Assembly: GCF_041320605.1 (NCBI RefSeq)
Contig: NZ_CP166679.1
Location: 3,644,001 to 3,708,000 of the forward strand
Reading direction: 5' to 3'
Source of the DNA: Arenibacter antarcticus
GTDB lineage: Bacteria; Bacteroidota; Bacteroidia; Flavobacteriales; Flavobacteriaceae
Length of the DNA: 64,000 bases
The notes below the pieces were generated by a model, which was given only the letters and a program-made list of their open reading frames with translations, was not told where the DNA came from and did not search any database. Both the position numbers and the translations under genes were made by a program. How positions within the stretch are numbered: the stretch's first letter is position 1; every line of letters begins with the position of its first letter. Below, piece by piece: positions 1-64,000 of this stretch.

Positions 1-963
1 CCAATTATGTTTTTCATATCTTCTTCGCATTGCGGAGATCAACTTGCCATTATCAAGTCTGATAGTTTGGGACATCACTGCTCGGGATTGATCTGGATGG
101 GGATTTTTGGCATCATCCTCCTCCAGTTTAATTTTCAAGGAAAGATCAACCTTCTTTTCGTCATAAGGAGGCACAACCCATCCCACGAACTTAAATGATT
201 TTCCTCCGTCAACTGTACGCATACAGAAAAGTCGGTCTGTTCCGAAATTGCCTTCCTCGCGTACAGACATAAATACAAGGCACTCATCCTTTCCTTCCAC
301 CACATAATCTGTCCTTGGAGTCAATTCAAGATCCCCAGGAAAAGCTGAGTTCTTCAATTCGGTCCATTCCCGGATATTATCAATCCCAAGTCGGTAGGGT
401 CCATTCCATGATTCACCTGCATCATAAGTAAAGAAGAAGTGGCCTCTCTCATCATAGGCACCATGGTAGGAAGTTCCTACAACACGCATAGCAAACTGTG
501 GATGGGAAAAATCTATAGGGTTTACCAATGTTTGCAGTTCCGGTTTTTTATCAAAGTCTCCGACATAATCTTTTGGATCATACCCTTTCCAGGTTTTTCC
601 CATATCAGAACTCCTAGCGAGCCAGCTTTCCTGATTTCCTCCAATGTTGTGATTTCCAACGATAAGTTTATAATCTCCACGAGTAAATCCAACGAGCATG
701 TTTTCTCCGTCTGCGGACCATGCTCCATTATTTGCTGGCCAACCAAGGAATTTACCTTCTTCGTGGTAAACAACAATATGTTCCGCATTGTCAACCCTTT
801 GATAGTTTAATTCATTAGTACTACTTGCTTGGGCCTTTGCATTTTGAAATTGGAGGACAAACAGGATCATAAAACATTTCACCACTGCTATTTTAGGCAG
901 TTGATTTAGATTGGTCATCATTTGTTTGTTCACAGGTATAACTCTTAGTGGGTTTCTCATCAT
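1..963 (-). CDS. Sialidase-like (BNR/Asp-box) exported protein, 3' end outside window
   Basis: This frame is open from an ATG at 963 (a second ATG sits at 960) to the left edge, so the C-terminus is missing. The N-terminus has a basic segment, then a hydrophobic stretch ending in AKAQA, which reads as a signal peptide for export. At least three Asp-box-like motifs are visible (SSDMGKTW, TYDAGESW, TVDGGKSF), the hallmark of sialidase-fold six-bladed propellers. Proteins of this type in marine Bacteroidota act on glycans in the periplasm or at the surface. The true substrate cannot be told from a fragment, and catalytic arginines cannot be checked without the rest. The gene is transcribed away from the other genes here. 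It could equally be a non-catalytic propeller. The frame is well supported by continuous coding and the motifs; the activity is inference. Confidence 0.75.
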   Translation of the reverse strand, partial: MMRNPLRVIPVNKQMMTNLNQLPKIAVVKCFMILFVLQFQNAKAQASSTNELNYQRVDNAEHIVVYHEEGKFLGWPANNGAWSADGENMLVGFTRGDYKLIVGNHNIGGNQESWLARSSDMGKTWKGYDPKDYVGDFDKKPELQTLVNPIDFSHPQFAMRVVGTSYHGAYDERGHFFFTYDAGESWNGPYRLGIDNIREWTELKNSAFPGDLELTPRTDYVVEGKDECLVFMSVREEGNFGTDRLFCMRTVDGGKSFKFVGWVVPPYDEKKVDLSLKIKLEEDDAKNPHPDQSRAVMSQTIRLDNGKLISAMRRRYEKHNW

Positions 964-1497
964 TCTTTGTTTTTTCTCTATGCAGTTAATAATTAAGGAT
1001 TTTAAATGCCCTATCGGATACAAGTGTTTTCATTATAAAAGCCAAATGCTAAAGATTTTACGGACATTATAAATATACATTTACTTTGGATAAAATACCA
1101 AAACCCAATTATATTGTGTGTCGCTTTGTGCGATTTGTCAATTTGTATGGGTAGGGAAATTTATTTCTGGCTATCATAAATTTCGTGAAACAGAAACCTG
1201 ATTATAACACCTATTATGTTATGAGCAGTCCAATACCAGAGACAATTACGTTGGAAGGTAAAAAAAAATAGACATTGACAAGCATCCTATCAACCCACAA
1301 AAAGGGATAAACCTGCTATAAATCTGTTCTTTTTAAGGTTGTATAAGGGCGGCAATATTTGTAATACAGTACTAAAGTAAAATGAAGCAACCCTAACAAA
1401 AAATTAAAAGCGGCCTAGAACGGTGAGGAAAAGGTTATTGTGCTGTAATAACTATTCCCAAATGTGACAAATGAAAGAGTAGTTAAAATTTTCTATT
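964..1497. other. Intergenic stretch, no recognisable gene
   Basis: AT-rich sequence between the sialidase-like gene and the disrupted permease. A short GTG-initiated frame near 1185-1271 (MKQKPDYNTYY...) ends after 28 codons; I do not consider it a supported gene, though it could be a relic. No clear terminator, tRNA or inverted repeat was seen. Confidence 0.5.
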
Positions 1498-2232
1498 CTA
1501 AATTAAAGATTGACTTAATAATATGGTGCCGACACAGATTAATCCTATATAAATATATTTTAAAAAAGCTCCGTCATTTAATTGATGATTAAGATATCTG
1601 CCAAGGAAAATGGCAGGGAGTATAACAGGTATTGTAATTAAAAAATAATATGTTACGGTCGGATTCCACAGGCCTTTGTACCAATAGCCAATCATTCCAA
1701 GAATACTTGCTGGTAGAAAATATGCTTGTAAAGTGGCTCTAAATGTTTTAGCCGTCCAGTTGCGAAGGTTCCCGTAAATAACAAGCGGCGGTCCATTTAA
1801 ACCATATGCACCACCAAATATTCCTGATAAAAAGCCGCATAAAAAAAGCCACGTTTTATCATCAGTTTCTAATTTTAAATTATTTTTTTAAAATAAGGAA
1901 TAGACGGCATATAAAATGATTAATAATCCTAATATTATTTTCGCTATATCATTATTTCCATAAACAAGCAGTAATAATCCAATCGGAATTCCTAAAATCG
2001 CAAAAATAATCAACCATTTTGCACTTTTAAAATGTATTTGTTTTCGGTCTTGTACGACAACAATCGTTGCAACCAAAATAGATATTAATACAGAAAGTGG
2101 AACTGCGATTTCAATGGGTATTAAAAGAATAAGTAACGGAACTGCAATTAAAGATTCGCCAAATCCAAATGTAGATCGAACTAATGTAGCAATGAAAACA
2201 ATTGTTAAAATGTAAAATGTTATTAAATCCAT
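1498..2232 (-). pseudogene. TauE/SafE (TSUP) family permease with one in-frame stop
   Basis: Two open stretches (2232-1888 and the part from 1887 to 1498) lie in the same reading frame and together match the layout of a TSUP-family sulfite/sulfonate-type permease of about 244 residues. The first half holds the N-terminal helices with the FGFGESLIAVPLL segment, and the second half repeats the theme with GIFGGAYGLNGPPLVIYG, the paired loops typical of this family. They are separated only by a TAA at 1890-1888, next to an A/T run, after the residues AVYSLF. Coding continues in frame on both sides with no other lesion, so this is a single nonsense change. It may be recent inactivation or a base-calling error. 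A shorter functional product is unlikely because half of the membrane helices would be lost. The substrate is unknown. Confidence 0.8.
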
Positions 2233-2552
2233 ATTTCTTTTGAACGTTCAATTCTTCTATTGGGATAGCTATTGAAGTATTGACAACCAAACAAAATACT
2301 GAAAAGGGTTGCCATTAATTCAACACCCAAAATTAACATTATGGAGTAATTAATAACACATATTCCATGTAAAGAACTAGTCTAGGGGTTATCATAGGTT
2401 ATAGAATTTTTAGAAGGCTTATTATATTTTAAATCTGTCAAATGATTTTCCATTATATTTATAGACTCATCATTAGTAAGAATACCAAGTACCAAGCTAG
2501 CGAACAATCCTTTAGAGAAATAAAACAACCACTTGAATAAATAACCTTGAAA
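2233..2552. other. Intergenic stretch, no recognisable gene
   Basis: About 320 bases between the divergently oriented disrupted permease and the disrupted glycoside-hydrolase-like gene. It is AT-rich, and no convincing promoter, hairpin or ORF was recognised. Confidence 0.5.
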
Positions 2553-4820
2553 ATGAAGAAATTTTATAATTGGCAGCTTTTATGTTTTGTCATACTCGCG
2601 TCTCGCGTCTCTTGCCTCTTGCCATACAACTAATAACGGAGAGAATCTGTCTCTTGACAACGGTAAATTAAAATTGAGCTTTAGCAAGGAAAATGGTTCA
2701 CTTGTTGTTTTCCAAGATTTAATAGAGAACTATGAATTTTTGGATGAAAAGAAGACATTGGAATTGCCATGGGAAATTAATTTTAATCATTCCCAAGATT
2801 CTTTATATGCACCACAGGATTTTGAATATTCAAAACCAGATCCATTGACCCTTGTTTTAAAATGGGGAAACTTTAAGGGAGAACTGAATAAAGAACTTAC
2901 AGTGACGGCTGAAATTAACCTAGATAAAGAAAAGGCTTTATCCTATTGGAAAATATCACTTGATGGTACGCAGGGTAAAGAAATTAATAGTGTTGTGTTT
3001 CCTAAAATTAGTGGGTTTAAGGATTTAGGTCTGGAGAAATTAGCTATACCCAGCATAATGGGAGAGTTAATAACGGCCCCAAGGGGAATTCTATCGGCTA
3101 AAAAATCGAAAAAAAAGAGTATGGATTGGGTGTATCCAGATCATCTTTCATTACAGTGTTTGGCTTTGTATAATGCCGATAAAATTGGGTTATATCTTGC
3201 CTCAAATGACACCCTCACCTATAGGAAAGGCTATTCACTTCAACTTGATATAGCTAATAATTTAACCTACCAAATGTCCAATTACCCGTCTTTTGATGCA
3301 AATGCCAATTCATATTCTCCATCTTATGAAGCTGTAATAGGGTCGTTTAAGGGAGATTGGATTACCGCTGCAGAACAGTATAGGGAATGGGGTTCCCAAC
3401 AGGAATGGACCTCTAAAAGTAGGTTTAAGAATGGTCTACATCCAGATTGGTTGGAAGAAACCGCATTATGGGTTTGGAATAGGGGTAGATCGGATAATGT
3501 ATTGGTGCCAGCTGCAGCATTAAAAAAACGATTGGGACTGCCTGTTAATGTATTTTGGCACTGGTGGCATGGTGCCTCATATGATGAAGGTTTTCCAGAA
3601 TATTTTCCACCGAGGGAAGGGGGAGCGTCCTTTATCAATGCGATGAAGTTGGCACAACAAAAGGGTGTTCATTCCATAGTGTACATGAATTCCTTTCAGT
3701 AGGGCGATTCTACTGAGAGCTGGGAAACCGAAAATGCTTCGGTGTATGCAGTTAAGGATATAAATGGGGATTTAAGGTCTCATGCATATAATATTTTCAC
3801 AGGTAATTCCCTAACGAATATGTGTATGGGGACTCAATTCTGGAAAGACAAATACACCTCCTTATCCGAAAGCGCGGTTAATGTATATGGGACCAATGGG
3901 GTGTATATGGATCAAGCCTGCATGTCTAGAGTGTGTTATGATAAAGCACATGGGCATGCAATAGGTGGCGGTAATTATTGGTTTAAGAATTTCGGAATAC
4001 TTACCGATCAAAACCGCTCTAAGATTTCTATTGCAAAGGAACCAATTTTAGCAGGTGAACATTGTAACGAAAGTTGGATGCCCTACCTCGATCTTTTCCT
4101 GACCCTTCAAGTAAGTAGAGAAAGATATTCTGGAGTTGGGCAATGGGAGGTTATTCCGTTCTTTCAGGCAGTTTATCATGAATATGCCATAACCTACGGT
4201 AATTATTCCTCGTTGGTAACGCCTCCATATGATGAGCTATGGCCTAAAGAATTTGCACCGGAAAATCAGGAACAACCTTTGGACCCCATATTTAACAAGC
4301 AATTCTTAATGGAACAGGCCAGGTCTTTTGTCTGGGGCATGCAGCCAACAATTTCTAACTTTTGGATACCCAAAGAAAAGAAGAAATTGATTATTTAATG
4401 AGTATTGCGAAAATCAGGTATCAGGGATTAAAATACTTGCTACACGGAAAATTTTTAAGAGCCCCATCTATGCAAATTCCAGAAGAAGAATTGGATATAT
4501 CCAAACTTTCCATATACGCAGGCAGAAAGGGCCAAAATGTTACTGCGTATAAAAAGAAATATCCCTTGGCCTATTCTGGAGCTTGGAAAGCCGATGATGG
4601 TAACGTTGGAATTCCCTTGACCAGTATAAGTGAAAAACATATGTTGATTAACTTTAAAATAGACACAAACGATTACAACATTTCTTCAAATGGGGAGGTC
4701 TATTTAATAAATAATGAAGGTAGAAAATTGCTGACAACCTATAAGGACAATGAGATTATTGTAGAACATCAATTAAAACCAAGAGAAGTGTGCCTTATTG
4801 AAATTATTCCAACATCCTAA
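2553..4820 (+). pseudogene. Lipoprotein resembling DUF6259 glycoside-hydrolase-like proteins, three lesions
   Basis: Reading from ATG 2553 gives the start of a lipoprotein signal (MKKFYNWQLLCFVILAS) that then goes out of frame. A tandem 7-base duplication CGCGTCT at 2597-2603/2604-2610 explains this: removing one copy joins the start to ...VILASLASC, a textbook lipobox with Cys at codon 21, and to the long downstream frame. The body (from about 2620) has an N-terminal beta-rich region and a barrel-like region with VNVFWHWWHG, resembling DUF6259-type putative glycoside hydrolases. A TAG at 3700-3702 then interrupts MNSFQ*GDSTESW, probably a former Trp codon, and coding resumes in frame. Near 4365-4390 the frame moves by what looks like a one-base loss in an A-rich tract, after which the beta-rich C-terminus runs to 4820. 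With three independent lesions this is a decayed gene. The family name is a recollection from sequence style and is less certain than the lesions. Confidence 0.8.
2597..2610 (+). repeat. 7-base tandem duplication inside a signal-peptide sequence
   Basis: CGCGTCT occurs twice head to tail, immediately followed by CTTGCCT/CTTGCC. The duplication shifts the frame by +1 between the start codon at 2553 and the body of the lipoprotein gene. Deleting either copy restores a perfect lipoprotein signal sequence. Confidence 0.85.
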
Positions 4821-5056
4821 GGCCAATTTGATACTAGAAAAGTAAAGTTAAATAGAGGTGTCGGTTTGATTACGCTAGTTGAAGGTTATCTAGCCTCGGG
4901 TAAATCCATACTGTATAGAACAAAAACGAAGTGAAAAAAGCAATTTGGGATTGGAAGATATAATGAACGACCATGGCATATTATGGGAAGGTTACATTGG
5001 TTAAGCTAAAACCAACATTTTTTTCATAGAACAGTTAGTTGTAAGCACGGTTATTG

Positions 5057-5503
5057 TTAAAGATCTTTTGCAAAACATAGACTATCAGGAATATCCTTGA
5101 GAATACCATACTTTGGAATTGACCAGTAACCATTTCTTTGATAAAGTTTACTAGCTTCAGGTTGTTTAGAACCTGTAAAGAGAAGGCATTTTGTGCTTCC
5201 CAATTCTTTGGACCAAGCTTCTAATTCGGATAGTATTTTTTCTGCAATTCTTTGACCTCTAACTACGGGAGAAACATACATCCGTTTAATTTCCATGGTG
5301 CTGGAATCATATTCGGAGATAGTTCCACACCCAATTGCTTTCCCCTTTTTAAAAGCTAAAACAACATAATTTATACTGCTAACGGTATTAAACTTAGCTA
5401 GAGGATGAGTTTCTCCATCCCTTTGTGCAAGGTCTAAATTGAGTAATTCCACTAGTTTTTTAAAATCCCGATTTTGAGAGTTGGTTCTTATTACCGCTAT
5501 CAT
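5057..5503 (-). CDS. GNAT family N-acetyltransferase
   Basis: A 148-residue protein, the usual size for a single-domain GCN5-related N-acetyltransferase, cytoplasmic and acetyl-CoA dependent. The conserved core is visible at about residues 74-125: the strand MYVSPVVRGQRIAEKILSEL contains the R/Q-x-x-G/A-type acetyl-CoA loop (RGQRIA), and the C-terminal ASKLYQRNGYWSIPKYG matches the usual 'LYxxxGF' motif B region. The acceptor substrate cannot be deduced. The gene lies downstream of trpB on the same strand but is separated by about 200 bases that include a long inverted repeat (5537-5603), so it is probably a separate unit. It appears intact. Confidence 0.85.
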   Translation of the reverse strand: MIAVIRTNSQNRDFKKLVELLNLDLAQRDGETHPLAKFNTVSSINYVVLAFKKGKAIGCGTISEYDSSTMEIKRMYVSPVVRGQRIAEKILSELEAWSKELGSTKCLLFTGSKQPEASKLYQRNGYWSIPKYGILKDIPDSLCFAKDL

Positions 5504-5536
5504 ATTGTTAAATGTACCCTACCGTTTTTGTGAAAA

Positions 5537-5603
5537 GGTAGTTGCGTTTTTGCTTAGGCTGATTTTACTGTGAAAAAACCTCACAAGCAAACCCGCAACT
5601 ACC
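5537..5603. promoter_or_regulatory. Long imperfect inverted repeat between trpB-like gene and GNAT gene
   Basis: Arms of 19 bases at 5537-5555 and 5585-5603 pair with only two mismatches: both ends read GGTAGTTGCG/CGCAACTACC and the inner part pairs TTTGCTT/AAGCAAA. The loop contains a smaller GTGA/TCAC pair. On the minus strand the hairpin is followed by TTTT. It could terminate trpB transcription, attenuate the GNAT gene 34 bases further on, or be the remains of a small mobile repeat. Confidence 0.6.
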
Positions 5604-5702
5604 ATTGTTTAAATACTAAACAGCAATTAATTTCAAACAGTGCTGCCACTGGATTGTCGGTTTAATTACCTCTTAATACTTCAATAAATTATCTCATATG
5701 GG

Positions 5703-6902
5703 TTATTCTGGCAAACCATAAGTATCTACAACAAAGTCGATATCTTTATCGCCCCTACCACTTAAATTGACCAATATAGATTTCTGAGGCTGCTCTTTAG
5801 CTAGCTTTAAAGCATAGGCTACTGCATGTGAGCTTTCGAGTGCAGGAATAATACCTTCTAACCTGCTTAGTTCGTAGAAAGCATCAATAGCCTCTTTATC
5901 GTTAATAACATCGTAATTAACTGAGTTCATATCCTTAAGCATACAGTGTTCGGGTCCAACAGCCGGATAATCGAGACCGCTGGCTACAGAATAAACGGGT
6001 GCCGGTTCTCCTTTTTCATCTTTTAACATATAGGATTTAAAACCATGCATTACACCTGGAGTCCCTAATGTCATGGAAGCAGCATGTTCGCCAAATTCCA
6101 AAGAGTGACCCCCAGGTTCAACACCATGTAGCTTGCATTCTTTATCACTAAGAAAAGCCGAAAATATTCCAATGGCATTACTTCCTCCGCCAACACAAGC
6201 AACAACATTATCGGGTAATTCACCGGTCATTTCCAAAAACTGTTCCCGTGCTTCAATTCCAACCACACGCTGAAAATCGCGAACCATCATAGGAAACGGA
6301 TGAGGACCTACCACTGATCCAATGCAATAAATCGCATTTTCAGAGTCTTTGAGGTATGCTTCAAACGCGGAGTCAACAGCTTCTTTTAAGGTTTTTAGGC
6401 CGTGGGTTGCAGGAACAATCTTTGCTCCCAATATTTTCATGCGCACCACATTTGGGTGCTGTTTTTTAATATCAACTTCGCCCATATGAATTTCGCATTC
6501 CAAACCGAAATAAGCTGCGGCGGTGGCCAAAGCAACACCATGTTGGCCTGCGCCAGTTTCTGCGATAAGCTTCTTTTTGCCAAGGTGTTTGGCAAGCAAG
6601 GCTTCGCCCATACAGTGATTAAGTTTATGAGCACCTGTATGGTTTAAGTCTTCACGCTTTAAATAAATACGGCCTCCGTATTTTTCTGACAAACGAGAAC
6701 AATAATAAACAGGAGTAGGGCGTCCTTGGTAATGTTTACGAATACTACGTAGTTCCTGTATAAAGTTGTGGGATTTACTTATGGTATGATAAGCATCCGC
6801 TATTTTTTTCATTTCAACTTCTAATGACGGTGGAACGAAAGCGCCACCATAGTCTTCAAAAAAACCCTCACTATTTGGGTATTTTTTAAAATAATTACTC
6901 AT
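5703..6902 (-). CDS. trpB: Tryptophan synthase beta chain-like protein (orphan TrpB)
   Basis: A 399-residue PLP enzyme of the tryptophan synthase beta family, which condenses indole with serine in the cytoplasm. The PLP lysine is K93 in [15 protein letters not shown], and the phosphate-binding loop [14 protein letters not shown] and the C-terminal LSGRGDKD are present. The length is normal and the start [15 protein letters not shown] gives the expected N-terminal arm, so it looks functional. The odd point is the context: no trpA or other trp gene is nearby, and the segment [18 protein letters not shown] differs from the EEDxxRQxxNVxRM pattern of classic TrpA-partnered TrpB. Flavobacteria normally carry a trp operon elsewhere, so this may be a second, stand-alone TrpB paralogue that scavenges indole. 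That is inference. A dispersed-repeat copy sits about 57 bases upstream. Confidence 0.9.
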
Positions 6903-6956
6903 AAAACATGTTTTTTAAATTAATACTATAAATATGAAAATAATTAATCACTATTT

Positions 6957-7085
6957 CACTCACTAAGTGAGATTTAAAAGCCCAACGCTTGCCTGCCCAT
7001 TCTGTTCAGGCGGGCGTAGAAATGATATCGGTAGTTACCGCCCGATGCCTCATGGGTTTGCCCTGAGGAAATTAATTGCTAAAAA
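6957..7085. repeat. Dispersed intergenic repeat, copy A
   Basis: This stretch aligns over roughly 125 bases with 51953-52085. Shared landmarks in the same order are a perfect 13-base palindrome CTCACTAAGTGAG (6959-6971), then TTTAAAAG, ACGCTTG, CTGCCC, and TCATGGGT near 7050. In this copy a GCCTGCC...GGCGGGC pairing can also form; copy B has lost it. It has no coding potential. It sits upstream of the trpB-like gene, in the same orientation relative to the minus-strand gene as copy B. Sequence from 7086 to 7423 shows no further gene or structure that I recognise. Confidence 0.7.
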
Positions 7086-7423
7086 GTTTTTTGGCAAAGC
7101 ATTTAAAATCCCTCTTTATCGTGTGCTAACCTTTACTCTAAGTGATGCTATATTCATTCCGTTTTTAAAATTATAATCAGTTAACTTTTTTTGTACTCCA
7201 AACTTTTATCCATGTACATAAGGGTTTTGTAAATGGCTCATAGCGTGTAAAGGGACCTTTTCCTTTCAGTTTAGCACGAGTCGATATTTTTATTTTTCTT
7301 ATTACCGACTTTTTCAATTCACCAAATTGTAAAACTTGACGGATTAGCAATTATGCGCTACTTTCTATTAAATAACGCTTTAGTGTCTTGCGTTTCCTTA
7401 TTCCTCCTTGTATTGCTCAATTT

Positions 7424-7879
7424 TCAATAAATCATTATCGAAGAAAAATACACCCACAATATAAAGAAAATTTGGAAGGGGACACGAAACCATAAATATA
7501 CTAATCCATTACCTTCGAAAGTGACACTTTGGTAATCTATTTGTTCCATGAATGCTTTTATGTTCGCTAGTAAAATGAGGATAAAGAATAGAATCAGCAA
7601 CCATGCGGTCACCGTTCTGAATTTTGAGTTATGTAGACTGATTGCTCCAATAATTTCGATAACTCCAGTAGAATAGACAATTTCTTTTTTTAGAGGTGAA
7701 AAATCGGAAATCATCATAGACATTCCGTCCGTAAACATAAAATGGCTCATTGCGGTGAAAAGTAGCATTACGGACATACCGATTCTCGCTGAAAACGGGA
7801 CTTTATAATCTCACTTTATTAGCTTTTGGGCTAATACAGTAATAACTGAAACTGTGATTAAAATGATTAATGGTACCAT
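7424..7879 (-). pseudogene. DoxX-like small membrane protein with premature TGA
   Basis: A DoxX-type membrane protein is recognisable: ATG at 7879 gives MVPLIILITVSVITVLAQKLIK, then TGA at 7813-7811, and the same frame continues DYKVPFSARIGMSVMLLFTAMSHFMF. The sHF motif, P-L-K and V/Y-x-T-G-x-x-E-I-x-G-A-I (YSTGVIEIIGAI) and four predicted helices fit the DoxX/DoxX-like fold. Joining the two parts across the stop gives about 151 residues, close to the family's usual length; the stop is plausibly a former Trp codon (TGG to TGA). A shortened product starting at the Met at 7777 would lack the first helix. Function in the family is poorly defined. Confidence 0.75.
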
Positions 7880-8435
7880 CTTTATTTTCGTGAAGTTGGG
7901 TAGTATACCCTTAAAACATCCCCAATATTTTTATTGATGGCTCGTGTTTATGGTAACGGTAATGGTCTTTGACCGTCTTAGGCCTTCCAAAGCTTGATTT
8001 GACCGGAGAAAATATATGTTGATCGCCTTTAGAAAAAATCACCGAAAATCCAATTGTTTTTACCTAGACCCTAAATGGATTAATTGGATTATCTATATTT
8101 AAACCAATATGAAATTCTTAAAATATCAATTTAACCTGCCATAAAAAAACGCAATACAAATTAAGCCAAACAATCATTAGAGATAGTATGAAATGAGCAT
8201 GACCGAAAATTGGTCGCTAACATTATATTTTTAATTGTGTTCATTATGACATTTATTAAAAACTAAATATCACCAGTTGATTTTGCCATTCTAGGAAAAA
8301 TTAGGGAGACAAATAGGGGGGGAGTTTTACATTAAAAACACACATACACAGGGAATTATCGATAATTAAATAGAATACAACTGTTTTTTTTCTATTTTAA
8401 CGGCTCCAAACCAGTTTACTGTTATAAAAAACCGA
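7880..8435. other. Intergenic stretch, no recognisable gene
   Basis: More than 500 bases of AT-rich sequence between the DoxX-like pseudogene and the TPR-like ORF. Short imperfect pairings occur (for example GACCGAAAATTGGTC near 8199) but none with a T-tail, and no open frame with recognisable content was found. Confidence 0.5.
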
Positions 8436-9089
8436 ATGCTTTTTTTTAAAAAAACCAATAGTATTTTTTTATTTCTTTTTGTTTTACAGCTAAAGTCTCA
8501 AAACTCTACCATCAAAATTCCTGTATTAGAAAACAATATTCATAATTTTGAATCACTACTTCTTCAAGAAAAATATTTTCACACAGATACAGTGTCGTCA
8601 AATAAATACCTGAAACCTTTAAGTAAAACAAAGAAGTATTCACCAATATATGAAGGATGGCCTGCTAATGGTTACAGCAATTTTTATAATGGATCTAACT
8701 CCAAAAGTAAATTCCACTATTTGCAATCCATAAGTAAAGCTAAAGCACTAAAAGAGGAGTCTTGTGAAATATGGACTCAGCTCAATTATGTAGGTTATTT
8801 ATATAATTACAGGGATTTCACAACCATGACTCCTAACCTTTTAGAAGTTATTGACATAATAAAAAAGCATTCTCCTGAAGCGTTAATTTTACCAGGAAAG
8901 TCCTTTGAAAAGTTGGGGTGGATCATGCAAACCTTAGAAGATTATGAGGAAGCGTTAAAATACTTAAATCTTGCAAAAACTCATACTCCCATAAATACTA
9001 CTGCATATGGAAATAAAGTTAATTATGGGAATTACAATTATACTGAAGGAACAGCTCCTCGTAGAAATCTATTAATAAAGACCATCTGA
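8436..9089 (+). CDS. Exported TPR-like protein, probably truncated
   Basis: A 217-residue frame beginning with a basic segment and hydrophobic stretch (SIFLFLFVLQLKSQ) that looks like a signal peptide. The middle has helical-repeat character, and SFEKLGWIMQTLEDYEEALKY reads as a tetratricopeptide motif at about residues 151-185. The protein stops soon after, with a low-complexity tail rich in Asn and Tyr. Such N-terminal modules in Flavobacteria often continue into more TPRs and a signalling domain (histidine kinase or LuxR-type). The abrupt end, plus a short open frame in +1 immediately after (about 9066-9130), suggests this is the surviving N-terminal part of a longer gene. I do not recognise a specific function. 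Confidence 0.5.
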   Translation: MLFFKKTNSIFLFLFVLQLKSQNSTIKIPVLENNIHNFESLLLQEKYFHTDTVSSNKYLKPLSKTKKYSPIYEGWPANGYSNFYNGSNSKSKFHYLQSISKAKALKEESCEIWTQLNYVGYLYNYRDFTTMTPNLLEVIDIIKKHSPEALILPGKSFEKLGWIMQTLEDYEEALKYLNLAKTHTPINTTAYGNKVNYGNYNYTEGTAPRRNLLIKTI

Positions 9090-9167
9090 TATATGCACTC
9101 TGGGCCTTAGAATTATTTTTGAAACCTAATTTTTAATACATTTAGTTAAATTAAAACCATAAATAAC

Positions 9168-11840
9168 ATGACCAGACTTCTAATCGCACTTATTTCCGCC
9201 GTGCTATTGTCCGTTTCCTGTAAAGACACCAAGAAAATAGATACAGCAGGCAACGAAGAACAAGACCCAAAATTGGCAAAGCTTAAATTGCAACCCGGCT
9301 TTATGGCCGAACACCTCTATAGTCCTGCCGATAATGAGCAAGGCTCTTGGGTGGCAATGACCTTTGACGATAAAGACCGATTAATTGTGTCCGACCAATA
9401 CGGAGCTTTATTTAGAATGGAAATTCCCACTATAGGTGCTGAAAACCTTACCCCAAAAATTGAAAAGTTAAAAATTAAAACTGGTGAAGCTGTGGCCGAT
9501 TCCATTATCCAAATGGGATATGCCCAAGGGTTGTTGTACGCCTTTAACAGCTTATACGTTATGGTGAACCATTGGGGTAACGAGGACTTTGATAAATCTA
9601 GCGGACTGTATCGTTTACAGGATACGGATAATGATGATCAATATGACAAGATCACCCAGTTAAAAGCGTTGAATGGTGCCGGTGAACACGGTCCTCATAG
9701 TATAGTGCTAAGTCCAGATGGAGAATCCCTTTACGTCATTGCCGGTAACCATACAGACCTTCCCGAAATGGATGCTTATCGTTTGCCCAAGGTATGGGAA
9801 AATGACAATCTATTCCCAGAAGTTAAAGATCCTCGTGGCCATGCCAATAATCGTGGAGCACCGGGCGGATGGGTTGCAAAAATAGATCCTGAAGGGAAGC
9901 GATGGGAATTGGTAAGTGCTGGATTTAGAAATCCGTTCGACCTTGCTTTTAACGATCAGGGCGATATGTTTGTTTACGATTCCGATATGGAATGGGATCT
10001 GGGTATGCCTTGGTACCGTCCTACCAGAATCTGTCATGTTACCAGTGGGAGTGAATTTGGATGGCGTACGGGTAACGGCAAGTGGTCACCAGCCTATCCT
10101 GATAACCTAGCTCCAGTAATGAACATTGGGCAGGGCTCACCCACAAATGTAGTACATGGGCGAGGTGCTAAATTTCCAGAGCGCTACCAAAAAAGTATTT
10201 ATGCATTCGATTGGAGTTTCGGTATCATCTATGCTATTCATCTTCAACCAAATGGATCTTCCTATGAAGGTGAAAGGGAAGAGTTTTTATCGGGTATCCC
10301 CTTACCATTAACAGATGGGGTTATTGGACCAGATGGTGCAATGTATTTCCTAACTGGAGGACGTAGATTGGATTCTGATCTGTATAGGGTACATTATACA
10401 GGTGACGAATCTGTAGCAGCTGTGAAAAATGACACCCCGTTAACAGAAGAGAATAAAATAAGAAGGGAGTTAGAAGCTTATCATTTAGGTCCAAAACAGG
10501 GTGCTGTGGCTTTTGCCTGGCCTTATTTAAATCATGAGGATCGCTTTCTTCAATACGCCGCAAGGATAGCTGTAGAACATCAACCAGTAAACGAATGGCA
10601 AGATAAAGTATTTGGGGAAAAAGATCCGGTAACAATGACTCAAGGGATTATTGCTCTTGCTCATCAGGGCAACAAGGAACAACAATCTAAAATGCTCAAT
10701 GCTTTGTTGGGGATAGATTTAAAATCGCTTTCCCAACAAAATCAAGTAGACGCTCTTCGTGCCTTTGAATTAACATTGGCCCGATTTGGAAAGCCATCTG
10801 CCGCTTTAGGCACAAAAGTGATAAACCACTTATCTCCTTTGTATCCTGCCCACACAGATGTACTTAACCAATTGTTAAGCAAAACCTTGGCCTATTTAAA
10901 TGATCCTACCGTAGCAAGTAAGACTTTGGCTCTCTTGGAATCACAATCTGGCGAAAATGCAGATGTAATGGCGAATTCAGCCACCGAGGCATCCGATCTT
11001 ATTCTTAGAAACCCACAGTACGGTATGGATATCGCCCTTACTTTGAAGAATATGCCACCTGCACAACACACGTATTACGGTATGGTAATAGCCGATGTTG
11101 AAAAAGGATGGACCCCAGAATTAAGGGAAAAATACTTTAAATGGTTTAATAGGGCCTTTTCTTTTAAAGCGGGTAGAAGCTATATTGGATTTATAGATAG
11201 GGCTAGGAAGAAGGCTTTGGCGAACGTTCCTAAGGATAAATTTGATTATTACGATAAAATGTCCGGCGCCGAATTATTGACTAGTTCTGGAAATGATCTG
11301 GCGAGCAACGTGGTGCAACCTAAGGGTCCTGGTAAGAATTGGGAGGTAGAAGATATAGAACCCTTGTTGGCCGATGGCCTTCAGGGACGTGATTTTGAAA
11401 ATGGCAAGAACATGTATGTAACTACTGCGTGTATTAGCTGTCATACGATGCAGGGTGAAGGGCAGAATATTGGTCCAGATCTTACACAGTTAGGGACACG
11501 GTTTTCCCCAGAGGATATGCTCAAGGCAATTATTCTACCCAACGACGTTATCTCTGACCAGTATATTTCTACAGTGTACAGTCTTAAAGATGGTAAATCT
11601 GTTGTTGGTAGGCTAATGAGTGAAACGGAGGAAAGTTATGTGGTATCACAGAATCCTTATGCCCCAGACATGACCCGTGAAATTCCTAAAGATCAGGTTA
11701 CGGGAACCAAGTATTCCACAATTTCATGGATGCCACCGGGAACTATTAACAGACTAAATGCTGAAGAAGTTAAAGATCTATTGGCCTATTTAGCATCAGG
11801 AGGAAATCCAGATAGTCCTGTTTATCAAGAGGCAAATTAA
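9168..11840 (+). CDS. PVC-type c-type cytochrome lipoprotein (beta-propeller dehydrogenase-like plus cytochrome)
   Basis: An 890-residue lipoprotein: signal LLIALISAVLLSVSC places the lipidated Cys near residue 18. Residues about 30-410 form a sorbosone-dehydrogenase/glucose-dehydrogenase-like beta-propeller (GEHGPHSIVLSPDG, SAGFRNPFDLAFN, DSDMEWDLGMPWYRP). A helical, HEAT-like middle follows. The C-terminal domain carries one heme-binding CISCH at 755-759 with a distal Met-containing segment (SWMPPGTINRL) before LLAYLASGG. This order matches the 'PVC-type heme-binding CxxCH' proteins abundant in Planctomycetes and some marine Bacteroidota. They are thought to oxidise sugar-like substrates in the periplasm and pass electrons through the heme; the substrate is unknown. 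It leads a tight set with the FG-GAP gene 4 bases downstream and the DUF1080 gene after that. Confidence 0.9.
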   Translation: MTRLLIALISAVLLSVSCKDTKKIDTAGNEEQDPKLAKLKLQPGFMAEHLYSPADNEQGSWVAMTFDDKDRLIVSDQYGALFRMEIPTIGAENLTPKIEKLKIKTGEAVADSIIQMGYAQGLLYAFNSLYVMVNHWGNEDFDKSSGLYRLQDTDNDDQYDKITQLKALNGAGEHGPHSIVLSPDGESLYVIAGNHTDLPEMDAYRLPKVWENDNLFPEVKDPRGHANNRGAPGGWVAKIDPEGKRWELVSAGFRNPFDLAFNDQGDMFVYDSDMEWDLGMPWYRPTRICHVTSGSEFGWRTGNGKWSPAYPDNLAPVMNIGQGSPTNVVHGRGAKFPERYQKSIYAFDWSFGIIYAIHLQPNGSSYEGEREEFLSGIPLPLTDGVIGPDGAMYFLTGGRRLDSDLYRVHYTGDESVAAVKNDTPLTEENKIRRELEAYHLGPKQGAVAFAWPYLNHEDRFLQYAARIAVEHQPVNEWQDKVFGEKDPVTMTQGIIALAHQGNKEQQSKMLNALLGIDLKSLSQQNQVDALRAFELTLARFGKPSAALGTKVINHLSPLYPAHTDVLNQLLSKTLAYLNDPTVASKTLALLESQSGENADVMANSATEASDLILRNPQYGMDIALTLKNMPPAQHTYYGMVIADVEKGWTPELREKYFKWFNRAFSFKAGRSYIGFIDRARKKALANVPKDKFDYYDKMSGAELLTSSGNDLASNVVQPKGPGKNWEVEDIEPLLADGLQGRDFENGKNMYVTTACISCHTMQGEGQNIGPDLTQLGTRFSPEDMLKAIILPNDVISDQYISTVYSLKDGKSVVGRLMSETEESYVVSQNPYAPDMTREIPKDQVTGTKYSTISWMPPGTINRLNAEEVKDLLAYLASGGNPDSPVYQEAN

Positions 11841-11844
11841 TACC

Positions 11845-13080
11845 ATGAATATTTTGACCCAAAAAGCTGGTGGTTACATGCATTTAAAATGCGTAACCCC
11901 AGCTTTTATCTTTTTAGATAAACGCATTCTTGTACAATTGTTAACCCTTTTTGTATGTATGGGAGGTGTGGTTGCTTATTCCCAAGCAGCACCTATCCAA
12001 TACTTGAAAAAACAAATTGCTTCAGAAAGTTATGAAACCGTTGGCGTATTTGATGTGAACAATGACAGAATTCCCGATATTGTCTCTGGCGCTTATTGGT
12101 ATGAAGGTCCCCACTATCAAACCCGTTATTATATAGGTTCAGCAAAGCGATATGGAGAATACTATGACGATTTTTCTACCATCCCCTTGGATGTAGATGG
12201 CGATGGCTATATGGATTTTATTACCGGAGGATGGTTCGGAAAACAGTTGGTTTGGAAACAGAACCCTGGTGATGGTAGCCAGTGGCAGGAACATCTTATA
12301 GCAGAAGCCGGTAATATAGAAACCACTCGGTCTTGGGATGTGGATGGCGACGGGATTATGGAAATAGTGCCCAACACTCCAAATGACTCGCTGGTTATTT
12401 ACCGTCTAGTGTTGGATGCCAATAAAAAAGGCGCTGCTAAGTTCACCAAGCACAGGATATATGGGAAGCATGGACACGGTTTAGGCTTTGGTGACGTTAA
12501 TGGTGATGGTATAGGGGATTTTATTTTAGCCAAAGGTTGGTTGGAAGGACCAGAAAACCCTTATGAAGGAACTTGGAAATTTCATCCGGATTTTGACTTA
12601 GGTGGGGCCAGTATACCCATAATAGTTGCAGATGTAAACAATGACGGAAAGGCGGATATTATAGCGGGGCAAGGCCATGGATATGGGTTGCATTGGTATG
12701 AGCAGTTACCTGCGAAGAAGAAAGGAAAAACCGAATGGTTAAAACATCCTATAGATCCTTATAACTCACAATATCATAGTATGGAATGGATCGATATTGA
12801 TTTAGATGGGGAAAATGAGTTGGTTACCGGCAAGCGTTATCGTGCCCACAATGGTAAGGATCCTGGAGGTGAAGATGATCTGGGATTATATTATTTTAAG
12901 TGGAATGGCGAAAATTTTAGCAAGCAAGTCATAGACTATGGTCCTTATGGAGAGGGGAAGGGAACCGGAGTCTACTTTAGTGTTTATGACTTAAACGGTA
13001 CGGGAACTAAGGAAATTATAGTTGCCGGAAAGGACGGATTATATATGTATTACGATAAACCAAAAAACAATAAACAATGA
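11845..13080 (+). CDS. Exported FG-GAP/VCBS repeat beta-propeller protein
   Basis: A 411-residue protein with an N-terminal hydrophobic export signal (ILVQLLTLFVCMGGVVAYSQA); translation may start at 11845 or at the Met at 11878. It contains about seven repeats each with an Asp-rich Ca-binding loop: DVNNDRIPDI, DVDGDGYMDF, DVDGDGIMEI, DVNGDGIGDF, DVNNDGKADI, DIDLDGENEL, DLNGTGTKEI. This is the pattern of integrin-like FG-GAP propellers, probably extracytoplasmic and calcium-stabilised. It may bind ligand or protein; no catalytic motif is visible. The start follows the upstream stop by 4 bases, and its stop overlaps the next start (ATGA at 13077), so the three genes are likely co-transcribed and probably act together on one substrate. 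Confidence 0.85.
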   Translation: MNILTQKAGGYMHLKCVTPAFIFLDKRILVQLLTLFVCMGGVVAYSQAAPIQYLKKQIASESYETVGVFDVNNDRIPDIVSGAYWYEGPHYQTRYYIGSAKRYGEYYDDFSTIPLDVDGDGYMDFITGGWFGKQLVWKQNPGDGSQWQEHLIAEAGNIETTRSWDVDGDGIMEIVPNTPNDSLVIYRLVLDANKKGAAKFTKHRIYGKHGHGLGFGDVNGDGIGDFILAKGWLEGPENPYEGTWKFHPDFDLGGASIPIIVADVNNDGKADIIAGQGHGYGLHWYEQLPAKKKGKTEWLKHPIDPYNSQYHSMEWIDIDLDGENELVTGKRYRAHNGKDPGGEDDLGLYYFKWNGENFSKQVIDYGPYGEGKGTGVYFSVYDLNGTGTKEIIVAGKDGLYMYYDKPKNNKQ

Positions 13081-13871
13081 AATTAAAAATCAACTATTTA
13101 ATAGTATGTATTTTCTTAGTAGGGTTACATGGCTGTAAGGAAAAAAAAGAGGAGAAAACAACTGAGGTAGTTGCTTCTACTGTGGGACAAGATGATGAAT
13201 TTACACCAATTTTTGATGGTAAATCCTTGGACAACTGGAGTGGAGATCCTGACTACTGGAGGGTGGAAAACGGTACCTTAGTAGGAGAGGTAACCCCAAC
13301 TACTTTGCTAAAAAAGAATACGTTCTTAATCTGGGAGGGTGGACAACCTGCGGATTTTGAACTGAAATTAGAGTTTCGTATCGCCGAAGCGGGTAACAGT
13401 GGTATAAATTACCGAAGTGAAAAAGTAGATGGCATTCCTTTTGCTTTACGCGGTTATCAAGCAGATATAGATGGAAAGATTAATTATACAGGACAAAATT
13501 ATGAGGAGAGAAAACGGACCACTTTGGCCTATCGAGGAGAAAAAGCGGTTATAAAGTCGCAAGAAAATCCAGATGCGCCGGACTCAATAAGGGGCAATAT
13601 AGCTAATAATGCATGGCAGAGCAGGGAAGTACTAGAATCCTTGGGAACCTCTGATGAGCTAAAAACTGAGATTAAAAGCGAAGACTGGAATGAGATGCAC
13701 CTTATTATTAAAGGTAACAGGCTGCAACACTATGTGAATGGTATTTTAATGAGTGAGGTAATAGATGAGGATCACATAAATAGAGCACTTACTGGGCATT
13801 TAGGAGTTCAGGTGCATGTAGGCCCCCCTATGAAGGTTGAATATAGAAATATAAGATTAAAAAGTTTATAG
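13077..13871 (+). CDS. DUF1080 (3-keto-disaccharide hydrolase-like) lipoprotein
   Basis: A 264-residue protein starting in a 4-base overlap with the preceding stop. The signal YLIVCIFLVGLHGC places a lipidated Cys near residue 20. The rest is a single DUF1080 jelly-roll domain: FTPIFDGKSLDNWSG at its start, YWRVENGTLVGE, the strand FELKLEFRIAEAGNSGINYR, and HLGVQVHVGPPMKVEYRNIRLK at the end. Some family members hydrolyse 3-keto-glucosides. Its position behind a putative sugar dehydrogenase makes oxidation followed by cleavage of a keto-sugar an attractive but unproven scheme. It appears intact and is the last gene of the plus-strand set; about 90 bases separate it from the convergent sulfatase. 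Confidence 0.88.
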   Translation: MKLKINYLIVCIFLVGLHGCKEKKEEKTTEVVASTVGQDDEFTPIFDGKSLDNWSGDPDYWRVENGTLVGEVTPTTLLKKNTFLIWEGGQPADFELKLEFRIAEAGNSGINYRSEKVDGIPFALRGYQADIDGKINYTGQNYEERKRTTLAYRGEKAVIKSQENPDAPDSIRGNIANNAWQSREVLESLGTSDELKTEIKSEDWNEMHLIIKGNRLQHYVNGILMSEVIDEDHINRALTGHLGVQVHVGPPMKVEYRNIRLKSL

Positions 13872-13958
13872 TGGTTATGTTCAGTTAAGTGTGTCATTGT
13901 TATTCTAGACCCAGTCTATTAACTGTTTAAGCTATTTACGGGAAAGTGTCCTATGAAG

Positions 13959-15422
13959 TTAATTAGTGTATGGTACTGTACCTGTTTTATCAACCAGATA
14001 CCCCCATTTCTTTATGTATTCCATACCAGGAAGAAATTCGTCCCCGGTTTCTTTTAATCGGTGGGATAGCAATTTTTCCATAGCATCCTGTACGGAAGCA
14101 TATCCCTCATTTCCCACAAGGTTGTTTAACTGGTAAGGGTCATTTATTTTGTCAAACAGTAACCATGGACCATTCAAATCCCTGGCATAGGTGTATTGTT
14201 GGGTCTTTATGGCTCTGTATTCCCTGCCACCATGTTGTGATCTGCTCCATTGTCCAAAGGGTTGTACACAGCTTAGCAAGGTGGCGTGCCCAACTTCCTC
14301 TTTCCCTTCCAAATAAGGCCTATAATCTATTCCCTCTACAGTGTTAGGAATAGAAATATTACAAAGACTAAGAAGGGTAGGCATTATATCTTCCGAATTC
14401 ATCAACGCATCCCGTTCTCCAGCTACAATTTTTAAATTGTCAGGAATATAGTATAGCATGGGCACTTTAACCGATTCATCGTAAGGTTGCTGCTTTTTAT
14501 AGGCTCCATGGGAACCCAATAAATCCCCGTGATCAGACGTAAAGACAATGATAGTATTTTCAAATTGCCCCGTATCTTTAAGGTTTTTTATCAGCTTGCC
14601 AATCATGTCATCCAGAGCTGCTATATGGGCATAATAACCCGCTAAATCTTTTTTCACTCGTTCTTTAAGGCTATCCGGCACATTCCTGCGGAGTAGGATT
14701 TTTTTCGGATCAAATCGGTTCCTATATTCCAATGGCGCGGTGTGGTATGGCGCGTGCGGTGTACCGTAGGAAAGAATCATCATAAACGGATTATCGGCCA
14801 ACTTTCTTTCCTTAATATAGCCGATGGCAGCATCGGTCTGTTCAAAGGTATCGTACCCGTCCCAAATTTTTCTAGTTGGATCTTCGTTGTCATAATACAC
14901 AGATTCATTATAATCGTGGGTACATTCATTGCCTTTCCAAAATTGGAATCCCTGTCTTCTCTTTCCAGGGGCAACATTTTGTAGTCTCCCATGACCATCC
15001 AAATGCCATTTACCTATGTAGCCAGTATCATATCCCTCCTTGTGAAACACTTTCGCAATAGTAACCGCATTGGTATCTAGCTGTACATCGTTCATGAAGA
15101 CCCCATGCGTCAACGGACGTTGACCTGTTAAAAGTGATGCCCTAAATGGGGAACATACAGGCATGCCGGAAACCGCATTTTTAAAATTAACGCTTATCGC
15201 TGCCAAACTATCTAAATGTGGTGTACTTATATTGGGGTCACCGGCATAGCCCGTTGCCTGAGCACGCCATTGGTCCGTTAAAAGCACCAATACGTTCGGC
15301 CTAGTTGTATTTCGCGGTTGTTCGGCTATTTCCTTTTTCTTTTCGTTACAAGAAACCATAAAAACAATTGTACATATCAAGAAGAGATTATAACAAAAGC
15401 GTATTTGCACTTTACTGTTCAT
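13959..15422 (-). CDS. Family S1 formylglycine sulfatase, lipoprotein
   Basis: A 487-residue alkaline-phosphatase-superfamily sulfatase. The signal LFLICTIVFMVSC predicts a lipoprotein with Cys near residue 25. The maturation motif is CSPFRASLLTG, with C90 the residue converted to formylglycine. Other active-site elements are LLTDQWR (metal-binding Asp), GYIGKWHLDGHG, and FTSDHGDLLGSHG, so all the usual metal and sulfate ligands appear present. It should hydrolyse sulfate esters in the periplasm or at the cell surface; substrate assignment is not possible, though choline- or aryl-sulfatase-like and carbohydrate sulfatases share this layout. It is the last gene of the minus-strand set. A degenerate copy of the N-terminal half of a similar gene lies at 21590-22040. 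Confidence 0.9.
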   Translation of the reverse strand: MNSKVQIRFCYNLFLICTIVFMVSCNEKKKEIAEQPRNTTRPNVLVLLTDQWRAQATGYAGDPNISTPHLDSLAAISVNFKNAVSGMPVCSPFRASLLTGQRPLTHGVFMNDVQLDTNAVTIAKVFHKEGYDTGYIGKWHLDGHGRLQNVAPGKRRQGFQFWKGNECTHDYNESVYYDNEDPTRKIWDGYDTFEQTDAAIGYIKERKLADNPFMMILSYGTPHAPYHTAPLEYRNRFDPKKILLRRNVPDSLKERVKKDLAGYYAHIAALDDMIGKLIKNLKDTGQFENTIIVFTSDHGDLLGSHGAYKKQQPYDESVKVPMLYYIPDNLKIVAGERDALMNSEDIMPTLLSLCNISIPNTVEGIDYRPYLEGKEEVGHATLLSCVQPFGQWSRSQHGGREYRAIKTQQYTYARDLNGPWLLFDKINDPYQLNNLVGNEGYASVQDAMEKLLSHRLKETGDEFLPGMEYIKKWGYLVDKTGTVPYTN

Positions 15423-15545
15423 TGAGTATCACGAATTTTAAACTCTAACGATATCCTATTCGATTGCATAGCCTATCCGTAAGAAAATTATATCTTTATA
15501 TCAGGTGTAAATAGAAGGGATGTTTCCTAAATATTTTGAGTATTC

Positions 15546-16643
15546 TTAGATTCTTTCCAATTTAATTGGATATGTTTTATTGGCATTCCATTGGCACACA
15601 TAGATGTTCTCATCATCATCAATACATACATCATGACAATGATGAAAAATGGGTTCCTGTTGCAACATTCGCTGCAATTTGCCATTTTTATATTTGGGCG
15701 GTGTACCTCCAGGATTGGAAACCACCGTGTTGTTTTTATCTAAGATGGTTACAAAACCAGATTTTGGATTGGTGCTGGTAGGATGGGTTTGCATATTTCC
15801 TTCTATAAAATCTACTTTTGAAGACCAACAAACACCCGCATATAAGTTGTCCCCATGAAGTACTGGGCGACAAACGAATGCTCCTGGGAGCGAAATAGTT
15901 TCTAAATATCTGCCCTCTAAGGAAAATCTTTTAAAGCAATTACTTGCACGAGAGGTGACCAATAGGGTAGGGTTATTTTTATCCCTAGCGTCTATACATA
16001 CTCCATGTGCGGTTTGGAATTGATCATTATCGGTGCCACGTCCGTTTCCTATTTTTCTAATAAATTCCCCTTCTTTGGTAAATTGGAGTACATATTGCGA
16101 GCCGTAGCCATCGGCAATATAGATATCCCCATTGGGACCGATAGCTGTTTCAGTAGGCTTAAATGAATCGTCCTTTTCGTAGGCCCCATATTGGGAAGGA
16201 TGCCCTATCAGCATTAATTCCCTGCCGTTTAAAGTTGTTTTTATCATAGACCCGTCTGTATCGCAAATGAAAAGAAAATCTTCTGCTCCATCGTTCCATA
16301 AAGAAAGACCGTGCCCCCCTTTATAACGTATGCCCCATGAGTCTAATAATTTTCCAGACTTATCGTAGATTAACACGTTATTATGGGTGTCGTCCCCAAC
16401 CATAATCATGCGGCCCCTTGAATCCATTACCATTTCGTGACAATTATTGACAGGGGTCTTACTCGGATCTAGGTTTCCCCACTCTTTATGTATCCTGTAT
16501 TTAAAATCGCCCTGACCGATAATGGTTTCATGTAATTTAGGCTTGGAATTGATGATATTGAAATGAGGTACTACAAAAATTCCCGCCGCTGCTTTGGCAG
16601 TTGTACCTAGAAATTTTCTGCGATTTGTTTCTATTTTAGTCAT
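15546..16643 (-). CDS. Tat-exported NHL-repeat six-bladed propeller protein
   Basis: A 365-residue protein with a twin-arginine signal (NRRKFLGTTAKAAAGIFVVP) at residues 7-26, so it is probably folded in the cytoplasm before export. The remainder has repeated NHL-like blades, for example DSRGRMIMVGDD, GPNGDIYIADGYGSQYVLQF, HGVCIDARD and DVCIDDDENIYVCQW. Such proteins resemble peptidyl-alpha-hydroxyglycine lyase-like or 6-bladed TolB-type propellers. The conserved histidines near HHCHDVCIDDD may bind metal. It lies between the DUF1501 and sulfatase genes with gaps of about 250 and 120 bases, in the same direction. The catalytic role is unknown. Confidence 0.75.
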   Translation of the reverse strand: MTKIETNRRKFLGTTAKAAAGIFVVPHFNIINSKPKLHETIIGQGDFKYRIHKEWGNLDPSKTPVNNCHEMVMDSRGRMIMVGDDTHNNVLIYDKSGKLLDSWGIRYKGGHGLSLWNDGAEDFLFICDTDGSMIKTTLNGRELMLIGHPSQYGAYEKDDSFKPTETAIGPNGDIYIADGYGSQYVLQFTKEGEFIRKIGNGRGTDNDQFQTAHGVCIDARDKNNPTLLVTSRASNCFKRFSLEGRYLETISLPGAFVCRPVLHGDNLYAGVCWSSKVDFIEGNMQTHPTSTNPKSGFVTILDKNNTVVSNPGGTPPKYKNGKLQRMLQQEPIFHHCHDVCIDDDENIYVCQWNANKTYPIKLERI

Positions 16644-16892
16644 AGTTTTTCAAGTTTAATTGTTAACTCCCTCGTTAACATAAAGAATGGTATGGTTAAT
16701 TTGATGTTATCTTGCAACTCATTATGTGGGTATAGTTCCATGTTCATTATCCCCTGTAAATAAATTTCCAGCTTTCAATTACTGCTCAGTAAGATTATTA
16801 AAGATACTATCCGTTTTAATTGGGTAGTACAATATACATCAATGACCTAAAAATCCGCAGTTATTTTGGCAATTGTGGACTAAAAAACGAAA

Positions 16893-18362
16893 TCAACTAA
16901 CATTTTTAGAACTTTTATCAATAGGTTGTCCAAATAGATCCAGGATAGGTCTTCCATGCCCGTCAGGGGTGGTATAAAATGGTCTCCCTTCAATGGTATA
17001 CTGTGTCTCTGGATGGATTCCCAACGCATGATATATACTCTGATGTACTTGGTCAATGACCACTGGGTTTTCTATTGAGGAACAAGGTCTTTCATCAGCG
17101 GTTTTGCCGTATACTAGCCCTTTTTTAATGCCACCTCCCCACATCAGTATAGAACAGCCATCCGTAAAATGTCGGTGCATACCATAGAACTTCTCATCCT
17201 CTATTACATCAGGTTGACTTACTTGGTCTTGCACTTGTTCACCAGGACGCCCCTCCATTATGGCATCTCTACTGAATTCGCTAGCCAGAATAATTAAGGT
17301 TCTGTCCAGATGACCGCTTTCGTCCAAATCTTTAATCAATTGGGCAATTGGCCTATCGATAAGTTCTTTCATTTTAGCGGCTCGTGTATGGCCATTTTCG
17401 TGCGTATCCCATCCAAGGAAAGGTTCGTACTCTGTTGAAACACTTATAAACCTACCACCATTCATGGCCAATCTTTTGGCCAGAAGACATCCCAACCCAA
17501 ATCGGCCAGTATTATAGGTGTCATACACCTCCTTTGGCTCTTGGCTTAGGTCAAAAACCTTTGATTCGGGGGAATTCAATAGCCGATAGGACTGTTCCAT
17601 GGAACGCATTAGGGACTCCCTTTGATAATCGCTTCCAGCTTCCATGACCTTGCTCTTATTGGCCAATTCTTTATACAGTTTATACCGGGCCTCAAACCTT
17701 TTAAGCGACATCCCCTGCGGTGGTCTAACACTGTCTAAACCAGAAGAAGGGTCTGGTATTAGAAAGGGACCGTATTCGCTACCCAGAAATCCTGCTGTAT
17801 GAAATGCCTTTAATTCTTCTGCCTCTCCAACCGTGAATCGTTGACCCATCGAAATAAATGGTGGAATAACGGGGTTGGCAGGCCCCAATTCTTTGGCTAT
17901 CCAAGCACCTATATGAGGAGCTTGTACAGTCTGTGGTGGCTCATAACATGTATGCCAATGGTATTGATGCCTCGTGTGTAATATGTGACCAAGATCAGCA
18001 GCTTTGTAGGAACGGATAATGGCGCCTTTGTCCATGACGCCCCCAATCGATTCCAGGCCTTGTGAAAAATCGAGTCCATCTACAAGGGTTGGAACTTTAG
18101 GGAAAGTACTCAAGATCCTCTTACTCTCAACCCCTTTCTTATAGGGGACATAGGCCTTAGGGTCAAACGTTTCCGTATGGGACATTCCGCCCGCCATCCA
18201 CAACAAAATAACAGTGTCAGCAGTAGCGGGAATTTTTGGAATAGTATTGGTACAAGAGCTTAAAAAGCTGGCCATTGGTATCGTCGTCGCTGAAGCTGCT
18301 AGACTAGCTGACGCCATTTTTTTAATAAAATCCCTACGTGCATTTTTATTATCCGTTGCCAT
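16893..18362 (-). CDS. DUF1501 family Tat-exported protein
   Basis: A 489-residue protein with a twin-arginine type leader (NARRDFIKKMASASLAASATT) followed by a DUF1501 domain, a sulfatase-like (alkaline phosphatase superfamily) fold. Visible elements are LLWMAGGMSHTETFDPK, GMSLKRFEARY, the long GRFGLGCLLAKRLAMNGGRFISV, WDTHENGHTRAAKM, LIILASEFSR and CSILMWGGGIKKGLVYG. DUF1501 proteins are nearly always coupled to DUF1549/DUF1553 cytochromes, and that is the case here: the partner ends only 2 bases upstream. This is strong evidence of co-translation and joint function in the periplasm. The reaction is not established for the family. Confidence 0.9.
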   Translation of the reverse strand: MATDNKNARRDFIKKMASASLAASATTIPMASFLSSCTNTIPKIPATADTVILLWMAGGMSHTETFDPKAYVPYKKGVESKRILSTFPKVPTLVDGLDFSQGLESIGGVMDKGAIIRSYKAADLGHILHTRHQYHWHTCYEPPQTVQAPHIGAWIAKELGPANPVIPPFISMGQRFTVGEAEELKAFHTAGFLGSEYGPFLIPDPSSGLDSVRPPQGMSLKRFEARYKLYKELANKSKVMEAGSDYQRESLMRSMEQSYRLLNSPESKVFDLSQEPKEVYDTYNTGRFGLGCLLAKRLAMNGGRFISVSTEYEPFLGWDTHENGHTRAAKMKELIDRPIAQLIKDLDESGHLDRTLIILASEFSRDAIMEGRPGEQVQDQVSQPDVIEDEKFYGMHRHFTDGCSILMWGGGIKKGLVYGKTADERPCSSIENPVVIDQVHQSIYHALGIHPETQYTIEGRPFYTTPDGHGRPILDLFGQPIDKSSKNVS

Positions 18363-18364
18363 AA

Positions 18365-21190
18365 TTAATTTATAAATTGAAATTCAGGTAAAATCAAGGT
18401 AGACCAAAATAAATCTTGTAAGGCTTCTTTCTTTGGTTGATTGCCTAGTGCTGAAAGCATTATTTTCTTTTCTTGATCAGTGGGATTCCTGCCTAGTGAT
18501 TTTTGATAGAGTTCTACTACAATTTTATCACTATCATTACTATACCTTTTGAGCCATATACTAGCGCCCTCCTCCAAAACATTATTAAAAAACTCTCCGT
18601 TGGTCAATTCTAATGCTTGTAAAAGAGTGGCTTGTTCATCTCTTGAAGTGGTTACATTTTCTCTGCTTGGCCGCCCCAAAGCTTTCAAAAACGGATGCTG
18701 TTCTACCAGACTTGCCCGTGCAAATTCTCCGTTGTGCTGTTCAAATGTAAAATGGATCAGTTTACCCCAATTTTTAGTCCCATAATTACGGACTTCTTGC
18801 CATTTACTATCATCAAAATCAATACTAACCCAACCTTCACTTTGGTGGTCAGCTGTACTTTTCCAACTGTTGTCCGAGTTTAGTATCAGTTCACTACCGT
18901 CCGAATAGGTTATTTTCATGGAGAATAGTATTCCTGCAGGATTGGCGATATTCCCTTCGTTAATCCCTTCAATGGCTATTGTATTTGTTCCATTTCTCAG
19001 AACCTCTTGGACATTGAGCTTATCCACTTTTGTCCACTCCGTTCCCTGTGCTAATTTTTTTTCATTTATATAGAGGGTATAGGAATGATCTACGGAAATT
19101 AGGACGGTGGCACTTGCTATAGGTTGGTCCGGGAGTGAGAATGTTTTTCGGAAATATCTCTTGCCCGGTTCTGGAAGAACATCCCTGTCGAACTTTAATT
19201 CTCTATGCCAAACCCGAGAGGAAGGCAGCCCATTACCCTTGGGATTATAGGCCACTGCGGCAAATACGGGTTTAATCAATTGGCTTACGGCATCCGAGAA
19301 CTGCTCGGCACTCATCCGCTTAAGAATTGGCCCTTTAAATACGTATTCCGATTTTATCTCCTCTATATTTTGGTAGTTAGCGGTTGGCATTTGATATGCC
19401 TTAGACGTCATTATTTGCTTTATCAAATGTTTAAGGTCATACCCAGAATCTACAAAATCAGAAGCTAACCAATCTAGGAGATCGGCATCCCATGGCTCAT
19501 TGTCCATTTCATCCAAAGGCTCAATTATTCCCCTGCCCATTAATTGTTCCCAATATCGATTGGTAATAGTACGGTACAGTCTACCATTTTCGGGTTTAAC
19601 GATTACCTCAGATAGTTTTAGTAGTCGTTCCTTAATACTTTCGGCCTCTACGGAACCTAATTCGGGATAAAGGAAATTCACCTTTGCCATTTTACCAATG
19701 GGCATATCACATCGATTTAGCTCCATTGTGGATTCTGAAAAGATTGATGCAAACCCATAAGATTGTTCCAAGGTAAGGTTACTTACAAAGCTATTGTGAC
19801 ATGAAGCGCATTTTACATTAACTCCCAACAAGGACTGCCCAATATTTTGGGCTGCCTGCATTTCGGTGCGTTGACTGGCATTAACTATTCCTCTCCATTG
19901 GATTCCTTTAATAAATCCTTCAGAAACCGCGGTTGGATTAACCAGTTGTTTCACCATTTCATCATAGTGCTTGTTTTCTTCCAAGGAGGTATATAACCAA
20001 TCGGTAATTTGTTTTCTACCTCCGGTTATAAATCCAGTTCCGCTGTAGTCGTTCCGTAAAAGATCATTCCAAAAACTTAACCAATGTTGGGTATAGTTAT
20101 GGGTATCGTTCAAAAGGGCATCAATAAGGGCGTTTCTTTTATTTGGATTGGAATCATCTATAAATTCTTTGATGTCCTTCGGTTCGGGAAGTAGCCCAAT
20201 AATATCCATATAAGAACGCCTTATAAAGGTCCTGTCATCGACCACAGAAGGCCAGTCGATGTTATTTTTGTCTAAGTAGGACGCAATTAATTTGTCCACC
20301 GGGTGTGTTTGGTTTTCAATTCTCGGCAAATCGGGTTTTACAAGTTCCAATTCTGCTTCTGGGAATACTTTAAGTGCTTGATCGGACCAATGCGCACCGT
20401 TTTGAATCCATAATTTAATCAATGCTATTTCATTGTCCTTTAATACCTTTCCTTTCTTTGGCATAACATTGTCATCATCTGGGGAAAGGGTAATCCTTTT
20501 ATACAGCTCACTTGCTGCAGGTTTACCAGCAACTATGACTGGCCCCCCTTCGCCGCCTTTAAAAACGCCTTCTTTATTATCCAGAATCAAGTCACCTTTA
20601 TGTTTATTTTCACTATGGCATTGATAGCAGTTATGTGCAAAAATAGCCCTCACCCCAAGATTTAGTTGGTCTTGTTGGGATAAGGATAGGGAATCCGATT
20701 TCTTTAATTCAGAAAGTAGCCCAACCAATTTACTATTGTCGTAGGAATCATTATTCCCGGGGAGAACACTTGTTAGATAGTCCTCGCCGTGGGTCAGGTT
20801 TGCCCCTAAATGTCCTGCAACTGTCAGCGATATTACGGTAATAAAAAGCCCAGACCGATAAAGTCGGTAGTCTGACTGTTTTTTGCGCATTAAAAAAACA
20901 GTGATAATTGCCATAATTGCAGTTGCGATTCCTGCGTATTGGTGGTAATTCACTAAATCTCCGCTATAGTCATCAAAGGTACTTAGCAACCAGCCCATTA
21001 GGGCAGCCAATATAGCACTGATAGTTCCTGCGTAAATCATCCAATTGATACCTTCCCGTAATCCTTTTCGTTTTCCGCCTATCGTAAACAGCTCAAATAT
21101 TAAGGCAACGACTAATAAACCTATGGGAAAATGTACCAATAAGGGGTGGAAACGGCCTAAAAGCTGAAATATCCAATCAAAATCTTTCAT
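18365..21190 (-). CDS. DUF1549/DUF1553 cytochrome with DUF2231-like membrane domain
   Basis: A 941-residue multi-domain protein. Residues 1-130 hold about four membrane helices in a DUF2231-like arrangement (FHPLLVHFPIGLLVVAL). A planctomycete-type cytochrome domain follows with CYQCH at 188-192 and the conserved DNVMPKKGKVL. Next comes DUF1549 from about residue 285 (DRTFIRRSYMDIIGLLPEP) containing a second CASCH near residue 460. A beta-rich insert at about 690-820 looks carbohydrate-binding-like, and a split DUF1553 region includes LKRMSAEQFSDAVSQL and the C-terminal YQKSLGRNPTDQEK. Two c-type hemes and a membrane anchor imply an electron-transfer role at the outer face of the inner membrane. 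It heads the minus-strand set with DUF1501, NHL and sulfatase genes. Full length, no lesions seen. Confidence 0.9.
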   Translation of the reverse strand: MKDFDWIFQLLGRFHPLLVHFPIGLLVVALIFELFTIGGKRKGLREGINWMIYAGTISAILAALMGWLLSTFDDYSGDLVNYHQYAGIATAIMAIITVFLMRKKQSDYRLYRSGLFITVISLTVAGHLGANLTHGEDYLTSVLPGNNDSYDNSKLVGLLSELKKSDSLSLSQQDQLNLGVRAIFAHNCYQCHSENKHKGDLILDNKEGVFKGGEGGPVIVAGKPAASELYKRITLSPDDDNVMPKKGKVLKDNEIALIKLWIQNGAHWSDQALKVFPEAELELVKPDLPRIENQTHPVDKLIASYLDKNNIDWPSVVDDRTFIRRSYMDIIGLLPEPKDIKEFIDDSNPNKRNALIDALLNDTHNYTQHWLSFWNDLLRNDYSGTGFITGGRKQITDWLYTSLEENKHYDEMVKQLVNPTAVSEGFIKGIQWRGIVNASQRTEMQAAQNIGQSLLGVNVKCASCHNSFVSNLTLEQSYGFASIFSESTMELNRCDMPIGKMAKVNFLYPELGSVEAESIKERLLKLSEVIVKPENGRLYRTITNRYWEQLMGRGIIEPLDEMDNEPWDADLLDWLASDFVDSGYDLKHLIKQIMTSKAYQMPTANYQNIEEIKSEYVFKGPILKRMSAEQFSDAVSQLIKPVFAAVAYNPKGNGLPSSRVWHRELKFDRDVLPEPGKRYFRKTFSLPDQPIASATVLISVDHSYTLYINEKKLAQGTEWTKVDKLNVQEVLRNGTNTIAIEGINEGNIANPAGILFSMKITYSDGSELILNSDNSWKSTADHQSEGWVSIDFDDSKWQEVRNYGTKNWGKLIHFTFEQHNGEFARASLVEQHPFLKALGRPSRENVTTSRDEQATLLQALELTNGEFFNNVLEEGASIWLKRYSNDSDKIVVELYQKSLGRNPTDQEKKIMLSALGNQPKKEALQDLFWSTLILPEFQFIN

Positions 21191-21301
21191 TTAATGCGCT
21201 AATTATATTTAAATCTTAATAGCAATAGCCCACAGGCCCAACGATTCATTTATTGTGGTTATGTAAGCTAATACCATTATTCATAGTCTTGAGATTTTCT
21301 T

Positions 21302-21470
21302 TTAATATCCTTCGTTTTGCGTTAAACCGGGATTTACTAGCAACTCCCTATTAGGAATGGGGATTATTCTTTAAAATGAATCAGATTCATAATCCTGGTT
21401 GAAAACCCTACCGACCTTCATGGAGCTGTAGGGTAAGTCACCTCTAAAGTCATGTGAGCATCAAAATTGG
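21302..21470 (-). pseudogene. Relic of SusD/RagB C-terminus
   Basis: Reading the minus strand from about 21450 gives HDFRGDLPYSSMKVGRVF, then NQDYESDSF, a TAA, and RIIPIPNRELLVNPGL followed by TQNEGY and a terminal stop at 21304-21302. The IPIPNREL and NPGLTQNEGY ends are the usual C-terminus of SusD/RagB outer-membrane glycan-binding lipoproteins. Only some 50-55 codons survive, with an internal stop and no recognisable upstream SusD body. It marks the former presence of a SusC/SusD pair next to the sulfatase and cytochrome locus. Confidence 0.75.
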
Positions 21471-21589
21471 GAACAAGTTTTGATGTATTTAAGGTGCATC
21501 CCAGATGAAACCAACGATAGTGTTCAAAAGCTAATTTAACCTTTTTTTATTAAAGGTAAAGCCCCTAAAACACTAACAATCAAAGCTGT

Positions 21590-22040
21590 TGTAGTTATTC
21601 CGAAATTCATGGTCTTTCCATAATAGGGAACCCCCTCGTCGTTTTCTCGGGGAGCATTCTGTAATCTTCCTCGCTATCCACTTTTTCGGTAATTACCACA
21701 TCTGCGTCTAGCTGTACCTCGTTTATGAATACCCCATACGTCACGGAATGGGAATCTGTTAAAAGCGATGCCTAATATAGAGAACTTACGGGTAGTCTGG
21801 ATACCGTATTCTTGAGATTGACGCTTACCACTGCCAAACTATCTAAATGCGAATTGTCTATACTGTGATCACCATTGATAGCCTGTTGTTTGAGTATGCC
21901 ATTGGTCGGTTATAGGCACCACTATATTTGGCCGATTCATCTTTTGTGGTTCTTCAGTAATGTTACTTTTCTATTGAATATAAGAAGCCATAAAGAAATC
22001 GTTACATATCAAAAATAAATAATCGGTAGTTGTAAGTTCT
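21590..22040 (-). pseudogene. Relic of a second sulfatase, N-terminal part
   Basis: The sequence aligns by eye with the N-terminal coding part of the intact sulfatase at about 14940-15400. Shared landmarks in the same order include the stretches around TCTAGCTGTAC, CTGTTAAAAG(C/T)GATGCC, GC(T/C)GCCAAACTATCTAAATG, GCCATTGGTC and the region before the lipoprotein signal. A downstream piece near 21600-21670 still reads RLQNAPRENDEG, against RLQNVAPGKRRQG in the intact protein. Many small indels and stops break the frame and the C-terminal two thirds is gone. It directly precedes the SusD relic in the transcription direction. From 22041 to 22273 nothing was recognised. Confidence 0.8.
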
Positions 22041-22273
22041 GATTTAAGGCTAGTGGAAATTAATTGTACATGTAGTTAATGCAAGGAAGCCTTGTCTGGG
22101 CTATACCTATATGGTATGGCTCCAAAGCGAGTTGGCTAGTGCAAAAAAAACCAATGAGTTCTTATTGCCGCTTTGGTTTTGACCTAGGACCTCCTAGTGT
22201 TCAAAGGCCATGACATCTGCATAACAATGCATGGGTAGGGAAGGGGTTGCCGGACGAAAATTTAGGACTAGTA

Positions 22274-23392
22274 TTACAAATTTTTTCGGAACGTTTTTCT
22301 CCTTTTGTAAATCTGAGGGTCAAAATGCTTCCATAACTGTTTGATCGCCACATTTTCCTCCAATTCAGGGGTTCTTATACAGCTTTCTATACCTTTTTCC
22401 GTAAAGGTTTTGTGGTACTCATTAAAAATTACCGCAGTAACTCCTTTATTCTGATATTCTGGGTGCACCCCTATTAAATAAAAAATCACTTCCTTGCTAT
22501 TTCTCTTGGCATTTAGTAGATGGTACCATCCAAAGGGAAATAATTTTCCCTTAGCTTTTTGCATGGCTCGAGAAAAAGAAGGCATAACAATTGCGAATGC
22601 AATTAGATTGTCGTCTTTGTCCAGAACAAACTTTATATATTCTGGATTGATAAAGGAAATATATTTTTTCTTGAAATACTCCTTTTGTGGGTCCGTCATT
22701 GGGACAAAAGAAGAGAGTTTCGAATAACTTTCATTAAATAGATCGAACATCTTATCCACCATAGGCATAACTTCCTCTGTTTTGGTGAAATTGAGTTCCT
22801 TGACCCCATAGCGTTTTTTCACTATGGCATTGACCTTTTCGAAAAACAACGGATTCGCATTAATAAATGGGAACTTATTCTCCATATATTCCTTTTCCTT
22901 CACCAACCCGAAGCGTTCATAATGCGTTACATAGTAAGGGTGATTATACCAGGTAATCATAGTGCCTATATGGTCAAAGCCTTCTGTTAGCACACCTACC
23001 TTGTCCATATTGGAAAATCCAACTGGCCCCTCCATATAGGAAAGCTCATGTTGTCTACCAATTTCCGCAACTTTGTTGAACATAGTTTCGGAAACCTCAT
23101 AATCGTCTATAAAATCGAACCAACCAAAACGCATTTTCTTTATGTTCTGATGGTTTACCTCCAACCCATTTACGATTGCCGCCACCCTGCCAACGATCTT
23201 ATTGTTTTTGTACGCAAGAAAAAGCCAAGCATCGGCATCTTTAAAAACTGGGTTTTTACTCTTGTTAAATGACGCTATCTCATCATTTATAATGGGAGGC
23301 ACCCAATATGGGGAATCCTTGTAAAGTGTAAATGGAAATTTAACGAAATCTTTTAATTCCGATTTTGATGTTACTTCTTTTAGGGTGACCAT
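22274..23392 (-). CDS. GNAT-superfamily protein (YghO-like), about 372 residues
   Basis: A cytoplasmic protein of about 372 residues if started at the ATG at 23392 (MVTLKEVTSKSELKDFVKFPF), the start typical of this family; an in-frame ATG at 23434 would add 14 residues. The N-terminal half contains PFTLYKDSPYWVPP, AWLFLAYKNNKIVGRVAAIVN and RFGWFDFIDDYEV, and the C-terminal half another acyltransferase-like core ending FYLIGVHPEYQNKGVTAVIF with a Q-x-x-G-type acetyl-CoA loop. Such long GNAT-like proteins are widespread in Bacteroidota, and the substrate is unknown. It follows the outer-membrane protein gene on the same strand within about 70 bases, so co-transcription is possible. Confidence 0.75.
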   Translation of the reverse strand: MVTLKEVTSKSELKDFVKFPFTLYKDSPYWVPPIINDEIASFNKSKNPVFKDADAWLFLAYKNNKIVGRVAAIVNGLEVNHQNIKKMRFGWFDFIDDYEVSETMFNKVAEIGRQHELSYMEGPVGFSNMDKVGVLTEGFDHIGTMITWYNHPYYVTHYERFGLVKEKEYMENKFPFINANPLFFEKVNAIVKKRYGVKELNFTKTEEVMPMVDKMFDLFNESYSKLSSFVPMTDPQKEYFKKKYISFINPEYIKFVLDKDDNLIAFAIVMPSFSRAMQKAKGKLFPFGWYHLLNAKRNSKEVIFYLIGVHPEYQNKGVTAVIFNEYHKTFTEKGIESCIRTPELEENVAIKQLWKHFDPQIYKRRKTFRKNL

Positions 23393-23460
23393 ACTATTAA
23401 GTTTGTATGGTTCAATATTAGGAATATTATCCAATAGGAAAAAGCAGAAGGAAACTTTTA

Positions 23461-24534
23461 TTAGAAATCAATTTCCCCTTGGTTTTTTTTATCCATTTTT
23501 CTTGCTTTTCGGAGTTGCTTTTTAGTTGGCCCAAGGTCTATATCCTCTGCTCCCGAATCCTTATTCTGTTTTTTAGTCTTTTTCAACATGCTGTTTCTGT
23601 TGATACGACCACCATTTTTACCTGCGTTCTGGTCCTCTATGGCCTTTAATTTATCCTTGTGCATATCTAGCCTATAGGACATGCCCATTGCTCCAAAAAT
23701 TCTGCTGGGAGTGTTTTTAAAACTAGCCCCAAAATTTAGGTCCACCTGCATATTGTCACCTATTAGATGCGCTACGCCGCTCCGTAGTAAAACATCGGAA
23801 TAACGTTCGCTATTAATACCCTGATTCTCTACAAATACACTCCATTTCGGATTTCTTAATGCATGGGAAAGGGAGATGATGTAACTCCGTTCAGGAAACG
23901 GTGTTCTAATCCGGTCATAAGCAAAATTGGTAGTAAGTACTAATCTTGAGGTCAAGCTACTTTGGGTGGCCACCATAACCCTTGGGGATACAATATCTTC
24001 CCCGCGATAATATGGATTGTCCCCCAAAACAAAATTTGCGCCCACATATACGGATATGGCGGGAATTAGGTTTTTAAATCTAAATTTGTTGTTTGCTCTC
24101 CAACTGTACAGGTCAGGTTTGTTGTTTTCTGGATTTTTAAAGGGATCAAAAATCAAATACTTGAGGCCTAAGCGGTTTTTGGAAAAGTCTGAATTTGTTA
24201 CTTCTACCCCAGTGTTGAGATAGGTTTTGTTCTGATGGTCAAAAGTACCCTCGTAATTAATTTCCAGTGTTTCAAAAAAAAGACCGTACCGTAAAGAAAG
24301 GTCGGCACCTAATATATTGGATTCCGTTGCCAATCTTGAATGGTCCTGTTGTTCTAACCCCACTCCAAATTCGGCCTGTAAAACGTTCGATCCCAATGCA
24401 TAGGCACTAACGGATAACCCTGGCCTGTTGGAATTGATTAAATCGGTATATTGCGAGAAGCCACACAAAGGAAAAGCGCTAATCACAATAAGTATCAACT
24501 GATTAATGTGTTTCAAGGAAACATAATATTTCAT
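23461..24534 (-). CDS. Outer-membrane beta-barrel 'transporter'-type protein
   Basis: A 357-residue protein with a signal peptide (LILIVISAFPLCGFSQ) and a body of alternating amphipathic strands, beginning with TDLINSNRPGLSVSAYALGSNVLQAEFG. This opening is characteristic of the MetA-pathway/transporter-like outer-membrane barrels of Bacteroidota. The C-terminal 60 residues (from about IEDQNAGKNGG) are very basic and lysine-rich, unlike a barrel, and may be a periplasmic or peptidoglycan-contacting tail. What it transports is not known. It is divergent from the DUF4834 gene, sharing an intergenic region of 88 bases. Confidence 0.7.
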   Translation of the reverse strand: MKYYVSLKHINQLILIVISAFPLCGFSQYTDLINSNRPGLSVSAYALGSNVLQAEFGVGLEQQDHSRLATESNILGADLSLRYGLFFETLEINYEGTFDHQNKTYLNTGVEVTNSDFSKNRLGLKYLIFDPFKNPENNKPDLYSWRANNKFRFKNLIPAISVYVGANFVLGDNPYYRGEDIVSPRVMVATQSSLTSRLVLTTNFAYDRIRTPFPERSYIISLSHALRNPKWSVFVENQGINSERYSDVLLRSGVAHLIGDNMQVDLNFGASFKNTPSRIFGAMGMSYRLDMHKDKLKAIEDQNAGKNGGRINRNSMLKKTKKQNKDSGAEDIDLGPTKKQLRKARKMDKKNQGEIDF

Positions 24535-24622
24535 AGGTGCTTTATTTATTATTATTTTAAGACTTTTCCCTTATTAATACAACGCTAGAATTGTATTTTT
24601 GATATAAAATTTAATAACAAAT

Positions 24623-24886
24623 ATGGGGTTTTTAAAAACAATTCTAATTATACTCTTAGTATACTATTCACTTAAAATTTTAGTGAAATGGTTGGGCCCA
24701 ATAATGCTTAGATATGCCGCAAAAAAAACTGAGGAACATTTTAAGGAAAAATTTAAAGGTTTCTCCGCTCAAAATCAACAAGACGATTCGCAGATTGGCG
24801 ATATAATAATAGAAAAAAAACCTGAAAATCAAAGAAAATCCACGAAAAATGTCGGGGAGTATATTGATTTTGAAGAAATTGAATAA
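24623..24886 (+). CDS. DUF4834 family small membrane protein
   Basis: An 87-residue protein with one N-terminal membrane helix (TILIILLVYYSLKILVKWLGP), a short basic amphipathic part (KKTEEHFKEKFKGF), and an acidic end EYIDFEEIE. This layout is the DUF4834 family, found across Flavobacteriia and usually next to yfhO, as here. The function is unknown. It is the first gene of the plus-strand envelope operon, with a 20-base gap to the next start. Confidence 0.85.
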   Translation: MGFLKTILIILLVYYSLKILVKWLGPIMLRYAAKKTEEHFKEKFKGFSAQNQQDDSQIGDIIIEKKPENQRKSTKNVGEYIDFEEIE

Positions 24887-24906
24887 CCATTTATCATAAA
24901 CCAGCC

Positions 24907-27339
24907 ATGAGAAACGGTCTTAGAGCCTTTTTGATCCATTTTTTTGTTACCGTATTTTTTATCCTTGTAGCCCTTGCTTATTTCCATCCCGTATTACAAG
25001 GGAAGGTAATAGAGCAATCCGATATTGTTCAATTTACCGGAATGGCCAAGGAACAGAACGATTTTAGGAAAAAGACAGGGGAGGAGCCCTACTGGACCAA
25101 TAGTGCCTTTGGTGGAATGCCCACCTATCAACTTGGGGCCTATTATCCGCATGATTATATTAAAAAACTCGATAGAACTATCCGATTTTTACCGCGACCG
25201 GCAGATTATTTATTCATCTATCTCATAGGGTTTTATATATTGTTATGTTGCCTTAAAGTAGATTATAAATTAGCCATATTGGGTGCCTTAGCTTTCGGAT
25301 TCTCTACCTATATGATTATAATACTAGGGGTTGGTCATAATGCCAAAGCCCATGCTATTGGGTATATGCCCATGCTTTTGGGGGGAATTGTATTGGTATT
25401 TAGAAAAAAATATCTCTGGGGTTTTCTACTCACCACTATTGCTATGGCTTTGGAGGTAGGGGCCAATCACTATCAGATGACATATTATTTTATGCTCTTA
25501 GTGCTGATTCTGGGGGCCGTATATTTAGTAGATGCCCTTAAGCAGAAACAACTAAAACATTTTGGAAAATCGGTAGGGTTGCTCTTGGTGGCCGTTCTTT
25601 TAGGTGTGGCGGCAAACGCTACCAGCCTTATGGCTACCAAGGAATATGCCGATTGGAGTACTAGGGGGAAATCGGAGCTTACCATTAATCCCAAAGGAGA
25701 ACCTGTGGAAAAAGGATCTGGTCTGGACAGGGATTATATCACCCAATATAGTTACGGTATCGCAGAGTCCCTTAATTTATTTGTTCCCAGACTTTTTGGT
25801 GGATCAAATAGCGAGAACCTTGGGACACAATCCAAAACCTATAACTACTTAACTGAAAATGGGATCTCTAGGACCAAGGCCTTAGAGTTCTCAAAAGGGC
25901 TTCCGCTTTATTGGGGAGATCAACCCATTGTTGCCGCACCCGCTTATATTGGGGCAGTTGTATTCTTTTTGTTTGTTTTGGGGCTGTTTTTGGTACAGGG
26001 TAAGGTGAAATGGTGGCTCCTGGGAGGCACTATCATGGCTTTGGTGCTTTCTTGGGGTAAGAATTTTGGATTGCTTACCGATTTAATGATCGATTATTTC
26101 CCCATGTACAATAAATTCAGGGCAGTTTCTTCCATCCAAGTAATTTTGGAACTATGTGCCCCAGTATTAGCCATATTAGCATTGGCGGCACTTTTTAACA
26201 ATAAAATAGACGAATCTAAGAAATTTAAGAGTCTTAAAATTTCCATTTTTATTACCTTGGGGCTAGGAATTTTCCTTTTCCTTATAAAAGGATTATTCTC
26301 TTTTACGGGTCAAAGTGACGAAACTTTACGACAGTATTATGGGGATGATATCTTGGCACTAATCCAAGCCGATCGGAAGTCGGTTTATAATTCTGATATA
26401 TTCCGATCTTTGATCTATATGGGATTGGCAAGCTTAGTAATCTGGTTCTTTTTAAAAGGAAAATTAAAACAATCGCTTGTCGTAGTGTTTATCGGTGTTC
26501 TAATTTTATTCGATTTGGTCGGCGTGGCAAAACGCTATGTAGATGAGGACGATTTTGTAGCAAAAAGAAGAATGTCCGAACCCTTTCAGCAGACCGAATT
26601 TGATAAGCAAATTGCCCAGGATAAGAGTATTTTTAGAGTGTACGATCCTAATGAGGGAATCAATGGAGCCAGAACTTCCTATTTTCACCAATCGGTAGGG
26701 GGATACCATGCTGCAAAACCAGCTGGACTTGAAGATTTATTCAAATTTTATATTTATAAGGGTAAAGTAGGGGTGTTAAGTATGCTAAACGTAAAATATA
26801 TTGTGCAACAAGACGAGGAGGGCAGAAGCTATCCTGCCCAAAATCCCGATGCAAACGGCAATGCATGGTTTGTAGACCAATTAATCTCAGTGACTAATGC
26901 CAATGAGGAAATTATGGCATTAGACACCTTGGATCTAAAACACAAAGCGGTATTCAATCGTTCAAAGTTTACACTCAATAATACGGATTATCAAGTAGAT
27001 TCTACCGCTGGCATACAATTAACTAACTACAGCCCCAATCACCTGACCTATAGTTCCAATAATTCCAACACAGGGTTGGCCGTATTTTCTGAAATGTACT
27101 ATTCCCATGGATGGAACGCCTATATAGACGGACAGTTAACAGAGCATTTTAAAGTAAACTATGTGTTACGGGCGCTGGAAATTCCGGCAGGGAAACATAA
27201 TATTGAGTTTAAATTTCAGCCAGAAATTGTGCGAATTGGATCCAAGATTACTATGGCAAGCTCCATAATTATTGGTCTGATCCTAATATTGGGAATCGGT
27301 TATACGATTAGGAAATCGGGAAATAAAACCTCCGACTAA
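24907..27339 (+). CDS. YfhO family large membrane protein
   Basis: An 810-residue polytopic inner-membrane protein. A short N-terminal helix leads to the periplasmic segment YWTNSAFGGMPTYQLGAYYP, then about a dozen helices with GHNAKAHAIGYMP and GANHYQMTYYF, features of the YfhO/GT-C-like fold. A C-terminal soluble domain (about 560-780) is followed by a last helix. In Gram-positive bacteria YfhO homologues glycosylate teichoic or lipoteichoic acid; in Bacteroidota the acceptor is unknown. Its stop overlaps the start of the next gene (TAATG at 27337-27341), indicating translational coupling to the glycosyltransferase. Confidence 0.9.
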   Translation: MRNGLRAFLIHFFVTVFFILVALAYFHPVLQGKVIEQSDIVQFTGMAKEQNDFRKKTGEEPYWTNSAFGGMPTYQLGAYYPHDYIKKLDRTIRFLPRPADYLFIYLIGFYILLCCLKVDYKLAILGALAFGFSTYMIIILGVGHNAKAHAIGYMPMLLGGIVLVFRKKYLWGFLLTTIAMALEVGANHYQMTYYFMLLVLILGAVYLVDALKQKQLKHFGKSVGLLLVAVLLGVAANATSLMATKEYADWSTRGKSELTINPKGEPVEKGSGLDRDYITQYSYGIAESLNLFVPRLFGGSNSENLGTQSKTYNYLTENGISRTKALEFSKGLPLYWGDQPIVAAPAYIGAVVFFLFVLGLFLVQGKVKWWLLGGTIMALVLSWGKNFGLLTDLMIDYFPMYNKFRAVSSIQVILELCAPVLAILALAALFNNKIDESKKFKSLKISIFITLGLGIFLFLIKGLFSFTGQSDETLRQYYGDDILALIQADRKSVYNSDIFRSLIYMGLASLVIWFFLKGKLKQSLVVVFIGVLILFDLVGVAKRYVDEDDFVAKRRMSEPFQQTEFDKQIAQDKSIFRVYDPNEGINGARTSYFHQSVGGYHAAKPAGLEDLFKFYIYKGKVGVLSMLNVKYIVQQDEEGRSYPAQNPDANGNAWFVDQLISVTNANEEIMALDTLDLKHKAVFNRSKFTLNNTDYQVDSTAGIQLTNYSPNHLTYSSNNSNTGLAVFSEMYYSHGWNAYIDGQLTEHFKVNYVLRALEIPAGKHNIEFKFQPEIVRIGSKITMASSIIIGLILILGIGYTIRKSGNKTSD

Positions 27340-28622
27340 TGCAAAAAGTACTCATTATCACCTATTACTGGCCTCCTGCAGGGGGGCCTGGAGTACAGCG
27401 TTGGCTGAAATTCGCAAAGTACCTTCCCTCTTTTAATGTGGAACCCATTGTATACGCTCCTGAAAATCCAAATTATCCTATTACGGACGACTCCTTTTTG
27501 CAGGAGGTTCCAGAGGGAATAAGGGTATACAAAAGGAAAATTTTTGAACCTTATGGGCTGGCGCGTATTTTCTCAAAAAAAAAGACAAAACAGATCAGTG
27601 CCGGAATAATTACGAGCAAGAATCAAAGCCCACTAGAAAAGTTGCTATTATGGATACGGGGCAACCTTTTTATTCCCGATGCCAGAAAATTTTGGATAAA
27701 GCCATCCGTAAACTTTTTGTCCCAGTTAATTGAAAAGGAAAATATAGGGATTATAATAACCACTGGTCCGCCACACAGCGTTCATTTAATTGGACAGCAA
27801 TTAAAAAAACGCTCCAAAGTACAATGGATAGCCGATTTTAGAGATCCGTGGACTTCTATTGGGTATCATGATAAGTTACTGCTTACGGCATCTTCCCAAA
27901 AAAAACACAAGCAACTGGAACATCTTGTGCTAAATGAAGCCGATAAAATTATTGTTACTAGCAACACTACAAAATTAGAATTTTCCCAGTTGACCACAAA
28001 GCCAATCACCGTGATAACCAATGGTTATGATACGTATAAGGAAAGGCCAGTCCCCTTGGATGCTAAATTTACCGTATCACATATTGGATCTTTATTATCG
28101 GGAAGGGACCCATTAAACCTGTGGAAAGCGCTGTCCGAATTGGTAATGGAAAGCGATGAATTTAAACAATGTTTTAGATTACAGCTAGCGGGTGTGGTCA
28201 GTAGGGATGTTATTGCGAGTTTAGAGTCTTGTGGATTAGGGCCCTATTTGGATCTTCCAGGTTATCTTTCCCATGAAGAAGCAATGGAACTACAAAGAAG
28301 TTCTCAGGTTCTCTTATTGATAGAAATCGATTCGGAAGAAACCAAGGGAATCGTCCCGGGAAAGGTTTTTGAATATATGGCCTCTAAAAGACCAATTCTG
28401 GGGGTAGGACCTAAGGAATGGGAAGTTGCTTCACTAGTTGAAGCTTCAAATACAGGAATAATTTTTGATTATCAGCAGTTTAAAGAAATTAAGGATATCT
28501 TATGGCAATGGTTTTTGGAATATAAAAAAGGGGAGTTGTTCTTGCCATTTGCAAAAACAGAACAATATCACAGAAAGGAACTCACCAGAAAATTATCCAA
28601 GTATATAGGAATATGGGAATAG
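27339..28622 (+). CDS. Glycosyltransferase family 4 protein
   Basis: A 427-residue GT-B fold glycosyltransferase. The N-terminus YYWPPAGGPGVQRWLKFAKYLP is the classic acceptor-domain start of these enzymes. IADFRDPW at about 165-172 and the C-terminal nucleotide-sugar domain with HIGSLLSGRDP, GYLSHEEAMELQRSSQVLLL and GIVPGKVFEYMASKRPILG (E-x7-E type) are present. It probably adds a sugar to a lipid-linked or cell-surface polysaccharide at the cytoplasmic face. It overlaps its neighbours on both sides, between YfhO and a flippase, supporting a shared envelope-polysaccharide pathway. Donor and acceptor sugars cannot be inferred. Confidence 0.88.
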   Translation: MQKVLIITYYWPPAGGPGVQRWLKFAKYLPSFNVEPIVYAPENPNYPITDDSFLQEVPEGIRVYKRKIFEPYGLARIFSKKKTKQISAGIITSKNQSPLEKLLLWIRGNLFIPDARKFWIKPSVNFLSQLIEKENIGIIITTGPPHSVHLIGQQLKKRSKVQWIADFRDPWTSIGYHDKLLLTASSQKKHKQLEHLVLNEADKIIVTSNTTKLEFSQLTTKPITVITNGYDTYKERPVPLDAKFTVSHIGSLLSGRDPLNLWKALSELVMESDEFKQCFRLQLAGVVSRDVIASLESCGLGPYLDLPGYLSHEEAMELQRSSQVLLLIEIDSEETKGIVPGKVFEYMASKRPILGVGPKEWEVASLVEASNTGIIFDYQQFKEIKDILWQWFLEYKKGELFLPFAKTEQYHRKELTRKLSKYIGIWE

Positions 28623-30082
28623 TCTTTAAACAGTCTTTGAACAATACCTTGATCACCTATTTTGGTTTTGTGATAGGGGGAATCAACCTACTTTTTCTAT
28701 ATACCCGATTTTTAACCGATGAATATTTCGGTTTGGTCAACGTTATCCTTTCTGCTTCAGCGGTTTTAATGCCCCTTTTGGCATTTGGGGTTCCCAACAC
28801 CCTTGTGAAATACTTTGCAGGTTTCCAAGCGGGTAGGAGCAGGGATTCTTTTTTAACTCTTATGGTGTTCCTACCCTTGGTACTTATACTTCCAATAGCT
28901 TTAATTTCACAAATTTCCAATGAGGCTATTGGAAACTTTTTGTCCAAGGAAAACCCAGTAGTAAAAGGCTATGTATGGCATATTTTCCTTATCGGTGTGG
29001 CTATGGCGTACTTTGAGGTATTCTATGCCTGGGCCAAAGTTAATATGCGATCGGTTTTTGGGAATTTTATGAAGGAGGTTTTTAGCCGTATTACCGTATC
29101 GATCCTATTGTTATTAATCTATGTCGATGTTATTTCGGTATTGTCATTTCTCAATGCCCTAGTACTGCTTTATCTTTTAAGAACCTTAATAATGATGTTC
29201 TATGCTTTTAAACTTCAGCATTTAAAATTAAACTTTAAGCTGCCACCCAACACCATGGCAATGGTAAGTTATAGTGCTTTAATTATTTTGGGAGGCTCGG
29301 CAGCGATTGTATTATTGGAAGTGGATAAGGTAATGCTCAATCAGTTTATAGAAATTGAAAACGTGGCCTATTACAGTGTTGCTGGCTATATGGCCATCAC
29401 CATTGCTGTACCCTCTAGGTCTATGCACAATATTACCTACCCATTAACTGCGGAGATACTCCATAACAAGGATATCCCTGGCCTTAAGAGGCTATATCAA
29501 AAAAGTTCGCTCACCTTGTTTATAATATCCGGACTTTTGTTCCTGTTGATCATCCTGAATCTTCACGATCTCTATTATTTTTTACCGGATAGTTACCGTG
29601 ATGGATATATTATTGTAGTTATCCTAGGTTTGGCAAAGGTATACGATGCTATTTTGGGAAACAACAATGCTATTCTTTACAATTCCGATTTTTATAGAGC
29701 CCTGCTCCTAATGGGAGTAATGTTGGCAGTTTTAACGATACTTTTAAATTTATGGTTAATTCCCAGGTATGGTTTGGATGGCGCCGCTATAGCTAGTTTT
29801 TTGGCATTCTTTATTTATAACACCATAAAACTGGTTTATGTAAAGGCCAAATTTAATATTCAACCATTCACAAAGGAAACGGTAAAGGTGTTCCTTCTTT
29901 TATTGATTATTGCCCTACTGTTCTACTTTGTTAAATTTCCTTTTCATCCTCTTGTCAATATTGGATTAAAAAGTTTCTTAATAATAGTTCCTTATGTGTT
30001 TGTGCTGTACCGGTTTAAAATATCCGAAGATGTATTTGGTGCACTATCAAAGTATTTGGATAGGATAACGGGAAAAAAATAA
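28613..30082 (+). CDS. Wzx/MATE-like polysaccharide flippase
   Basis: A 489-residue protein with about 14 membrane helices, the usual architecture of the polysaccharide transporter (PST/Wzx) branch of the MOP superfamily. The N-terminal SLNNTLITYFGFVIGGINLLF and the later VLLEVDKVMLNQFIEIENVAYYSVAGYMA are typical. It likely moves lipid-linked oligosaccharide across the inner membrane, using the product of the upstream glycosyltransferase. The start overlaps the previous gene by 10 bases. A hairpin at 30091-30117 follows the stop, consistent with the end of the operon. Confidence 0.88.
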   Translation: MGIVFKQSLNNTLITYFGFVIGGINLLFLYTRFLTDEYFGLVNVILSASAVLMPLLAFGVPNTLVKYFAGFQAGRSRDSFLTLMVFLPLVLILPIALISQISNEAIGNFLSKENPVVKGYVWHIFLIGVAMAYFEVFYAWAKVNMRSVFGNFMKEVFSRITVSILLLLIYVDVISVLSFLNALVLLYLLRTLIMMFYAFKLQHLKLNFKLPPNTMAMVSYSALIILGGSAAIVLLEVDKVMLNQFIEIENVAYYSVAGYMAITIAVPSRSMHNITYPLTAEILHNKDIPGLKRLYQKSSLTLFIISGLLFLLIILNLHDLYYFLPDSYRDGYIIVVILGLAKVYDAILGNNNAILYNSDFYRALLLMGVMLAVLTILLNLWLIPRYGLDGAAIASFLAFFIYNTIKLVYVKAKFNIQPFTKETVKVFLLLLIIALLFYFVKFPFHPLVNIGLKSFLIIVPYVFVLYRFKISEDVFGALSKYLDRITGKK

Positions 30083-30090
30083 GATAAAAA

Positions 30091-30117
30091 CCCCGTAGGA
30101 ATAAATTCGCTACGGGG
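30091..30117. terminator. Convergent bidirectional hairpin terminator
   Basis: CCCCGTAG (30091-30098) pairs perfectly with CTACGGGG (30110-30117). Reading the minus strand the hairpin is followed by TTTTT, and reading plus it lies 8 bases after the flippase stop. It probably serves both the envelope operon and the convergent repeat-protein gene. Confidence 0.75.
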
Positions 30118-30147
30118 CTAAACAACTAACCAACCTAAAAACTATTT

Positions 30148-31605
30148 TTATTGCTGCCTAGAGCTCCTACTTCTAGTAGTAACTTTAGTGGCCTTATTTA
30201 CCGATCTGGTAGGTGATTTGCTCACCGACCTCGATTTAGAATTTGAGCTTCTACTGCTTACTGTTGGTCGGTTTTTCGACGAACTTCTTACAGTTCCACT
30301 ACTGCTTTTTCTACTAGGAGAACTGCTCCTAATAGCTGTACTGCGAGATGTTGTTGCGTTACTCTTCTTATTTACAGATGGCCTACTGTTGTTAACTGAA
30401 CTCCTACCTTTTATGGTAGTGCTCCTATTGACGGTCCTGTTGCCATTATCGTTAGATCTAACGGTGGTACTTCTGCTGACGTTTCCTTTCTTATTACTAG
30501 AAGTGCTTCTTACCGTTGTACTTCTATTTCCGGTAGTGTTACCGCTATTATTGGAACGTGCAGTAGTACTTCTATTTACAGTTCGGTTACCGCTATTATT
30601 GGAACGTGCTGTTGTATTTCTATTTACGGTATTGTTACCGCTATTATTGGAACGTGCAGTAGTACTTCTATTTACAGTACGGTTACCGCTATTATTGGAA
30701 CGTGCTGTTGTATTTCTATTTACGGTATTGTTACCGCTATTATTGGAACGTGCAGTAGTACTTCTATTTACAGTACGGTTACCGCTATTATTGGAACGTG
30801 CTGATGAACTTCTAGTACTACCCTGATTATTTCTAAGGCCTGCATTTCTGCTATTTACACTTCTGTTGGACCTTTGGTTGGCCTGACTTCTATAACCATT
30901 GTCCCTTTCTGCAACACGTTTGTCGTTCCTATATACCGAACGTCTTTTGTCGTGCGACTTATTGTACTTATAATGGTGCCCTACTTTTGCATACGACTTA
31001 CGGTAATTGTGGTGATAAGGTCTATAGTAACTATATCTGATAGGATTGTAATATCTCCTATAAGGATTGTTATATACCATATGGAACCCAATTAATGGTC
31101 TGGCAAAATACCCGTGAAAAGGTCTGTATACATAATTCCGATTATAAACATTGATATAGCCATTATGGTGACTGTAGTGACCGTGATTGTTGTAATACAC
31201 GTACAGTCCGCCTAATCTTGTAACCCTTCCGTTGCGATATCGAATATCTACCTCACCTATTTGGGTTACCCTACCGTAATAATCGTAATACACGGGAACA
31301 TTCTCTACCTGGATTATAGCCCCATAATCGTCATATTGTACATAGGGATTATAATCATAACCAGAGTTGAAGGTAATGTTGGCATTTCCAAAATTAACAT
31401 TGGCATTTACGCCAACCCTGTTGTCGATATAAAAATCGAACTCCCCATCGGGGTATACTGAAAACGTAATGCCATTTTCAACAAATATAAAGGAGTCGTT
31501 GTTCTTATAAGCATTGCTTGTTGCAACCTTATCTTTTGTAGTAGACGCTATAGTACCGGAAGTACTAAAAACAAGCGCTGTAAAAAGGAGTATTAAATTT
31601 CTCAT
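30148..31605 (-). CDS. Exported basic protein with Tyr-rich domain and Ser/Asn/Arg tandem repeats
   Basis: A 485-residue protein with a signal peptide (LILLFTALVFSTSGTIAS). Residues about 35-150 hold short strands alternating with YDDYG/YYDYYGRV-type turns, followed by a Tyr/His/Asn-rich segment at 140-220. From about residue 240 the chain is low-complexity Ser/Arg/Asn/Thr, including six 16-residue units of the type TARSNNSGNRTVNRST alternating with TARSNNSGNNTVNRNT. The tail is strongly basic and would be disordered. Such proteins may bind nucleic acid, peptidoglycan or acidic polysaccharide outside the cytoplasm, but I do not recognise a defined family. It is monocistronic with its own terminator. 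Repeat copy number is likely to vary between strains. Confidence 0.75.
   Translation of the reverse strand: MRNLILLFTALVFSTSGTIASTTKDKVATSNAYKNNDSFIFVENGITFSVYPDGEFDFYIDNRVGVNANVNFGNANITFNSGYDYNPYVQYDDYGAIIQVENVPVYYDYYGRVTQIGEVDIRYRNGRVTRLGGLYVYYNNHGHYSHHNGYINVYNRNYVYRPFHGYFARPLIGFHMVYNNPYRRYYNPIRYSYYRPYHHNYRKSYAKVGHHYKYNKSHDKRRSVYRNDKRVAERDNGYRSQANQRSNRSVNSRNAGLRNNQGSTRSSSARSNNSGNRTVNRSTTARSNNSGNNTVNRNTTARSNNSGNRTVNRSTTARSNNSGNNTVNRNTTARSNNSGNRTVNRSTTARSNNSGNTTGNRSTTVRSTSSNKKGNVSRSTTVRSNDNGNRTVNRSTTIKGRSSVNNSRPSVNKKSNATTSRSTAIRSSSPSRKSSSGTVRSSSKNRPTVSSRSSNSKSRSVSKSPTRSVNKATKVTTRSRSSRQQ
30513..30800 (-). repeat. Six tandem 48-base units within the repeat-rich protein gene
   Basis: Units end at 30560, 30608, 30656, 30704, 30752 and 30800, each closing on GGAACGTG on the plus strand. 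Alternate units share the same variants, so a 96-base higher-order period is visible. More degenerate units continue towards 30420. Near-identity of the 96-base copies implies recent expansion. Confidence 0.9.
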
Positions 31606-31831
31606 GATATAAGGTTTTTAATTTAGTGTGCAATAATTTGCGTTTGATTGATATATACCAAACAACATGCCAAAAAACCCGTAAATAGTACAACAGTCTG
31701 ATTATTAGGGTAATAAACTTATCATAAAGTTGTGTTCTCCAAATGGAATTCGTTTTATTAGACCAATACCTTGAGTGAATTTCTATTTTATTTACATTAA
31801 ATCACCTAAAATCAATTTTGGTCTATAGTAC

Positions 31832-34621
31832 CTATTTGCCTCTTTGTAACTTCTCTTTTAAATAAGGTGCGGTATAGGAAACCTTGTTATCAGAAACCTC
31901 CTCGGGAGTTCCCGATACTATTAGTTGACCACCTTTTTCCCCTCCTTCAAGCCCTAAGTCTATGATATAGTCTGCACATTTTATCAAATCTATATTGTGT
32001 TCAATAACAACTATAGAGTGGCCCTTAGCGAGTAAGGCATCAAAAGATTTCAACAATTTTTTAATATCGTGAAAATGGAGCCCTGTAGTAGGTTCATCAA
32101 ATATAAAGAGGGCTTTGTCCTTTGTAGTTCCCTTCACTAAAAATGACGCTAATTTAATACGTTGGGCCTCTCCACCAGAAAGGGTAGAAGAGGATTGTCC
32201 CAAGGTTACATACCCTAGTCCAACATCCTGTAATGGTTTTAGTTTGGTGACTATTTTGGTCTGTTTGTTCCTTTCGAAAAAATCCACAGCATCATCTATA
32301 GTCATATTAAGCACATCATCAATATTGGCATCCTCGAACCTAACCTCCAGCACTTCTTTTTTAAACCTCTTGCCGTTACAGGTTTCACATATCAGATGCA
32401 CATCGGCCATAAATTGCATCTCCACAGTAATCTCACCTTCTCCCTTGCATTTCTCACAGCGGCCGCCCTCTACGTTGAAGGAAAAGTGTTTGGGTTGATA
32501 ACCTCTGAGCTTGCTAAGTTTTTGCGAGGAAAATAGGCTTCGGATATCATCATAGGCCTTAATATAGGTCACTGGGTTGGATCGCGAAGAACGCCCTATG
32601 GGATTCTGGTCTACGTATTCTACATGCTTTAATGAGGTGAAATCTCCTTCAATACTAGTAAACTGACCTGCTTTTTCACCAAATCCGCCAATTTCCTTAA
32701 GTACTAGGGGATATAATAGTCGTTTTACCAAAGTACTCTTCCCACTACCAGAGACACCTGTAATAACGGTCAATACATTTAAGGGGAAGGTTACATCTAT
32801 ATTTTTTAGGTTGTTTTCCCGTGCTCCTTTAATTTCTATATATTTTTTATGAGTACGCCTCGTTTTGGGAACGGCTATTTCCATGTCGCCGTTTAGGTAA
32901 GCTGCAGTAAGGGATTTGGATTTACATACCTCCTTAAGGGTTCCTTGTGCTACCACCTCCCCGCCATGGGTGCCCGCCAAGGGACCTATATCTATTACCT
33001 CGTCCGCTGCCTTCATAATATCCTCATCATGTTCAACAACAATAACCGTATTACCTAAATCGCGCAGGGCCTTTAGTACTACGATTAAATTCTCTGTATC
33101 CTTAGGGTGTAGCCCAATACTAGGCTCGTCCAAGATATACATGGAACCTACCAAACTACTTCCTAGGGAGGTTGCCAAATTTATCCGCTGACTTTCTCCT
33201 CCAGATAGGGAATTGGATTTCCTGTTGAGCGTTAAATAGCTAAGTCCAACATTGTTTAAAAACCCCAACCTGCTCTCTATTTCTTTAAGCAGTCTGTTTG
33301 CTATTTTTTGATCGTTATCATTTAAGCTGATCTCCTTAAAAAATTGAATTAAATTTTCTATGGGCAATTCTACCAGGTCTGAAATAGATTTCCCGGAGAC
33401 CTTTACGTAGTCCGTTTCTTTTCTCAATCGCTTTCCCCGACAGCTAGTACATTTGGTTTTACCCCTATACCTAGACAACATTACCCTGTTTTGGATCTTA
33501 TAGCTTTTTTCCTCCAGCATTTCAAAAAACTTGTTCAGGCCGGTAAATTGACTGTTGCCCTGCCATACAAGCTCTTTTTGTTCCTGGGTGAGTTGGTACC
33601 AAGGTTTATGAATCGGAAAATCAAATTTATAAGCGGCATTCACCAATTGGTCTCTATAACGACCCATGCTTTCTCCTCTCCACGGAAAAATGGCATTTTC
33701 GTATACGGAAAGGGAAGTGTTGGGAATAACCAATTCTTCATCTATACCAATAACGTCGCCATAACCCTCACATTTAGGACAGGCGCCATAGGGATTGTTA
33801 AAGCTGAATAGATGTACGTTTGGTTCAAGAAACGAAACTCCATCAAGCTCAAATTTATTGCTGAAAGGTGTATTTTGGCCTGTTGTGAGTTCCTGGATTA
33901 AACACTCCCCCTTGCCCTCAAAAAATGCAGTATCAATGGCATTGCCTAGTCTATTGTAAAAATCCTCATCATTCTTAAAAATGATCCGATCTACTACCAA
34001 TAGAAACTCTCTGCCAATGTCAGTTATTTCATCATCGATCCTTACGACTTCTCCCTGGTATAAAATTCTGGCAAAACCCTGTTTGGATAATAACTGAAGC
34101 GATTTTATAGGATCTCTTTCTGCACTAATTTTTATTGGAGCCAGTAACAATAGTTTTGTGCCTTCTTCATACGTTTTCACATGTTCTACCACATCAGTTA
34201 CTGTATGTTTTTTAACCTCCAAACCAGAAATGGGAGATATGGTCCTACCAATTCTGGCAAACATTAATTTTAAATAATCAAAAATTTCTGTTGAAGTCCC
34301 AACAGTAGATCTGGGATTGGTAGAATTCACCTTTTGCTCTATGGCAATAGCGGGTGCTATCCCCTTAATATAATCTACCTTAGGTTTGTCCAATTTACCC
34401 AAAAACTGTCGTGCATACGATGATAGGCTCTCTACATATCTGCGTTGCCCCTCCGCATAGAGTGTGTCGAATGCCAAGCTAGATTTCCCCGAACCCGAAA
34501 GTCCCGTTATAACCACTAATTTGTTCCTAGGGATTACAACATCGATATTTTTTAAGTTGTGGAGCTTGGCCCCCTTTATTATAATATTGTGCTTTGGGTC
34601 TATATCTTTAATTGGGGTCAT
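31832..34621 (-). CDS. uvrA: Excinuclease ABC subunit A
   Basis: A 929-residue UvrA, the damage-recognition ATPase of nucleotide excision repair in the cytoplasm. Two ABC-type ATPase halves are present: Walker [11 protein letters not shown] near residue 40 and [10 protein letters not shown] near 625, with signature motifs LSGGESQRI and LSGGEAQRI and Walker [11 protein letters not shown] and [10 protein letters not shown]. Zinc modules are visible as CPKCEGYG with CTSCRGKR, and CEKC-x19-CETC in the second half. Length and motifs are normal. It is monocistronic, preceded by a TATCTTTG -7-like element at 34639-34646. Confidence 0.97.
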
Positions 34622-34638
34622 ACGTATATTTAAGATTG

Positions 34639-34646
34639 CAAAGATA
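34639..34646 (-). promoter_or_regulatory. Putative -7 element of uvrA (TATCTTTG)
   Basis: On the minus strand the sequence reads TATCTTTG, an exact match to the Bacteroidota housekeeping -7 consensus TAnnTTTG, 18 bases before the uvrA start. No clear -33 TTG at 19-21 bases was seen, so support is partial. Confidence 0.45.
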
Positions 34647-34886
34647 CAATATGCGGAATTTATTCGCTAGTGTTATATTGAGTCTCCTATCAGGTACCTA
34701 CCAAAGCTCTTTATGGTGCATTTGGGGTATAGTTTTACCCAAGTAGCCATTAGATTACACTATAAACACGATTACTTCCCAAAAAATCTCTTGGGACAAT
34801 TAATTTTTTTTATATTTGGTTTCAATTAAACCCTAAATAGCCTATACGTAACAAAATTACTTTTTTAAAAATCTGATGTGCTTTTC

Positions 34887-34906
34887 CGCTTTTTAATACA
34901 AAAGCG
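34887..34906. promoter_or_regulatory. Short perfect inverted repeat upstream of first sigma gene
   Basis: CGCTTTT (34887-34893) and AAAAGCG (34900-34906) pair perfectly around a 6-base centre, 35 bases before the sigma-factor start. It could be an operator or an RNA hairpin. No equivalent was found upstream of the second sigma gene. The rest of the 34622-34940 gap shows nothing else apart from the uvrA promoter element. Confidence 0.4.
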
Positions 34907-34940
34907 AACATAATTGTTAAGCTAAAAAAAAGTAATTGGT

Positions 34941-35522
34941 ATGGAACTATTAATTGAGGATTCGGTATTGGTAAAAAAATATATGAACGGGAACGAAAGG
35001 GCCCTCGAAATATTGGTAAACCGACACAATCAGCGCCTAAGCAGCTTTATTTACTCCAAAGTTCAAGATCGAGAAATCACTGAGGATATTTTTCAGGATA
35101 CCTTTATAAAAGTAATTAAAACCTTAAAAAAGGGAAATTATAATGAAGAAGGTAAATTTCTGCCTTGGGTAATGAGAATATCCCACAACCTTATTATAGA
35201 TTACTACAGAAAGAGCCAAAGAATGCCCAAATTTGAAGGGAATAGCGATTTTAATCTTTTCTCTATTATCAGTGATGATAAACTAAATGCTGAACGGCAA
35301 CTTATCAAGGATCAGATCGACTTTGATCTTAAGGTTATAATAAAGGAATTGCCGATAGAGCAGATGGAGGTGTTGGAAATGCGTATATATAAGGACATGA
35401 GTTTTAAGGAAATTTCAGAAAATACTGGGGTAAGTATTAATACGGCATTGGGGAGAATGCGTTATGCCCTGATCAATCTCCGAAAGCTTATTGAAAAGTA
35501 CAATATAGTTTTAACGAATTAA
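34941..35522 (+). CDS. ECF-type RNA polymerase sigma-70 factor, first paralogue
   Basis: A 193-residue ECF sigma factor. Region 2 spans about residues 22-95 with DIFQDTFIKVIKTL (2.2) and FLPWVMRISHNLIIDYYR (2.3-2.4). Region 4 at about 135-185 has LPIEQMEVLEMRIYKDMSFKEISENTGVS, the recognition helix-turn-helix, then NTALGRMRYAL. It directs RNA polymerase to a specific promoter set. It is about three-quarters identical by eye, without gaps, to the gene at 36332, even keeping the same last residues NIVLTN. No FecR-type anti-sigma gene adjoins it; instead a 47-codon ORF lies 70 bases downstream. The target regulon is unknown. Confidence 0.92.
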   Translation: MELLIEDSVLVKKYMNGNERALEILVNRHNQRLSSFIYSKVQDREITEDIFQDTFIKVIKTLKKGNYNEEGKFLPWVMRISHNLIIDYYRKSQRMPKFEGNSDFNLFSIISDDKLNAERQLIKDQIDFDLKVIIKELPIEQMEVLEMRIYKDMSFKEISENTGVSINTALGRMRYALINLRKLIEKYNIVLTN

Positions 35523-35592
35523 TGGGACGTAAGACGGATTAATAAACTACTGCAGCGGTTATTGTGTTTCTTTATTGATAAACCAATAACCC

Positions 35593-35736
35593 ATGGATGA
35601 ATTTTACGTTAATGCGAAAGACAAATGTGCCTTAGTTTCTACCTCTTCCAGCAAAATAAAATATCTTTTAAATTACTCCAAATCGCTTTGCATTATTGAT
35701 TGCGATGGCAAAAGTCAGGAGCATAACCTTAATTGA
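35593..35736 (+). CDS. 47-codon small protein paired with ECF sigma factor (copy 1)
   Basis: An ATG-initiated frame of exactly 47 codons, MDEFYVNAKDKCALVS... to ...HNLN, 70 bases after the first sigma gene. The copy after the second sigma gene has the same length and aligns without gaps. Identical positions include Y5, K11-C12, L14, T17-S18, K23, L25, Y28-S29-K30-S31-L32, I34-I35 and the C-terminal L-N, about 18 of 47. Conservation of length, position and a YSKSL-x-II core across an old duplication supports a real gene. It has no membrane helix or signal, so it is probably cytoplasmic. A role as a modulator of the sigma factor is an inference from linkage. Confidence 0.7.
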   Translation: MDEFYVNAKDKCALVSTSSSKIKYLLNYSKSLCIIDCDGKSQEHNLN

Positions 35737-36331
35737 AACCTAGTTTCCTGTCCAATAATTTCTTGATTGTTGGATAAATTGGGGACCTTTGTGGGCTAAA
35801 AGGTGCTACAAGCTGCTTCTTAAATTTGCAAAAGTAGATTCATTTATAAATTTAAATCATTATCAGGGATAAGCATTTTCTTTCATTCCTCTTTTCTACC
35901 ATTATTTCTAATAGTAGACCAGCAGTATTCTATTTCTATTATTTGTAATTGAGAAACTATTTTTCGACTACAATGAATGTCCCTTAACCTTATAAGAGGA
36001 TGTGTTTTCATATATTTTGGCTGATTTTCAATTGATTACTTACTTTTTTAAATGCGAACATCCTATAAGGAAAGTAATATGACTTTCATTTACGGCTCCA
36101 TAACTACAGATTACACTAATTATTATGATGAAAATGACAAAATCGACGTTTGACATCATTTAATGCGGGTTTTACAACATACTTTTTACTCCGCTTCATC
36201 ATTTATATACATTTATCCTGTTGCTGGTTTACAATGACGTTTTAAGGTTACCCACTTTAAGATAGGCAAAAAAGCAATAAAAGTCCAAATCGAAAGGGGA
36301 GACTCTAGATTAACCAAAAACAATAATTTGT
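35737..36331. other. Intergenic region between the two sigma cassettes
   Basis: Nearly 600 AT-rich bases without a convincing ORF, hairpin terminator or mobile-element end. It must contain the promoter of the second cassette, but no clean TAnnTTTG with a -33 TTG was picked out. Short frames are present without recognisable content. Confidence 0.5.
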
Positions 36332-36913
36332 ATGGAATTGCAAACAGATGACTCGGTATTAGTAAAAGATTACATTAACGGCAATGAAAAGGCACTTGAG
36401 ATTTTGATCAATAGGCACAACCAGCGTATTAGTAGCTTTGTCTATTCCAAGGTTCTTGACAGAGATGTTACAGAAGATATATTCCAGGATACCTTTATTA
36501 AAGTAATCAAGACCTTAAAAAAAGGCTCCTATAGTGAAGAAGGAAAATTTTTGCCATGGGTAATGAGGATCGCACACAATTTGGTGATCGATCACTTTAG
36601 AAGGAATAAAAGAATGCCCATGTTTGAAGGGAGCGAAGATTTTAATATTTTTTCGGTCATCAGTGATGATCAATTAAATGTAGAAAAAAAACTAATAAAA
36701 GATCAGATCGATACTGACCTCTCAAATTTGATCGAAGAATTACCCGATGATCAAAAAGAAGTACTATTAATGCGTATTTACAGGGATATGAGTTTTAAGG
36801 AGATATCTGAAAACACTGGAGTCAGTATTAATACCGCTTTGGGAAGAATGCGTTATGCGCTTATTAACCTTAGAAAAATAATAGCGAAAAACAATATAGT
36901 TTTAACGAATTAA
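36332..36913 (+). CDS. ECF-type RNA polymerase sigma-70 factor, second paralogue
   Basis: A 193-residue paralogue of the sigma factor at 34941, with region 2 (DIFQDTFIKVIKTLKKGSYSEEG, FLPWVMRIAHNLVIDHFRR) and region 4 (LPDDQKEVLLMRIYRDMSFKEI, SENTGVSINTALGRMRYAL). The DNA-contacting region 4.2 helix is unchanged between the two, suggesting they read the same or very similar -35-type elements. Region 2.4 differs at a few positions (IDYYRKSQR versus IDHFRRNKR), so -10-type preference or partner binding may have diverged. It is followed 73 bases later by a 47-codon ORF, like its sister gene. No anti-sigma gene is adjacent. Confidence 0.92.
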   Translation: MELQTDDSVLVKDYINGNEKALEILINRHNQRISSFVYSKVLDRDVTEDIFQDTFIKVIKTLKKGSYSEEGKFLPWVMRIAHNLVIDHFRRNKRMPMFEGSEDFNIFSVISDDQLNVEKKLIKDQIDTDLSNLIEELPDDQKEVLLMRIYRDMSFKEISENTGVSINTALGRMRYALINLRKIIAKNNIVLTN

Positions 36914-36986
36914 TGGATACTTTAAAATAATAGAGCAATATTTCCAATTAAGTGACGTTATCTAAACATAACAATACTATAATCTT

Positions 36987-37130
36987 ATGGAAAAAATTTA
37001 CTCTGAGAATCAAAACAAGTGCAAACTTGCTATAACCAGCCAGGAAACAGTAAAGTTTTTGATGAGCTATTCCAAATCATTGCAGATTATTGAATATAAT
37101 AATATTCAGTTTGAAAATATTCTAAACTAG
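36987..37130 (+). CDS. 47-codon small protein paired with ECF sigma factor (copy 2)
   Basis: A frame of exactly 47 codons, MEKIYSENQNKCKLAITS... to ...ENILN, 73 bases after the second sigma gene and aligning without gaps to the copy at 35593. The shared KC-x-L, TS and YSKSL-x-II positions and the final L-N argue for purifying selection. It is predicted soluble and helical, with a basic middle. It lies just before a palindromic terminator (37140-37159), so sigma gene, small ORF and terminator form a compact unit. Confidence 0.72.
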   Translation: MEKIYSENQNKCKLAITSQETVKFLMSYSKSLQIIEYNNIQFENILN

Positions 37131-37139
37131 GAATAATAA

Positions 37140-37159
37140 GCCCAGCTTATAAGCTGGGC
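37140..37159. terminator. Perfect palindrome, shared terminator overlapping the nth 3' end
   Basis: A 20-base perfect palindrome (GCCCAGCTTA and its complement) followed on the plus strand by CTATTGTTTTTG. It ends the sigma-2/small-protein unit and also contains the stop codon of the convergent nth gene. Confidence 0.7.
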
Positions 37160-37812
37160 CTATTGTTTTTGTAATAGGCATTCAAGACCTTTTTTCTACC
37201 AATGGTTTTGGTAATAATGTCTTTTTCCATATTCCATCCACGAGCGGGGGAGTATTCTCTGCCATACCAAATAATTTGTAGATGTAGGTCGTTCCAGAGC
37301 CTTTTTGGAAATAATCTCTTTGCATCCTTTTCCGTTTGTACTACATTTTTCCCGTTAGAAAAACCCCATCGGTACATTAATCTGTGGATGTGTGTATCTA
37401 CAGGAAATGCTGGAATTCCAAAGGCTTGGGATACCACTACGCTTGCAGTTTTATGGCCAACGGCCGGAAATTCCTCTAACAATTCCAATTCCCTTGGAAC
37501 TATACCATCGTATTTTTCTACCAGCATTCTTGAAAGCCCGTAAATACCCTTAGCTTTCATAGGGGAAAGTCCAACTGGTCTAATAATTTCCCTTATCTCA
37601 TCCACCGACATTTTCACCATATCGTAAGGGTTGTCCGCTTTTTCAAATAATAGTGGGGTAATCTTGTTTACCCTTACATCTGTACTTTGTGCCGATAAGA
37701 GTACTGCAATAAGTAGGGTATAGGGGTCCTTATGGTCCAAAGGCACTGGAATTGTAGGATATAATTCTTGTAATGTTTTTATAGCAAAGTCTACTTTTTC
37801 TCTTTTAGTCAT
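37147..37812 (-). CDS. nth: Endonuclease III lacking the 4Fe-4S cluster cysteines
   Basis: A 221-residue HhH-GPD DNA glycosylase/AP lyase of base-excision repair. The helix-hairpin-helix and catalytic residues are present: LEEFPAVGHKTASVV with Lys121, and FPVDTH with Asp139, matching Lys120 and Asp138 of the E. coli enzyme. The unusual point is the C-terminus. Where E. coli Nth has four cysteines (C-x6-C-x2-C-x5-C) that hold a 4Fe-4S cluster, this protein reads WYGREYSPARGWNMEKD and then ITKTIGRKK with no cysteine at all. The enzyme is expected to fold and act without the cluster. It is divergent from bcp. The last codons overlap the terminator palindrome. Confidence 0.92.
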   Translation of the reverse strand: MTKREKVDFAIKTLQELYPTIPVPLDHKDPYTLLIAVLLSAQSTDVRVNKITPLLFEKADNPYDMVKMSVDEIREIIRPVGLSPMKAKGIYGLSRMLVEKYDGIVPRELELLEEFPAVGHKTASVVVSQAFGIPAFPVDTHIHRLMYRWGFSNGKNVVQTEKDAKRLFPKRLWNDLHLQIIWYGREYSPARGWNMEKDIITKTIGRKKVLNAYYKNNRPSL

Positions 37813-37838
37813 TTAATGCGTAAATTTATAAAAAATAA

Positions 37839-37866
37839 GAAACTGACCTATCGATAAGCCAGTTTC
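37839..37866. promoter_or_regulatory. 28-base imperfect palindrome between nth and bcp
   Basis: GAAACTG (37839-37845) and CAGTTTC (37860-37866) flank a centre containing TATCGATA; the whole is palindromic except for two mismatched pairs. On the minus strand it is followed by TTATTTTTTATAA. It may be an operator for the divergent pair or a terminator-like hairpin reading towards nth. Confidence 0.45.
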
Positions 37867-37896
37867 CAAAGTAATAAAATTATTTAAGATACTAGT

Positions 37897-38346
37897 ATGA
37901 ATACACTAAAAGTAGGAGATAAGGTACCGTCATTTACGGCTAATGATCAAGACGGCAATACAATTAAACTATCCGATTATGAGGGGAAAAAATTGGTAGT
38001 TTTTTTCTATCCCAAAGCAAGTACCCCGGGATGTACGGCAGAGGCCTGTAACCTAAGGGATAATTATTCGGAACTTCAGGCTCAAGGTTATGAATTATTG
38101 GGGGTTAGTGCTGATTCGCAAAAAAGACAATCCAATTTCAGAAATAAATATGAATTCCCATTTCCCCTATTGGCAGATGAAGACCATACCGTATTGAATG
38201 CATTTGGGGTATGGGGACCAAAAAAATTTATGGGAAGAAAATATGACGGAATTCACAGAATGACTTTTTTGATCGATGAAAAGGGGATAGTGTCTAAAGT
38301 AATAGAGAAAGTTAAAACTAAAGACCACGCTGCCCAAATACTATAA
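37897..38346 (+). CDS. bcp: Thioredoxin-dependent thiol peroxidase (Bcp/PrxQ)
   Basis: A 149-residue peroxiredoxin of the Bcp/PrxQ class, which reduces hydrogen peroxide and organic hydroperoxides in the cytoplasm using thioredoxin. The peroxidatic cysteine is C46 in FYPKASTPGCTAEACNLRD, with resolving C51 five residues on, the arrangement of the atypical 2-Cys PrxQ subgroup. The Thr and Arg that polarise the cysteine are present. It is full length. It ends in a strong hairpin at 38364-38403. The palindrome 37839-37866 lies about 30 bases upstream and could be a regulatory site. Confidence 0.94.
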   Translation: MNTLKVGDKVPSFTANDQDGNTIKLSDYEGKKLVVFFYPKASTPGCTAEACNLRDNYSELQAQGYELLGVSADSQKRQSNFRNKYEFPFPLLADEDHTVLNAFGVWGPKKFMGRKYDGIHRMTFLIDEKGIVSKVIEKVKTKDHAAQIL

Positions 38347-38363
38347 TATGACTCCCTAAAAAA

Positions 38364-38403
38364 ACTGTCCAAAAAGGAGAATTAATTCCCGTTTTTGGAC
38401 AGT
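38364..38403. terminator. Strong bidirectional terminator after bcp
   Basis: ACTGTCCAAAAA (38364-38375) and TTTTTGGACAGT (38392-38403) form a perfect 12-base stem, preceded by an A-run and followed by a T-run, so it can terminate both bcp and the convergent gene. Confidence 0.85.
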
Positions 38404-38425
38404 TTTTTTATAAGAGTACTTACGT

Positions 38426-39889
38426 TTACACTTTTTCCTTTTTCTCTTCTTCCTCTTTTTTTCGGGTAAAAAGATGCTTCTTTTTAATTATTGCAGCTAC
38501 TCCCTCTGGTAGTACAGACTCCCAACCCTCTTCACCATTCATAATCTGTTTAAGTACATCTCTAGAAAAAACATGTAGAATTTCTGGATCGTAATCAATT
38601 ATATCCATTACTTTACCATTGTACTTGAAAAATTTGTACAATTCCTTCATTCTTGGGTGTACCTTAACGGTATTACTGGTCATTATCTGCCCAGTTTCCT
38701 CATTTCTCATTGGATATAAATACACTTTTAAGTCCTTAAAGAACAACTTCCCGAAGGCTTCCAAAATACCCCCACTAAGGTGTCGGTAATACTTCTCGTC
38801 AAATATATCTACCAGGTTATTTACACCCATGGTAAGTCCGATTTTGGCTTTGGTGTAGTTACTGAAATACTCTACCAATCTAAAATATTCTTGAAACTTG
38901 GAAATCATCACTGTATGGCCCAGGGAGCATAAAAGTTCTGCCCTGTCCATAAAATCCTGCTCATCTATTTCTCCATAGGCCCTGAGGTTGGAAAGGGTGA
39001 TTTCGAAAATTACCACCGTGTTTTCTTCCTCTACCTTCTGTTCCCTTATAAATATATCATAGGATTTTTTAAACATATCCATATTTACCTTGGTCACCGG
39101 TCTAAAACTTCCTCTAAGCGCCAAAATATTTTTTTTGTATAAAAGTGTTGCCGGTAAAAGGTTGTTGCCATCGGGTCCGAACATCACTGCATCGGTCATA
39201 TCGTTCTTAACCAATTGAAGACTCATCAACCTATTGTCTACCTCAGAAAAATTGGGTCCGGAAAAATTTACCAAATCAATCTCTATGGTATCTTTATCTA
39301 TATGGTCATAGAGATATTTTAATAATTTTCTAGGCTTATCATGTTTATAAAATGCACCATAAATAAGATTCACCCCTAAAATCCCAAGAGTTTCTTGTTG
39401 TAGTCGGGCCTCGTTTTGCTTAAATCGAATATGTAAGATGATCTCGTTAAGTTCCTTTTGAGCAGGATCTAACTGATACTTGATTCCAAGCCATCCATGT
39501 CCTTTGTAGCGTTTAGAGAAATCAATGGTAGCCACAGTATTGGCGTAGGAAAAGAACATTCTATCTGGATGAACTTCACGGCTGATTCTATTCTCCATAT
39601 TTTCCATCTCGTGAGCCAACATCTTCTTTAGCCTAGACTGGGTAACATACCTTCCATCTTCCTCTACACCATAAATAGCATCGCTAAAATCTTTATCATA
39701 AGCACTCATGGCTTTGGCTATAGTTCCCGAAGCTCCTCCCGATTTAAAAAAATGACCAGATGTTTCCTGTCCTGCCCCAATTTCAGAAAAGGTACCATAA
39801 ATGTCGGGGTTTAGATTTATTCGTAAGGTTTTGGCCTTTATGGATGGAACATTGGTAAAGGCAATCTCTTTTTTGAAAGTGGCAGACAT
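38426..39889 (-). CDS. Conserved cytoplasmic protein of unknown function, 487 residues
   Basis: A 487-residue protein without signal peptide or membrane helices. Distinctive segments are RINLNPDIYGTFSEIGAGQETSG, SGGASGTIAKAMSAYDKDFSDAIYG, HGWLGIKYQLDP, DAVMFGPDGNNLLPA and a basic Lys/Glu-rich end. Homologues that I recall from Flavobacteriia carry inconsistent names such as 'TonB-dependent receptor' or 'nicotinate-nucleotide adenylyltransferase'; nothing in the sequence supports a beta-barrel, signal peptide or nucleotidyltransferase HxGH motif. High sequence quality and strong apparent conservation suggest a real cellular role, unidentified. A TAACTTTG -7-like element lies at 39910-39917, and the bcp terminator is shared downstream. 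Confidence 0.85.
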   Translation of the reverse strand: MSATFKKEIAFTNVPSIKAKTLRINLNPDIYGTFSEIGAGQETSGHFFKSGGASGTIAKAMSAYDKDFSDAIYGVEEDGRYVTQSRLKKMLAHEMENMENRISREVHPDRMFFSYANTVATIDFSKRYKGHGWLGIKYQLDPAQKELNEIILHIRFKQNEARLQQETLGILGVNLIYGAFYKHDKPRKLLKYLYDHIDKDTIEIDLVNFSGPNFSEVDNRLMSLQLVKNDMTDAVMFGPDGNNLLPATLLYKKNILALRGSFRPVTKVNMDMFKKSYDIFIREQKVEEENTVVIFEITLSNLRAYGEIDEQDFMDRAELLCSLGHTVMISKFQEYFRLVEYFSNYTKAKIGLTMGVNNLVDIFDEKYYRHLSGGILEAFGKLFFKDLKVYLYPMRNEETGQIMTSNTVKVHPRMKELYKFFKYNGKVMDIIDYDPEILHVFSRDVLKQIMNGEEGWESVLPEGVAAIIKKKHLFTRKKEEEEKKEKV

Positions 39890-39909
39890 AGTGGCTATTT
39901 TGCTTATGA

Positions 39910-39917
39910 CAAAGTTA
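39910..39917 (-). promoter_or_regulatory. Putative -7 element (TAACTTTG) for the 487-residue protein gene
   Basis: The minus strand reads TAACTTTG 21 bases before the start codon, matching TAnnTTTG. No clear -33 TTG was found. Confidence 0.4.
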
Positions 39918-39977
39918 ATAAGATTGCGCTATCTATTAAATAAATAAATTATAAATTTGGATTAAATATAATGAGGG

Positions 39978-40742
39978 TTGAAAATTACTTTTTTAGGTAC
40001 CGGAACGTCACAAGGAATCCCTGTAATTGGCAGTAAGCATCCAGTATGCCATAGTGAAAACACTAAGGACAAGAGGCTCAGGGTCTCCGTTTTAGTGTCT
40101 TGGGATACTTATAATTACGTAATAGATTGCGGCCCCGATTTTAGACAGCAAATGTTGACCAATAATGTGTTTAAAATTGATGGAATTTTATTTACTCATG
40201 AACATTCGGACCATACTGCAGGAATAGATGATATAAGACCCTACTTTTTTAGACAGGGAGATATTCCTATCTATGCACACGAGAGGGTGATTACCTACCT
40301 AAAGGAACGGTATAATTATATTTTCGCTGATGAAAATCGATATCCTGGTGCACCAGCGGTAGAGATAAATCCCATTAGGAACAATAAACCTTTCAAGATT
40401 GGAAATTTAATGGCTATACCCATAGAGGCCCAACACAATCGTTTACAGGTTTTTGGTTTCAGGATTCGTGACTTTGTTTATTTAACGGATGTGAAGAGTA
40501 TTGAAAAAGTAGAAATGGAAAAAATTAAAGGTGTAAAGGTGTTGGTTATAAATGCCTTGCGTATAGAGCCGCACCATTCCCATTTTAACTTGGAAGAAGC
40601 CCTAGAGTTTATTGATGCCATTAAACCTACCACCGCGTATTTAACCCATATAAGCCATTTATTGGGCTTTCATGATGAGGTGGAAAAAATACTGCCCAAG
40701 AATGTCCATTTGGCCTATGACAACCTTATAATAGATTGCTAG
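39978..40742 (+). CDS. MBL-fold metallo-hydrolase (PhnP-like)
   Basis: A 254-residue metallo-beta-lactamase-fold hydrolase. The start ITFLGTGTSQGIPVIG, the ligand motif FTHEHSDHTAGIDDIRPY (HxHxDH), the internal AQHNRLQVFGFR, and TAYLTHISHLLGFHDEV are those of PhnP/phosphoribosyl-cyclic-phosphate phosphodiesterase-like proteins; the two-metal site looks complete. The best start is a TTG at 39978, because the ATG at 39971 is in another frame. The substrate is probably a cyclic phosphate or other phosphodiester, but no phn genes are near, so the role is open. Confidence 0.88.
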   Translation: MKITFLGTGTSQGIPVIGSKHPVCHSENTKDKRLRVSVLVSWDTYNYVIDCGPDFRQQMLTNNVFKIDGILFTHEHSDHTAGIDDIRPYFFRQGDIPIYAHERVITYLKERYNYIFADENRYPGAPAVEINPIRNNKPFKIGNLMAIPIEAQHNRLQVFGFRIRDFVYLTDVKSIEKVEMEKIKGVKVLVINALRIEPHHSHFNLEEALEFIDAIKPTTAYLTHISHLLGFHDEVEKILPKNVHLAYDNLIIDC

Positions 40743-40959
40743 CCAATAATTCTTTCCTTATAGGACTAAAGAACAGCATTCAAATATTTAAAATCCCGAA
40801 CCATTAATCAAAAAACAAACACTATGAAATTAGCATAACTGAAAACTGTTTGCAAATACTAATGAAGATTTGCGAACCTGACTACCGTCTGGCAAGTTTA
40901 CCTGGCGGAGGCAGGGGCAGTCTAAGAATGACCTTTAAAAAACAATAAAATATCTACCT

Positions 40960-41454
40960 ATGAAACAGAAAATTTATCTTTACTTATTTTTATTTATTTC
41001 CTTAATTGCCCTATACCAATTTGTAAGCACCAATAATATGGTGAAGGCCAAAAACACGGTAATTGAATCCCAGGCTGAAGAAATGGTTAAAATGGAGGAT
41101 TCCATTAGAGCCCTACACCTAAATGTATTGGATATGCAGTATTTTTCTTTGGAGAACAATGATGATGCTTTGGCGTACTATGATCATCTAAAACTAAAAT
41201 CGCCTAGCTTATATATTGCCGATAAATTATTGGAAACCAATGAAAGTAAAGGAGACAATCCCCTGATACCTTATGAAGGTATGGAAAGCGATTTTAAAAT
41301 CAACAAAATTAAAGTGTTAAACCACAAATGGATTTTGGCCGATTTTTCTGATGGCAAATATTGGGGAGAACTATTGATAAAGTACGAATTAAAGGATGAT
41401 CTAGGAGTAGATTTCTCCCTTATAGACCACTTGTTGTATACCCGCAGCAATTAG
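40960..41454 (+). CDS. Membrane-anchored conserved hypothetical protein
   Basis: A 164-residue protein with a single N-terminal membrane helix (YLYLFLFISLIALYQFV), then a coiled-coil-like helix (AKNTVIESQAEEMVKMEDSIRAL), then an alpha/beta domain with YYDHLKLKSPSLYIADKLLE and HKWILADFSDGKYWGELLI. The bulk would face the periplasm. Proteins like this are common in Flavobacteriia, but no function is known to me. The 217-base upstream gap has a GC-rich inverted-repeat-like piece near 40876-40920 (CTGGCAAG...CTGGCGGAGGCAGG). Confidence 0.65.
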   Translation: MKQKIYLYLFLFISLIALYQFVSTNNMVKAKNTVIESQAEEMVKMEDSIRALHLNVLDMQYFSLENNDDALAYYDHLKLKSPSLYIADKLLETNESKGDNPLIPYEGMESDFKINKIKVLNHKWILADFSDGKYWGELLIKYELKDDLGVDFSLIDHLLYTRSN

Positions 41455-41821
41455 AGATGTAATTAGCTATTCCAAAAGGGATAATGGCAAGGATAACAAA
41501 CAAAGTCGAAGCTGTTTTTTGTAAAATACTAGTATAAGAATAGTAATACAAACACTGTCTTAGGCCCATTGCCAATAAGCCTTCTGCCAAATACGAGGGT
41601 GTTACTATATGGGTTTGGGCTGAAGCCTGGGTTGTGGTAAACTGTGAATCCCCATATAAAGCTATACTTTCAGACGAGTGTGGTGCACTTTCCACGGTCT
41701 TTAGGCCGTGGTCTTATAGTAATTAATTGCCTGGGCCTTAGCCTAATATCGCTGCTCGTCTAAAAGTAAAATCAATGACAAAGTTAACCAGAAATGGCAC
41801 CTATATTTTTGATGGTAATAA
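41455..41821. other. Intergenic region with doubtful minus-strand ORF and small hairpin
   Basis: A 91-codon minus-strand frame (41420-41695) overlaps the upstream gene's 3' end. It reads as a GC-rich, Cys/Tyr-containing peptide without family features, and I consider it unsupported. CCACGG/CCGTGG (41692-41697 and 41706-41711) form a small hairpin without T-tail. Confidence 0.4.
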
Positions 41822-42170
41822 CTAATCTCTGGTTTTTTGTTTTCTAAACTCTTTTAATTTGTTTTCCGTAATCATAATCGAAAGAATTAAAAAAAACGAC
41901 CAAATTGCTGCGGTAGCGATGATTGAAATTATAAAACCAAAAAAAATAAGTAAAATAAGTTGGAAGAATATTGTTAAAATACTGAGTTTTAATAGAACCT
42001 TCGGCCAGTAAGAATTAGCATAATGCCATAATTCGTTACTAGATATTGCTCTATTCGACCGATATCCATAGGTGCTATTTATATCCTTTGGGAGGACTTT
42101 GAATAAACAGGATCGGAATAAACAGAATAACGACAACAAGAAAAATTGATAACAAAATAGGTGTTAGCAT
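41822..42170 (-). pseudogene. SdpI-family small membrane protein with one-base frameshift
   Basis: ATG at 42170 opens a frame with a membrane helix (LTPILLSIFLVVVILFIPILF) that stops after QSPPKGYK. The next frame, entered around CCTCCCAAAGG near 42090, reads PKDINSTYGYRSNRAISSNELW and then WHYANSYWPKVLLKL, with two more helices. Together they make an SdpI-like protein of about 115 residues (the N-x-x-YGYR-x-x-R-x-x-x-x-x-x-x-W motif is characteristic). The geometry fits a single inserted base, probably in the C/A run. SdpI in Bacillus is an immunity and signalling membrane protein; here the role is unknown and the gene appears broken. Confidence 0.7.
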
Positions 42171-42318
42171 AAAAGAGGTGTCTATTTATGATATTTATAA
42201 ATCGAGTTCTGACAACATAATGTCCTAAAGATTAACTCCCTAAGTCATTACTTTTCAAAATTATGTTGCTTCATTTCTTGCCTTGTGATCATCGTAGAGA
42301 AATGTGAGAAATCTTAGC

Positions 42319-42978
42319 CTAAATTTTATCCTCTAGCCATTTATTAAAAGAGTGAAAATTTTGTGGTGCCACTCCATGGCCTACTGGAAACTCCTCATAA
42401 ACATGGTCTATTCCCAGCTCCGTTAAAGTATTGGGGACTTTTTGGGCCCAAGTAACAGGAATTACTTGATCTACACTTCCATGCGAAGCATAAATCTTTA
42501 GATTTTTGAAGTCGTTTTCCCAGTAATTTTTTAGCAGCATATTGGTGCTAATATACCCACTTAATGCGATCACATTTTTTACAATATGTGGATAGGAGAG
42601 GGCCACAGCATAACTTAATATGGTGCCCTGACTAAATCCTAGGAGGGTGACATTTGTTTCGTCCAATCCATAGGCGCTACAGGCTTCTTCTATAAATACT
42701 TTAATCTTATCGCGAGAGTTTATTGCTTGTGCCTCGTCATTCCATTTTCCCTGATCGGCTTCAAAATTAATGGTGTACCACATATTGCCGTATGGCTGCA
42801 TAGGGTAGGGCGCTCGTACCGATATTATACATAGGTCCTTAGGCAGTTCTGGAGCAAAGGAAAAAAGATCTTCTTCATTGCTTCCATAGCCGTGAAACAT
42901 AAATAGAACAGGGGGTTTACCACTCGTTTGATCAGAGGGTCTAATTAGGTGTTCTAAAGAAAGTGGTGCTGTTGTCAT
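42319..42978 (-). CDS. Phospholipase/carboxylesterase-type alpha/beta hydrolase
   Basis: A 219-residue serine hydrolase of the carboxylesterase/lysophospholipase-like (YpfH/EstB) family. The catalytic triad is visible: Ser116 in LLGFSQG, Asp170 in SHGSVDQVIP, His201 in VGHGV. The oxyanion region is FMFHGYGSNEEDLF. There is no signal peptide, so it is cytoplasmic and likely acts on short acyl esters or deacylates lipids or proteins. It is adjacent to two small DUF4870-like membrane genes on the same strand, the nearest starting 1 base upstream of its start, so co-transcription is likely. Confidence 0.9.
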   Translation of the reverse strand: MTTAPLSLEHLIRPSDQTSGKPPVLFMFHGYGSNEEDLFSFAPELPKDLCIISVRAPYPMQPYGNMWYTINFEADQGKWNDEAQAINSRDKIKVFIEEACSAYGLDETNVTLLGFSQGTILSYAVALSYPHIVKNVIALSGYISTNMLLKNYWENDFKNLKIYASHGSVDQVIPVTWAQKVPNTLTELGIDHVYEEFPVGHGVAPQNFHSFNKWLEDKI

Positions 42979-42979
42979 T

Positions 42980-43306
42980 TTAAGATATAAAAGTGAACCA
43001 TTTTTGAAAATAAGGACCTAAGATAGGTACTTCCTGTTTTTTATCGTTTAAGGCACTTAAAAAACCATAGAACCAAAGCACTACATAAAAAACGTATAGC
43101 CCGTACCAAGCATAATCGCTGTACCAATTGCTAAGAAATAAGGCGAATCCTAAAAACATTAAATGCAATCCAAATGCCTGACGAATGTGGAATCTTGCAA
43201 ATTCATTTTTAGGTTCAGTATTCATGGAAATGGCGATTAACGCCCCTACCATAGTCATATATGCTACAATTGCCGTGGTCTTTCCCTCTTTTATTACGTT
43301 ATTCAT
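42980..43306 (-). CDS. DUF4870-like small membrane protein, copy 1
   Basis: A 108-residue protein beginning INEGK-like (NNVIKEGKTTAIVAYMTMVGALIA), with about three membrane helices, the FARFHIRQAFGLHL motif and the closing VPILGPYF. These features place it with DUF4870/Tic20-like small proteins. It is homologous to the next gene upstream. The function is unknown. A TAACTTTG element is at 43312-43319, which leaves almost no leader. Confidence 0.75.
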   Translation of the reverse strand: MNNVIKEGKTTAIVAYMTMVGALIAISMNTEPKNEFARFHIRQAFGLHLMFLGFALFLSNWYSDYAWYGLYVFYVVLWFYGFLSALNDKKQEVPILGPYFQKWFTFIS

Positions 43307-43311
43307 AGCGG

Positions 43312-43319
43312 CAAAGTTA
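43312..43319 (-). promoter_or_regulatory. Putative -7 element (TAACTTTG) of DUF4870-like copy 1
   Basis: The minus strand reads TAACTTTG 6 bases before the start codon; a transcript would be leaderless or nearly so. No -33 TTG at the expected distance. Confidence 0.35.
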
Positions 43320-43344
43320 ATGCAAGTTTAAATTATAAGCATAA

Positions 43345-43371
43345 AAAGAGGCCTCTAATAGACCTCTCTTT
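43345..43371 (-). terminator. Hairpin terminator between the two DUF4870-like genes
   Basis: On the minus strand AGAGG and CCTCT pair around a short loop and are followed by TTTTTATG, about 20 bases after the stop of the upstream gene. This, with separate -7-like elements, argues that the two paralogues are transcribed separately. Confidence 0.5.
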
Positions 43372-43389
43372 ATTGTATAAATAGTTCGT

Positions 43390-43704
43390 TTATTCACCTA
43401 TAGTTCCGATAACCGGCAGTTTCTCTACTTTGCCATTATTGGCATTGATTATTCCGAGGACAGCGAATACCAAGGGTACCCATTTTAAAATGCCCAAAAA
43501 GGCAACACCTATCATGGAAAGTCCAAACAAGAGGATGGACAATGCTATGGAAAGGATCCAAACTCTTAGTGATTGTTCAATATGAAATTGGACGAATGCG
43601 TTTTTTTTGTTACTGTTTACGATAAAGGCAATTAGCAATCCTATTACGAATATATAACTGACTATTGCCATGGTTTTACCTTCATTAATGGTATTCTGAT
43701 CCAT
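43390..43704 (-). CDS. DUF4870-like small membrane protein, copy 2
   Basis: A 104-residue paralogue of the preceding protein: it shares INEGKTMAIVSY at the start, FVQFHIEQSLRVW in the middle and the closing KLPVIGTIGE, with about three membrane helices. Membership of the DUF4870/Tic20-like group is clear; function is not. A TAACTTTG -7-like element is present at 43724-43731. Confidence 0.75.
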   Translation of the reverse strand: MDQNTINEGKTMAIVSYIFVIGLLIAFIVNSNKKNAFVQFHIEQSLRVWILSIALSILLFGLSMIGVAFLGILKWVPLVFAVLGIINANNGKVEKLPVIGTIGE

Positions 43705-43723
43705 AAATTGTTATTTGTTTTTT

Positions 43724-43731
43724 CAAAGTTA
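43724..43731 (-). promoter_or_regulatory. Putative -7 element (TAACTTTG) of DUF4870-like copy 2
   Basis: The minus strand reads TAACTTTG 20 bases before the start codon, overlapping the stop codon of the dihydroorotase-like gene; no good -33 TTG was found. Confidence 0.4.
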
Positions 43732-44982
43732 GTGAATTAATTGGTCGTTGCCTATAATCCCAAGAGCCTTTCCCTTCATTTTTCTGCCTAGGAACGTACT
43801 GTTTTTAGAGCTAGATCGTATATGGTCTTCCGTAAATATATATTCGATCTCCGGATCAAATAGGGTAAGTGTCGCCTTCTCGCCGACCTTAAGAACAGGA
43901 ATAGGTATACCGTACCTTTCTCTTCCCTTGGTAAGCAAGGATATAGTTGTTTCTAGATTAAAAATTGTATTAAGCGTACCAAAAGCACTTTCCAAACCAA
44001 TGGTGCCGTTTGAGGCATTATCAAACTCAACTCTTTTAAGCTCAATATCCATGGGCCTGTGATCGGTGGTAACAAAATCGATCACCCCATCCTTTAGGCC
44101 TTTTACAAGTGCTTTACTGTCCTTTTTAGTCCTAAGGGGCGGCATTAGCTTGAACATGGAATCGAACCCCACCAATGACTCGTCTGTAAAACAGAGGTTA
44201 TGGATGGCAACGCTGCAACTTACGTCCAATCCTTTTTTCTTGGCTTCTGCAATAAGGCTTACGGATTTTGCTGTTGAAATTGTTGGCAGGTGCAGTCTGC
44301 CGCCAGTATATTCCAGAATAAATAGGTCTCTTGCCAGATTCAGTTCCTCGGCTAGGTTGGGGATTCCCTTTAATCCCAGTTTGGTGGAAACTTCACCTTC
44401 ATTTACAATACCTTTTCCAGCGATTTGCCTGTCCATAGGGAAACTTTGTACTAACCCGTTAAAATTATGGGCGTACTGCAGTGCTATCTTAACGAGGTTT
44501 GAATTGTTTATGGGGCGCTTGTAGTCGTAAAATCCCACCGCACCCGCATTTTTCATATCGTATAGTTCGGCCAAACACTCGCCTTCAGATTTCATGGTCA
44601 AGGTTCCAAGTGGATGTAGATTAACAGCACTGGATTTAGCAGCATTTTTTAAGAAAATAATATCAGAACTACTGTCCGGAACGGGATTGGTATTCGGGTT
44701 GAGGACAATATCGGTAAAACCACTACTGCCTGCTGTATAAAGTCCGTTGGCAATTGTTTCTCGTTCTTCGTAACCTGGTTCCCCAAAGCTAACTCCAGTG
44801 TCGAACCAACCTATGGAAACGTGTAAATTTTTATGATCTATGATCGTGACATTATTCTGAATATCCAATTTTGGCGCAATATTTTCTATAATCCCATTTT
44901 TGATGTGGATATCTCGCTTTTTTAAATGATAATCTTTATTGGATGGATCTACAATTGTGGCGGATTTTAAGAGTATGTTCAT
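43729..44982 (-). CDS. Dihydroorotase homologue lacking key metal ligands
   Basis: A 417-residue amidohydrolase-superfamily protein similar to type I dihydroorotase. The ATG at 44982 overlaps the upstream stop (ATGA) and gives MNILLKSATIVDPSNKD, the expected start; an upstream in-frame ATG at 45051 lies inside the previous gene. The normal N-terminal HxH metal site (D-x-H-x-H-x-R-x-P-G) is replaced by WFDTGVSFGEPGYEE. The later histidine sites are also altered (LHLPTIST, CSVAIHNLCF), though TTDHRP keeps the Asp. It is therefore probably not a functional dihydroorotase. Non-catalytic 'PyrC-prime' partners that assemble with aspartate transcarbamoylase are known in other bacteria, a possible but unproven role. 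Many Flavobacteriia seem to carry such a protein. Confidence 0.85.
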   Translation of the reverse strand: MNILLKSATIVDPSNKDYHLKKRDIHIKNGIIENIAPKLDIQNNVTIIDHKNLHVSIGWFDTGVSFGEPGYEERETIANGLYTAGSSGFTDIVLNPNTNPVPDSSSDIIFLKNAAKSSAVNLHPLGTLTMKSEGECLAELYDMKNAGAVGFYDYKRPINNSNLVKIALQYAHNFNGLVQSFPMDRQIAGKGIVNEGEVSTKLGLKGIPNLAEELNLARDLFILEYTGGRLHLPTISTAKSVSLIAEAKKKGLDVSCSVAIHNLCFTDESLVGFDSMFKLMPPLRTKKDSKALVKGLKDGVIDFVTTDHRPMDIELKRVEFDNASNGTIGLESAFGTLNTIFNLETTISLLTKGRERYGIPIPVLKVGEKATLTLFDPEIEYIFTEDHIRSSSKNSTFLGRKMKGKALGIIGNDQLIH

Positions 44983-46901
44983 TTTAAATATTTTTGGATA
45001 AGAACTTCTATAAGGATAAATGCCAATGCTAAAATAACAAACCATTTCCAAAGCTCGTTTATGCTAGTGTCATTTTCTATTTTGTTGAATACACGTTCTA
45101 CGCTGTCGTTAACGGAACTAGCTGGTAGATCATTTAAATTTAGATAGTTTAAATTGCTTTCTTTCCTTAGGTTGTTAAAGCTAATAAGGGCCATCGTGTT
45201 ATCACCTTCACGTATATTATAATTCCCGGCAGTAGTCGGTATTTCCTCAAAGGTCAGGGTGGTTTTGTTGGCGTAAGTTTGTTGATAAGGGATAAACTCC
45301 ATATTGTTGTTGGATACCTTTATAATTTTGTTTCGCTCCAGGACCACAGGGAGGTCTACGATAGTTTTTTGGCCAATCAACTCATAGTATCTTGAAAGTT
45401 TAAGGCTGTTCCACCCCATATTGTAAAAGGTGGGCACTATTAACGGCGAACGAGTGAAGTTGGAGTTTTCTAGTGAAATGGGAGCTGTAAAAAGGTAAAC
45501 GCCTTGTGCGGCCACTAAAAAGGGATCTCCATTATCAAGAGAAAGTAACTGAGGTAAATTAGATTTGATCTTATAATATTTTTGAAGACTCGGATATTGG
45601 AAATTGATGACCTTTTCTTCAAATACATGCTCATACAAGGGATGTTCAAAAGATATGGTGCTAATTTTCCGCTCGCCAAGCATCCCTGCAACCAGTGAAG
45701 TATTTGAAAAATTAGTTACCAATAAATTATAATTGTCGAGGTCCGCATCCAAATGAGGGATAATTACCACCTCACCACCATTGTCTACAAAAGATCTAAG
45801 CGTATTCTGTAAGGCAATAGGTATGACCTTCAGTTCGTTGAGGATTATTAAGTTTTGGGAGTCTAAAATCCCGTAATTCAAGGATTTTAATAGGAAGTCG
45901 GTATATAAAAATTCGTCCTCTCTAAAAATCCGATTCAAAAATTGGTTTTTCTCTTCACTGATGGATAGTACCTTAATCTTTTCCTTCTTATTGATTGCGA
46001 AATAAAGGTGATTGTCATATTCAAGGCCCTGATCCGAGATGGAAATTTTCCCGTTGATTACTTTATTGGAAGGCAGGGTAAAAGCAATAGTGCTTTTATG
46101 GTTCTCATTGAACACTGCCGATGTTTTAGCAATCAGCTTATCACCATTGAACAAGGAAACCGGGAGATCCTCCCACTTGTCACTACTAGAAAGTTCACAG
46201 ATCAGGTGTAAGGTTTCTGGGGTAGCCTGTTTCGTATAAAGGGTGTCTATTGCCACATTTATGAGGTTTTTAGAATGTGCCCGCACTAAATGTAAATTTA
46301 TATCGACTAAAGTGTCAGTAGGTTGGACCGAAACATGGCTTTGAAAATCAGAAATAAGAATTAAATCATTTTCTGAATTTTGGCGGTCTAGATAAAGGCT
46401 TTTTGCCTTTAAGTAAATCTCCTCCAAAGTCAATTGATTCCCAGTATAGGGGAGTGCCAAAAGGTCGTTTTTAATATCGCTGGTCTTTACATCCCTAAAA
46501 AGGTTGTCATTTGTGAAAAGAGTAAAACTGCGTTCTGTAGGTATGGATCTTAATAACTCCTGTACCATGTTTTCCATGAGAGTACCGGTTTCAGATGCTG
46601 CCTGCATACTAAAGGAATTGTCTAGATACAATACAATCTGACTGTTTTTTAAAGCAGATTTTCCAGAAACAAAAGGTTGGGCAAAAGCTAGGATCAAAGC
46701 AATAAGCAGTAAGAGGCGGGTAAACAATAAAAGCCACTTCTTTAGCACATTGCTCTTTCTGGACTCGGCAATTACCTTTTTTAGGAACTTAACATTGGTA
46801 AAGGGGGTTTTGGTAAACCTGCGCAGTTGGAAAAGGTGAATAACAACGGGGATGAGCAGTAAAAAAAGTAACCAAAGTAGGTCCGGATGTTTAAACAGCA
46901 T
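44979..46901 (-). CDS. BatA-type membrane protein with VWA-like domain
   Basis: A 640-residue protein with the double-helix N-terminal BatA/TIGR02226 module (LLWLLFLLLIPVVIHLFQL, then NVLKKWLLLFTRLLLLIALILAFAQPF). Next is a von Willebrand A-like domain starting VLYLDNSFSMQ (DxSxS MIDAS motif) and continuing DLILISDFQSHV. A beta-rich middle, a GATase-like patch (GGEVVIIPH) and a C-terminal helix complete it. Homologues occur with MoxR/BatD aerotolerance-type or gliding-related gene sets, which are not in view here. It overlaps the dihydroorotase homologue by 4 bases, suggesting co-transcription. A well-formed promoter lies just upstream. Confidence 0.88.
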   Translation of the reverse strand: MLFKHPDLLWLLFLLLIPVVIHLFQLRRFTKTPFTNVKFLKKVIAESRKSNVLKKWLLLFTRLLLLIALILAFAQPFVSGKSALKNSQIVLYLDNSFSMQAASETGTLMENMVQELLRSIPTERSFTLFTNDNLFRDVKTSDIKNDLLALPYTGNQLTLEEIYLKAKSLYLDRQNSENDLILISDFQSHVSVQPTDTLVDINLHLVRAHSKNLINVAIDTLYTKQATPETLHLICELSSSDKWEDLPVSLFNGDKLIAKTSAVFNENHKSTIAFTLPSNKVINGKISISDQGLEYDNHLYFAINKKEKIKVLSISEEKNQFLNRIFREDEFLYTDFLLKSLNYGILDSQNLIILNELKVIPIALQNTLRSFVDNGGEVVIIPHLDADLDNYNLLVTNFSNTSLVAGMLGERKISTISFEHPLYEHVFEEKVINFQYPSLQKYYKIKSNLPQLLSLDNGDPFLVAAQGVYLFTAPISLENSNFTRSPLIVPTFYNMGWNSLKLSRYYELIGQKTIVDLPVVLERNKIIKVSNNNMEFIPYQQTYANKTTLTFEEIPTTAGNYNIREGDNTMALISFNNLRKESNLNYLNLNDLPASSVNDSVERVFNKIENDTSINELWKWFVILALAFILIEVLIQKYLK

Positions 46902-46918
46902 TCCAAAATTTAATTTTT

Positions 46919-46950
46919 CAAATATAAGAAAGATATTAAAGGAGGGTCAA
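46919..46950 (-). promoter_or_regulatory. Bacteroidota-type promoter of the BatA-like gene
   Basis: The minus strand has TTG at 46950-46948 and TATATTTG at 46926-46919, separated by 21 bases: both halves of the TTG/TAnnTTTG consensus. The start codon follows 18 bases later. Confidence 0.6.
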
Positions 46951-46998
46951 TTTTTTGTAGATGGATTTTTAGCGGATGTTAAAAGTGAAAAAGTTAGT

Positions 46999-47086
46999 TA
47001 ATGTAGCAATGAAATAATGTAGCAATGAGGTAATGTGAAAATGGAGCAATGGGTTAATTTGGAAATGAGGTAATGAAGTAATGCGG
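46999..47086. repeat. Degenerate short tandem repeat rich in AATG/GTAATG
   Basis: Units such as AATGTAGCAATGAAATAATG and AGCAATGAGGTAATG recur with a period of roughly 7-8 or 15-16 bases until the 3' end of the glycosyltransferase gene. There is no coding potential. Similar AATGAGG/TAATG runs are seen in other flavobacterial intergenic regions. Confidence 0.7.
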
Positions 47087-47093
47087 AAAGGCA

Positions 47094-48101
47094 TTAACAG
47101 AAGAAAAAATAATCTTTGGAGGGGCTTTTTTTTAATTCGGTTAGGTATTTCCCTATAAATTTCTGTGCTTCTTTATTGGCTACTGTTAGTATGAATTGTG
47201 GGTTTTTAAGAGAAGCCACAATCTTGTAATGCTGCATTGTTTTGCCATAAATATCCCGGTCAATTTTATTTAAATTATCACATACCCAAAGAAAGTCTAC
47301 ATTTTTATCAATCAGGTTGTTAGCAATTTTTTTTCCTTTCTTTCCTGCTCCCCAAACCACAAGTGGCCGAAGTGCATCATGGTCTAGCTGAAGAAAGTAG
47401 GAGAGTTTAAGGTCTAAAAAATTATTTTCGGCATAATGTTCATGTGTTCTTGAGGTGCGATGATCGTAGTCGCGCCAAAAATGTAAAATGGCTGTTGTGG
47501 GGATGCATTTTATGTTGTGTTGATAAAAGCGAAAGGCAAGATCGTAGTCTTCTGGGTAGCGATTTGGTACAAATGATTCTACCAGATCTAGGTCACTTCT
47601 ATGCACCATCCAACAGGGGGATGGAATAACACATTCCTTATAAATCTCGGAATAGTTAGCCCCCTTTTCCGTTAAGCCGTTCAACCAGCTTTCATAACTT
47701 TTATACCCTTTGCCAAGCCCGCTATCGGAAAAATAGTTCACTTTTCCCAAAGCAATATGTCCCTCACCTCTTTTCTGTAGGCTTTGGGTCATTATTTCCA
47801 ATCGGTTTAGCGCCATAATATCATCGGAATCCATTCTGGTGATAAAAGATCCAGTGGCCATGGCGTAGGCGGTCCTTAAGGCCTCTATAATCCCCTCGCC
47901 CTTATTTTTGTAAACCCGGATCCTAGGCTCAATTTGAGCGTAATCTAGCATAATTTGGGCGCTATTATCCCATGAATGATCGTCTATTGCTAGTATTTCC
48001 CAATGGGGATAAGTTTGTTTAATTATGGATTCGATGCATTCTGGTAAAAACACCTCCGTATTTTTAAAGGGAATTAGAATGCTGACCTTGTTTGTGTTCA
48101 T
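47094..48101 (-). CDS. Glycosyltransferase family 2 protein
   Basis: A 335-residue GT-A glycosyltransferase. The N-terminus KVSILIPFKNTEVFLPECIES, the IKQTYPHWEILAIDDHSWD loop and the metal-binding RMDSDD (D-x-D) at about 92-97 are diagnostic. The C-terminal 100 residues contain RPLVVWGAGKKGKKIANNLID, a Rossmann-like add-on. It is cytoplasmic or membrane-associated, probably adding a sugar to a surface glycan; donor and acceptor are unknown. It stands alone, with a short-repeat tract after its stop and a degenerate region upstream. Confidence 0.9.
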   Translation of the reverse strand: MNTNKVSILIPFKNTEVFLPECIESIIKQTYPHWEILAIDDHSWDNSAQIMLDYAQIEPRIRVYKNKGEGIIEALRTAYAMATGSFITRMDSDDIMALNRLEIMTQSLQKRGEGHIALGKVNYFSDSGLGKGYKSYESWLNGLTEKGANYSEIYKECVIPSPCWMVHRSDLDLVESFVPNRYPEDYDLAFRFYQHNIKCIPTTAILHFWRDYDHRTSRTHEHYAENNFLDLKLSYFLQLDHDALRPLVVWGAGKKGKKIANNLIDKNVDFLWVCDNLNKIDRDIYGKTMQHYKIVASLKNPQFILTVANKEAQKFIGKYLTELKKSPSKDYFFFC

Positions 48102-48119
48102 TTAAGTAACTTCAATTAT

Positions 48120-48740
48120 TTTTCTAAAACGATTTGATGGGACTTTCTACCGTTTCCAACTGCTCTATGGTAGCCAACATGGTGCTAAAACAAGCTTCTT
48201 CGGATCTATTTTCGCCTTTTTTCTTTTTCGGCATGGGAACTCTTGGTGAATTCGCTTGCGGATAACCAAACCGTCTGCATTACACCCGTAAATTGGTCTT
48301 CCATTTCATGAGTGGTAGTTCCTCTAAATTGATGCCTCATATTTACTTGTCGAGGACTGCTTCGGGCGTTCTCTAGGGACCACTGATTGCGCCTAATCCT
48401 TTAGGGCAAATATAGCCTGTGTGGACACTGCTCGCTCGTAATGCCAATCACAAATAATGACCTACCTATCATATTAATAGCTCTGGTAGCTCTGACCGTG
48501 GGAAATTAGTTTTATTTATGCTTATTACCAACAACCACCAATGGCTTCACCTGAGCGTTGGAGAAGGAGTTTTCAACCCGTCATTCCTGTCAGGATTCAT
48601 AGGTGTAATTACAGCCGATCCATAGGACTAAGGTATTGATACCGTTTAGACCTAATTCGTCGTCTATAAACTTTACAAACCCTCCAACACTTTGTGCGTT
48701 AGGGGCCGCTGTACAAAGCCCTCATATTTCAAAAATATTT
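48120..48740 (-). pseudogene. Degenerate gene remnant, GH20-like hexosaminidase resemblance
   Basis: On the minus strand around 48710-48600 a fragment reads AAPNAQSVGGFVKFIDDELG and then LNGINTLVLW...CNYTYES before stops appear. Further on, FSNAQVKPLVVVGNKHK and HEMEDQFTGVMQTVW are recognisable pieces in shifting frames. The 'FVKFIDxELxxxGINTLVL' and 'YxYES' pattern resembles GH20-like putative beta-N-acetylhexosaminidases of marine Bacteroidota, but the match is by memory and the frame is repeatedly broken. It is flanked by intact GT2 and SGNH genes. From 48741 to 48881 nothing is recognised. Confidence 0.4.
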
Positions 48741-48881
48741 GGGGAATGGGTGGATAAAGTACCTAAAAAAAAGTAATAGAATAATTCGCTTTTTCACAGT
48801 TAAGGTAGGTGTCTATTCCATTAAACTTCGGATCCCTTGGCGCCATAATCTCTTGAATTAAAATGCACTTATTTTCGCTAA

Positions 48882-49574
48882 TTACCTCATGTTTAATGCC
48901 TTGGTTATAGCTTCTTCAACCATTGGTTCCATTACTGAATAGCCTTCTGCAGTAGGATGAACTTCATCTTCCGCATATTTTTTGGGGAGTCCGTTGCGGT
49001 CATCGGCCATTGCTGAAAAATAATCTAGATACAGAAATCCGTTATCCTCGGCATATCCTTTTAGCAGTTTGTTCAATGCGGGAATTTTTTCATTGGGATT
49101 TAAACCTGGTTTCCATGGATAATCAAAGGCCGGCAGTACCGATGAGATTATTACTTTGATTCCGTTTGCGTTGGCCAATTGGGACATGGATTTAATATTG
49201 TCCACTATCATTTCTAAGGTAGACGGCCCAGTGTTGCCAGCAATATCATTGGTGCCCGCCAAAATTACCACTACTTTCGGCTGTAGGTCTATAACGTCCT
49301 GCCTAAATCTAATGAGCATCTGTGGAGTAGTCTGGCCGCTTATACCGCGATTTATATAGGATTTACCCTCAAAAAATTCCGGACGAGTTTTTATCCACCC
49401 AATAGTAATGGAATTCCCCATAAATACCACTCTATTTTCGACTGTTGCAGGGGGTGCTAATACTTTGTTTTCCTCAGAAAAACGTTGTAGACCTGCCCAA
49501 TCTTGAGCGATACTCATTGTAGTACTTAGTAATGTTAAGGCAAAACACACGGTCATTTTAATTGTAGCTTTCAT
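48882..49574 (-). CDS. Exported SGNH/GDSL hydrolase
   Basis: A 230-residue esterase with a signal peptide (VCFALTLLSTTMSIAQ). The four SGNH blocks are complete: VVFMGNSITIGW (nucleophile Ser in block I), the Gly of RGISGQTTPQ (block II), AGTNDIAGN (block III, Asn) and DEVHPTAEGY (block V, Asp and His). It probably removes acetyl or other acyl groups from carbohydrates in the periplasm, the common role of platelet-activating-factor-acetylhydrolase-like SGNH proteins in Bacteroidota. It lies next to a glycoside-hydrolase-like relic, which fits a carbohydrate role. Confidence 0.9.
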   Translation of the reverse strand: MKATIKMTVCFALTLLSTTMSIAQDWAGLQRFSEENKVLAPPATVENRVVFMGNSITIGWIKTRPEFFEGKSYINRGISGQTTPQMLIRFRQDVIDLQPKVVVILAGTNDIAGNTGPSTLEMIVDNIKSMSQLANANGIKVIISSVLPAFDYPWKPGLNPNEKIPALNKLLKGYAEDNGFLYLDYFSAMADDRNGLPKKYAEDEVHPTAEGYSVMEPMVEEAITKALNMR

Positions 49575-49635
49575 TTAAATGTATTTAGTTTATCTATTTA
49601 TTATCAGTAATTTATATTGTTTAAAATCCTTTATT

Positions 49636-51321
49636 TCACTCTGTCTCATTTATCAAGGCACGGGCTTTTCTGTGTTTTATTTTTTGAAGTACGAAGTCAG
49701 GATATTTAGAGGCGTCCTCCGCATCATAAACCCTAATATGTTGTAAGGAATCTTTTTGCAATAGATCGTCCTGTTTGCAATTCAAGATAGTGGCAGCGGT
49801 CTGCACTCCAGAGTAACTGGCACCTGCAACTCCATGAGATTGTATACTGGCTCCGCACATGTATAGGTTTTCAATTTCACTTTTTGCCCTATATGAAAAT
49901 GGACCTATTTGGTTGAATGTTTTTTCGGTTCCATAGACACAGCCGTTACTACTATTTATATAGTATTTGTTGGTTATAGGGGTTCCCAGCTCTTTGTGAA
50001 CAATATTCCTTTCTATTCCCGGCAATGTCTTTTCTAAGGTATTGATCATTCTTTGAGTCAGTTTTTCCTTAAAATCTAGGTATTCCTGTGAACGGGGATT
50101 CTTTTCCGTGATAAATTTGTCGAAAGATTTAGGGTTAATGTAGGTTATGACTTCTAAGCAATGATGTATTCCATCAAAACTACTGGGGTCCTTTAAGGTG
50201 GTGCAACTAATAAACAATCCTGGGAATGCCTTGTTTTTGGTTATCTCCAGATCCATCATTTCGGCGTAAAGTTCATCCATATCCCTATCTTCCATCATCC
50301 ATATATTTCCGGAATCCAATCCTAGCTTTCTAACATCCATTTTCACCGTAAGGAAAAGCATCAGGGAACTACATGAGTATTTGGTACGGCTCAATTTTTT
50401 TAATAATTTTTTGCTCAAATGCTGTTTTCCTACCATGTTTAAATACGTGACTCCTGGATCTGCATTGGAGATTATCCTTTTGGCGTAAATACGTTCCCCA
50501 TTGGACAATTGCACCCCTATGGCCTTCTTTTTCTTATGGCCTTCCACTAGAATCTGTTGTACCCTAGTGCTCGTACGTATAACTCCTCCGTGCTTTTTTA
50601 TCGCCTTAGTCATAGATTTTACTAATGCGGCACCTCCACCCATCGGGTAATATCCCCCTTCAAAATAATGGTCCATAACGGCGCAGTGCAGTGGAAAGCT
50701 AGCTCTTGCCGGAGCTAGTCCGTGGTCTCCCCATTGAATATTAAGAACTTTTTTTAAAAGCGGGTCCTTAATATGCCAATCTATAACCCGCTTTAGGCTA
50801 AACAAAGCGTATTTTCCCATATGTTTGGTTCTAAAGGGAATGGTGATATTGTCCCAAAATCCACTCATCTTCGGGATTAGTTGAATTTGTCGTGAAACGT
50901 TTCTCACTAAATTCAAATATTTGTGTAAACGCCTTTTCTCTTTAGGGAATTGCTGTGTAAGCGAGTGGAGCAAGGCATCAAAATTTCCAGGAATATCAAT
51001 TTTTCGATCTCCGATCCAGCAGTGTTCGTAACCCTCAGGATTCATTCTAAAAAAAACCAGATCATTGGCAACACCTAGGCCTTGGTAAAGGTTCCTGGTG
51101 GACTCCTTTTCGCCTAAGAGACCAATATAATGTACCCCTGGGGAGAATCGGTAACCGTTTAAATGAAAGCTATGGCACCAACCTCCGGGAACGTCGTGTT
51201 GCTCCAATACCATAACCCGCTGTCCTTCTCTAGCCAAGCAAATGGCGGCAGACAACCCTCCGGAACCCGAACCAATTATAAGGGTATCTATTTCCTGAGG
51301 TTCATTTGATGTTCTTTTCAT
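49636..51321 (-). CDS. CrtI/RetSat-like FAD-dependent oxidoreductase
   Basis: A 561-residue flavoprotein. The dinucleotide-binding fold is clear at residues 10-45: DTLIIGSGSGGLSAAICLAREG and VMVLEQHDVPGGWCHSF. The substrate and C-terminal parts include GVHYIGLLGEK, YYPMGGGAALVKSMTKAIKKHGG, ADPGVTYLNMVG, and the closing FAD motif NLYMCGASIQSHGVAGASYSG. It belongs to the phytoene desaturase/all-trans-retinol 13,14-reductase/carotenoid isomerase group. Carotenoid genes are not in view, so the polyene or other substrate is not known. The next gene upstream on the same strand is a small membrane protein about 50 bases away. Confidence 0.85.
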   Translation of the reverse strand: MKRTSNEPQEIDTLIIGSGSGGLSAAICLAREGQRVMVLEQHDVPGGWCHSFHLNGYRFSPGVHYIGLLGEKESTRNLYQGLGVANDLVFFRMNPEGYEHCWIGDRKIDIPGNFDALLHSLTQQFPKEKRRLHKYLNLVRNVSRQIQLIPKMSGFWDNITIPFRTKHMGKYALFSLKRVIDWHIKDPLLKKVLNIQWGDHGLAPARASFPLHCAVMDHYFEGGYYPMGGGAALVKSMTKAIKKHGGVIRTSTRVQQILVEGHKKKKAIGVQLSNGERIYAKRIISNADPGVTYLNMVGKQHLSKKLLKKLSRTKYSCSSLMLFLTVKMDVRKLGLDSGNIWMMEDRDMDELYAEMMDLEITKNKAFPGLFISCTTLKDPSSFDGIHHCLEVITYINPKSFDKFITEKNPRSQEYLDFKEKLTQRMINTLEKTLPGIERNIVHKELGTPITNKYYINSSNGCVYGTEKTFNQIGPFSYRAKSEIENLYMCGASIQSHGVAGASYSGVQTAATILNCKQDDLLQKDSLQHIRVYDAEDASKYPDFVLQKIKHRKARALINETE

Positions 51322-51374
51322 GGGTGGTGGATTGGCTTCCCCTTTAGAGGGCTTCCTGTTGGTTACTATTTAAG

Positions 51375-51881
51375 TTATTGAAGTTCCTTTTTGTCTTGGT
51401 TAAAGTGCTCCTGATCTGTTTTGCTTAGCCGTAAATCCCTTGCTATCTTATCTTTCGTAGGCCTTAGTTTTAGAAGGTATAGGATCAATACAACGCTAAT
51501 TACCAAATAAAATATATTGTTGTTTAGCCTGTACGCAAATAGCCCAATAAAGGAGGCCCCTTCCAAAACAGCAAATCGTATAATACTAGCCTGTGAATAT
51601 TGATTTAATTTTTGTTTTAGGGAGCTCTTTGCATCCATAGAGGTCAACACCTTATTAAACATAAAATCGCCTCCAAAATAACTTACCATCGCCAAGAGCG
51701 GGACCACGTACATAAATATATCACCATCTCCATTAAATCCCGTAATAAGCTCTCCCCCTTGAAAATAGGTAATTGCACCAAATATGAGGATACCCAAAAG
51801 CATCGCCACATGTATTAGGGATAAGATTAACAAATAACTCTTTGGTGTCATCGATTTTTGAGGGGTGTGATTCATGGGCAA
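51375..51881 (-). CDS. Four-helix membrane protein, conserved hypothetical
   Basis: A 168-residue protein with about four membrane helices: LLILSLIHVAMLLGILIFGAI, FMYVVPLLAMVSYFGGDFMF, ASIIRFAVLEGASFIGLFAY and IFYLVISVVLILYLLKL. It has a short polar C-terminus (RDLRLSKTDQEHFNQDKKELQ). I do not recognise a named family. It precedes the CrtI/RetSat-like gene on the same strand by about 50 bases and may be co-transcribed. A dispersed-repeat copy starts about 70 bases upstream of its start. Confidence 0.7.
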   Translation of the reverse strand: MPMNHTPQKSMTPKSYLLILSLIHVAMLLGILIFGAITYFQGGELITGFNGDGDIFMYVVPLLAMVSYFGGDFMFNKVLTSMDAKSSLKQKLNQYSQASIIRFAVLEGASFIGLFAYRLNNNIFYLVISVVLILYLLKLRPTKDKIARDLRLSKTDQEHFNQDKKELQ

Positions 51882-51952
51882 GAAAAATGATGAATTAGTT
51901 CGCTTAAAAATAGTTAAATAATTATAGTTAAAACCAATCGTTTTAAATTTTA

Positions 51953-52085
51953 CTCACTAAGTGAGCTTTAAAAGCTCCGACGCTTGTCTGCCCGTTCCGT
52001 TCCTTTAGATTTATAAAGTTATAGGCAGTTCCCGTCCGATGTCTCATGGGTGTGCCTTGAGGGAAGTGACTCTTAGGGGAAGTCT
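51953..52085. repeat. Dispersed intergenic repeat, copy B
   Basis: Diverged copy of the element at 6957-7085. It keeps the 13-base palindrome CTCACTAAGTGAG (51953-51965), TTTAAAAG, ACGCTTG, CTGCCC and the TCATGGGT-x-TGCC block, with scattered substitutions and small indels. The remaining gap to 52225 holds no recognised gene. Confidence 0.7.
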
Positions 52086-52225
52086 TTTTAAAGAATCACT
52101 ACTTATTTACGCCCATGATAAAAAGAGTGGAACCAACAAAAAATGGTCAGGAAGTTATAATCGGCTTTCTGTTTGTTGTTAAAGATGGATACCCAACCCC
52201 GAGGGTTATAAATAGTTAGGGAATC

Positions 52226-52990
52226 CTAAAATTTCTCAAAAACTCCTAGACCGAATAAGGCGAAGTCGTATTTTACAGGGTCTTGGGGATCTAGTATTCG
52301 TAGGTTGGTATCCAATTCCAACAAAGCCTTTCCGTCGTTTTGTTTTCTTGTGATGAGCCCTAATTTTCTTGCCACATTCCCCGTATGTACATCCAACGGA
52401 CAAGATAGTTGAGAGGGGCTAAGGCTTTTCCATATCCCAAAATCCACTCCAGTGTTACTGTTTCTTACCATCCACCGTAAAAACATGTTGATTCTTTTCG
52501 CCGCGGAGCCTTTTAGGGGATCCGAAATATGTTTGGTAGTCCTCGCTTGATGTGGTAGCTCAAAAAAGGTAGATTTAAAATGAGAAATAGCTGTTTGCAA
52601 GGAATCTGTGGTACTGTTTCTGGAAAAAACTGATTCCAATCCACCATGATTACTATATATATTGTTTAAACTATGGATAAAGTAGGTTAGGTCCCCTCCA
52701 TTAAAGGTCCTGTGTACAAAATTCTCAAACCTATCCAGGTCTTTTTGTTGGTGGTTTAAAATGAAATCGTAGGGAGAGGAATCCAACAATTCCATCATTT
52801 TATCGGCATTTTTTATAATACTCTTCCTATTTCCCCAAGCTATAGTTGCGGTTAAGAACCCGCTGATTTCTATATCCTCCTTTTTATTAAATTGATGGGG
52901 AATTTGAAGTGGATCGGATGCTAGAAAATCGGGGTGATTGTACTGTTGGGATTTGGCATCCAGAAATTCCTTTAATTCTTTTTTTGTCAT
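52226..52990 (-). CDS. TIGR02757/DUF2400 family protein
   Basis: A 254-residue cytoplasmic protein of the TIGR02757 (DUF2400) family. Typical features are the start KKELKEFLDAKSQQYN, DPLQIPHQF, FLTATIAWGNRKSIIKNADKMM, the central RWMVRNSNTGVDFGIW and LDVHTGNVARKLGLITRKQNDGKAL, which echoes the helix-hairpin-helix and Asp region of DNA glycosylases. The function is not established; a nucleic-acid role is sometimes suspected on that resemblance. Its start overlaps the CPBP gene's end by 4 bases and the lolD gene is next, so the three are probably co-transcribed. Confidence 0.85.
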   Translation of the reverse strand: MTKKELKEFLDAKSQQYNHPDFLASDPLQIPHQFNKKEDIEISGFLTATIAWGNRKSIIKNADKMMELLDSSPYDFILNHQQKDLDRFENFVHRTFNGGDLTYFIHSLNNIYSNHGGLESVFSRNSTTDSLQTAISHFKSTFFELPHQARTTKHISDPLKGSAAKRINMFLRWMVRNSNTGVDFGIWKSLSPSQLSCPLDVHTGNVARKLGLITRKQNDGKALLELDTNLRILDPQDPVKYDFALFGLGVFEKF

Positions 52991-53544
52991 GTTGGCGAGA
53001 AGTTAAATAAATTTATCATGGCTATTGGCAAAATTAGAACTGCGTTGTACGAGGCATGAAGAATTATTGCCCAGAAAAGTCCCAATCTAATGCGGGCGTA
53101 TCCTAGAAATGCGCCTAAGACCATTTGAGGGGCCACTAGGATAGGGGCCAAGGCATACGTTTCTTTGGGTAATCTAAAATTAGACAGGTGTACGCCAGCG
53201 AACAAAATTATGGAGGCGTAAAATATATACTTGAAATAACTTTTGTTCCTAAACCAACTTAAGGGTCCCCGGAAAACAAGCTCTTCCAAAACAGGTGCCA
53301 GAATAACTGCCAGAAATATAAACCAAAGGATGGAATAATTTTTTAGGTACTTTTCAGTGGCATGGGTCCCTAGATCAATTTCCAATAAATCCGTTATCCA
53401 TCCAATAAACAAACCGATAGATAAGCCTAGAAATAAACCCCAGCTCAAGAGGTGAAGGATTGTTTTAAGTTTTGTTTCAGTGGAGATATGGCGCCAAAGC
53501 ATACCATCTGGTGATTTAGTAAAATCCCAAACTTTTTGAAGCAT
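52987..53544 (-). CDS. CPBP-family (Abi/Rce1-like) intramembrane metalloprotease
   Basis: A 185-residue integral membrane protein with about five or six helices. The CPBP motifs are EELVFRGPL (EExxxR), FAGVHLSNF (FxxxH) and HASYNAVLI (HxxxN), all present, so the metal site of an Rce1-like protease is intact. The substrate is unknown; family members process or modify peptides or act in immunity to bacteriocins. It lies between lolD (3 bases downstream in coordinates) and the DUF2400 gene in one minus-strand unit. Confidence 0.85.
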   Translation of the reverse strand: MLQKVWDFTKSPDGMLWRHISTETKLKTILHLLSWGLFLGLSIGLFIGWITDLLEIDLGTHATEKYLKNYSILWFIFLAVILAPVLEELVFRGPLSWFRNKSYFKYIFYASIILFAGVHLSNFRLPKETYALAPILVAPQMVLGAFLGYARIRLGLFWAIILHASYNAVLILPIAMINLFNFSPT

Positions 53545-53547
53545 CTG

Positions 53548-54210
53548 CTATTTGGTTATGGAACCATCTACCATGGTTAGTTTTCTGTCCGCCATATTGG
53601 CAAGTTCTTCATTATGGGTTACTATTACAAAGGTCTGTCCAAACTTGTCCCTTAGGTCGAAAAATAATTTATGGAGATTATCGGCACTTTCAGAATCAAG
53701 ATTTCCACTTGGCTCATCGGCAAAAATTACAGCGGGGTCATTAACCAGTGCCCTAGCTACTGCTACCCGTTGCTGTTCCCCTCCAGAAAGCTCATTTGGT
53801 TTGTGTTGTAACCTATGGGATAGCCCTAAGAACGCAAGTAATTCCGTTGCTTTTTCTTCAGCGTCACTTTTTTTGGTTCCTTTGATAAAGGCGGGTATAC
53901 ACACATTCTCCAATGCCGTAAATTCTGGTAAGAGTTGGTGAAATTGAAATATAAAACCTATATGATTGTTACGAAATTTGGCTAATGCCCTTTCCGATAG
54001 CTTGTTTACTGCTTCTCCATTAATTAGAAGTTCACTCTCGCTTTTGTCACTTTGCACGTCCAAAGTGCCCAAAATCTGCAATAAGGTTGTTTTTCCTGCT
54101 CCAGAGGGACCTACTATGGAAATAACTTCCCCCTTTTCTATATGGAGGTCCACCCCTTTAAGTACTTGTAGATTTCCGTAGAATTTATTTATGTTAGTAG
54201 CTTTAATCAT
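53548..54210 (-). CDS. lolD: LolD-like ABC transporter ATP-binding protein
   Basis: A 220-residue ATPase of the LolD/MacB-type subfamily. The ATG at 54210 ([12 protein letters not shown]) is the better start; an upstream ATG at 54240 adds ten atypical residues. Walker [12 protein letters not shown]-loop [15 protein letters not shown], signature [15 protein letters not shown], Walker [13 protein letters not shown] and the H-loop VTHNEELA are complete. In Gram-negative bacteria LolD powers release of lipoproteins from the inner membrane with LolC/E. No permease gene adjoins, which is usual for lolD in Bacteroidota. A MacB-type exporter role is the alternative. Confidence 0.85.
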
Positions 54211-54559
54211 CCTAGTTAAATATATTTCGAAAGTAAGCAATCCCCATAAAAATGCAAAACCATGGGTCGGTCTGCAGGGTGTTGTTAAAATACCAAAAGT
54301 AGGGGAAAATAGAAGAGGGCATATTAAAATTTTACTAAAAAGGGATTTTTACTTTATTTTGGTAATGATTTCTTGGGTAAGGCGACCAAACTTGTCGTAC
54401 TAGTGTAAAGTAAAGCGGAAACTACGTATAGGGAGCTCAGGATTATGTTACAATTTTGGTCTAACGTAACACTTGTAAAAAAAGAAATGCTAATTTCGTT
54501 ACTCGAAATGCCCATCACGGGAAAGTACCATTAAAAACATAAAATAGCACTACAATTGT
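54211..54559. other. Intergenic region between lolD and folE, no recognised element
   Basis: About 350 bases between divergent genes, which must contain promoters for both. I did not find a clean TAnnTTTG element with -33 TTG, a riboswitch-like structure or an ORF of note. Confidence 0.45.
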
Positions 54560-55159
54560 ATGGCACCATATAAGAACTTAGAAGAATATAACTTAGAGAT
54601 TACCGATGAAGTGAAAATGAGATATTCATCCATTCTAAATGAAATTGGAGAGGATGTAGAAAGGGAAGGGTTGTTGAAAACCCCAGAAAGAGCTGCAAAA
54701 GCTATGCTTTTTTTAACGCAAGGTTACAAACAGAACGCCGTAGAAATTTTGGAAGGAGCCATGTTTAAGGAAACTTATGATGATATGGTGATAATAAAGG
54801 ATATAGAATTGTATTCCCTATGTGAACACCATATGCTGCCATTTTTTGGAAAGGCTCATATTGCCTATATCCCCAATGGTCAGATCGTAGGCTTAAGTAA
54901 AATCCCTAGGGTTGTAGATGTTTTTGCCAGGCGTTTGCAAGTGCAAGAAAGATTGACCCATGATATTCTTGAATGTCTAAACAACACCCTTAAACCCAAA
55001 GGAGTGGCGGTTGTTATAGAAGCATCTCATATGTGTATGATGATGAGAGGGGTGCAAAAACAGAATTCGGTCACTACTACTTCAGGGTTTAGGGGGCAAT
55101 TCGAAAAAATAGAAACTAGAAGCGAATTTTTAAAATTAATTAGTTCCGATCTATCCTAA
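54560..55159 (+). CDS. folE: GTP cyclohydrolase I
   Basis: A 199-residue type I GTP cyclohydrolase, which converts GTP to dihydroneopterin triphosphate, the first step of folate and pterin synthesis, in the cytoplasm. The zinc ligands are Cys88 and His91 in [11 protein letters not shown] and Cys159 in [32 protein letters not shown] and the C-terminal [14 protein letters not shown] are diagnostic. Length and motifs are normal. It stands alone, with a small membrane-protein gene downstream. Confidence 0.95.
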
Positions 55160-55233
55160 ATTAGAGTGATGAGCAGCTTAAATTTTTGGCATATTAATTG
55201 ATCTTAATTGGACCATAACCCTAACAATTAACT

Positions 55234-55539
55234 ATGTCGACTTTCAAGAACCGAAAATTAAAGAACCTTGTCTTGGGGTTATTGTTTGATGCCATTGGCA
55301 TGATTTCCTATATTATTCCAGGAATTGGTGAATTTACTGATATCATCTGGGCGCCTATAGCTGGGTGGTTAATGACAAGGATGTATAAAGGGAAAATGGG
55401 TCGAGCAGCGGGTGTAGTCGCGTTTATTGAAGAGTTGGTGCCCGGCCTCGATATTATTCCCTCCTTTACCATTATGTGGTGTTACACCTATCTTCTAAAT
55501 ACTTCAGGAGTAGAAAATACTATCTTTTCCAAAAAATAG
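55234..55539 (+). CDS. Small membrane protein of unknown function
   Basis: A 101-residue protein with hydrophobic stretches LVLGLLFDAIGMISYIIPGIG, IIWAPIAGWLMTRMY and IIPSFTIMWCYTYLLNT, probably three membrane segments. The phrase GEFTDIIWAPIAGWLMT...AGVVAFIEELVPG is seen in conserved flavobacterial hypothetical proteins. No function is known to me. It follows folE by 74 bases on the same strand. Confidence 0.65.
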   Translation: MSTFKNRKLKNLVLGLLFDAIGMISYIIPGIGEFTDIIWAPIAGWLMTRMYKGKMGRAAGVVAFIEELVPGLDIIPSFTIMWCYTYLLNTSGVENTIFSKK

Positions 55540-55911
55540 CTATTGTGGTTAAATGGGGAAATCTCATTTGCTATTCATTGTTTTCATCATTGTGATATCG
55601 GTGGAAGATTATTGGTCTGGAAGAAAATAATCGGAATTTTTATACGGATTTTAAAAAGGAGTAATAAAGGGGTATAGCCCTAAAAATATAAGCAGACCTT
55701 GAGTTTAATGCTAAATTTAAGTTAGAGGATGGACTTGTTGATGAATAATTTTTATAAATTTACAAGTTAAGAGGGTTGCTGGTATAATGCCCATTGGACT
55801 TGTTAATTGGTCGATAAAAATGGTAGTGGTGAAGCAAATAATCCTTATTCTAATTCTATGTTTTATGGTTGCGATGAATGACCTTATAAAATCTAAACTG
55901 AGTACTACTTT
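55540..55911. other. Intergenic stretch, no recognisable gene
   Basis: AT-rich sequence between the small membrane protein and the sulfite-oxidase-like gene. No hairpin with T-tail or convincing ORF was found. Confidence 0.5.
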
Positions 55912-57132
55912 ATGAAGAGAAGACATTTTGTGACAAGGACCGCATTAGGGTCTTTGGCAGGTCTCTTAGGAGCCGAAATCGTTTTCGGGGCCAATATTCC
56001 TGATAACTACGATCTTTTAGGATTGCAGGATCCCGATCCATTTAAATTGTTCGGTAAGGACAAAGAAATGTTAGTGCTTAACAGTAAACCATGGAATATG
56101 GAGGCAGTTGCACATCTCCTTGACGACAAGGTAACTCCAAACCCATATATTTTTGTACGAAACAATGGCCAGGTACCTGAAGATATCAATGAAAAGGAAT
56201 GGACCCTCACCATTGATGGGGAATCTGTAAAAGAAAAGAAAACGTTTACACTGGAAGAGTTAAAGTCCAAGTTTAAACAGTATACCTACCAACTCACCTT
56301 GGAATGCGGTGGTAATGGAAGGAAAGAATTTAATCCTCCTGCAAAAGGAAATCAATGGGATATTGGCGCCGTGTACGCTGCCAGTTGGACAGGGGTTAGG
56401 TTGCGGGATGTTTTGGATGCAGTTGGGGTAAAAAGTGATGCCGTTTATATTGGGTACCACGCAATAGATAAGCACCTAAGTGGGGACCCAACAAAGTCGC
56501 CCATCTCTAGGGGAGTGCCCATGTCCAAAGCCAATCAGGATGAAACTTTGTTGGCGTTCCAGATGAACGGGGAAGATATTCCCTTGGTACATGGTTTTCC
56601 ACTTCGATTGGTTTGCGGAGGGTGGCCAGCATCCGCTTCTGGTAAATGGGTAAATAGGATCAGTGTACGCAACAAAGTGCACGATGGTGAGAAAATGACA
56701 GGTTCATCCTATAGAGTTCCCTGTAACCCGGTGGCTGCGGGAGAAGAAGTGAAAGACGAGGATATGTGTATTATTGAGTCCATGCCAGTTAAATCCTTAA
56801 TTACGTATCCCAAATCTGGTGCACAACTGGTAGAGGGTGAAAAATTAAATATAAGGGGACATGCTTGGGCAGGGGATCTGGAAGTATCAGAGGTGCATTA
56901 TTCCATTGATTTTGGGGTCACTTGGTCCGATTGTTTATTAGAAAAACCTGTAAATAGATTGGCTTGGCAGCATTTTAAGGCTAGTATTAGCTTTCCAAAA
57001 CTAGGCTACTACGAAGTATGGGCAAGAGCCGTAGATGCCAATGGAGACAGTCAACCTATGTTGGTGCCTGGTTGGAACCCAAAAGGATACCTCAATAATG
57101 CTTGCCATAGAATTGCGGTAAAAATTGTATAA
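55912..57132 (+). CDS. Sulfite-oxidase-like molybdopterin oxidoreductase
   Basis: A 406-residue protein of the sulfite oxidase family. An N-terminal KRRHFVTRTALGSLAG looks like a twin-arginine leader, so it is probably exported with its molybdenum cofactor in place. The molybdopterin domain contains the Mo-ligating Cys132 in TLECGGNGR, then YHAIDKHLSGDP, PLVHGFPLRLVCGGWPASASGKWVN. The dimerisation domain contains RGHAWAGDLEVSEVHYSIDFG and YYEVWARAVDANGDSQP. It should oxidise sulfite or a related substrate and pass electrons to the cytochrome c encoded directly downstream (no gap), as in SorAB-type dehydrogenases. The gene appears intact. Confidence 0.88.
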   Translation: MKRRHFVTRTALGSLAGLLGAEIVFGANIPDNYDLLGLQDPDPFKLFGKDKEMLVLNSKPWNMEAVAHLLDDKVTPNPYIFVRNNGQVPEDINEKEWTLTIDGESVKEKKTFTLEELKSKFKQYTYQLTLECGGNGRKEFNPPAKGNQWDIGAVYAASWTGVRLRDVLDAVGVKSDAVYIGYHAIDKHLSGDPTKSPISRGVPMSKANQDETLLAFQMNGEDIPLVHGFPLRLVCGGWPASASGKWVNRISVRNKVHDGEKMTGSSYRVPCNPVAAGEEVKDEDMCIIESMPVKSLITYPKSGAQLVEGEKLNIRGHAWAGDLEVSEVHYSIDFGVTWSDCLLEKPVNRLAWQHFKASISFPKLGYYEVWARAVDANGDSQPMLVPGWNPKGYLNNACHRIAVKIV

Positions 57133-57615
57133 ATGAAGGAGCACGATAAGTTTAAGCGCCAAGTACGGTCCATTTATACGGTACTATTGGTGTCCTGTTT
57201 CATGGTTTTCCTTATAGGGATATTAGGAATTGCCTATATGGCATCGCCTTCCTCTTTTGTATTTAAAGTGGATAGCCCCAACACAGAGTTGGTAACGGTG
57301 ACGACAGATGAGGACAACTGGGATAAAATTGAGAACGGGATACACCTAAGGACCGGACTTAAAGATGCCGAGGGGTTAATGGCGGTGGTAAATAATTGTA
57401 CCAATTGTCATTCTGCACAATTAGTAATGCAGAACCGAATGAATGAAGAAAGATGGATAGAGACCATAAGATGGATGCAGGAAACCCAGAATTTATGGGA
57501 CTTGGGTGATAATGAAAATATTATAGTCAATTACTTAGTCACTAACTATCCATTATTGAACAAGGGCAGGAGGGAGAATCTTACCGATATAGAATGGTAT
57601 ACCCTCAAAGAATAA
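57133..57615 (+). CDS. Membrane-anchored monoheme cytochrome c (SorB-like)
   Basis: A 160-residue protein with one N-terminal membrane helix (TVLLVSCFMVFLIGILGIAYM) and a small cytochrome c domain with CTNCH at residues 89-93. A probable axial Met lies in the downstream IRWMQETQNLWDL. Its ATG directly abuts the stop of the sulfite-oxidase-like gene, indicating co-translation and a role as electron acceptor for it in the periplasm. The sequence has the short 'LIVNYLVTNYP' end typical of SorB-like partners. Confidence 0.85.
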   Translation: MKEHDKFKRQVRSIYTVLLVSCFMVFLIGILGIAYMASPSSFVFKVDSPNTELVTVTTDEDNWDKIENGIHLRTGLKDAEGLMAVVNNCTNCHSAQLVMQNRMNEERWIETIRWMQETQNLWDLGDNENIIVNYLVTNYPLLNKGRRENLTDIEWYTLKE

Positions 57616-57636
57616 GCGAAAGTTAAGTAAAAGACA

Positions 57637-58518
57637 ATGTTTCTTGAAAAATATTTAAATGCATTTACCTCGTCATTTTTCGGCATGGTAAATTGGACTT
57701 GGAGGTCAATAATATTTGATGTCCCTTGGTACAACAATTACTTTTGGGGTTTAATAGTGATTTCCCTAGTGGTATGGGGCTTAGAGATTTTCTTCCCTTG
57801 GCGAAAAAGTCAGTCTATTTTTAGAAAAGATTTTTGGCTGGACGGCTTTTATATGTTCTTTAATTTCTTCCTGTTTGCAATCGTCATTAGCGGATTTTAT
57901 AAAATATTGGGGCTTTTATTCAGTGATCTGGGCATAAAACAAGCTAGCCTGACTTTAGTAGATATGTCTGCCTATCCCAACTGGTTGCAATTATTGATTT
58001 TTTTCATACTGTTAGATTTTGTTCAGTGGTACACCCATGTGCTACTTCATAAATATGGATTTTTATGGAAATTCCATCAAATTCATCACAGTGTTAAGGA
58101 GATGGGCTTTGCAGCGCACCTTCGATTCCATTGGATGGAAAATGTATTTTATAAGCCCTTAAAGACATTTGGGGTTATGATCTTAGGCGGATTTGAGCCA
58201 GAACAAGCATTTATCGTACATTTTTTCGCCATAACCATTGGTCACCTAAACCATTCCAATATTAAAATTACTTGGGGTCCTTTAAAATATATTTTAAATA
58301 ATCCTGTAATGCACTTATACCATCATGCCTACGAATTGCCAAAAGGAAAGAATGGGGTGAATTATGGAATTAGTCTAAGTTTGTGGGATTATATTTTTAA
58401 GACCAATTATATTCCAGAAGATAGCGGGAATCTACTATTGGGATTTGAAGGGGATGAAAAAATTCCAAAATCATTTTTCAAACAATTAATCCACGGTTTA
58501 GGGAAACCTAAACCGTAG
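57637..58518 (+). CDS. Sterol desaturase/fatty acid hydroxylase superfamily protein
   Basis: A 293-residue membrane di-iron oxygenase. After two or three helices the histidine clusters appear: HVLLHKYGFLWKFHQIHHS (HxxxH and HxxHH), AAHLRFHWMENVF, and the later IGHLNHSN with VMHLYHHAYELP. This is the eight-histidine pattern of the superfamily, which hydroxylates or desaturates lipid substrates. It follows the sulfite-oxidase/cytochrome pair by 21 bases on the same strand; whether it shares a pathway is unclear. The substrate is unknown. Confidence 0.88.
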   Translation: MFLEKYLNAFTSSFFGMVNWTWRSIIFDVPWYNNYFWGLIVISLVVWGLEIFFPWRKSQSIFRKDFWLDGFYMFFNFFLFAIVISGFYKILGLLFSDLGIKQASLTLVDMSAYPNWLQLLIFFILLDFVQWYTHVLLHKYGFLWKFHQIHHSVKEMGFAAHLRFHWMENVFYKPLKTFGVMILGGFEPEQAFIVHFFAITIGHLNHSNIKITWGPLKYILNNPVMHLYHHAYELPKGKNGVNYGISLSLWDYIFKTNYIPEDSGNLLLGFEGDEKIPKSFFKQLIHGLGKPKP

Positions 58519-58535
58519 AAATAATGTACTGATTT

Positions 58536-60800
58536 TTATAAAAGAATAGTTACTCCTAGGGTAACCGATCGTCCTATATTTAGGATTCCATCGCTTTTTA
58601 ATCGCGAAAGATGTGCAATATATTTTTTGTTTAAAATATTATTAGCGCTAATATTGATATTCATAGACCTCTTCATGAATTTTAACTCTCCACCAAAACC
58701 TGCATCCAAAATTGAGTATTCCGGTGTTACAGTTTCAAATTCGCCTATCTTTCCTTGCTTAAATGTGGTATTTAAAGAGATAAAGGCATTGGTTCTTAAC
58801 CACCAAGAGTTAGCATTAAAAAACGCTACCCTTAGGGTATTAGTAAGATTATTAGCGGGAATTAAGGGGAGTGGATTCCCATGGTTTAGTTTGCCAAATA
58901 CTGTTTGATAACTACTTTCTATGTGAAGCCAATCATAGGGATGTGGGTGTAAATGGAAACCAACTTCCCCACCATACAATGTGGCATCTTGCTGAAGATA
59001 GTTATACACGGCATTTTGATTTATAAAGGTTCCGTCCGGAGCAATAAAAATATAGTTCTTAATACTATTATGAAACCCGTTCAGGAATAATTCCACGTGC
59101 TCATTTTGAAATTCCAAGGCTAGGTCCACTTGAATATTTTGTTCGTTTTTTAGATCCGCATTTCCAATTTCAAACCTATTCGCCCCAGAATGGCCACCGT
59201 AGGAGGTAAGCTCCGCTAAATTAGGTGCCCTAAACCCTGTAGCCACATTGATACGTGCAGTAATCTGTTTGGAAATATTGTTTTTGTAACCGAATGCGCC
59301 ATTAAAACTGCTAAAATCACGATCCAAATCAGCAATATATCCTTCTTCACCTAAAATTCCATAAGCCTTTCCGGCTATTTTTCGATAATCATAACGCAAC
59401 CCAAATTGAAAATCGTTGTTCTCGTTAAGGTGAAAATGAGTAGTTCCCAAAACTCCAACATCGTTGGTAGTAGCATCAGGAATTAAAATTTCTTCCCCAA
59501 AATTGGCATTGGTCTGATGAATACCTTGGATTCCAACAATAGTTTCAGATTTCCCCCATTTGGGTAGTAGGTATAATATATTGTAATTAAAGGTATTGAG
59601 TTTCATATCCAAAGCTGCCTCTGAATGTTCCTCTTCCCCGTTATCAGGATCTGTTTCATTTTCATCATGGTGGTGATCTTCAAATTCCTTTCGGAAATTG
59701 CCGATATATCCAAGGGTAAGGTCCAAACTAGTGTTTTCAAAAAATATCTTGGATTTTGAGCTCAAAATATGATTGTTAATTTTTTGGTACGGCAATTCTG
59801 GTGTTCTAGAGGTTGTTTGGGTCCCAATAGTTTCAGGTATTCCTAGGTTAGATTGGTTGTAGTTATACCTTATTTCACTTTTAAAGATCGTATTTTGGTA
59901 GCTCACACCCATTTTAAGGTCCTTTTCATTGAATCTAGAATTGGTTACTTTATTTCCATCTCCTCCGGTATAGTCTATATGGTTATTAGTAGCTGCTCTA
60001 GCTAAAAACCTTAATTTTTCTCCAGATGATCTAACTCCTACATTACTTGTTATTCCTTGGGTATTTGAGTTATAGCTTAGATTTACATCCCCTTCCGTAC
60101 TATTCGGCGTCAAAAATTTTTCAGGATTTAAGTAAAGTACTCCTCCCATGGCATCGGAACCATAGAGTAGGGAAGCGGGACCTTTAATCACCTCTACGCT
60201 CTCTATACCCGCTTCGTTGACACCAAGGCCGTGTTCTGCCCCAAATTGTTGATTTTCCAATCGGATTCCCTGGGTATAAACCAAGACTCTGTTGGAAGTT
60301 AGTCCTCTAATTACTGGTTTTCCAATCCCTACACCAGTAGAAACAACCCCAACACCTGGAATTTTTCCAATTCCCTCTATTAAGGTAGGGGGGCCTTTAG
60401 ATTTAAGGGTAGCTATTTTAGCAAACTCCACCTTCATTACGTTATCGCGTTGCAATTTATGAAAGGGGGTAGATACAATTACCTCCTCCATTTCTATGGC
60501 GCTGGGGGAAAGTGCAATGTTGAGTCGGTTTTTCCCTTGTTGTAAGGTGATATTCTGAGTAAAGCTCTGGAATCCAATATAAGAAGCTACCACTTTATAA
60601 ATGCCAGGAGGTAATTTGCCTATTGTGAAACTTCCGTTTTCATTGGTAATAGTCCCTTTTTCCAAATCAGGAAAGTAAACGGAAACTTGCTCCAAGGGTT
60701 CGTTGGTAGACCTGTCGGTTATTCTTCCGCTAAGGGTATTTTGTGAATAGGTGGTAAAGACTGCCATGCTGGAGAGCAATGACAATAATATATTTTTCAT
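58536..60800 (-). CDS. TonB-dependent outer-membrane receptor with His-rich loop
   Basis: A 754-residue TonB-dependent receptor. A signal peptide (ILLSLLSSMAVFTTYSQ) is followed by a carboxypeptidase-regulatory-like domain at about 20-105 (GRITDRSTNEPLEQVSV, YIGFQSFTQNITL). The plug domain follows at about 115-225 (GVGIGKPVIRGLTSNRVLVYTQG and VKGPASLLYGSDAMGGVL), then a beta-barrel ending SVTLGVTILL. A notable surface-loop segment near residues 370-390 (DHHHDENETDPDNGEEEH) is rich in His and acidic residues, suggesting a transition metal or metallophore substrate. It has no SusD partner. A candidate operator (61197-61216) and a small Cys/His protein lie upstream on the same strand. Confidence 0.9.
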   Translation of the reverse strand: MKNILLSLLSSMAVFTTYSQNTLSGRITDRSTNEPLEQVSVYFPDLEKGTITNENGSFTIGKLPPGIYKVVASYIGFQSFTQNITLQQGKNRLNIALSPSAIEMEEVIVSTPFHKLQRDNVMKVEFAKIATLKSKGPPTLIEGIGKIPGVGVVSTGVGIGKPVIRGLTSNRVLVYTQGIRLENQQFGAEHGLGVNEAGIESVEVIKGPASLLYGSDAMGGVLYLNPEKFLTPNSTEGDVNLSYNSNTQGITSNVGVRSSGEKLRFLARAATNNHIDYTGGDGNKVTNSRFNEKDLKMGVSYQNTIFKSEIRYNYNQSNLGIPETIGTQTTSRTPELPYQKINNHILSSKSKIFFENTSLDLTLGYIGNFRKEFEDHHHDENETDPDNGEEEHSEAALDMKLNTFNYNILYLLPKWGKSETIVGIQGIHQTNANFGEEILIPDATTNDVGVLGTTHFHLNENNDFQFGLRYDYRKIAGKAYGILGEEGYIADLDRDFSSFNGAFGYKNNISKQITARINVATGFRAPNLAELTSYGGHSGANRFEIGNADLKNEQNIQVDLALEFQNEHVELFLNGFHNSIKNYIFIAPDGTFINQNAVYNYLQQDATLYGGEVGFHLHPHPYDWLHIESSYQTVFGKLNHGNPLPLIPANNLTNTLRVAFFNANSWWLRTNAFISLNTTFKQGKIGEFETVTPEYSILDAGFGGELKFMKRSMNINISANNILNKKYIAHLSRLKSDGILNIGRSVTLGVTILL

Positions 60801-61328
60801 CTGTAAGTATTTATTGTTTTTTAATTGTTATACTTCGACTGTGCTCAGTACGGGGTACTTTCACTATGTCTGCCTCGGGCATAAAATTACCTGACGATAG
60901 TCGGGTTTGCATATCTTCTATTGGTATTTTCGACCATGCTCATTTTATAAGTTTGAGTAATTGTAATAATTTGATATTGTATCATTTATAGAATTGAGGT
61001 TTCGGGTAATTATTGCGATTTCTCATTAAAGTATAATAATATTCCGTTCATCCAAATATTACTACATGTTCCAATAATTTCCTATGCTTCCAATTAAAGT
61101 TTATGGTTGTTTATAGGGAAAGCTTGTATAGATGCCGAAATGGATAAGGTTTAAAACCAATTCTATTTTGGTAGCTTATATTTTTTAACCGATGTATTGC
61201 ACCTTTACAAGTGCAACAGATACTAATGATGTTTCGCAGATCACAGGATTACAATTAACACTCAGTAAACAATGTTTCTAATACGGGAGCCATTGTAACT
61301 TATCGGTAATACTTAAACTATAAGCTTG
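60801..61328. other. Upstream region of TonB receptor
   Basis: About 530 bases without a gene. It contains the palindromic motif at 61197-61216 and, near 60834-60860, CTTCGACTGTGCTCAGTACGG, a sequence style that I have the impression recurs in intergenic regions of Flavobacteriia. Around 60888-60904 CCTGACGATAGTCGGG forms a small imperfect inverted repeat. Confidence 0.5.
61197..61216. promoter_or_regulatory. Candidate operator: TTGCAC-N8-GTGCAA palindrome
   Basis: TTGCAC (61197-61202) and GTGCAA (61211-61216) are perfect inverted arms around CTTTACAA. It is located between a small metal-ligand-rich gene and the TonB receptor on the same strand. The size and symmetry resemble Fur/Zur-type operators; binding protein unknown. 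Confidence 0.4.
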
Positions 61329-61658
61329 TTATAGTAGGGTAGGGGGACCCCGAAGGAAGAAGTGTAATTTTTGGTATTTACTTAAAAACTGGTAGAAGTT
61401 AAGGATTTTCACCGTTTTTATAGTCCAATTAGTGTCATTGACACCTAAATATTCTGGAAATATAAAATGTGAAATATTGAATTTGTCAAATTCACACTCC
61501 AATTCCACTTCATGGATATGGAGTTTGCCCTTTTCCTTACACACAAAGTTATGGTGTTCAAATACAGCGTGTACAATTTTAAAACTGGCGGGCAAGGCAA
61601 AAAACGCCAGCATGACAATGGAGAGAAAGGTTAAGATATGTCCACGGAATAAGTTCAC
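61329..61658 (-). CDS. Small exported Cys/His-rich protein linked to TonB receptor
   Basis: A 109-residue protein starting at GTG 61658, with an N-terminal hydrophobic helix (ILTFLSIVMLAFFALPASF) for export or membrane insertion. The short soluble part has potential metal ligands in tight spacing: FEHHNFVCKEKGKLHIHEVELECEF, i.e. HH-x3-C-x6-H-x-H-x5-C. The arrangement recalls small DUF2946-like proteins found beside metal-linked TonB receptors. A TAGATTTG -7-like element lies at 61663-61670, so the transcript would be almost leaderless unless translation starts at the internal Met near 61613. Function as a periplasmic metal-binding partner is inference. Confidence 0.6.
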   Translation of the reverse strand: MNLFRGHILTFLSIVMLAFFALPASFKIVHAVFEHHNFVCKEKGKLHIHEVELECEFDKFNISHFIFPEYLGVNDTNWTIKTVKILNFYQFLSKYQKLHFFLRGPPTLL

Positions 61659-61709
61659 GGTTCAAATCTATCCCTATCCATGGATAAGGGCTGTTAATAA
61701 AAGTATAAT

Positions 61710-62030
61710 TTATTTAAAAATAAAGCCCAAACCTATTCTGTTGAGCATCTTTTTTTCGAATTCCCAGAAAAACTTAAACTGACCAAAGAGCCAGCCATAA
61801 ATAACTAAAAGTATTTGGTAAAAAGGAAAGATCAGCATAATCCTGATGACTAGATAAGTCAATCCACCCCAAATAAAATCTGGGGAAAAACTATCACGTT
61901 GTAAACCGATTAATTGAAGGAAAGGCTTTGCTATATATACTGCAGAAGAGCCAGTAACGGAAAAAACCACAAAGATTATGACCAATTGCAAATTAGAGGA
62001 TACTCCCCAACGTTCTTTTAATTTCTTCAT
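61710..62030 (-). CDS. DUF6787 family membrane protein
   Basis: A 106-residue protein starting KKLKERWGVSSNLQLVIIFVVFSVTGSSAVYIAKPFL, with about three membrane helices and the closing YQILLVIYGWLFGQFKFFWEFEKKMLNRIG. This matches the flavobacterial DUF6787 family as I recall it; the function is unknown. It lies just downstream of the DUF6146 lipoprotein gene on the same strand (32-base gap), so the two are probably co-transcribed. Confidence 0.8.
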   Translation of the reverse strand: MKKLKERWGVSSNLQLVIIFVVFSVTGSSAVYIAKPFLQLIGLQRDSFSPDFIWGGLTYLVIRIMLIFPFYQILLVIYGWLFGQFKFFWEFEKKMLNRIGLGFIFK

Positions 62031-62062
62031 ACATCTTGATAATCGCTGGCAAATATAAGTTT

Positions 62063-62521
62063 TTAAATGCGGGGAACAAAGGGTCCTAAACGTTGATTGT
62101 ATTTGCGTTGAAAATATATGAAGTAATTATACAGTTTATAATTTACTTCATAGCCATAATCGATATGTGGATCATAATCGATACGTAATTCATAAAGGTT
62201 AGGATCGTAGGAGAATGGTTGGGAAGCCCTTATGTTCCATTCAGTCACATAAAGTTGATTCCTATTTTCCAGGAAGGATTGCGAATAATACCCTTCAGGT
62301 TTGGCGATACTTTGCAGCCAAAAGTCGAATCCTGGCTCTATGATTAGTATCTCGTATTCCGTTTTTTCGTCAGCAATGGAGATGGTGTCTCCTACAGTTT
62401 TTGCAAAAGCTAATTTTTCATCATCAGAAACTGCATTAACTTGTTTTGCCCCGCCACAGCCAGAAATAGACAGGGATAACAAAAAAACTAACATTCCTAC
62501 ATATAACGGGATCTTTTTCAT
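62063..62521 (-). CDS. DUF6146 family lipoprotein
   Basis: A 152-residue lipoprotein when started at the ATG at 62521: MKKIPLYVGMLVFLLSLSISGC gives a clean lipobox with Cys22. An in-frame ATG at 62545 would begin inside the terminator hairpin of the upstream gene, so it is disfavoured. The mature part ends in a Tyr-rich segment (DPHIDYGYEVNYKLYNYFIYF) and RLGPFVPRI, as in DUF6146 proteins of Flavobacteriia. The function is unknown. The DUF6787 gene follows. Confidence 0.8.
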   Translation of the reverse strand: MKKIPLYVGMLVFLLSLSISGCGGAKQVNAVSDDEKLAFAKTVGDTISIADEKTEYEILIIEPGFDFWLQSIAKPEGYYSQSFLENRNQLYVTEWNIRASQPFSYDPNLYELRIDYDPHIDYGYEVNYKLYNYFIYFQRKYNQRLGPFVPRI

Positions 62522-62537
62522 ACTATTAAGATACAAA

Positions 62538-62564
62538 AAAGCCATTTGTGATTACAAATGGCTT
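62538..62564 (-). terminator. Terminator of the DUF937 gene
   Basis: A perfect 12-base stem (AAAGCCATTTGT with its complement, 62538-62549 and 62553-62564 approximately, 4-base loop) is followed on the minus strand by TTTTTTG, 23 bases after the DUF937 stop. Confidence 0.8.
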
Positions 62565-62586
62565 TGCTTAAATTTTGTTAAAACTC

Positions 62587-63219
62587 TTATTTTCCGAATA
62601 GTCCACTTAGCATTCCGCCAAGGCCACCTTTCTTTTTATTGCCACCCATGACCATTCCCGCAACATCGTCCAATACACTTCCATCTCCATCGGCATCCAA
62701 CAAGGTTGTAATTAAACTTCTGTTCTGATCTGGCTGACCACCCAACATACTTCCCAATAAGGTATTTAAGCCGTTGGCATCCTTAACATCGCCTTGGGCC
62801 TTTTGTTTTCCTAGGTAAGCCATTACTAATGGAGCCGCAATTTTTAGAATCTGGGCTACAGATCCCGCATCCAAACCTGATTTTTGACTAAGGGCATTTT
62901 CTACATTAGCCTGTTTGTTGCCAAATACATGACCAAGGATTCCTTCCCCGTCTTTAATAACGTTTTGATCTACACCTCCACCAAACAATCCGCCTAGATT
63001 ATCTAGAATACCTCCATCATGTTTGGAAGATAGTGCACTTAAAAGTCCATCTGCACCCTGGGGAGAGGAAGCGTTCTTTTTCATAGCTCCCAAAAGTAAG
63101 GGCATGGCCATACTCAAAACATCCGCAGTTTTGTTTTCTGGTTGCCCAGTTTGACTGGCAACTCCGCTAATCAACTGTTTACCCATTGGGCTATTCAATA
63201 AATCCAATAATCCTGACAT
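62587..63219 (-). CDS. DUF937 domain protein
   Basis: A 210-residue glycine-rich protein: SGLLDLLNSPMGKQLISGVASQTG at the start, GLLSALSSKHDGGILDNLGGLFGGG and LGHVFGNKQANVENALSQKSG in the middle, and the Asp-rich ITTLLDADGDGSVLDDVAGM before a Gly/Lys tail. This is the DUF937/YidB-like family, cytoplasmic or loosely membrane-associated, of unknown role. The DADGDGS stretch resembles a Ca-binding loop, though this is weak. It has a strong terminator downstream and is probably monocistronic. Confidence 0.88.
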   Translation of the reverse strand: MSGLLDLLNSPMGKQLISGVASQTGQPENKTADVLSMAMPLLLGAMKKNASSPQGADGLLSALSSKHDGGILDNLGGLFGGGVDQNVIKDGEGILGHVFGNKQANVENALSQKSGLDAGSVAQILKIAAPLVMAYLGKQKAQGDVKDANGLNTLLGSMLGGQPDQNRSLITTLLDADGDGSVLDDVAGMVMGGNKKKGGLGGMLSGLFGK

Positions 63220-63301
63220 CTTGCAAATGATTTTTATCGTTAATATTCGTTTTAATACAATTTACAAAAAAAAGTAGATTTCCCGTTTATTTACTTATTT
63301 A

Positions 63302-64000
63302 TTAATTGTACAGTGCAATTATCTGGGTCGCCAACTCTAGCCCTATGCGATCTTGTGCCTCTGCAGTTGCAGCACCTATATGAGGTGTTAGGGATATGTC
63401 TGGATGCATCAATATCCTTATTTCCGGAATGGGCTCTGATTCAAAAACATCCAAGCCTGCGAAGGCTACCTTCCCGCTTTCCAATGCTTCTACCAAAGCA
63501 ACCTCGTCCATTACGCCACCACGGGCAGCATTAATGATACCAACCCCATTTTTCATCAGTTCAAATTCTTTTTTACCAATGATATATGAATTTTGAGCGG
63601 GTACATGTAAACTTATAAAATCCGAAGTTTTTAATAATTGATCCAATGTTGTTCCATGAAGTTCAAAGGAAATAGACCTACCATCAAAAAAAGGAACGGT
63701 TACCGATGCTGTATCCATTAAAGGATCAACAAATAGTACTTTCATGCCCAAACCTAGTGCTATTCTTGCGGTTTCTAAACCAACTCTTCCAAAACCGATA
63801 ATTCCTATGGTCTTGTTCCTAAGTTCCATGCCGTTGGCATAGGCTTTCTTTAGTTTGCTAAAATTACTGTCCCCTTCCAAGGGCATGTTTCTATTGGCAT
63901 CATGTAGAAAACGGACTCCTGTGAATAAGTGGGCAAAGACCAGTTCAGCTACCGATGAGGAGGATGCTGACGGGGTGTTAATGACATGCAGGCCTTTAGA
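63302..64000 (-). CDS. D-3-phosphoglycerate dehydrogenase-like protein, 5' end outside window
   Basis: The frame is open from 63302 to the right edge (232 codons seen), so the N-terminus is missing. The visible part has KGLHVINTPSASSSSVAEL, the Rossmann motif GIIGFGRVGLETARIALGLG, the catalytic-region residues in INAARGGVMDEVALVEAL, GLDVFESEP and the His-containing LTPHIGAATAEAQ. These are the NAD domain and active site of D-2-hydroxyacid dehydrogenases, most like SerA, the first step of serine synthesis. It ends soon after the catalytic domain without an ACT domain, as in short SerA forms. A different 2-hydroxyacid substrate is possible. Confidence 0.85.
   Translation of the reverse strand, partial: SKGLHVINTPSASSSSVAELVFAHLFTGVRFLHDANRNMPLEGDSNFSKLKKAYANGMELRNKTIGIIGFGRVGLETARIALGLGMKVLFVDPLMDTASVTVPFFDGRSISFELHGTTLDQLLKTSDFISLHVPAQNSYIIGKKEFELMKNGVGIINAARGGVMDEVALVEALESGKVAFAGLDVFESEPIPEIRILMHPDISLTPHIGAATAEAQDRIGLELATQIIALYN

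Follow-up and report, generated by a model that had tools for sequence, protein, structure and literature searches.

A 47-residue protein encoded behind duplicated ECF sigma factor genes of Arenibacter antarcticus as a probable reduced anti-sigma factor

The closest described systems are the anti-sigma partners of ECF sigma factors. In the four complexes treated in the available part of a survey of class I anti-sigma domains (ASDI), helix 4 of the domain lies on sigma region 2.1/2.2, the core polymerase site (PMC7406223), and the last helix of CnrY, a class II factor, is described there as binding region 2 like helix 4 of ASDI (PMC7406223). As far as the same part of the survey goes, domains of fewer than 50 residues were removed, class I domains were found near only 6% of Bacteroidetes ECFs, and group ECF03 was noted as having no class I anti-sigma domain (PMC7406223); a protein of 47 residues would therefore fall outside that survey.

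The window, that is the whole 64,000-nucleotide stretch of the Arenibacter antarcticus genome that was analysed, contains a duplicated cassette with an ECF sigma gene. A sequence-only reading of this DNA had described two paralogous 193-residue ECF sigma factors, each encoded 70-73 nt before a reading frame of 47 codons, and the coordinates proved exact, with all genes on the plus strand and gaps of 70 nt between sigma A and small A and of 73 nt between sigma B and small B. The features are as follows.

34855..34866, + strand: inverted repeat upstream of sigma A, left arm (predicted fold, pairs with 34926-34937)
34926..34937, + strand: same inverted repeat, right arm, 3 bases 5' of the sigma A start codon
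34941..35522, + strand: sigma A, ECF sigma factor, 193 aa (coordinates exact; Pfam Sigma70_r2 3.4e-14, r4_2 3.8e-8)
35593..35736, + strand: small protein A, 47 aa, probable reduced anti-sigma factor (profile match 5.3e-15; dN/dS 0.17-0.22)
36332..36913, + strand: sigma B, ECF sigma factor, 193 aa, 78% identical to copy A (Pfam sigma domains)
36936..36959, + strand: promoter-like element CAATA-N15-CGTT before small B (18/18 genus B copies)
36987..37130, + strand: small protein B, 47 aa, probable reduced anti-sigma factor (profile match 1.3e-19; dN/dS 0.125); alignment to helix 4 of the full domain over residues 13-33; LN tail at the C-terminus

The predicted-fold z-score of the inverted repeat before sigma A is only -1.41. 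The upstream neighbour on the opposite strand is a gene that we take to be uvrA, and the downstream neighbours are presumably those of endonuclease III and a peroxiredoxin.

Both 193-aa sigma factors carry region 2 and region 4 domains (Pfam, above cut-off), and the sigma part of the structure model matches AlgU, sigma-E, SigW and others in Foldseek. The two copies are 78% identical, where about three quarters had been estimated, and the two small proteins 40% identical (~19/47), close to the 18/47 counted by eye. The own genome holds 26 matches to a sigma-factor model (E<=1e-10). The sigma factor itself was matched in 53/60 genomes, own included (E<=1e-40), and in 176/198 sampled genomes of the class (E<=1e-45); its median pairwise dN/dS is 0.036 for sigma A and 0.012 for sigma B. 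Two copies are present in 18/18 genomes of the own genus and a single one in 32 of the 35 genomes outside the genus with a match; this duplication is a side matter for what follows.

Both 47-codon frames are under purifying selection. Small B has a median dN/dS of 0.125 over 86 pairs; for small A the median is 0.17 in the 47-aa rows (12 pairs) and 0.22 in the 50-aa rows (16 pairs). The frame control, which covered B and the 47-aa A rows, gave values of 1.01 and 1.11 for B and of 0.86 and 1.58 for A in the wrong frames. Across 18 B copies the small frame itself is 85% identical, the gap that precedes it 80% and the sequence behind it 61%. The sequence-only reading had proposed a search for small frames behind homologous sigma genes with a test of selection, and would have taken missing conservation or a dN/dS near 1 as the mark of chance frames; the frames turned out to be conserved, with medians of 0.13-0.22 against 0.86-1.58 in the wrong frames. 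Chance open reading frames would fit the small size of the proteins and the lack of any match of the 47-residue proteins above a curated family cut-off in Pfam and NCBIfam (in Pfam they have no match, and the one NCBIfam match of small B is at chance level, with E 0.021 and 14.4 bits vs a cut-off of 339). The conservation and the frame-controlled dN/dS refute this explanation, the probability of which we regard as negligible.

In the own genome the small-protein profile matches just two places at E<=0.01, both in this window, and in its relatives the frame is linked to the sigma gene and was duplicated with it, as the sequence-only reading had held. A small protein stands behind 67/74 sigma copies of the 53 genomes (own included), namely 34/36 in the genus, 19/21 in the rest of the family and 14/17 in the rest of the order; in two genomes of the own genus sigma A is kept with no small gene behind it. 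In a set of 80 loci, which are the best 80 of 588 confirmed matches, lean to near relatives and share some genomes with the other set, a relative follows the sigma gene in 90/90 copies, the small genes of two loci having been missed by the ORF caller and found by reading frames. Of these small proteins 90/90 end in N, 51/90 are 47 aa long and 89/90 measure 45-50 aa.

Outside the order, a family member follows the sigma gene at 59/89 class loci, or 54/84 when five loci fetched for matching the profile are left aside, the others being 24 from the class sigma search and 60 picked mostly one per family; 38 of the 59 partners are N-ended, and at 30/89 loci no partner was detected behind the sigma gene. 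A figure of 24/29 for the order outside the family, which includes loci fetched for matching and two same-family genomes, was set aside. The small-protein profile alone matches 98/148 genomes of the order and 28/198 of the phylum; 7 of these 28 are outside the order (E 3.9e-5 to 0.009), with 5/7 behind a sigma gene. These distributions suggest that a widely conserved Bacteroidia ECF sigma factor is accompanied by a partner in many of the genomes that carry it, and that family libraries often miss this partner because it is too short or has diverged too far.

At 5/20 profile-fetched loci (profile E 3.4e-7 to 0.0013, some of which may be chance) no sigma gene was detectable in the 3.2-3.6 kb stretch that holds the small frame; three of these genomes have the sigma gene at another place, where no small gene follows it. 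Retention of the small protein away from the sigma gene argues against a role exercised in cis alone. A leader or regulatory RNA acting in cis, for which the reading frame would be incidental, is suggested by the conservation of the gap (the 80% found in the 18 B copies) and by the CAATA-N15-CGTT that it holds; nevertheless selection acts at the codon level in the real frame only, the five unlinked frames lack a detectable neighbouring sigma gene and a Rfam scan gave matches below gathering scores only, and therefore such an RNA appears very improbable.

The partners behind this sigma factor form a series of sizes. Among the 231 that were detected, 154 have at most 54 aa, 49 have 55-71 aa, 26 have 72-100 aa and 2 are longer (starts were chosen by rule and some lengths are approximate), and these lengths follow lineage. 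Asparagine is the last residue in 154/154, 46/49, 10/26 and 0/2 of these classes respectively. In other Bacteroidia the same slot is occupied by an anti-sigma-like domain of 72-90 residues, and the full-domain slot-mates comprise 11 proteins of 72-81 aa. Five slot-mates of 76-78 aa start 62-83 nt inside the sigma gene and at three further loci the start lies 17-26 nt inside it; two of these three encode longer proteins, of 173-174 aa, in which the domain is followed by a hydrophobic stretch, as judged by eye. The N-terminal part of the long forms resembles a soluble anti-sigma domain.

For two full domains the top NCBIfam family is 'anti-sigma factor' (7.5e-6 and 4.4e-4), below its curated cut-off, and among 18 full-domain rows the two most-matched NCBIfam families are anti-sigma families with 4 and 3 rows (E<=0.1), also below cut-offs. 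Six further NCBIfam families matched one row each, one of the six being anti-sigma; for most rows NCBIfam gave no anti-sigma family at E<=0.1, a few of the rows weakly match unrelated models, and Pfam had no match in the five long forms given to it. A PDB sequence search with a single long form and with the full-domain profile gave nothing below E 0.1.

Two kinds of intermediate connect the ends of the series. In seven proteins a single chain carries the entire domain as well as the LN tail, and the mid forms combine a common core with the tail in the consensus P-S-x-x-x-I-x-N-I-L-N-Y-S-K-A-L ... V-L-N, in the alignment of which the rows were picked from N-ended proteins and the invariance of the last residue is thus by choice. 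According to the alignment, helices 1-3 are present in the 72-90-aa slot-mates and missing from the 47-residue proteins. The sequence-only reading had set the small protein apart from anti-sigma factors. FecR domains are absent from the small proteins (Pfam, no match at E<=10); the separation itself needs revising, because the slot-mates are full anti-sigma-like domains and intermediates link them to the small protein.

Profile comparison places the 47-residue protein against the last helix, helix 4, of the full domain. With hhalign, the 47-residue proteins match the mid forms at 98.3%, the mid forms match the domain at 98.1% and the 47-residue proteins match the domain at 90.7%, the domain profile in the last two comparisons including tailed long forms. 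Against 13 untailed domains the values are 52.6% for the 47-residue proteins (score 23.3, 21 columns), a modest match, and 87.1% for the mid forms (score 31.6); both scores exceed those of all 100 column shuffles, the best of which reached 13.4 and 14.0 respectively. Among PDB sequences the order-wide small profile matched one protein at a borderline E of 0.0025, biofilm regulatory protein A, by its name no anti-sigma factor.

An unrelated regulator might have replaced a lost anti-sigma gene in the slot, in which case the likeness to helix 4 would be a convergence of short helices. The 52.6% over 21 columns obtained with untailed domains and the borderline match to biofilm regulatory protein A would both be in keeping with it. 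We nonetheless consider such a replacement distinctly unlikely, given the seven proteins with whole domain and LN tail in one chain, the clustering of the length classes on the sigma tree and the real profile scores lying above all 100 column shuffles.

The small protein is thus best read, from its sequence, as helix 4 followed by a tail ending in asparagine. In an order-wide alignment of 38 rows chosen regardless of their last residue, M1 and the C-terminal Asn are the sole invariant residues; most own-genus rows were left out of it, as were the loci with no recognisable member (five loci and the sigma A loci of two others). The Asn codon differs between the two copies in the window, hence the residue is kept at the protein level. 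On a quick maximum-likelihood tree of 155 sigma factors, with support below 80 on 60/152 inner branches, the length classes cluster, and 2 changes are required to explain the N tail across those rows that have a partner.

In AlphaFold models of read-through fusions the small part was folded into a helix and a hairpin, with one predicted helix in the 47-residue protein. The pLDDT of the small part was 34-49 in the first model, and in the second the small-protein helix reached about 79-85, with a pTM of 0.54 and no interface score. No usable docking was obtained from these fusions.

Mean-field couplings were computed over 226 sigma-small pairs (Neff 118). The strongest sigma-small couplings are 19-29, 60-28, 89-24, 12-41, 30-17 and 43-6, with 26-25 and 63-29 ranking 11th and 12th, and 20 of the top 30 fall in region 2, which holds 95/193 sigma columns. 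The peak z is 7.3 in the real data, 2.7-4.8 in full shuffles and 6.0-7.4 in 15 clade-preserving shuffles. The published helix-4 contact pattern, placed at the true sigma register, ranks 61 among 5075 placements, and placements that score better occur at other sigma shifts. In other settings the rank ranges from 29 to 161, the small-protein offset not always being the same, and when only N-tailed rows were used the offset predicted from the domain came at rank 1128. The contact-pattern score was reached by 0/15 clade-preserving shuffles.

The gap between the two genes frequently holds a promoter-like element. CAATA-N13..18-CGTT was found in 145/223 sigma-small gaps (related genomes counted separately), where dinucleotide shuffles predict 1.1, and its spacer is exactly 15 in 127. 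The element is absent from equal-length stretches behind the small gene (0) and from the 200 nt before the sigma gene (0/164), and it lies 23-38 nt from the start codon of the small gene in 136/145. In the window only the gap of copy B has it. In the genus it occurs in 18/18 B copies and 0/16 A copies, with CGTTAT alone in 12/16 A copies.

The -10 boxes of ECF promoters resemble the CGTT box. Together with the distance to the start codon this box would suit an ECF promoter with a short leader, and the CAATA-N15-CGTT element may be used by this very sigma factor. In Flavobacterium psychrophilum the motif SM6, as given in the available part of its description, has a CGT box, which is assigned to an ECF sigma factor (PMC9723704). 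A motif scan of the own genome found 6 places vs 13 for the reversed control, and consequently no regulon shows; a link to the T9SS/SM6 regulon was rejected on these counts and on the ORFs at three of the sites, which have no common theme.

Taken together, we consider it probable that this ECF sigma group has in the small protein its anti-sigma partner, pared down to a single helix that binds the sigma factor. In its ancestral form the partner would have been a class-I-like anti-sigma domain of about 75-90 residues, still found in other Bacteroidia and in two genomes followed by a membrane-helix-like stretch; on the lineage to the Flavobacteriaceae the N-terminal helices would have been lost, helix 4 kept and a short Asn-ended tail gained. 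By its homology to helix 4, the helix of the 47-residue protein should sit on sigma region 2.1/2.2, the site of class I helix 4, and it would there compete with RNA polymerase. At most loci the small gene would have its own ECF-like promoter, whereby the active sigma factor would make its own inhibitor, a negative feedback. Regulation of the sigma factor by the small protein, and the release of the sigma factor upon a signal, are likewise predicted by this scheme.

A descendant of an anti-sigma factor could also have changed its role and now stabilise the sigma factor or aid its engagement with RNA polymerase. The 47-residue proteins are without the N-terminal helices of the domain, their C-terminal Asn stays constant in an otherwise largely variable protein, which would suit the gain of a new function, and two genomes retain a sigma A that no partner follows, all of which would agree with a co-factor. 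On the other hand, 12/14 top class I contacts join helix 4 and region 2, the core polymerase site, in the available part of the survey (PMC7406223), which implies that the retained part is the inhibitory one, and the promoter-like element before the small gene fits feedback inhibition. A co-factor therefore seems unlikely to us, and a reduced anti-sigma factor describes the small protein better than an unrelated co-factor does.

A wider and more tentative proposal, which we hold to be rather doubtful, is that of a hidden, class-wide Bacteroidia family of minimal anti-sigma peptides that lost three of the four helices of an anti-sigma domain, gained a C-terminal Leu-Asn tail and mostly have their own sigma-dependent promoter, located in the gap between sigma and peptide genes. 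The tail would be a conditional degradation or binding signal, and a soluble, sensor-less peptide would be switched off by destruction or capture, not by membrane proteolysis. If true, this would be a one-helix, signal-degradable anti-sigma loop, and to our knowledge no known anti-sigma class resembles it. The reduced anti-sigma factor that we favour would stand at the end of a natural series, from a long protein bearing a membrane-helix-like stretch over a soluble domain to a one-helix peptide, that bears on how little of an anti-sigma factor is enough.

In a literature search that left most subscription journals outside its scope, no description of such a small protein was found, and comparison was made with the known systems. 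Like the class I domains (RseA, ChrR, RsiW, RskA), the small protein is encoded beside an ECF sigma gene, and it aligns with the helix-4 part of full-domain slot-mates, the four named proteins being likened by description. It differs from them in having no helices before helix 4 and no membrane stretch that was seen, and in having its own promoter-like element and a conserved C-terminal asparagine; because the helices before helix 4 are missing, we refrain from placing it among the class I anti-sigma factors.

CnrY of Cupriavidus metallidurans has a membrane anchor. In the part of the survey that was available its sigma-binding part is also short, a likeness in size and binding helix, and it binds with two helices (PMC7406223), while the 47-residue protein has one predicted helix. 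EcfO-Reo of Bacteroides/Phocaeicola is also an ECF sigma factor with a paired anti-sigma gene in Bacteroidota; Reo, however, spans five compartments according to the accessible part of its description (PMC13114119) and the small protein has 47 residues, and size and topology thus rule it out as a described homolog. In SigP-PorX of Porphyromonas gingivalis, likened by description, a Bacteroidia ECF sigma factor has a non-classical anti-sigma partner, as far as the available part of that report tells (PMC4800418). Set beside these systems, the reduced anti-sigma factor proposed here would be a variant form of known anti-sigma factors.

Asparagine was the final residue in 154 of the 154 partners of 54 aa or less, the genes found behind the sigma gene, and both copies in the window likewise end in it. 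This terminal asparagine was constant although most of the small protein is variable. The positions concerned, together with those of the inverted repeat and the promoter-like element, are as follows:

34855-34937, inverted repeat ATTACTTTTTT ... AAAAAAGTAAT, immediately 5' of the start codon of sigma A
35731-35733, terminal Asn codon of small A
36936-36959, CAATA-N15-CGTT, promoter-like element between sigma B and small B
37125-37127, terminal Asn codon of small B

The CAATA-N15-CGTT element was also present in the sigma-small gap of class, order and family loci. Upstream of the sigma gene, TTACTT...AAGTAA at 110 nt or less from the start was found in 79/164 copies vs 1/164 after shuffling (one mononucleotide shuffle per copy), and the predicted fold of the repeat in the window reached a z-score of only -1.41.

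Regarding partner position, at L106, L111, L275, L277 and L280 the start of the gene for the full-domain partner lies 62-83 nt within the sigma gene, and at L244, L276 and L282 the two genes overlap by 17-26 nt. In the own-genus loci L048 (G012) and L050 (G008), sigma A is retained and small A is absent, its place being filled by a different sequence that is partly alike in the two genomes. No sigma gene was detected in the fetched stretches (3.2-3.6 kb) around the small-protein frames of L107, L109, L117, L118 and L119.

In the sigma tree, L157, titled Cytophaga sp. FL35, falls with Flavobacteriaceae; this name is probably outdated.
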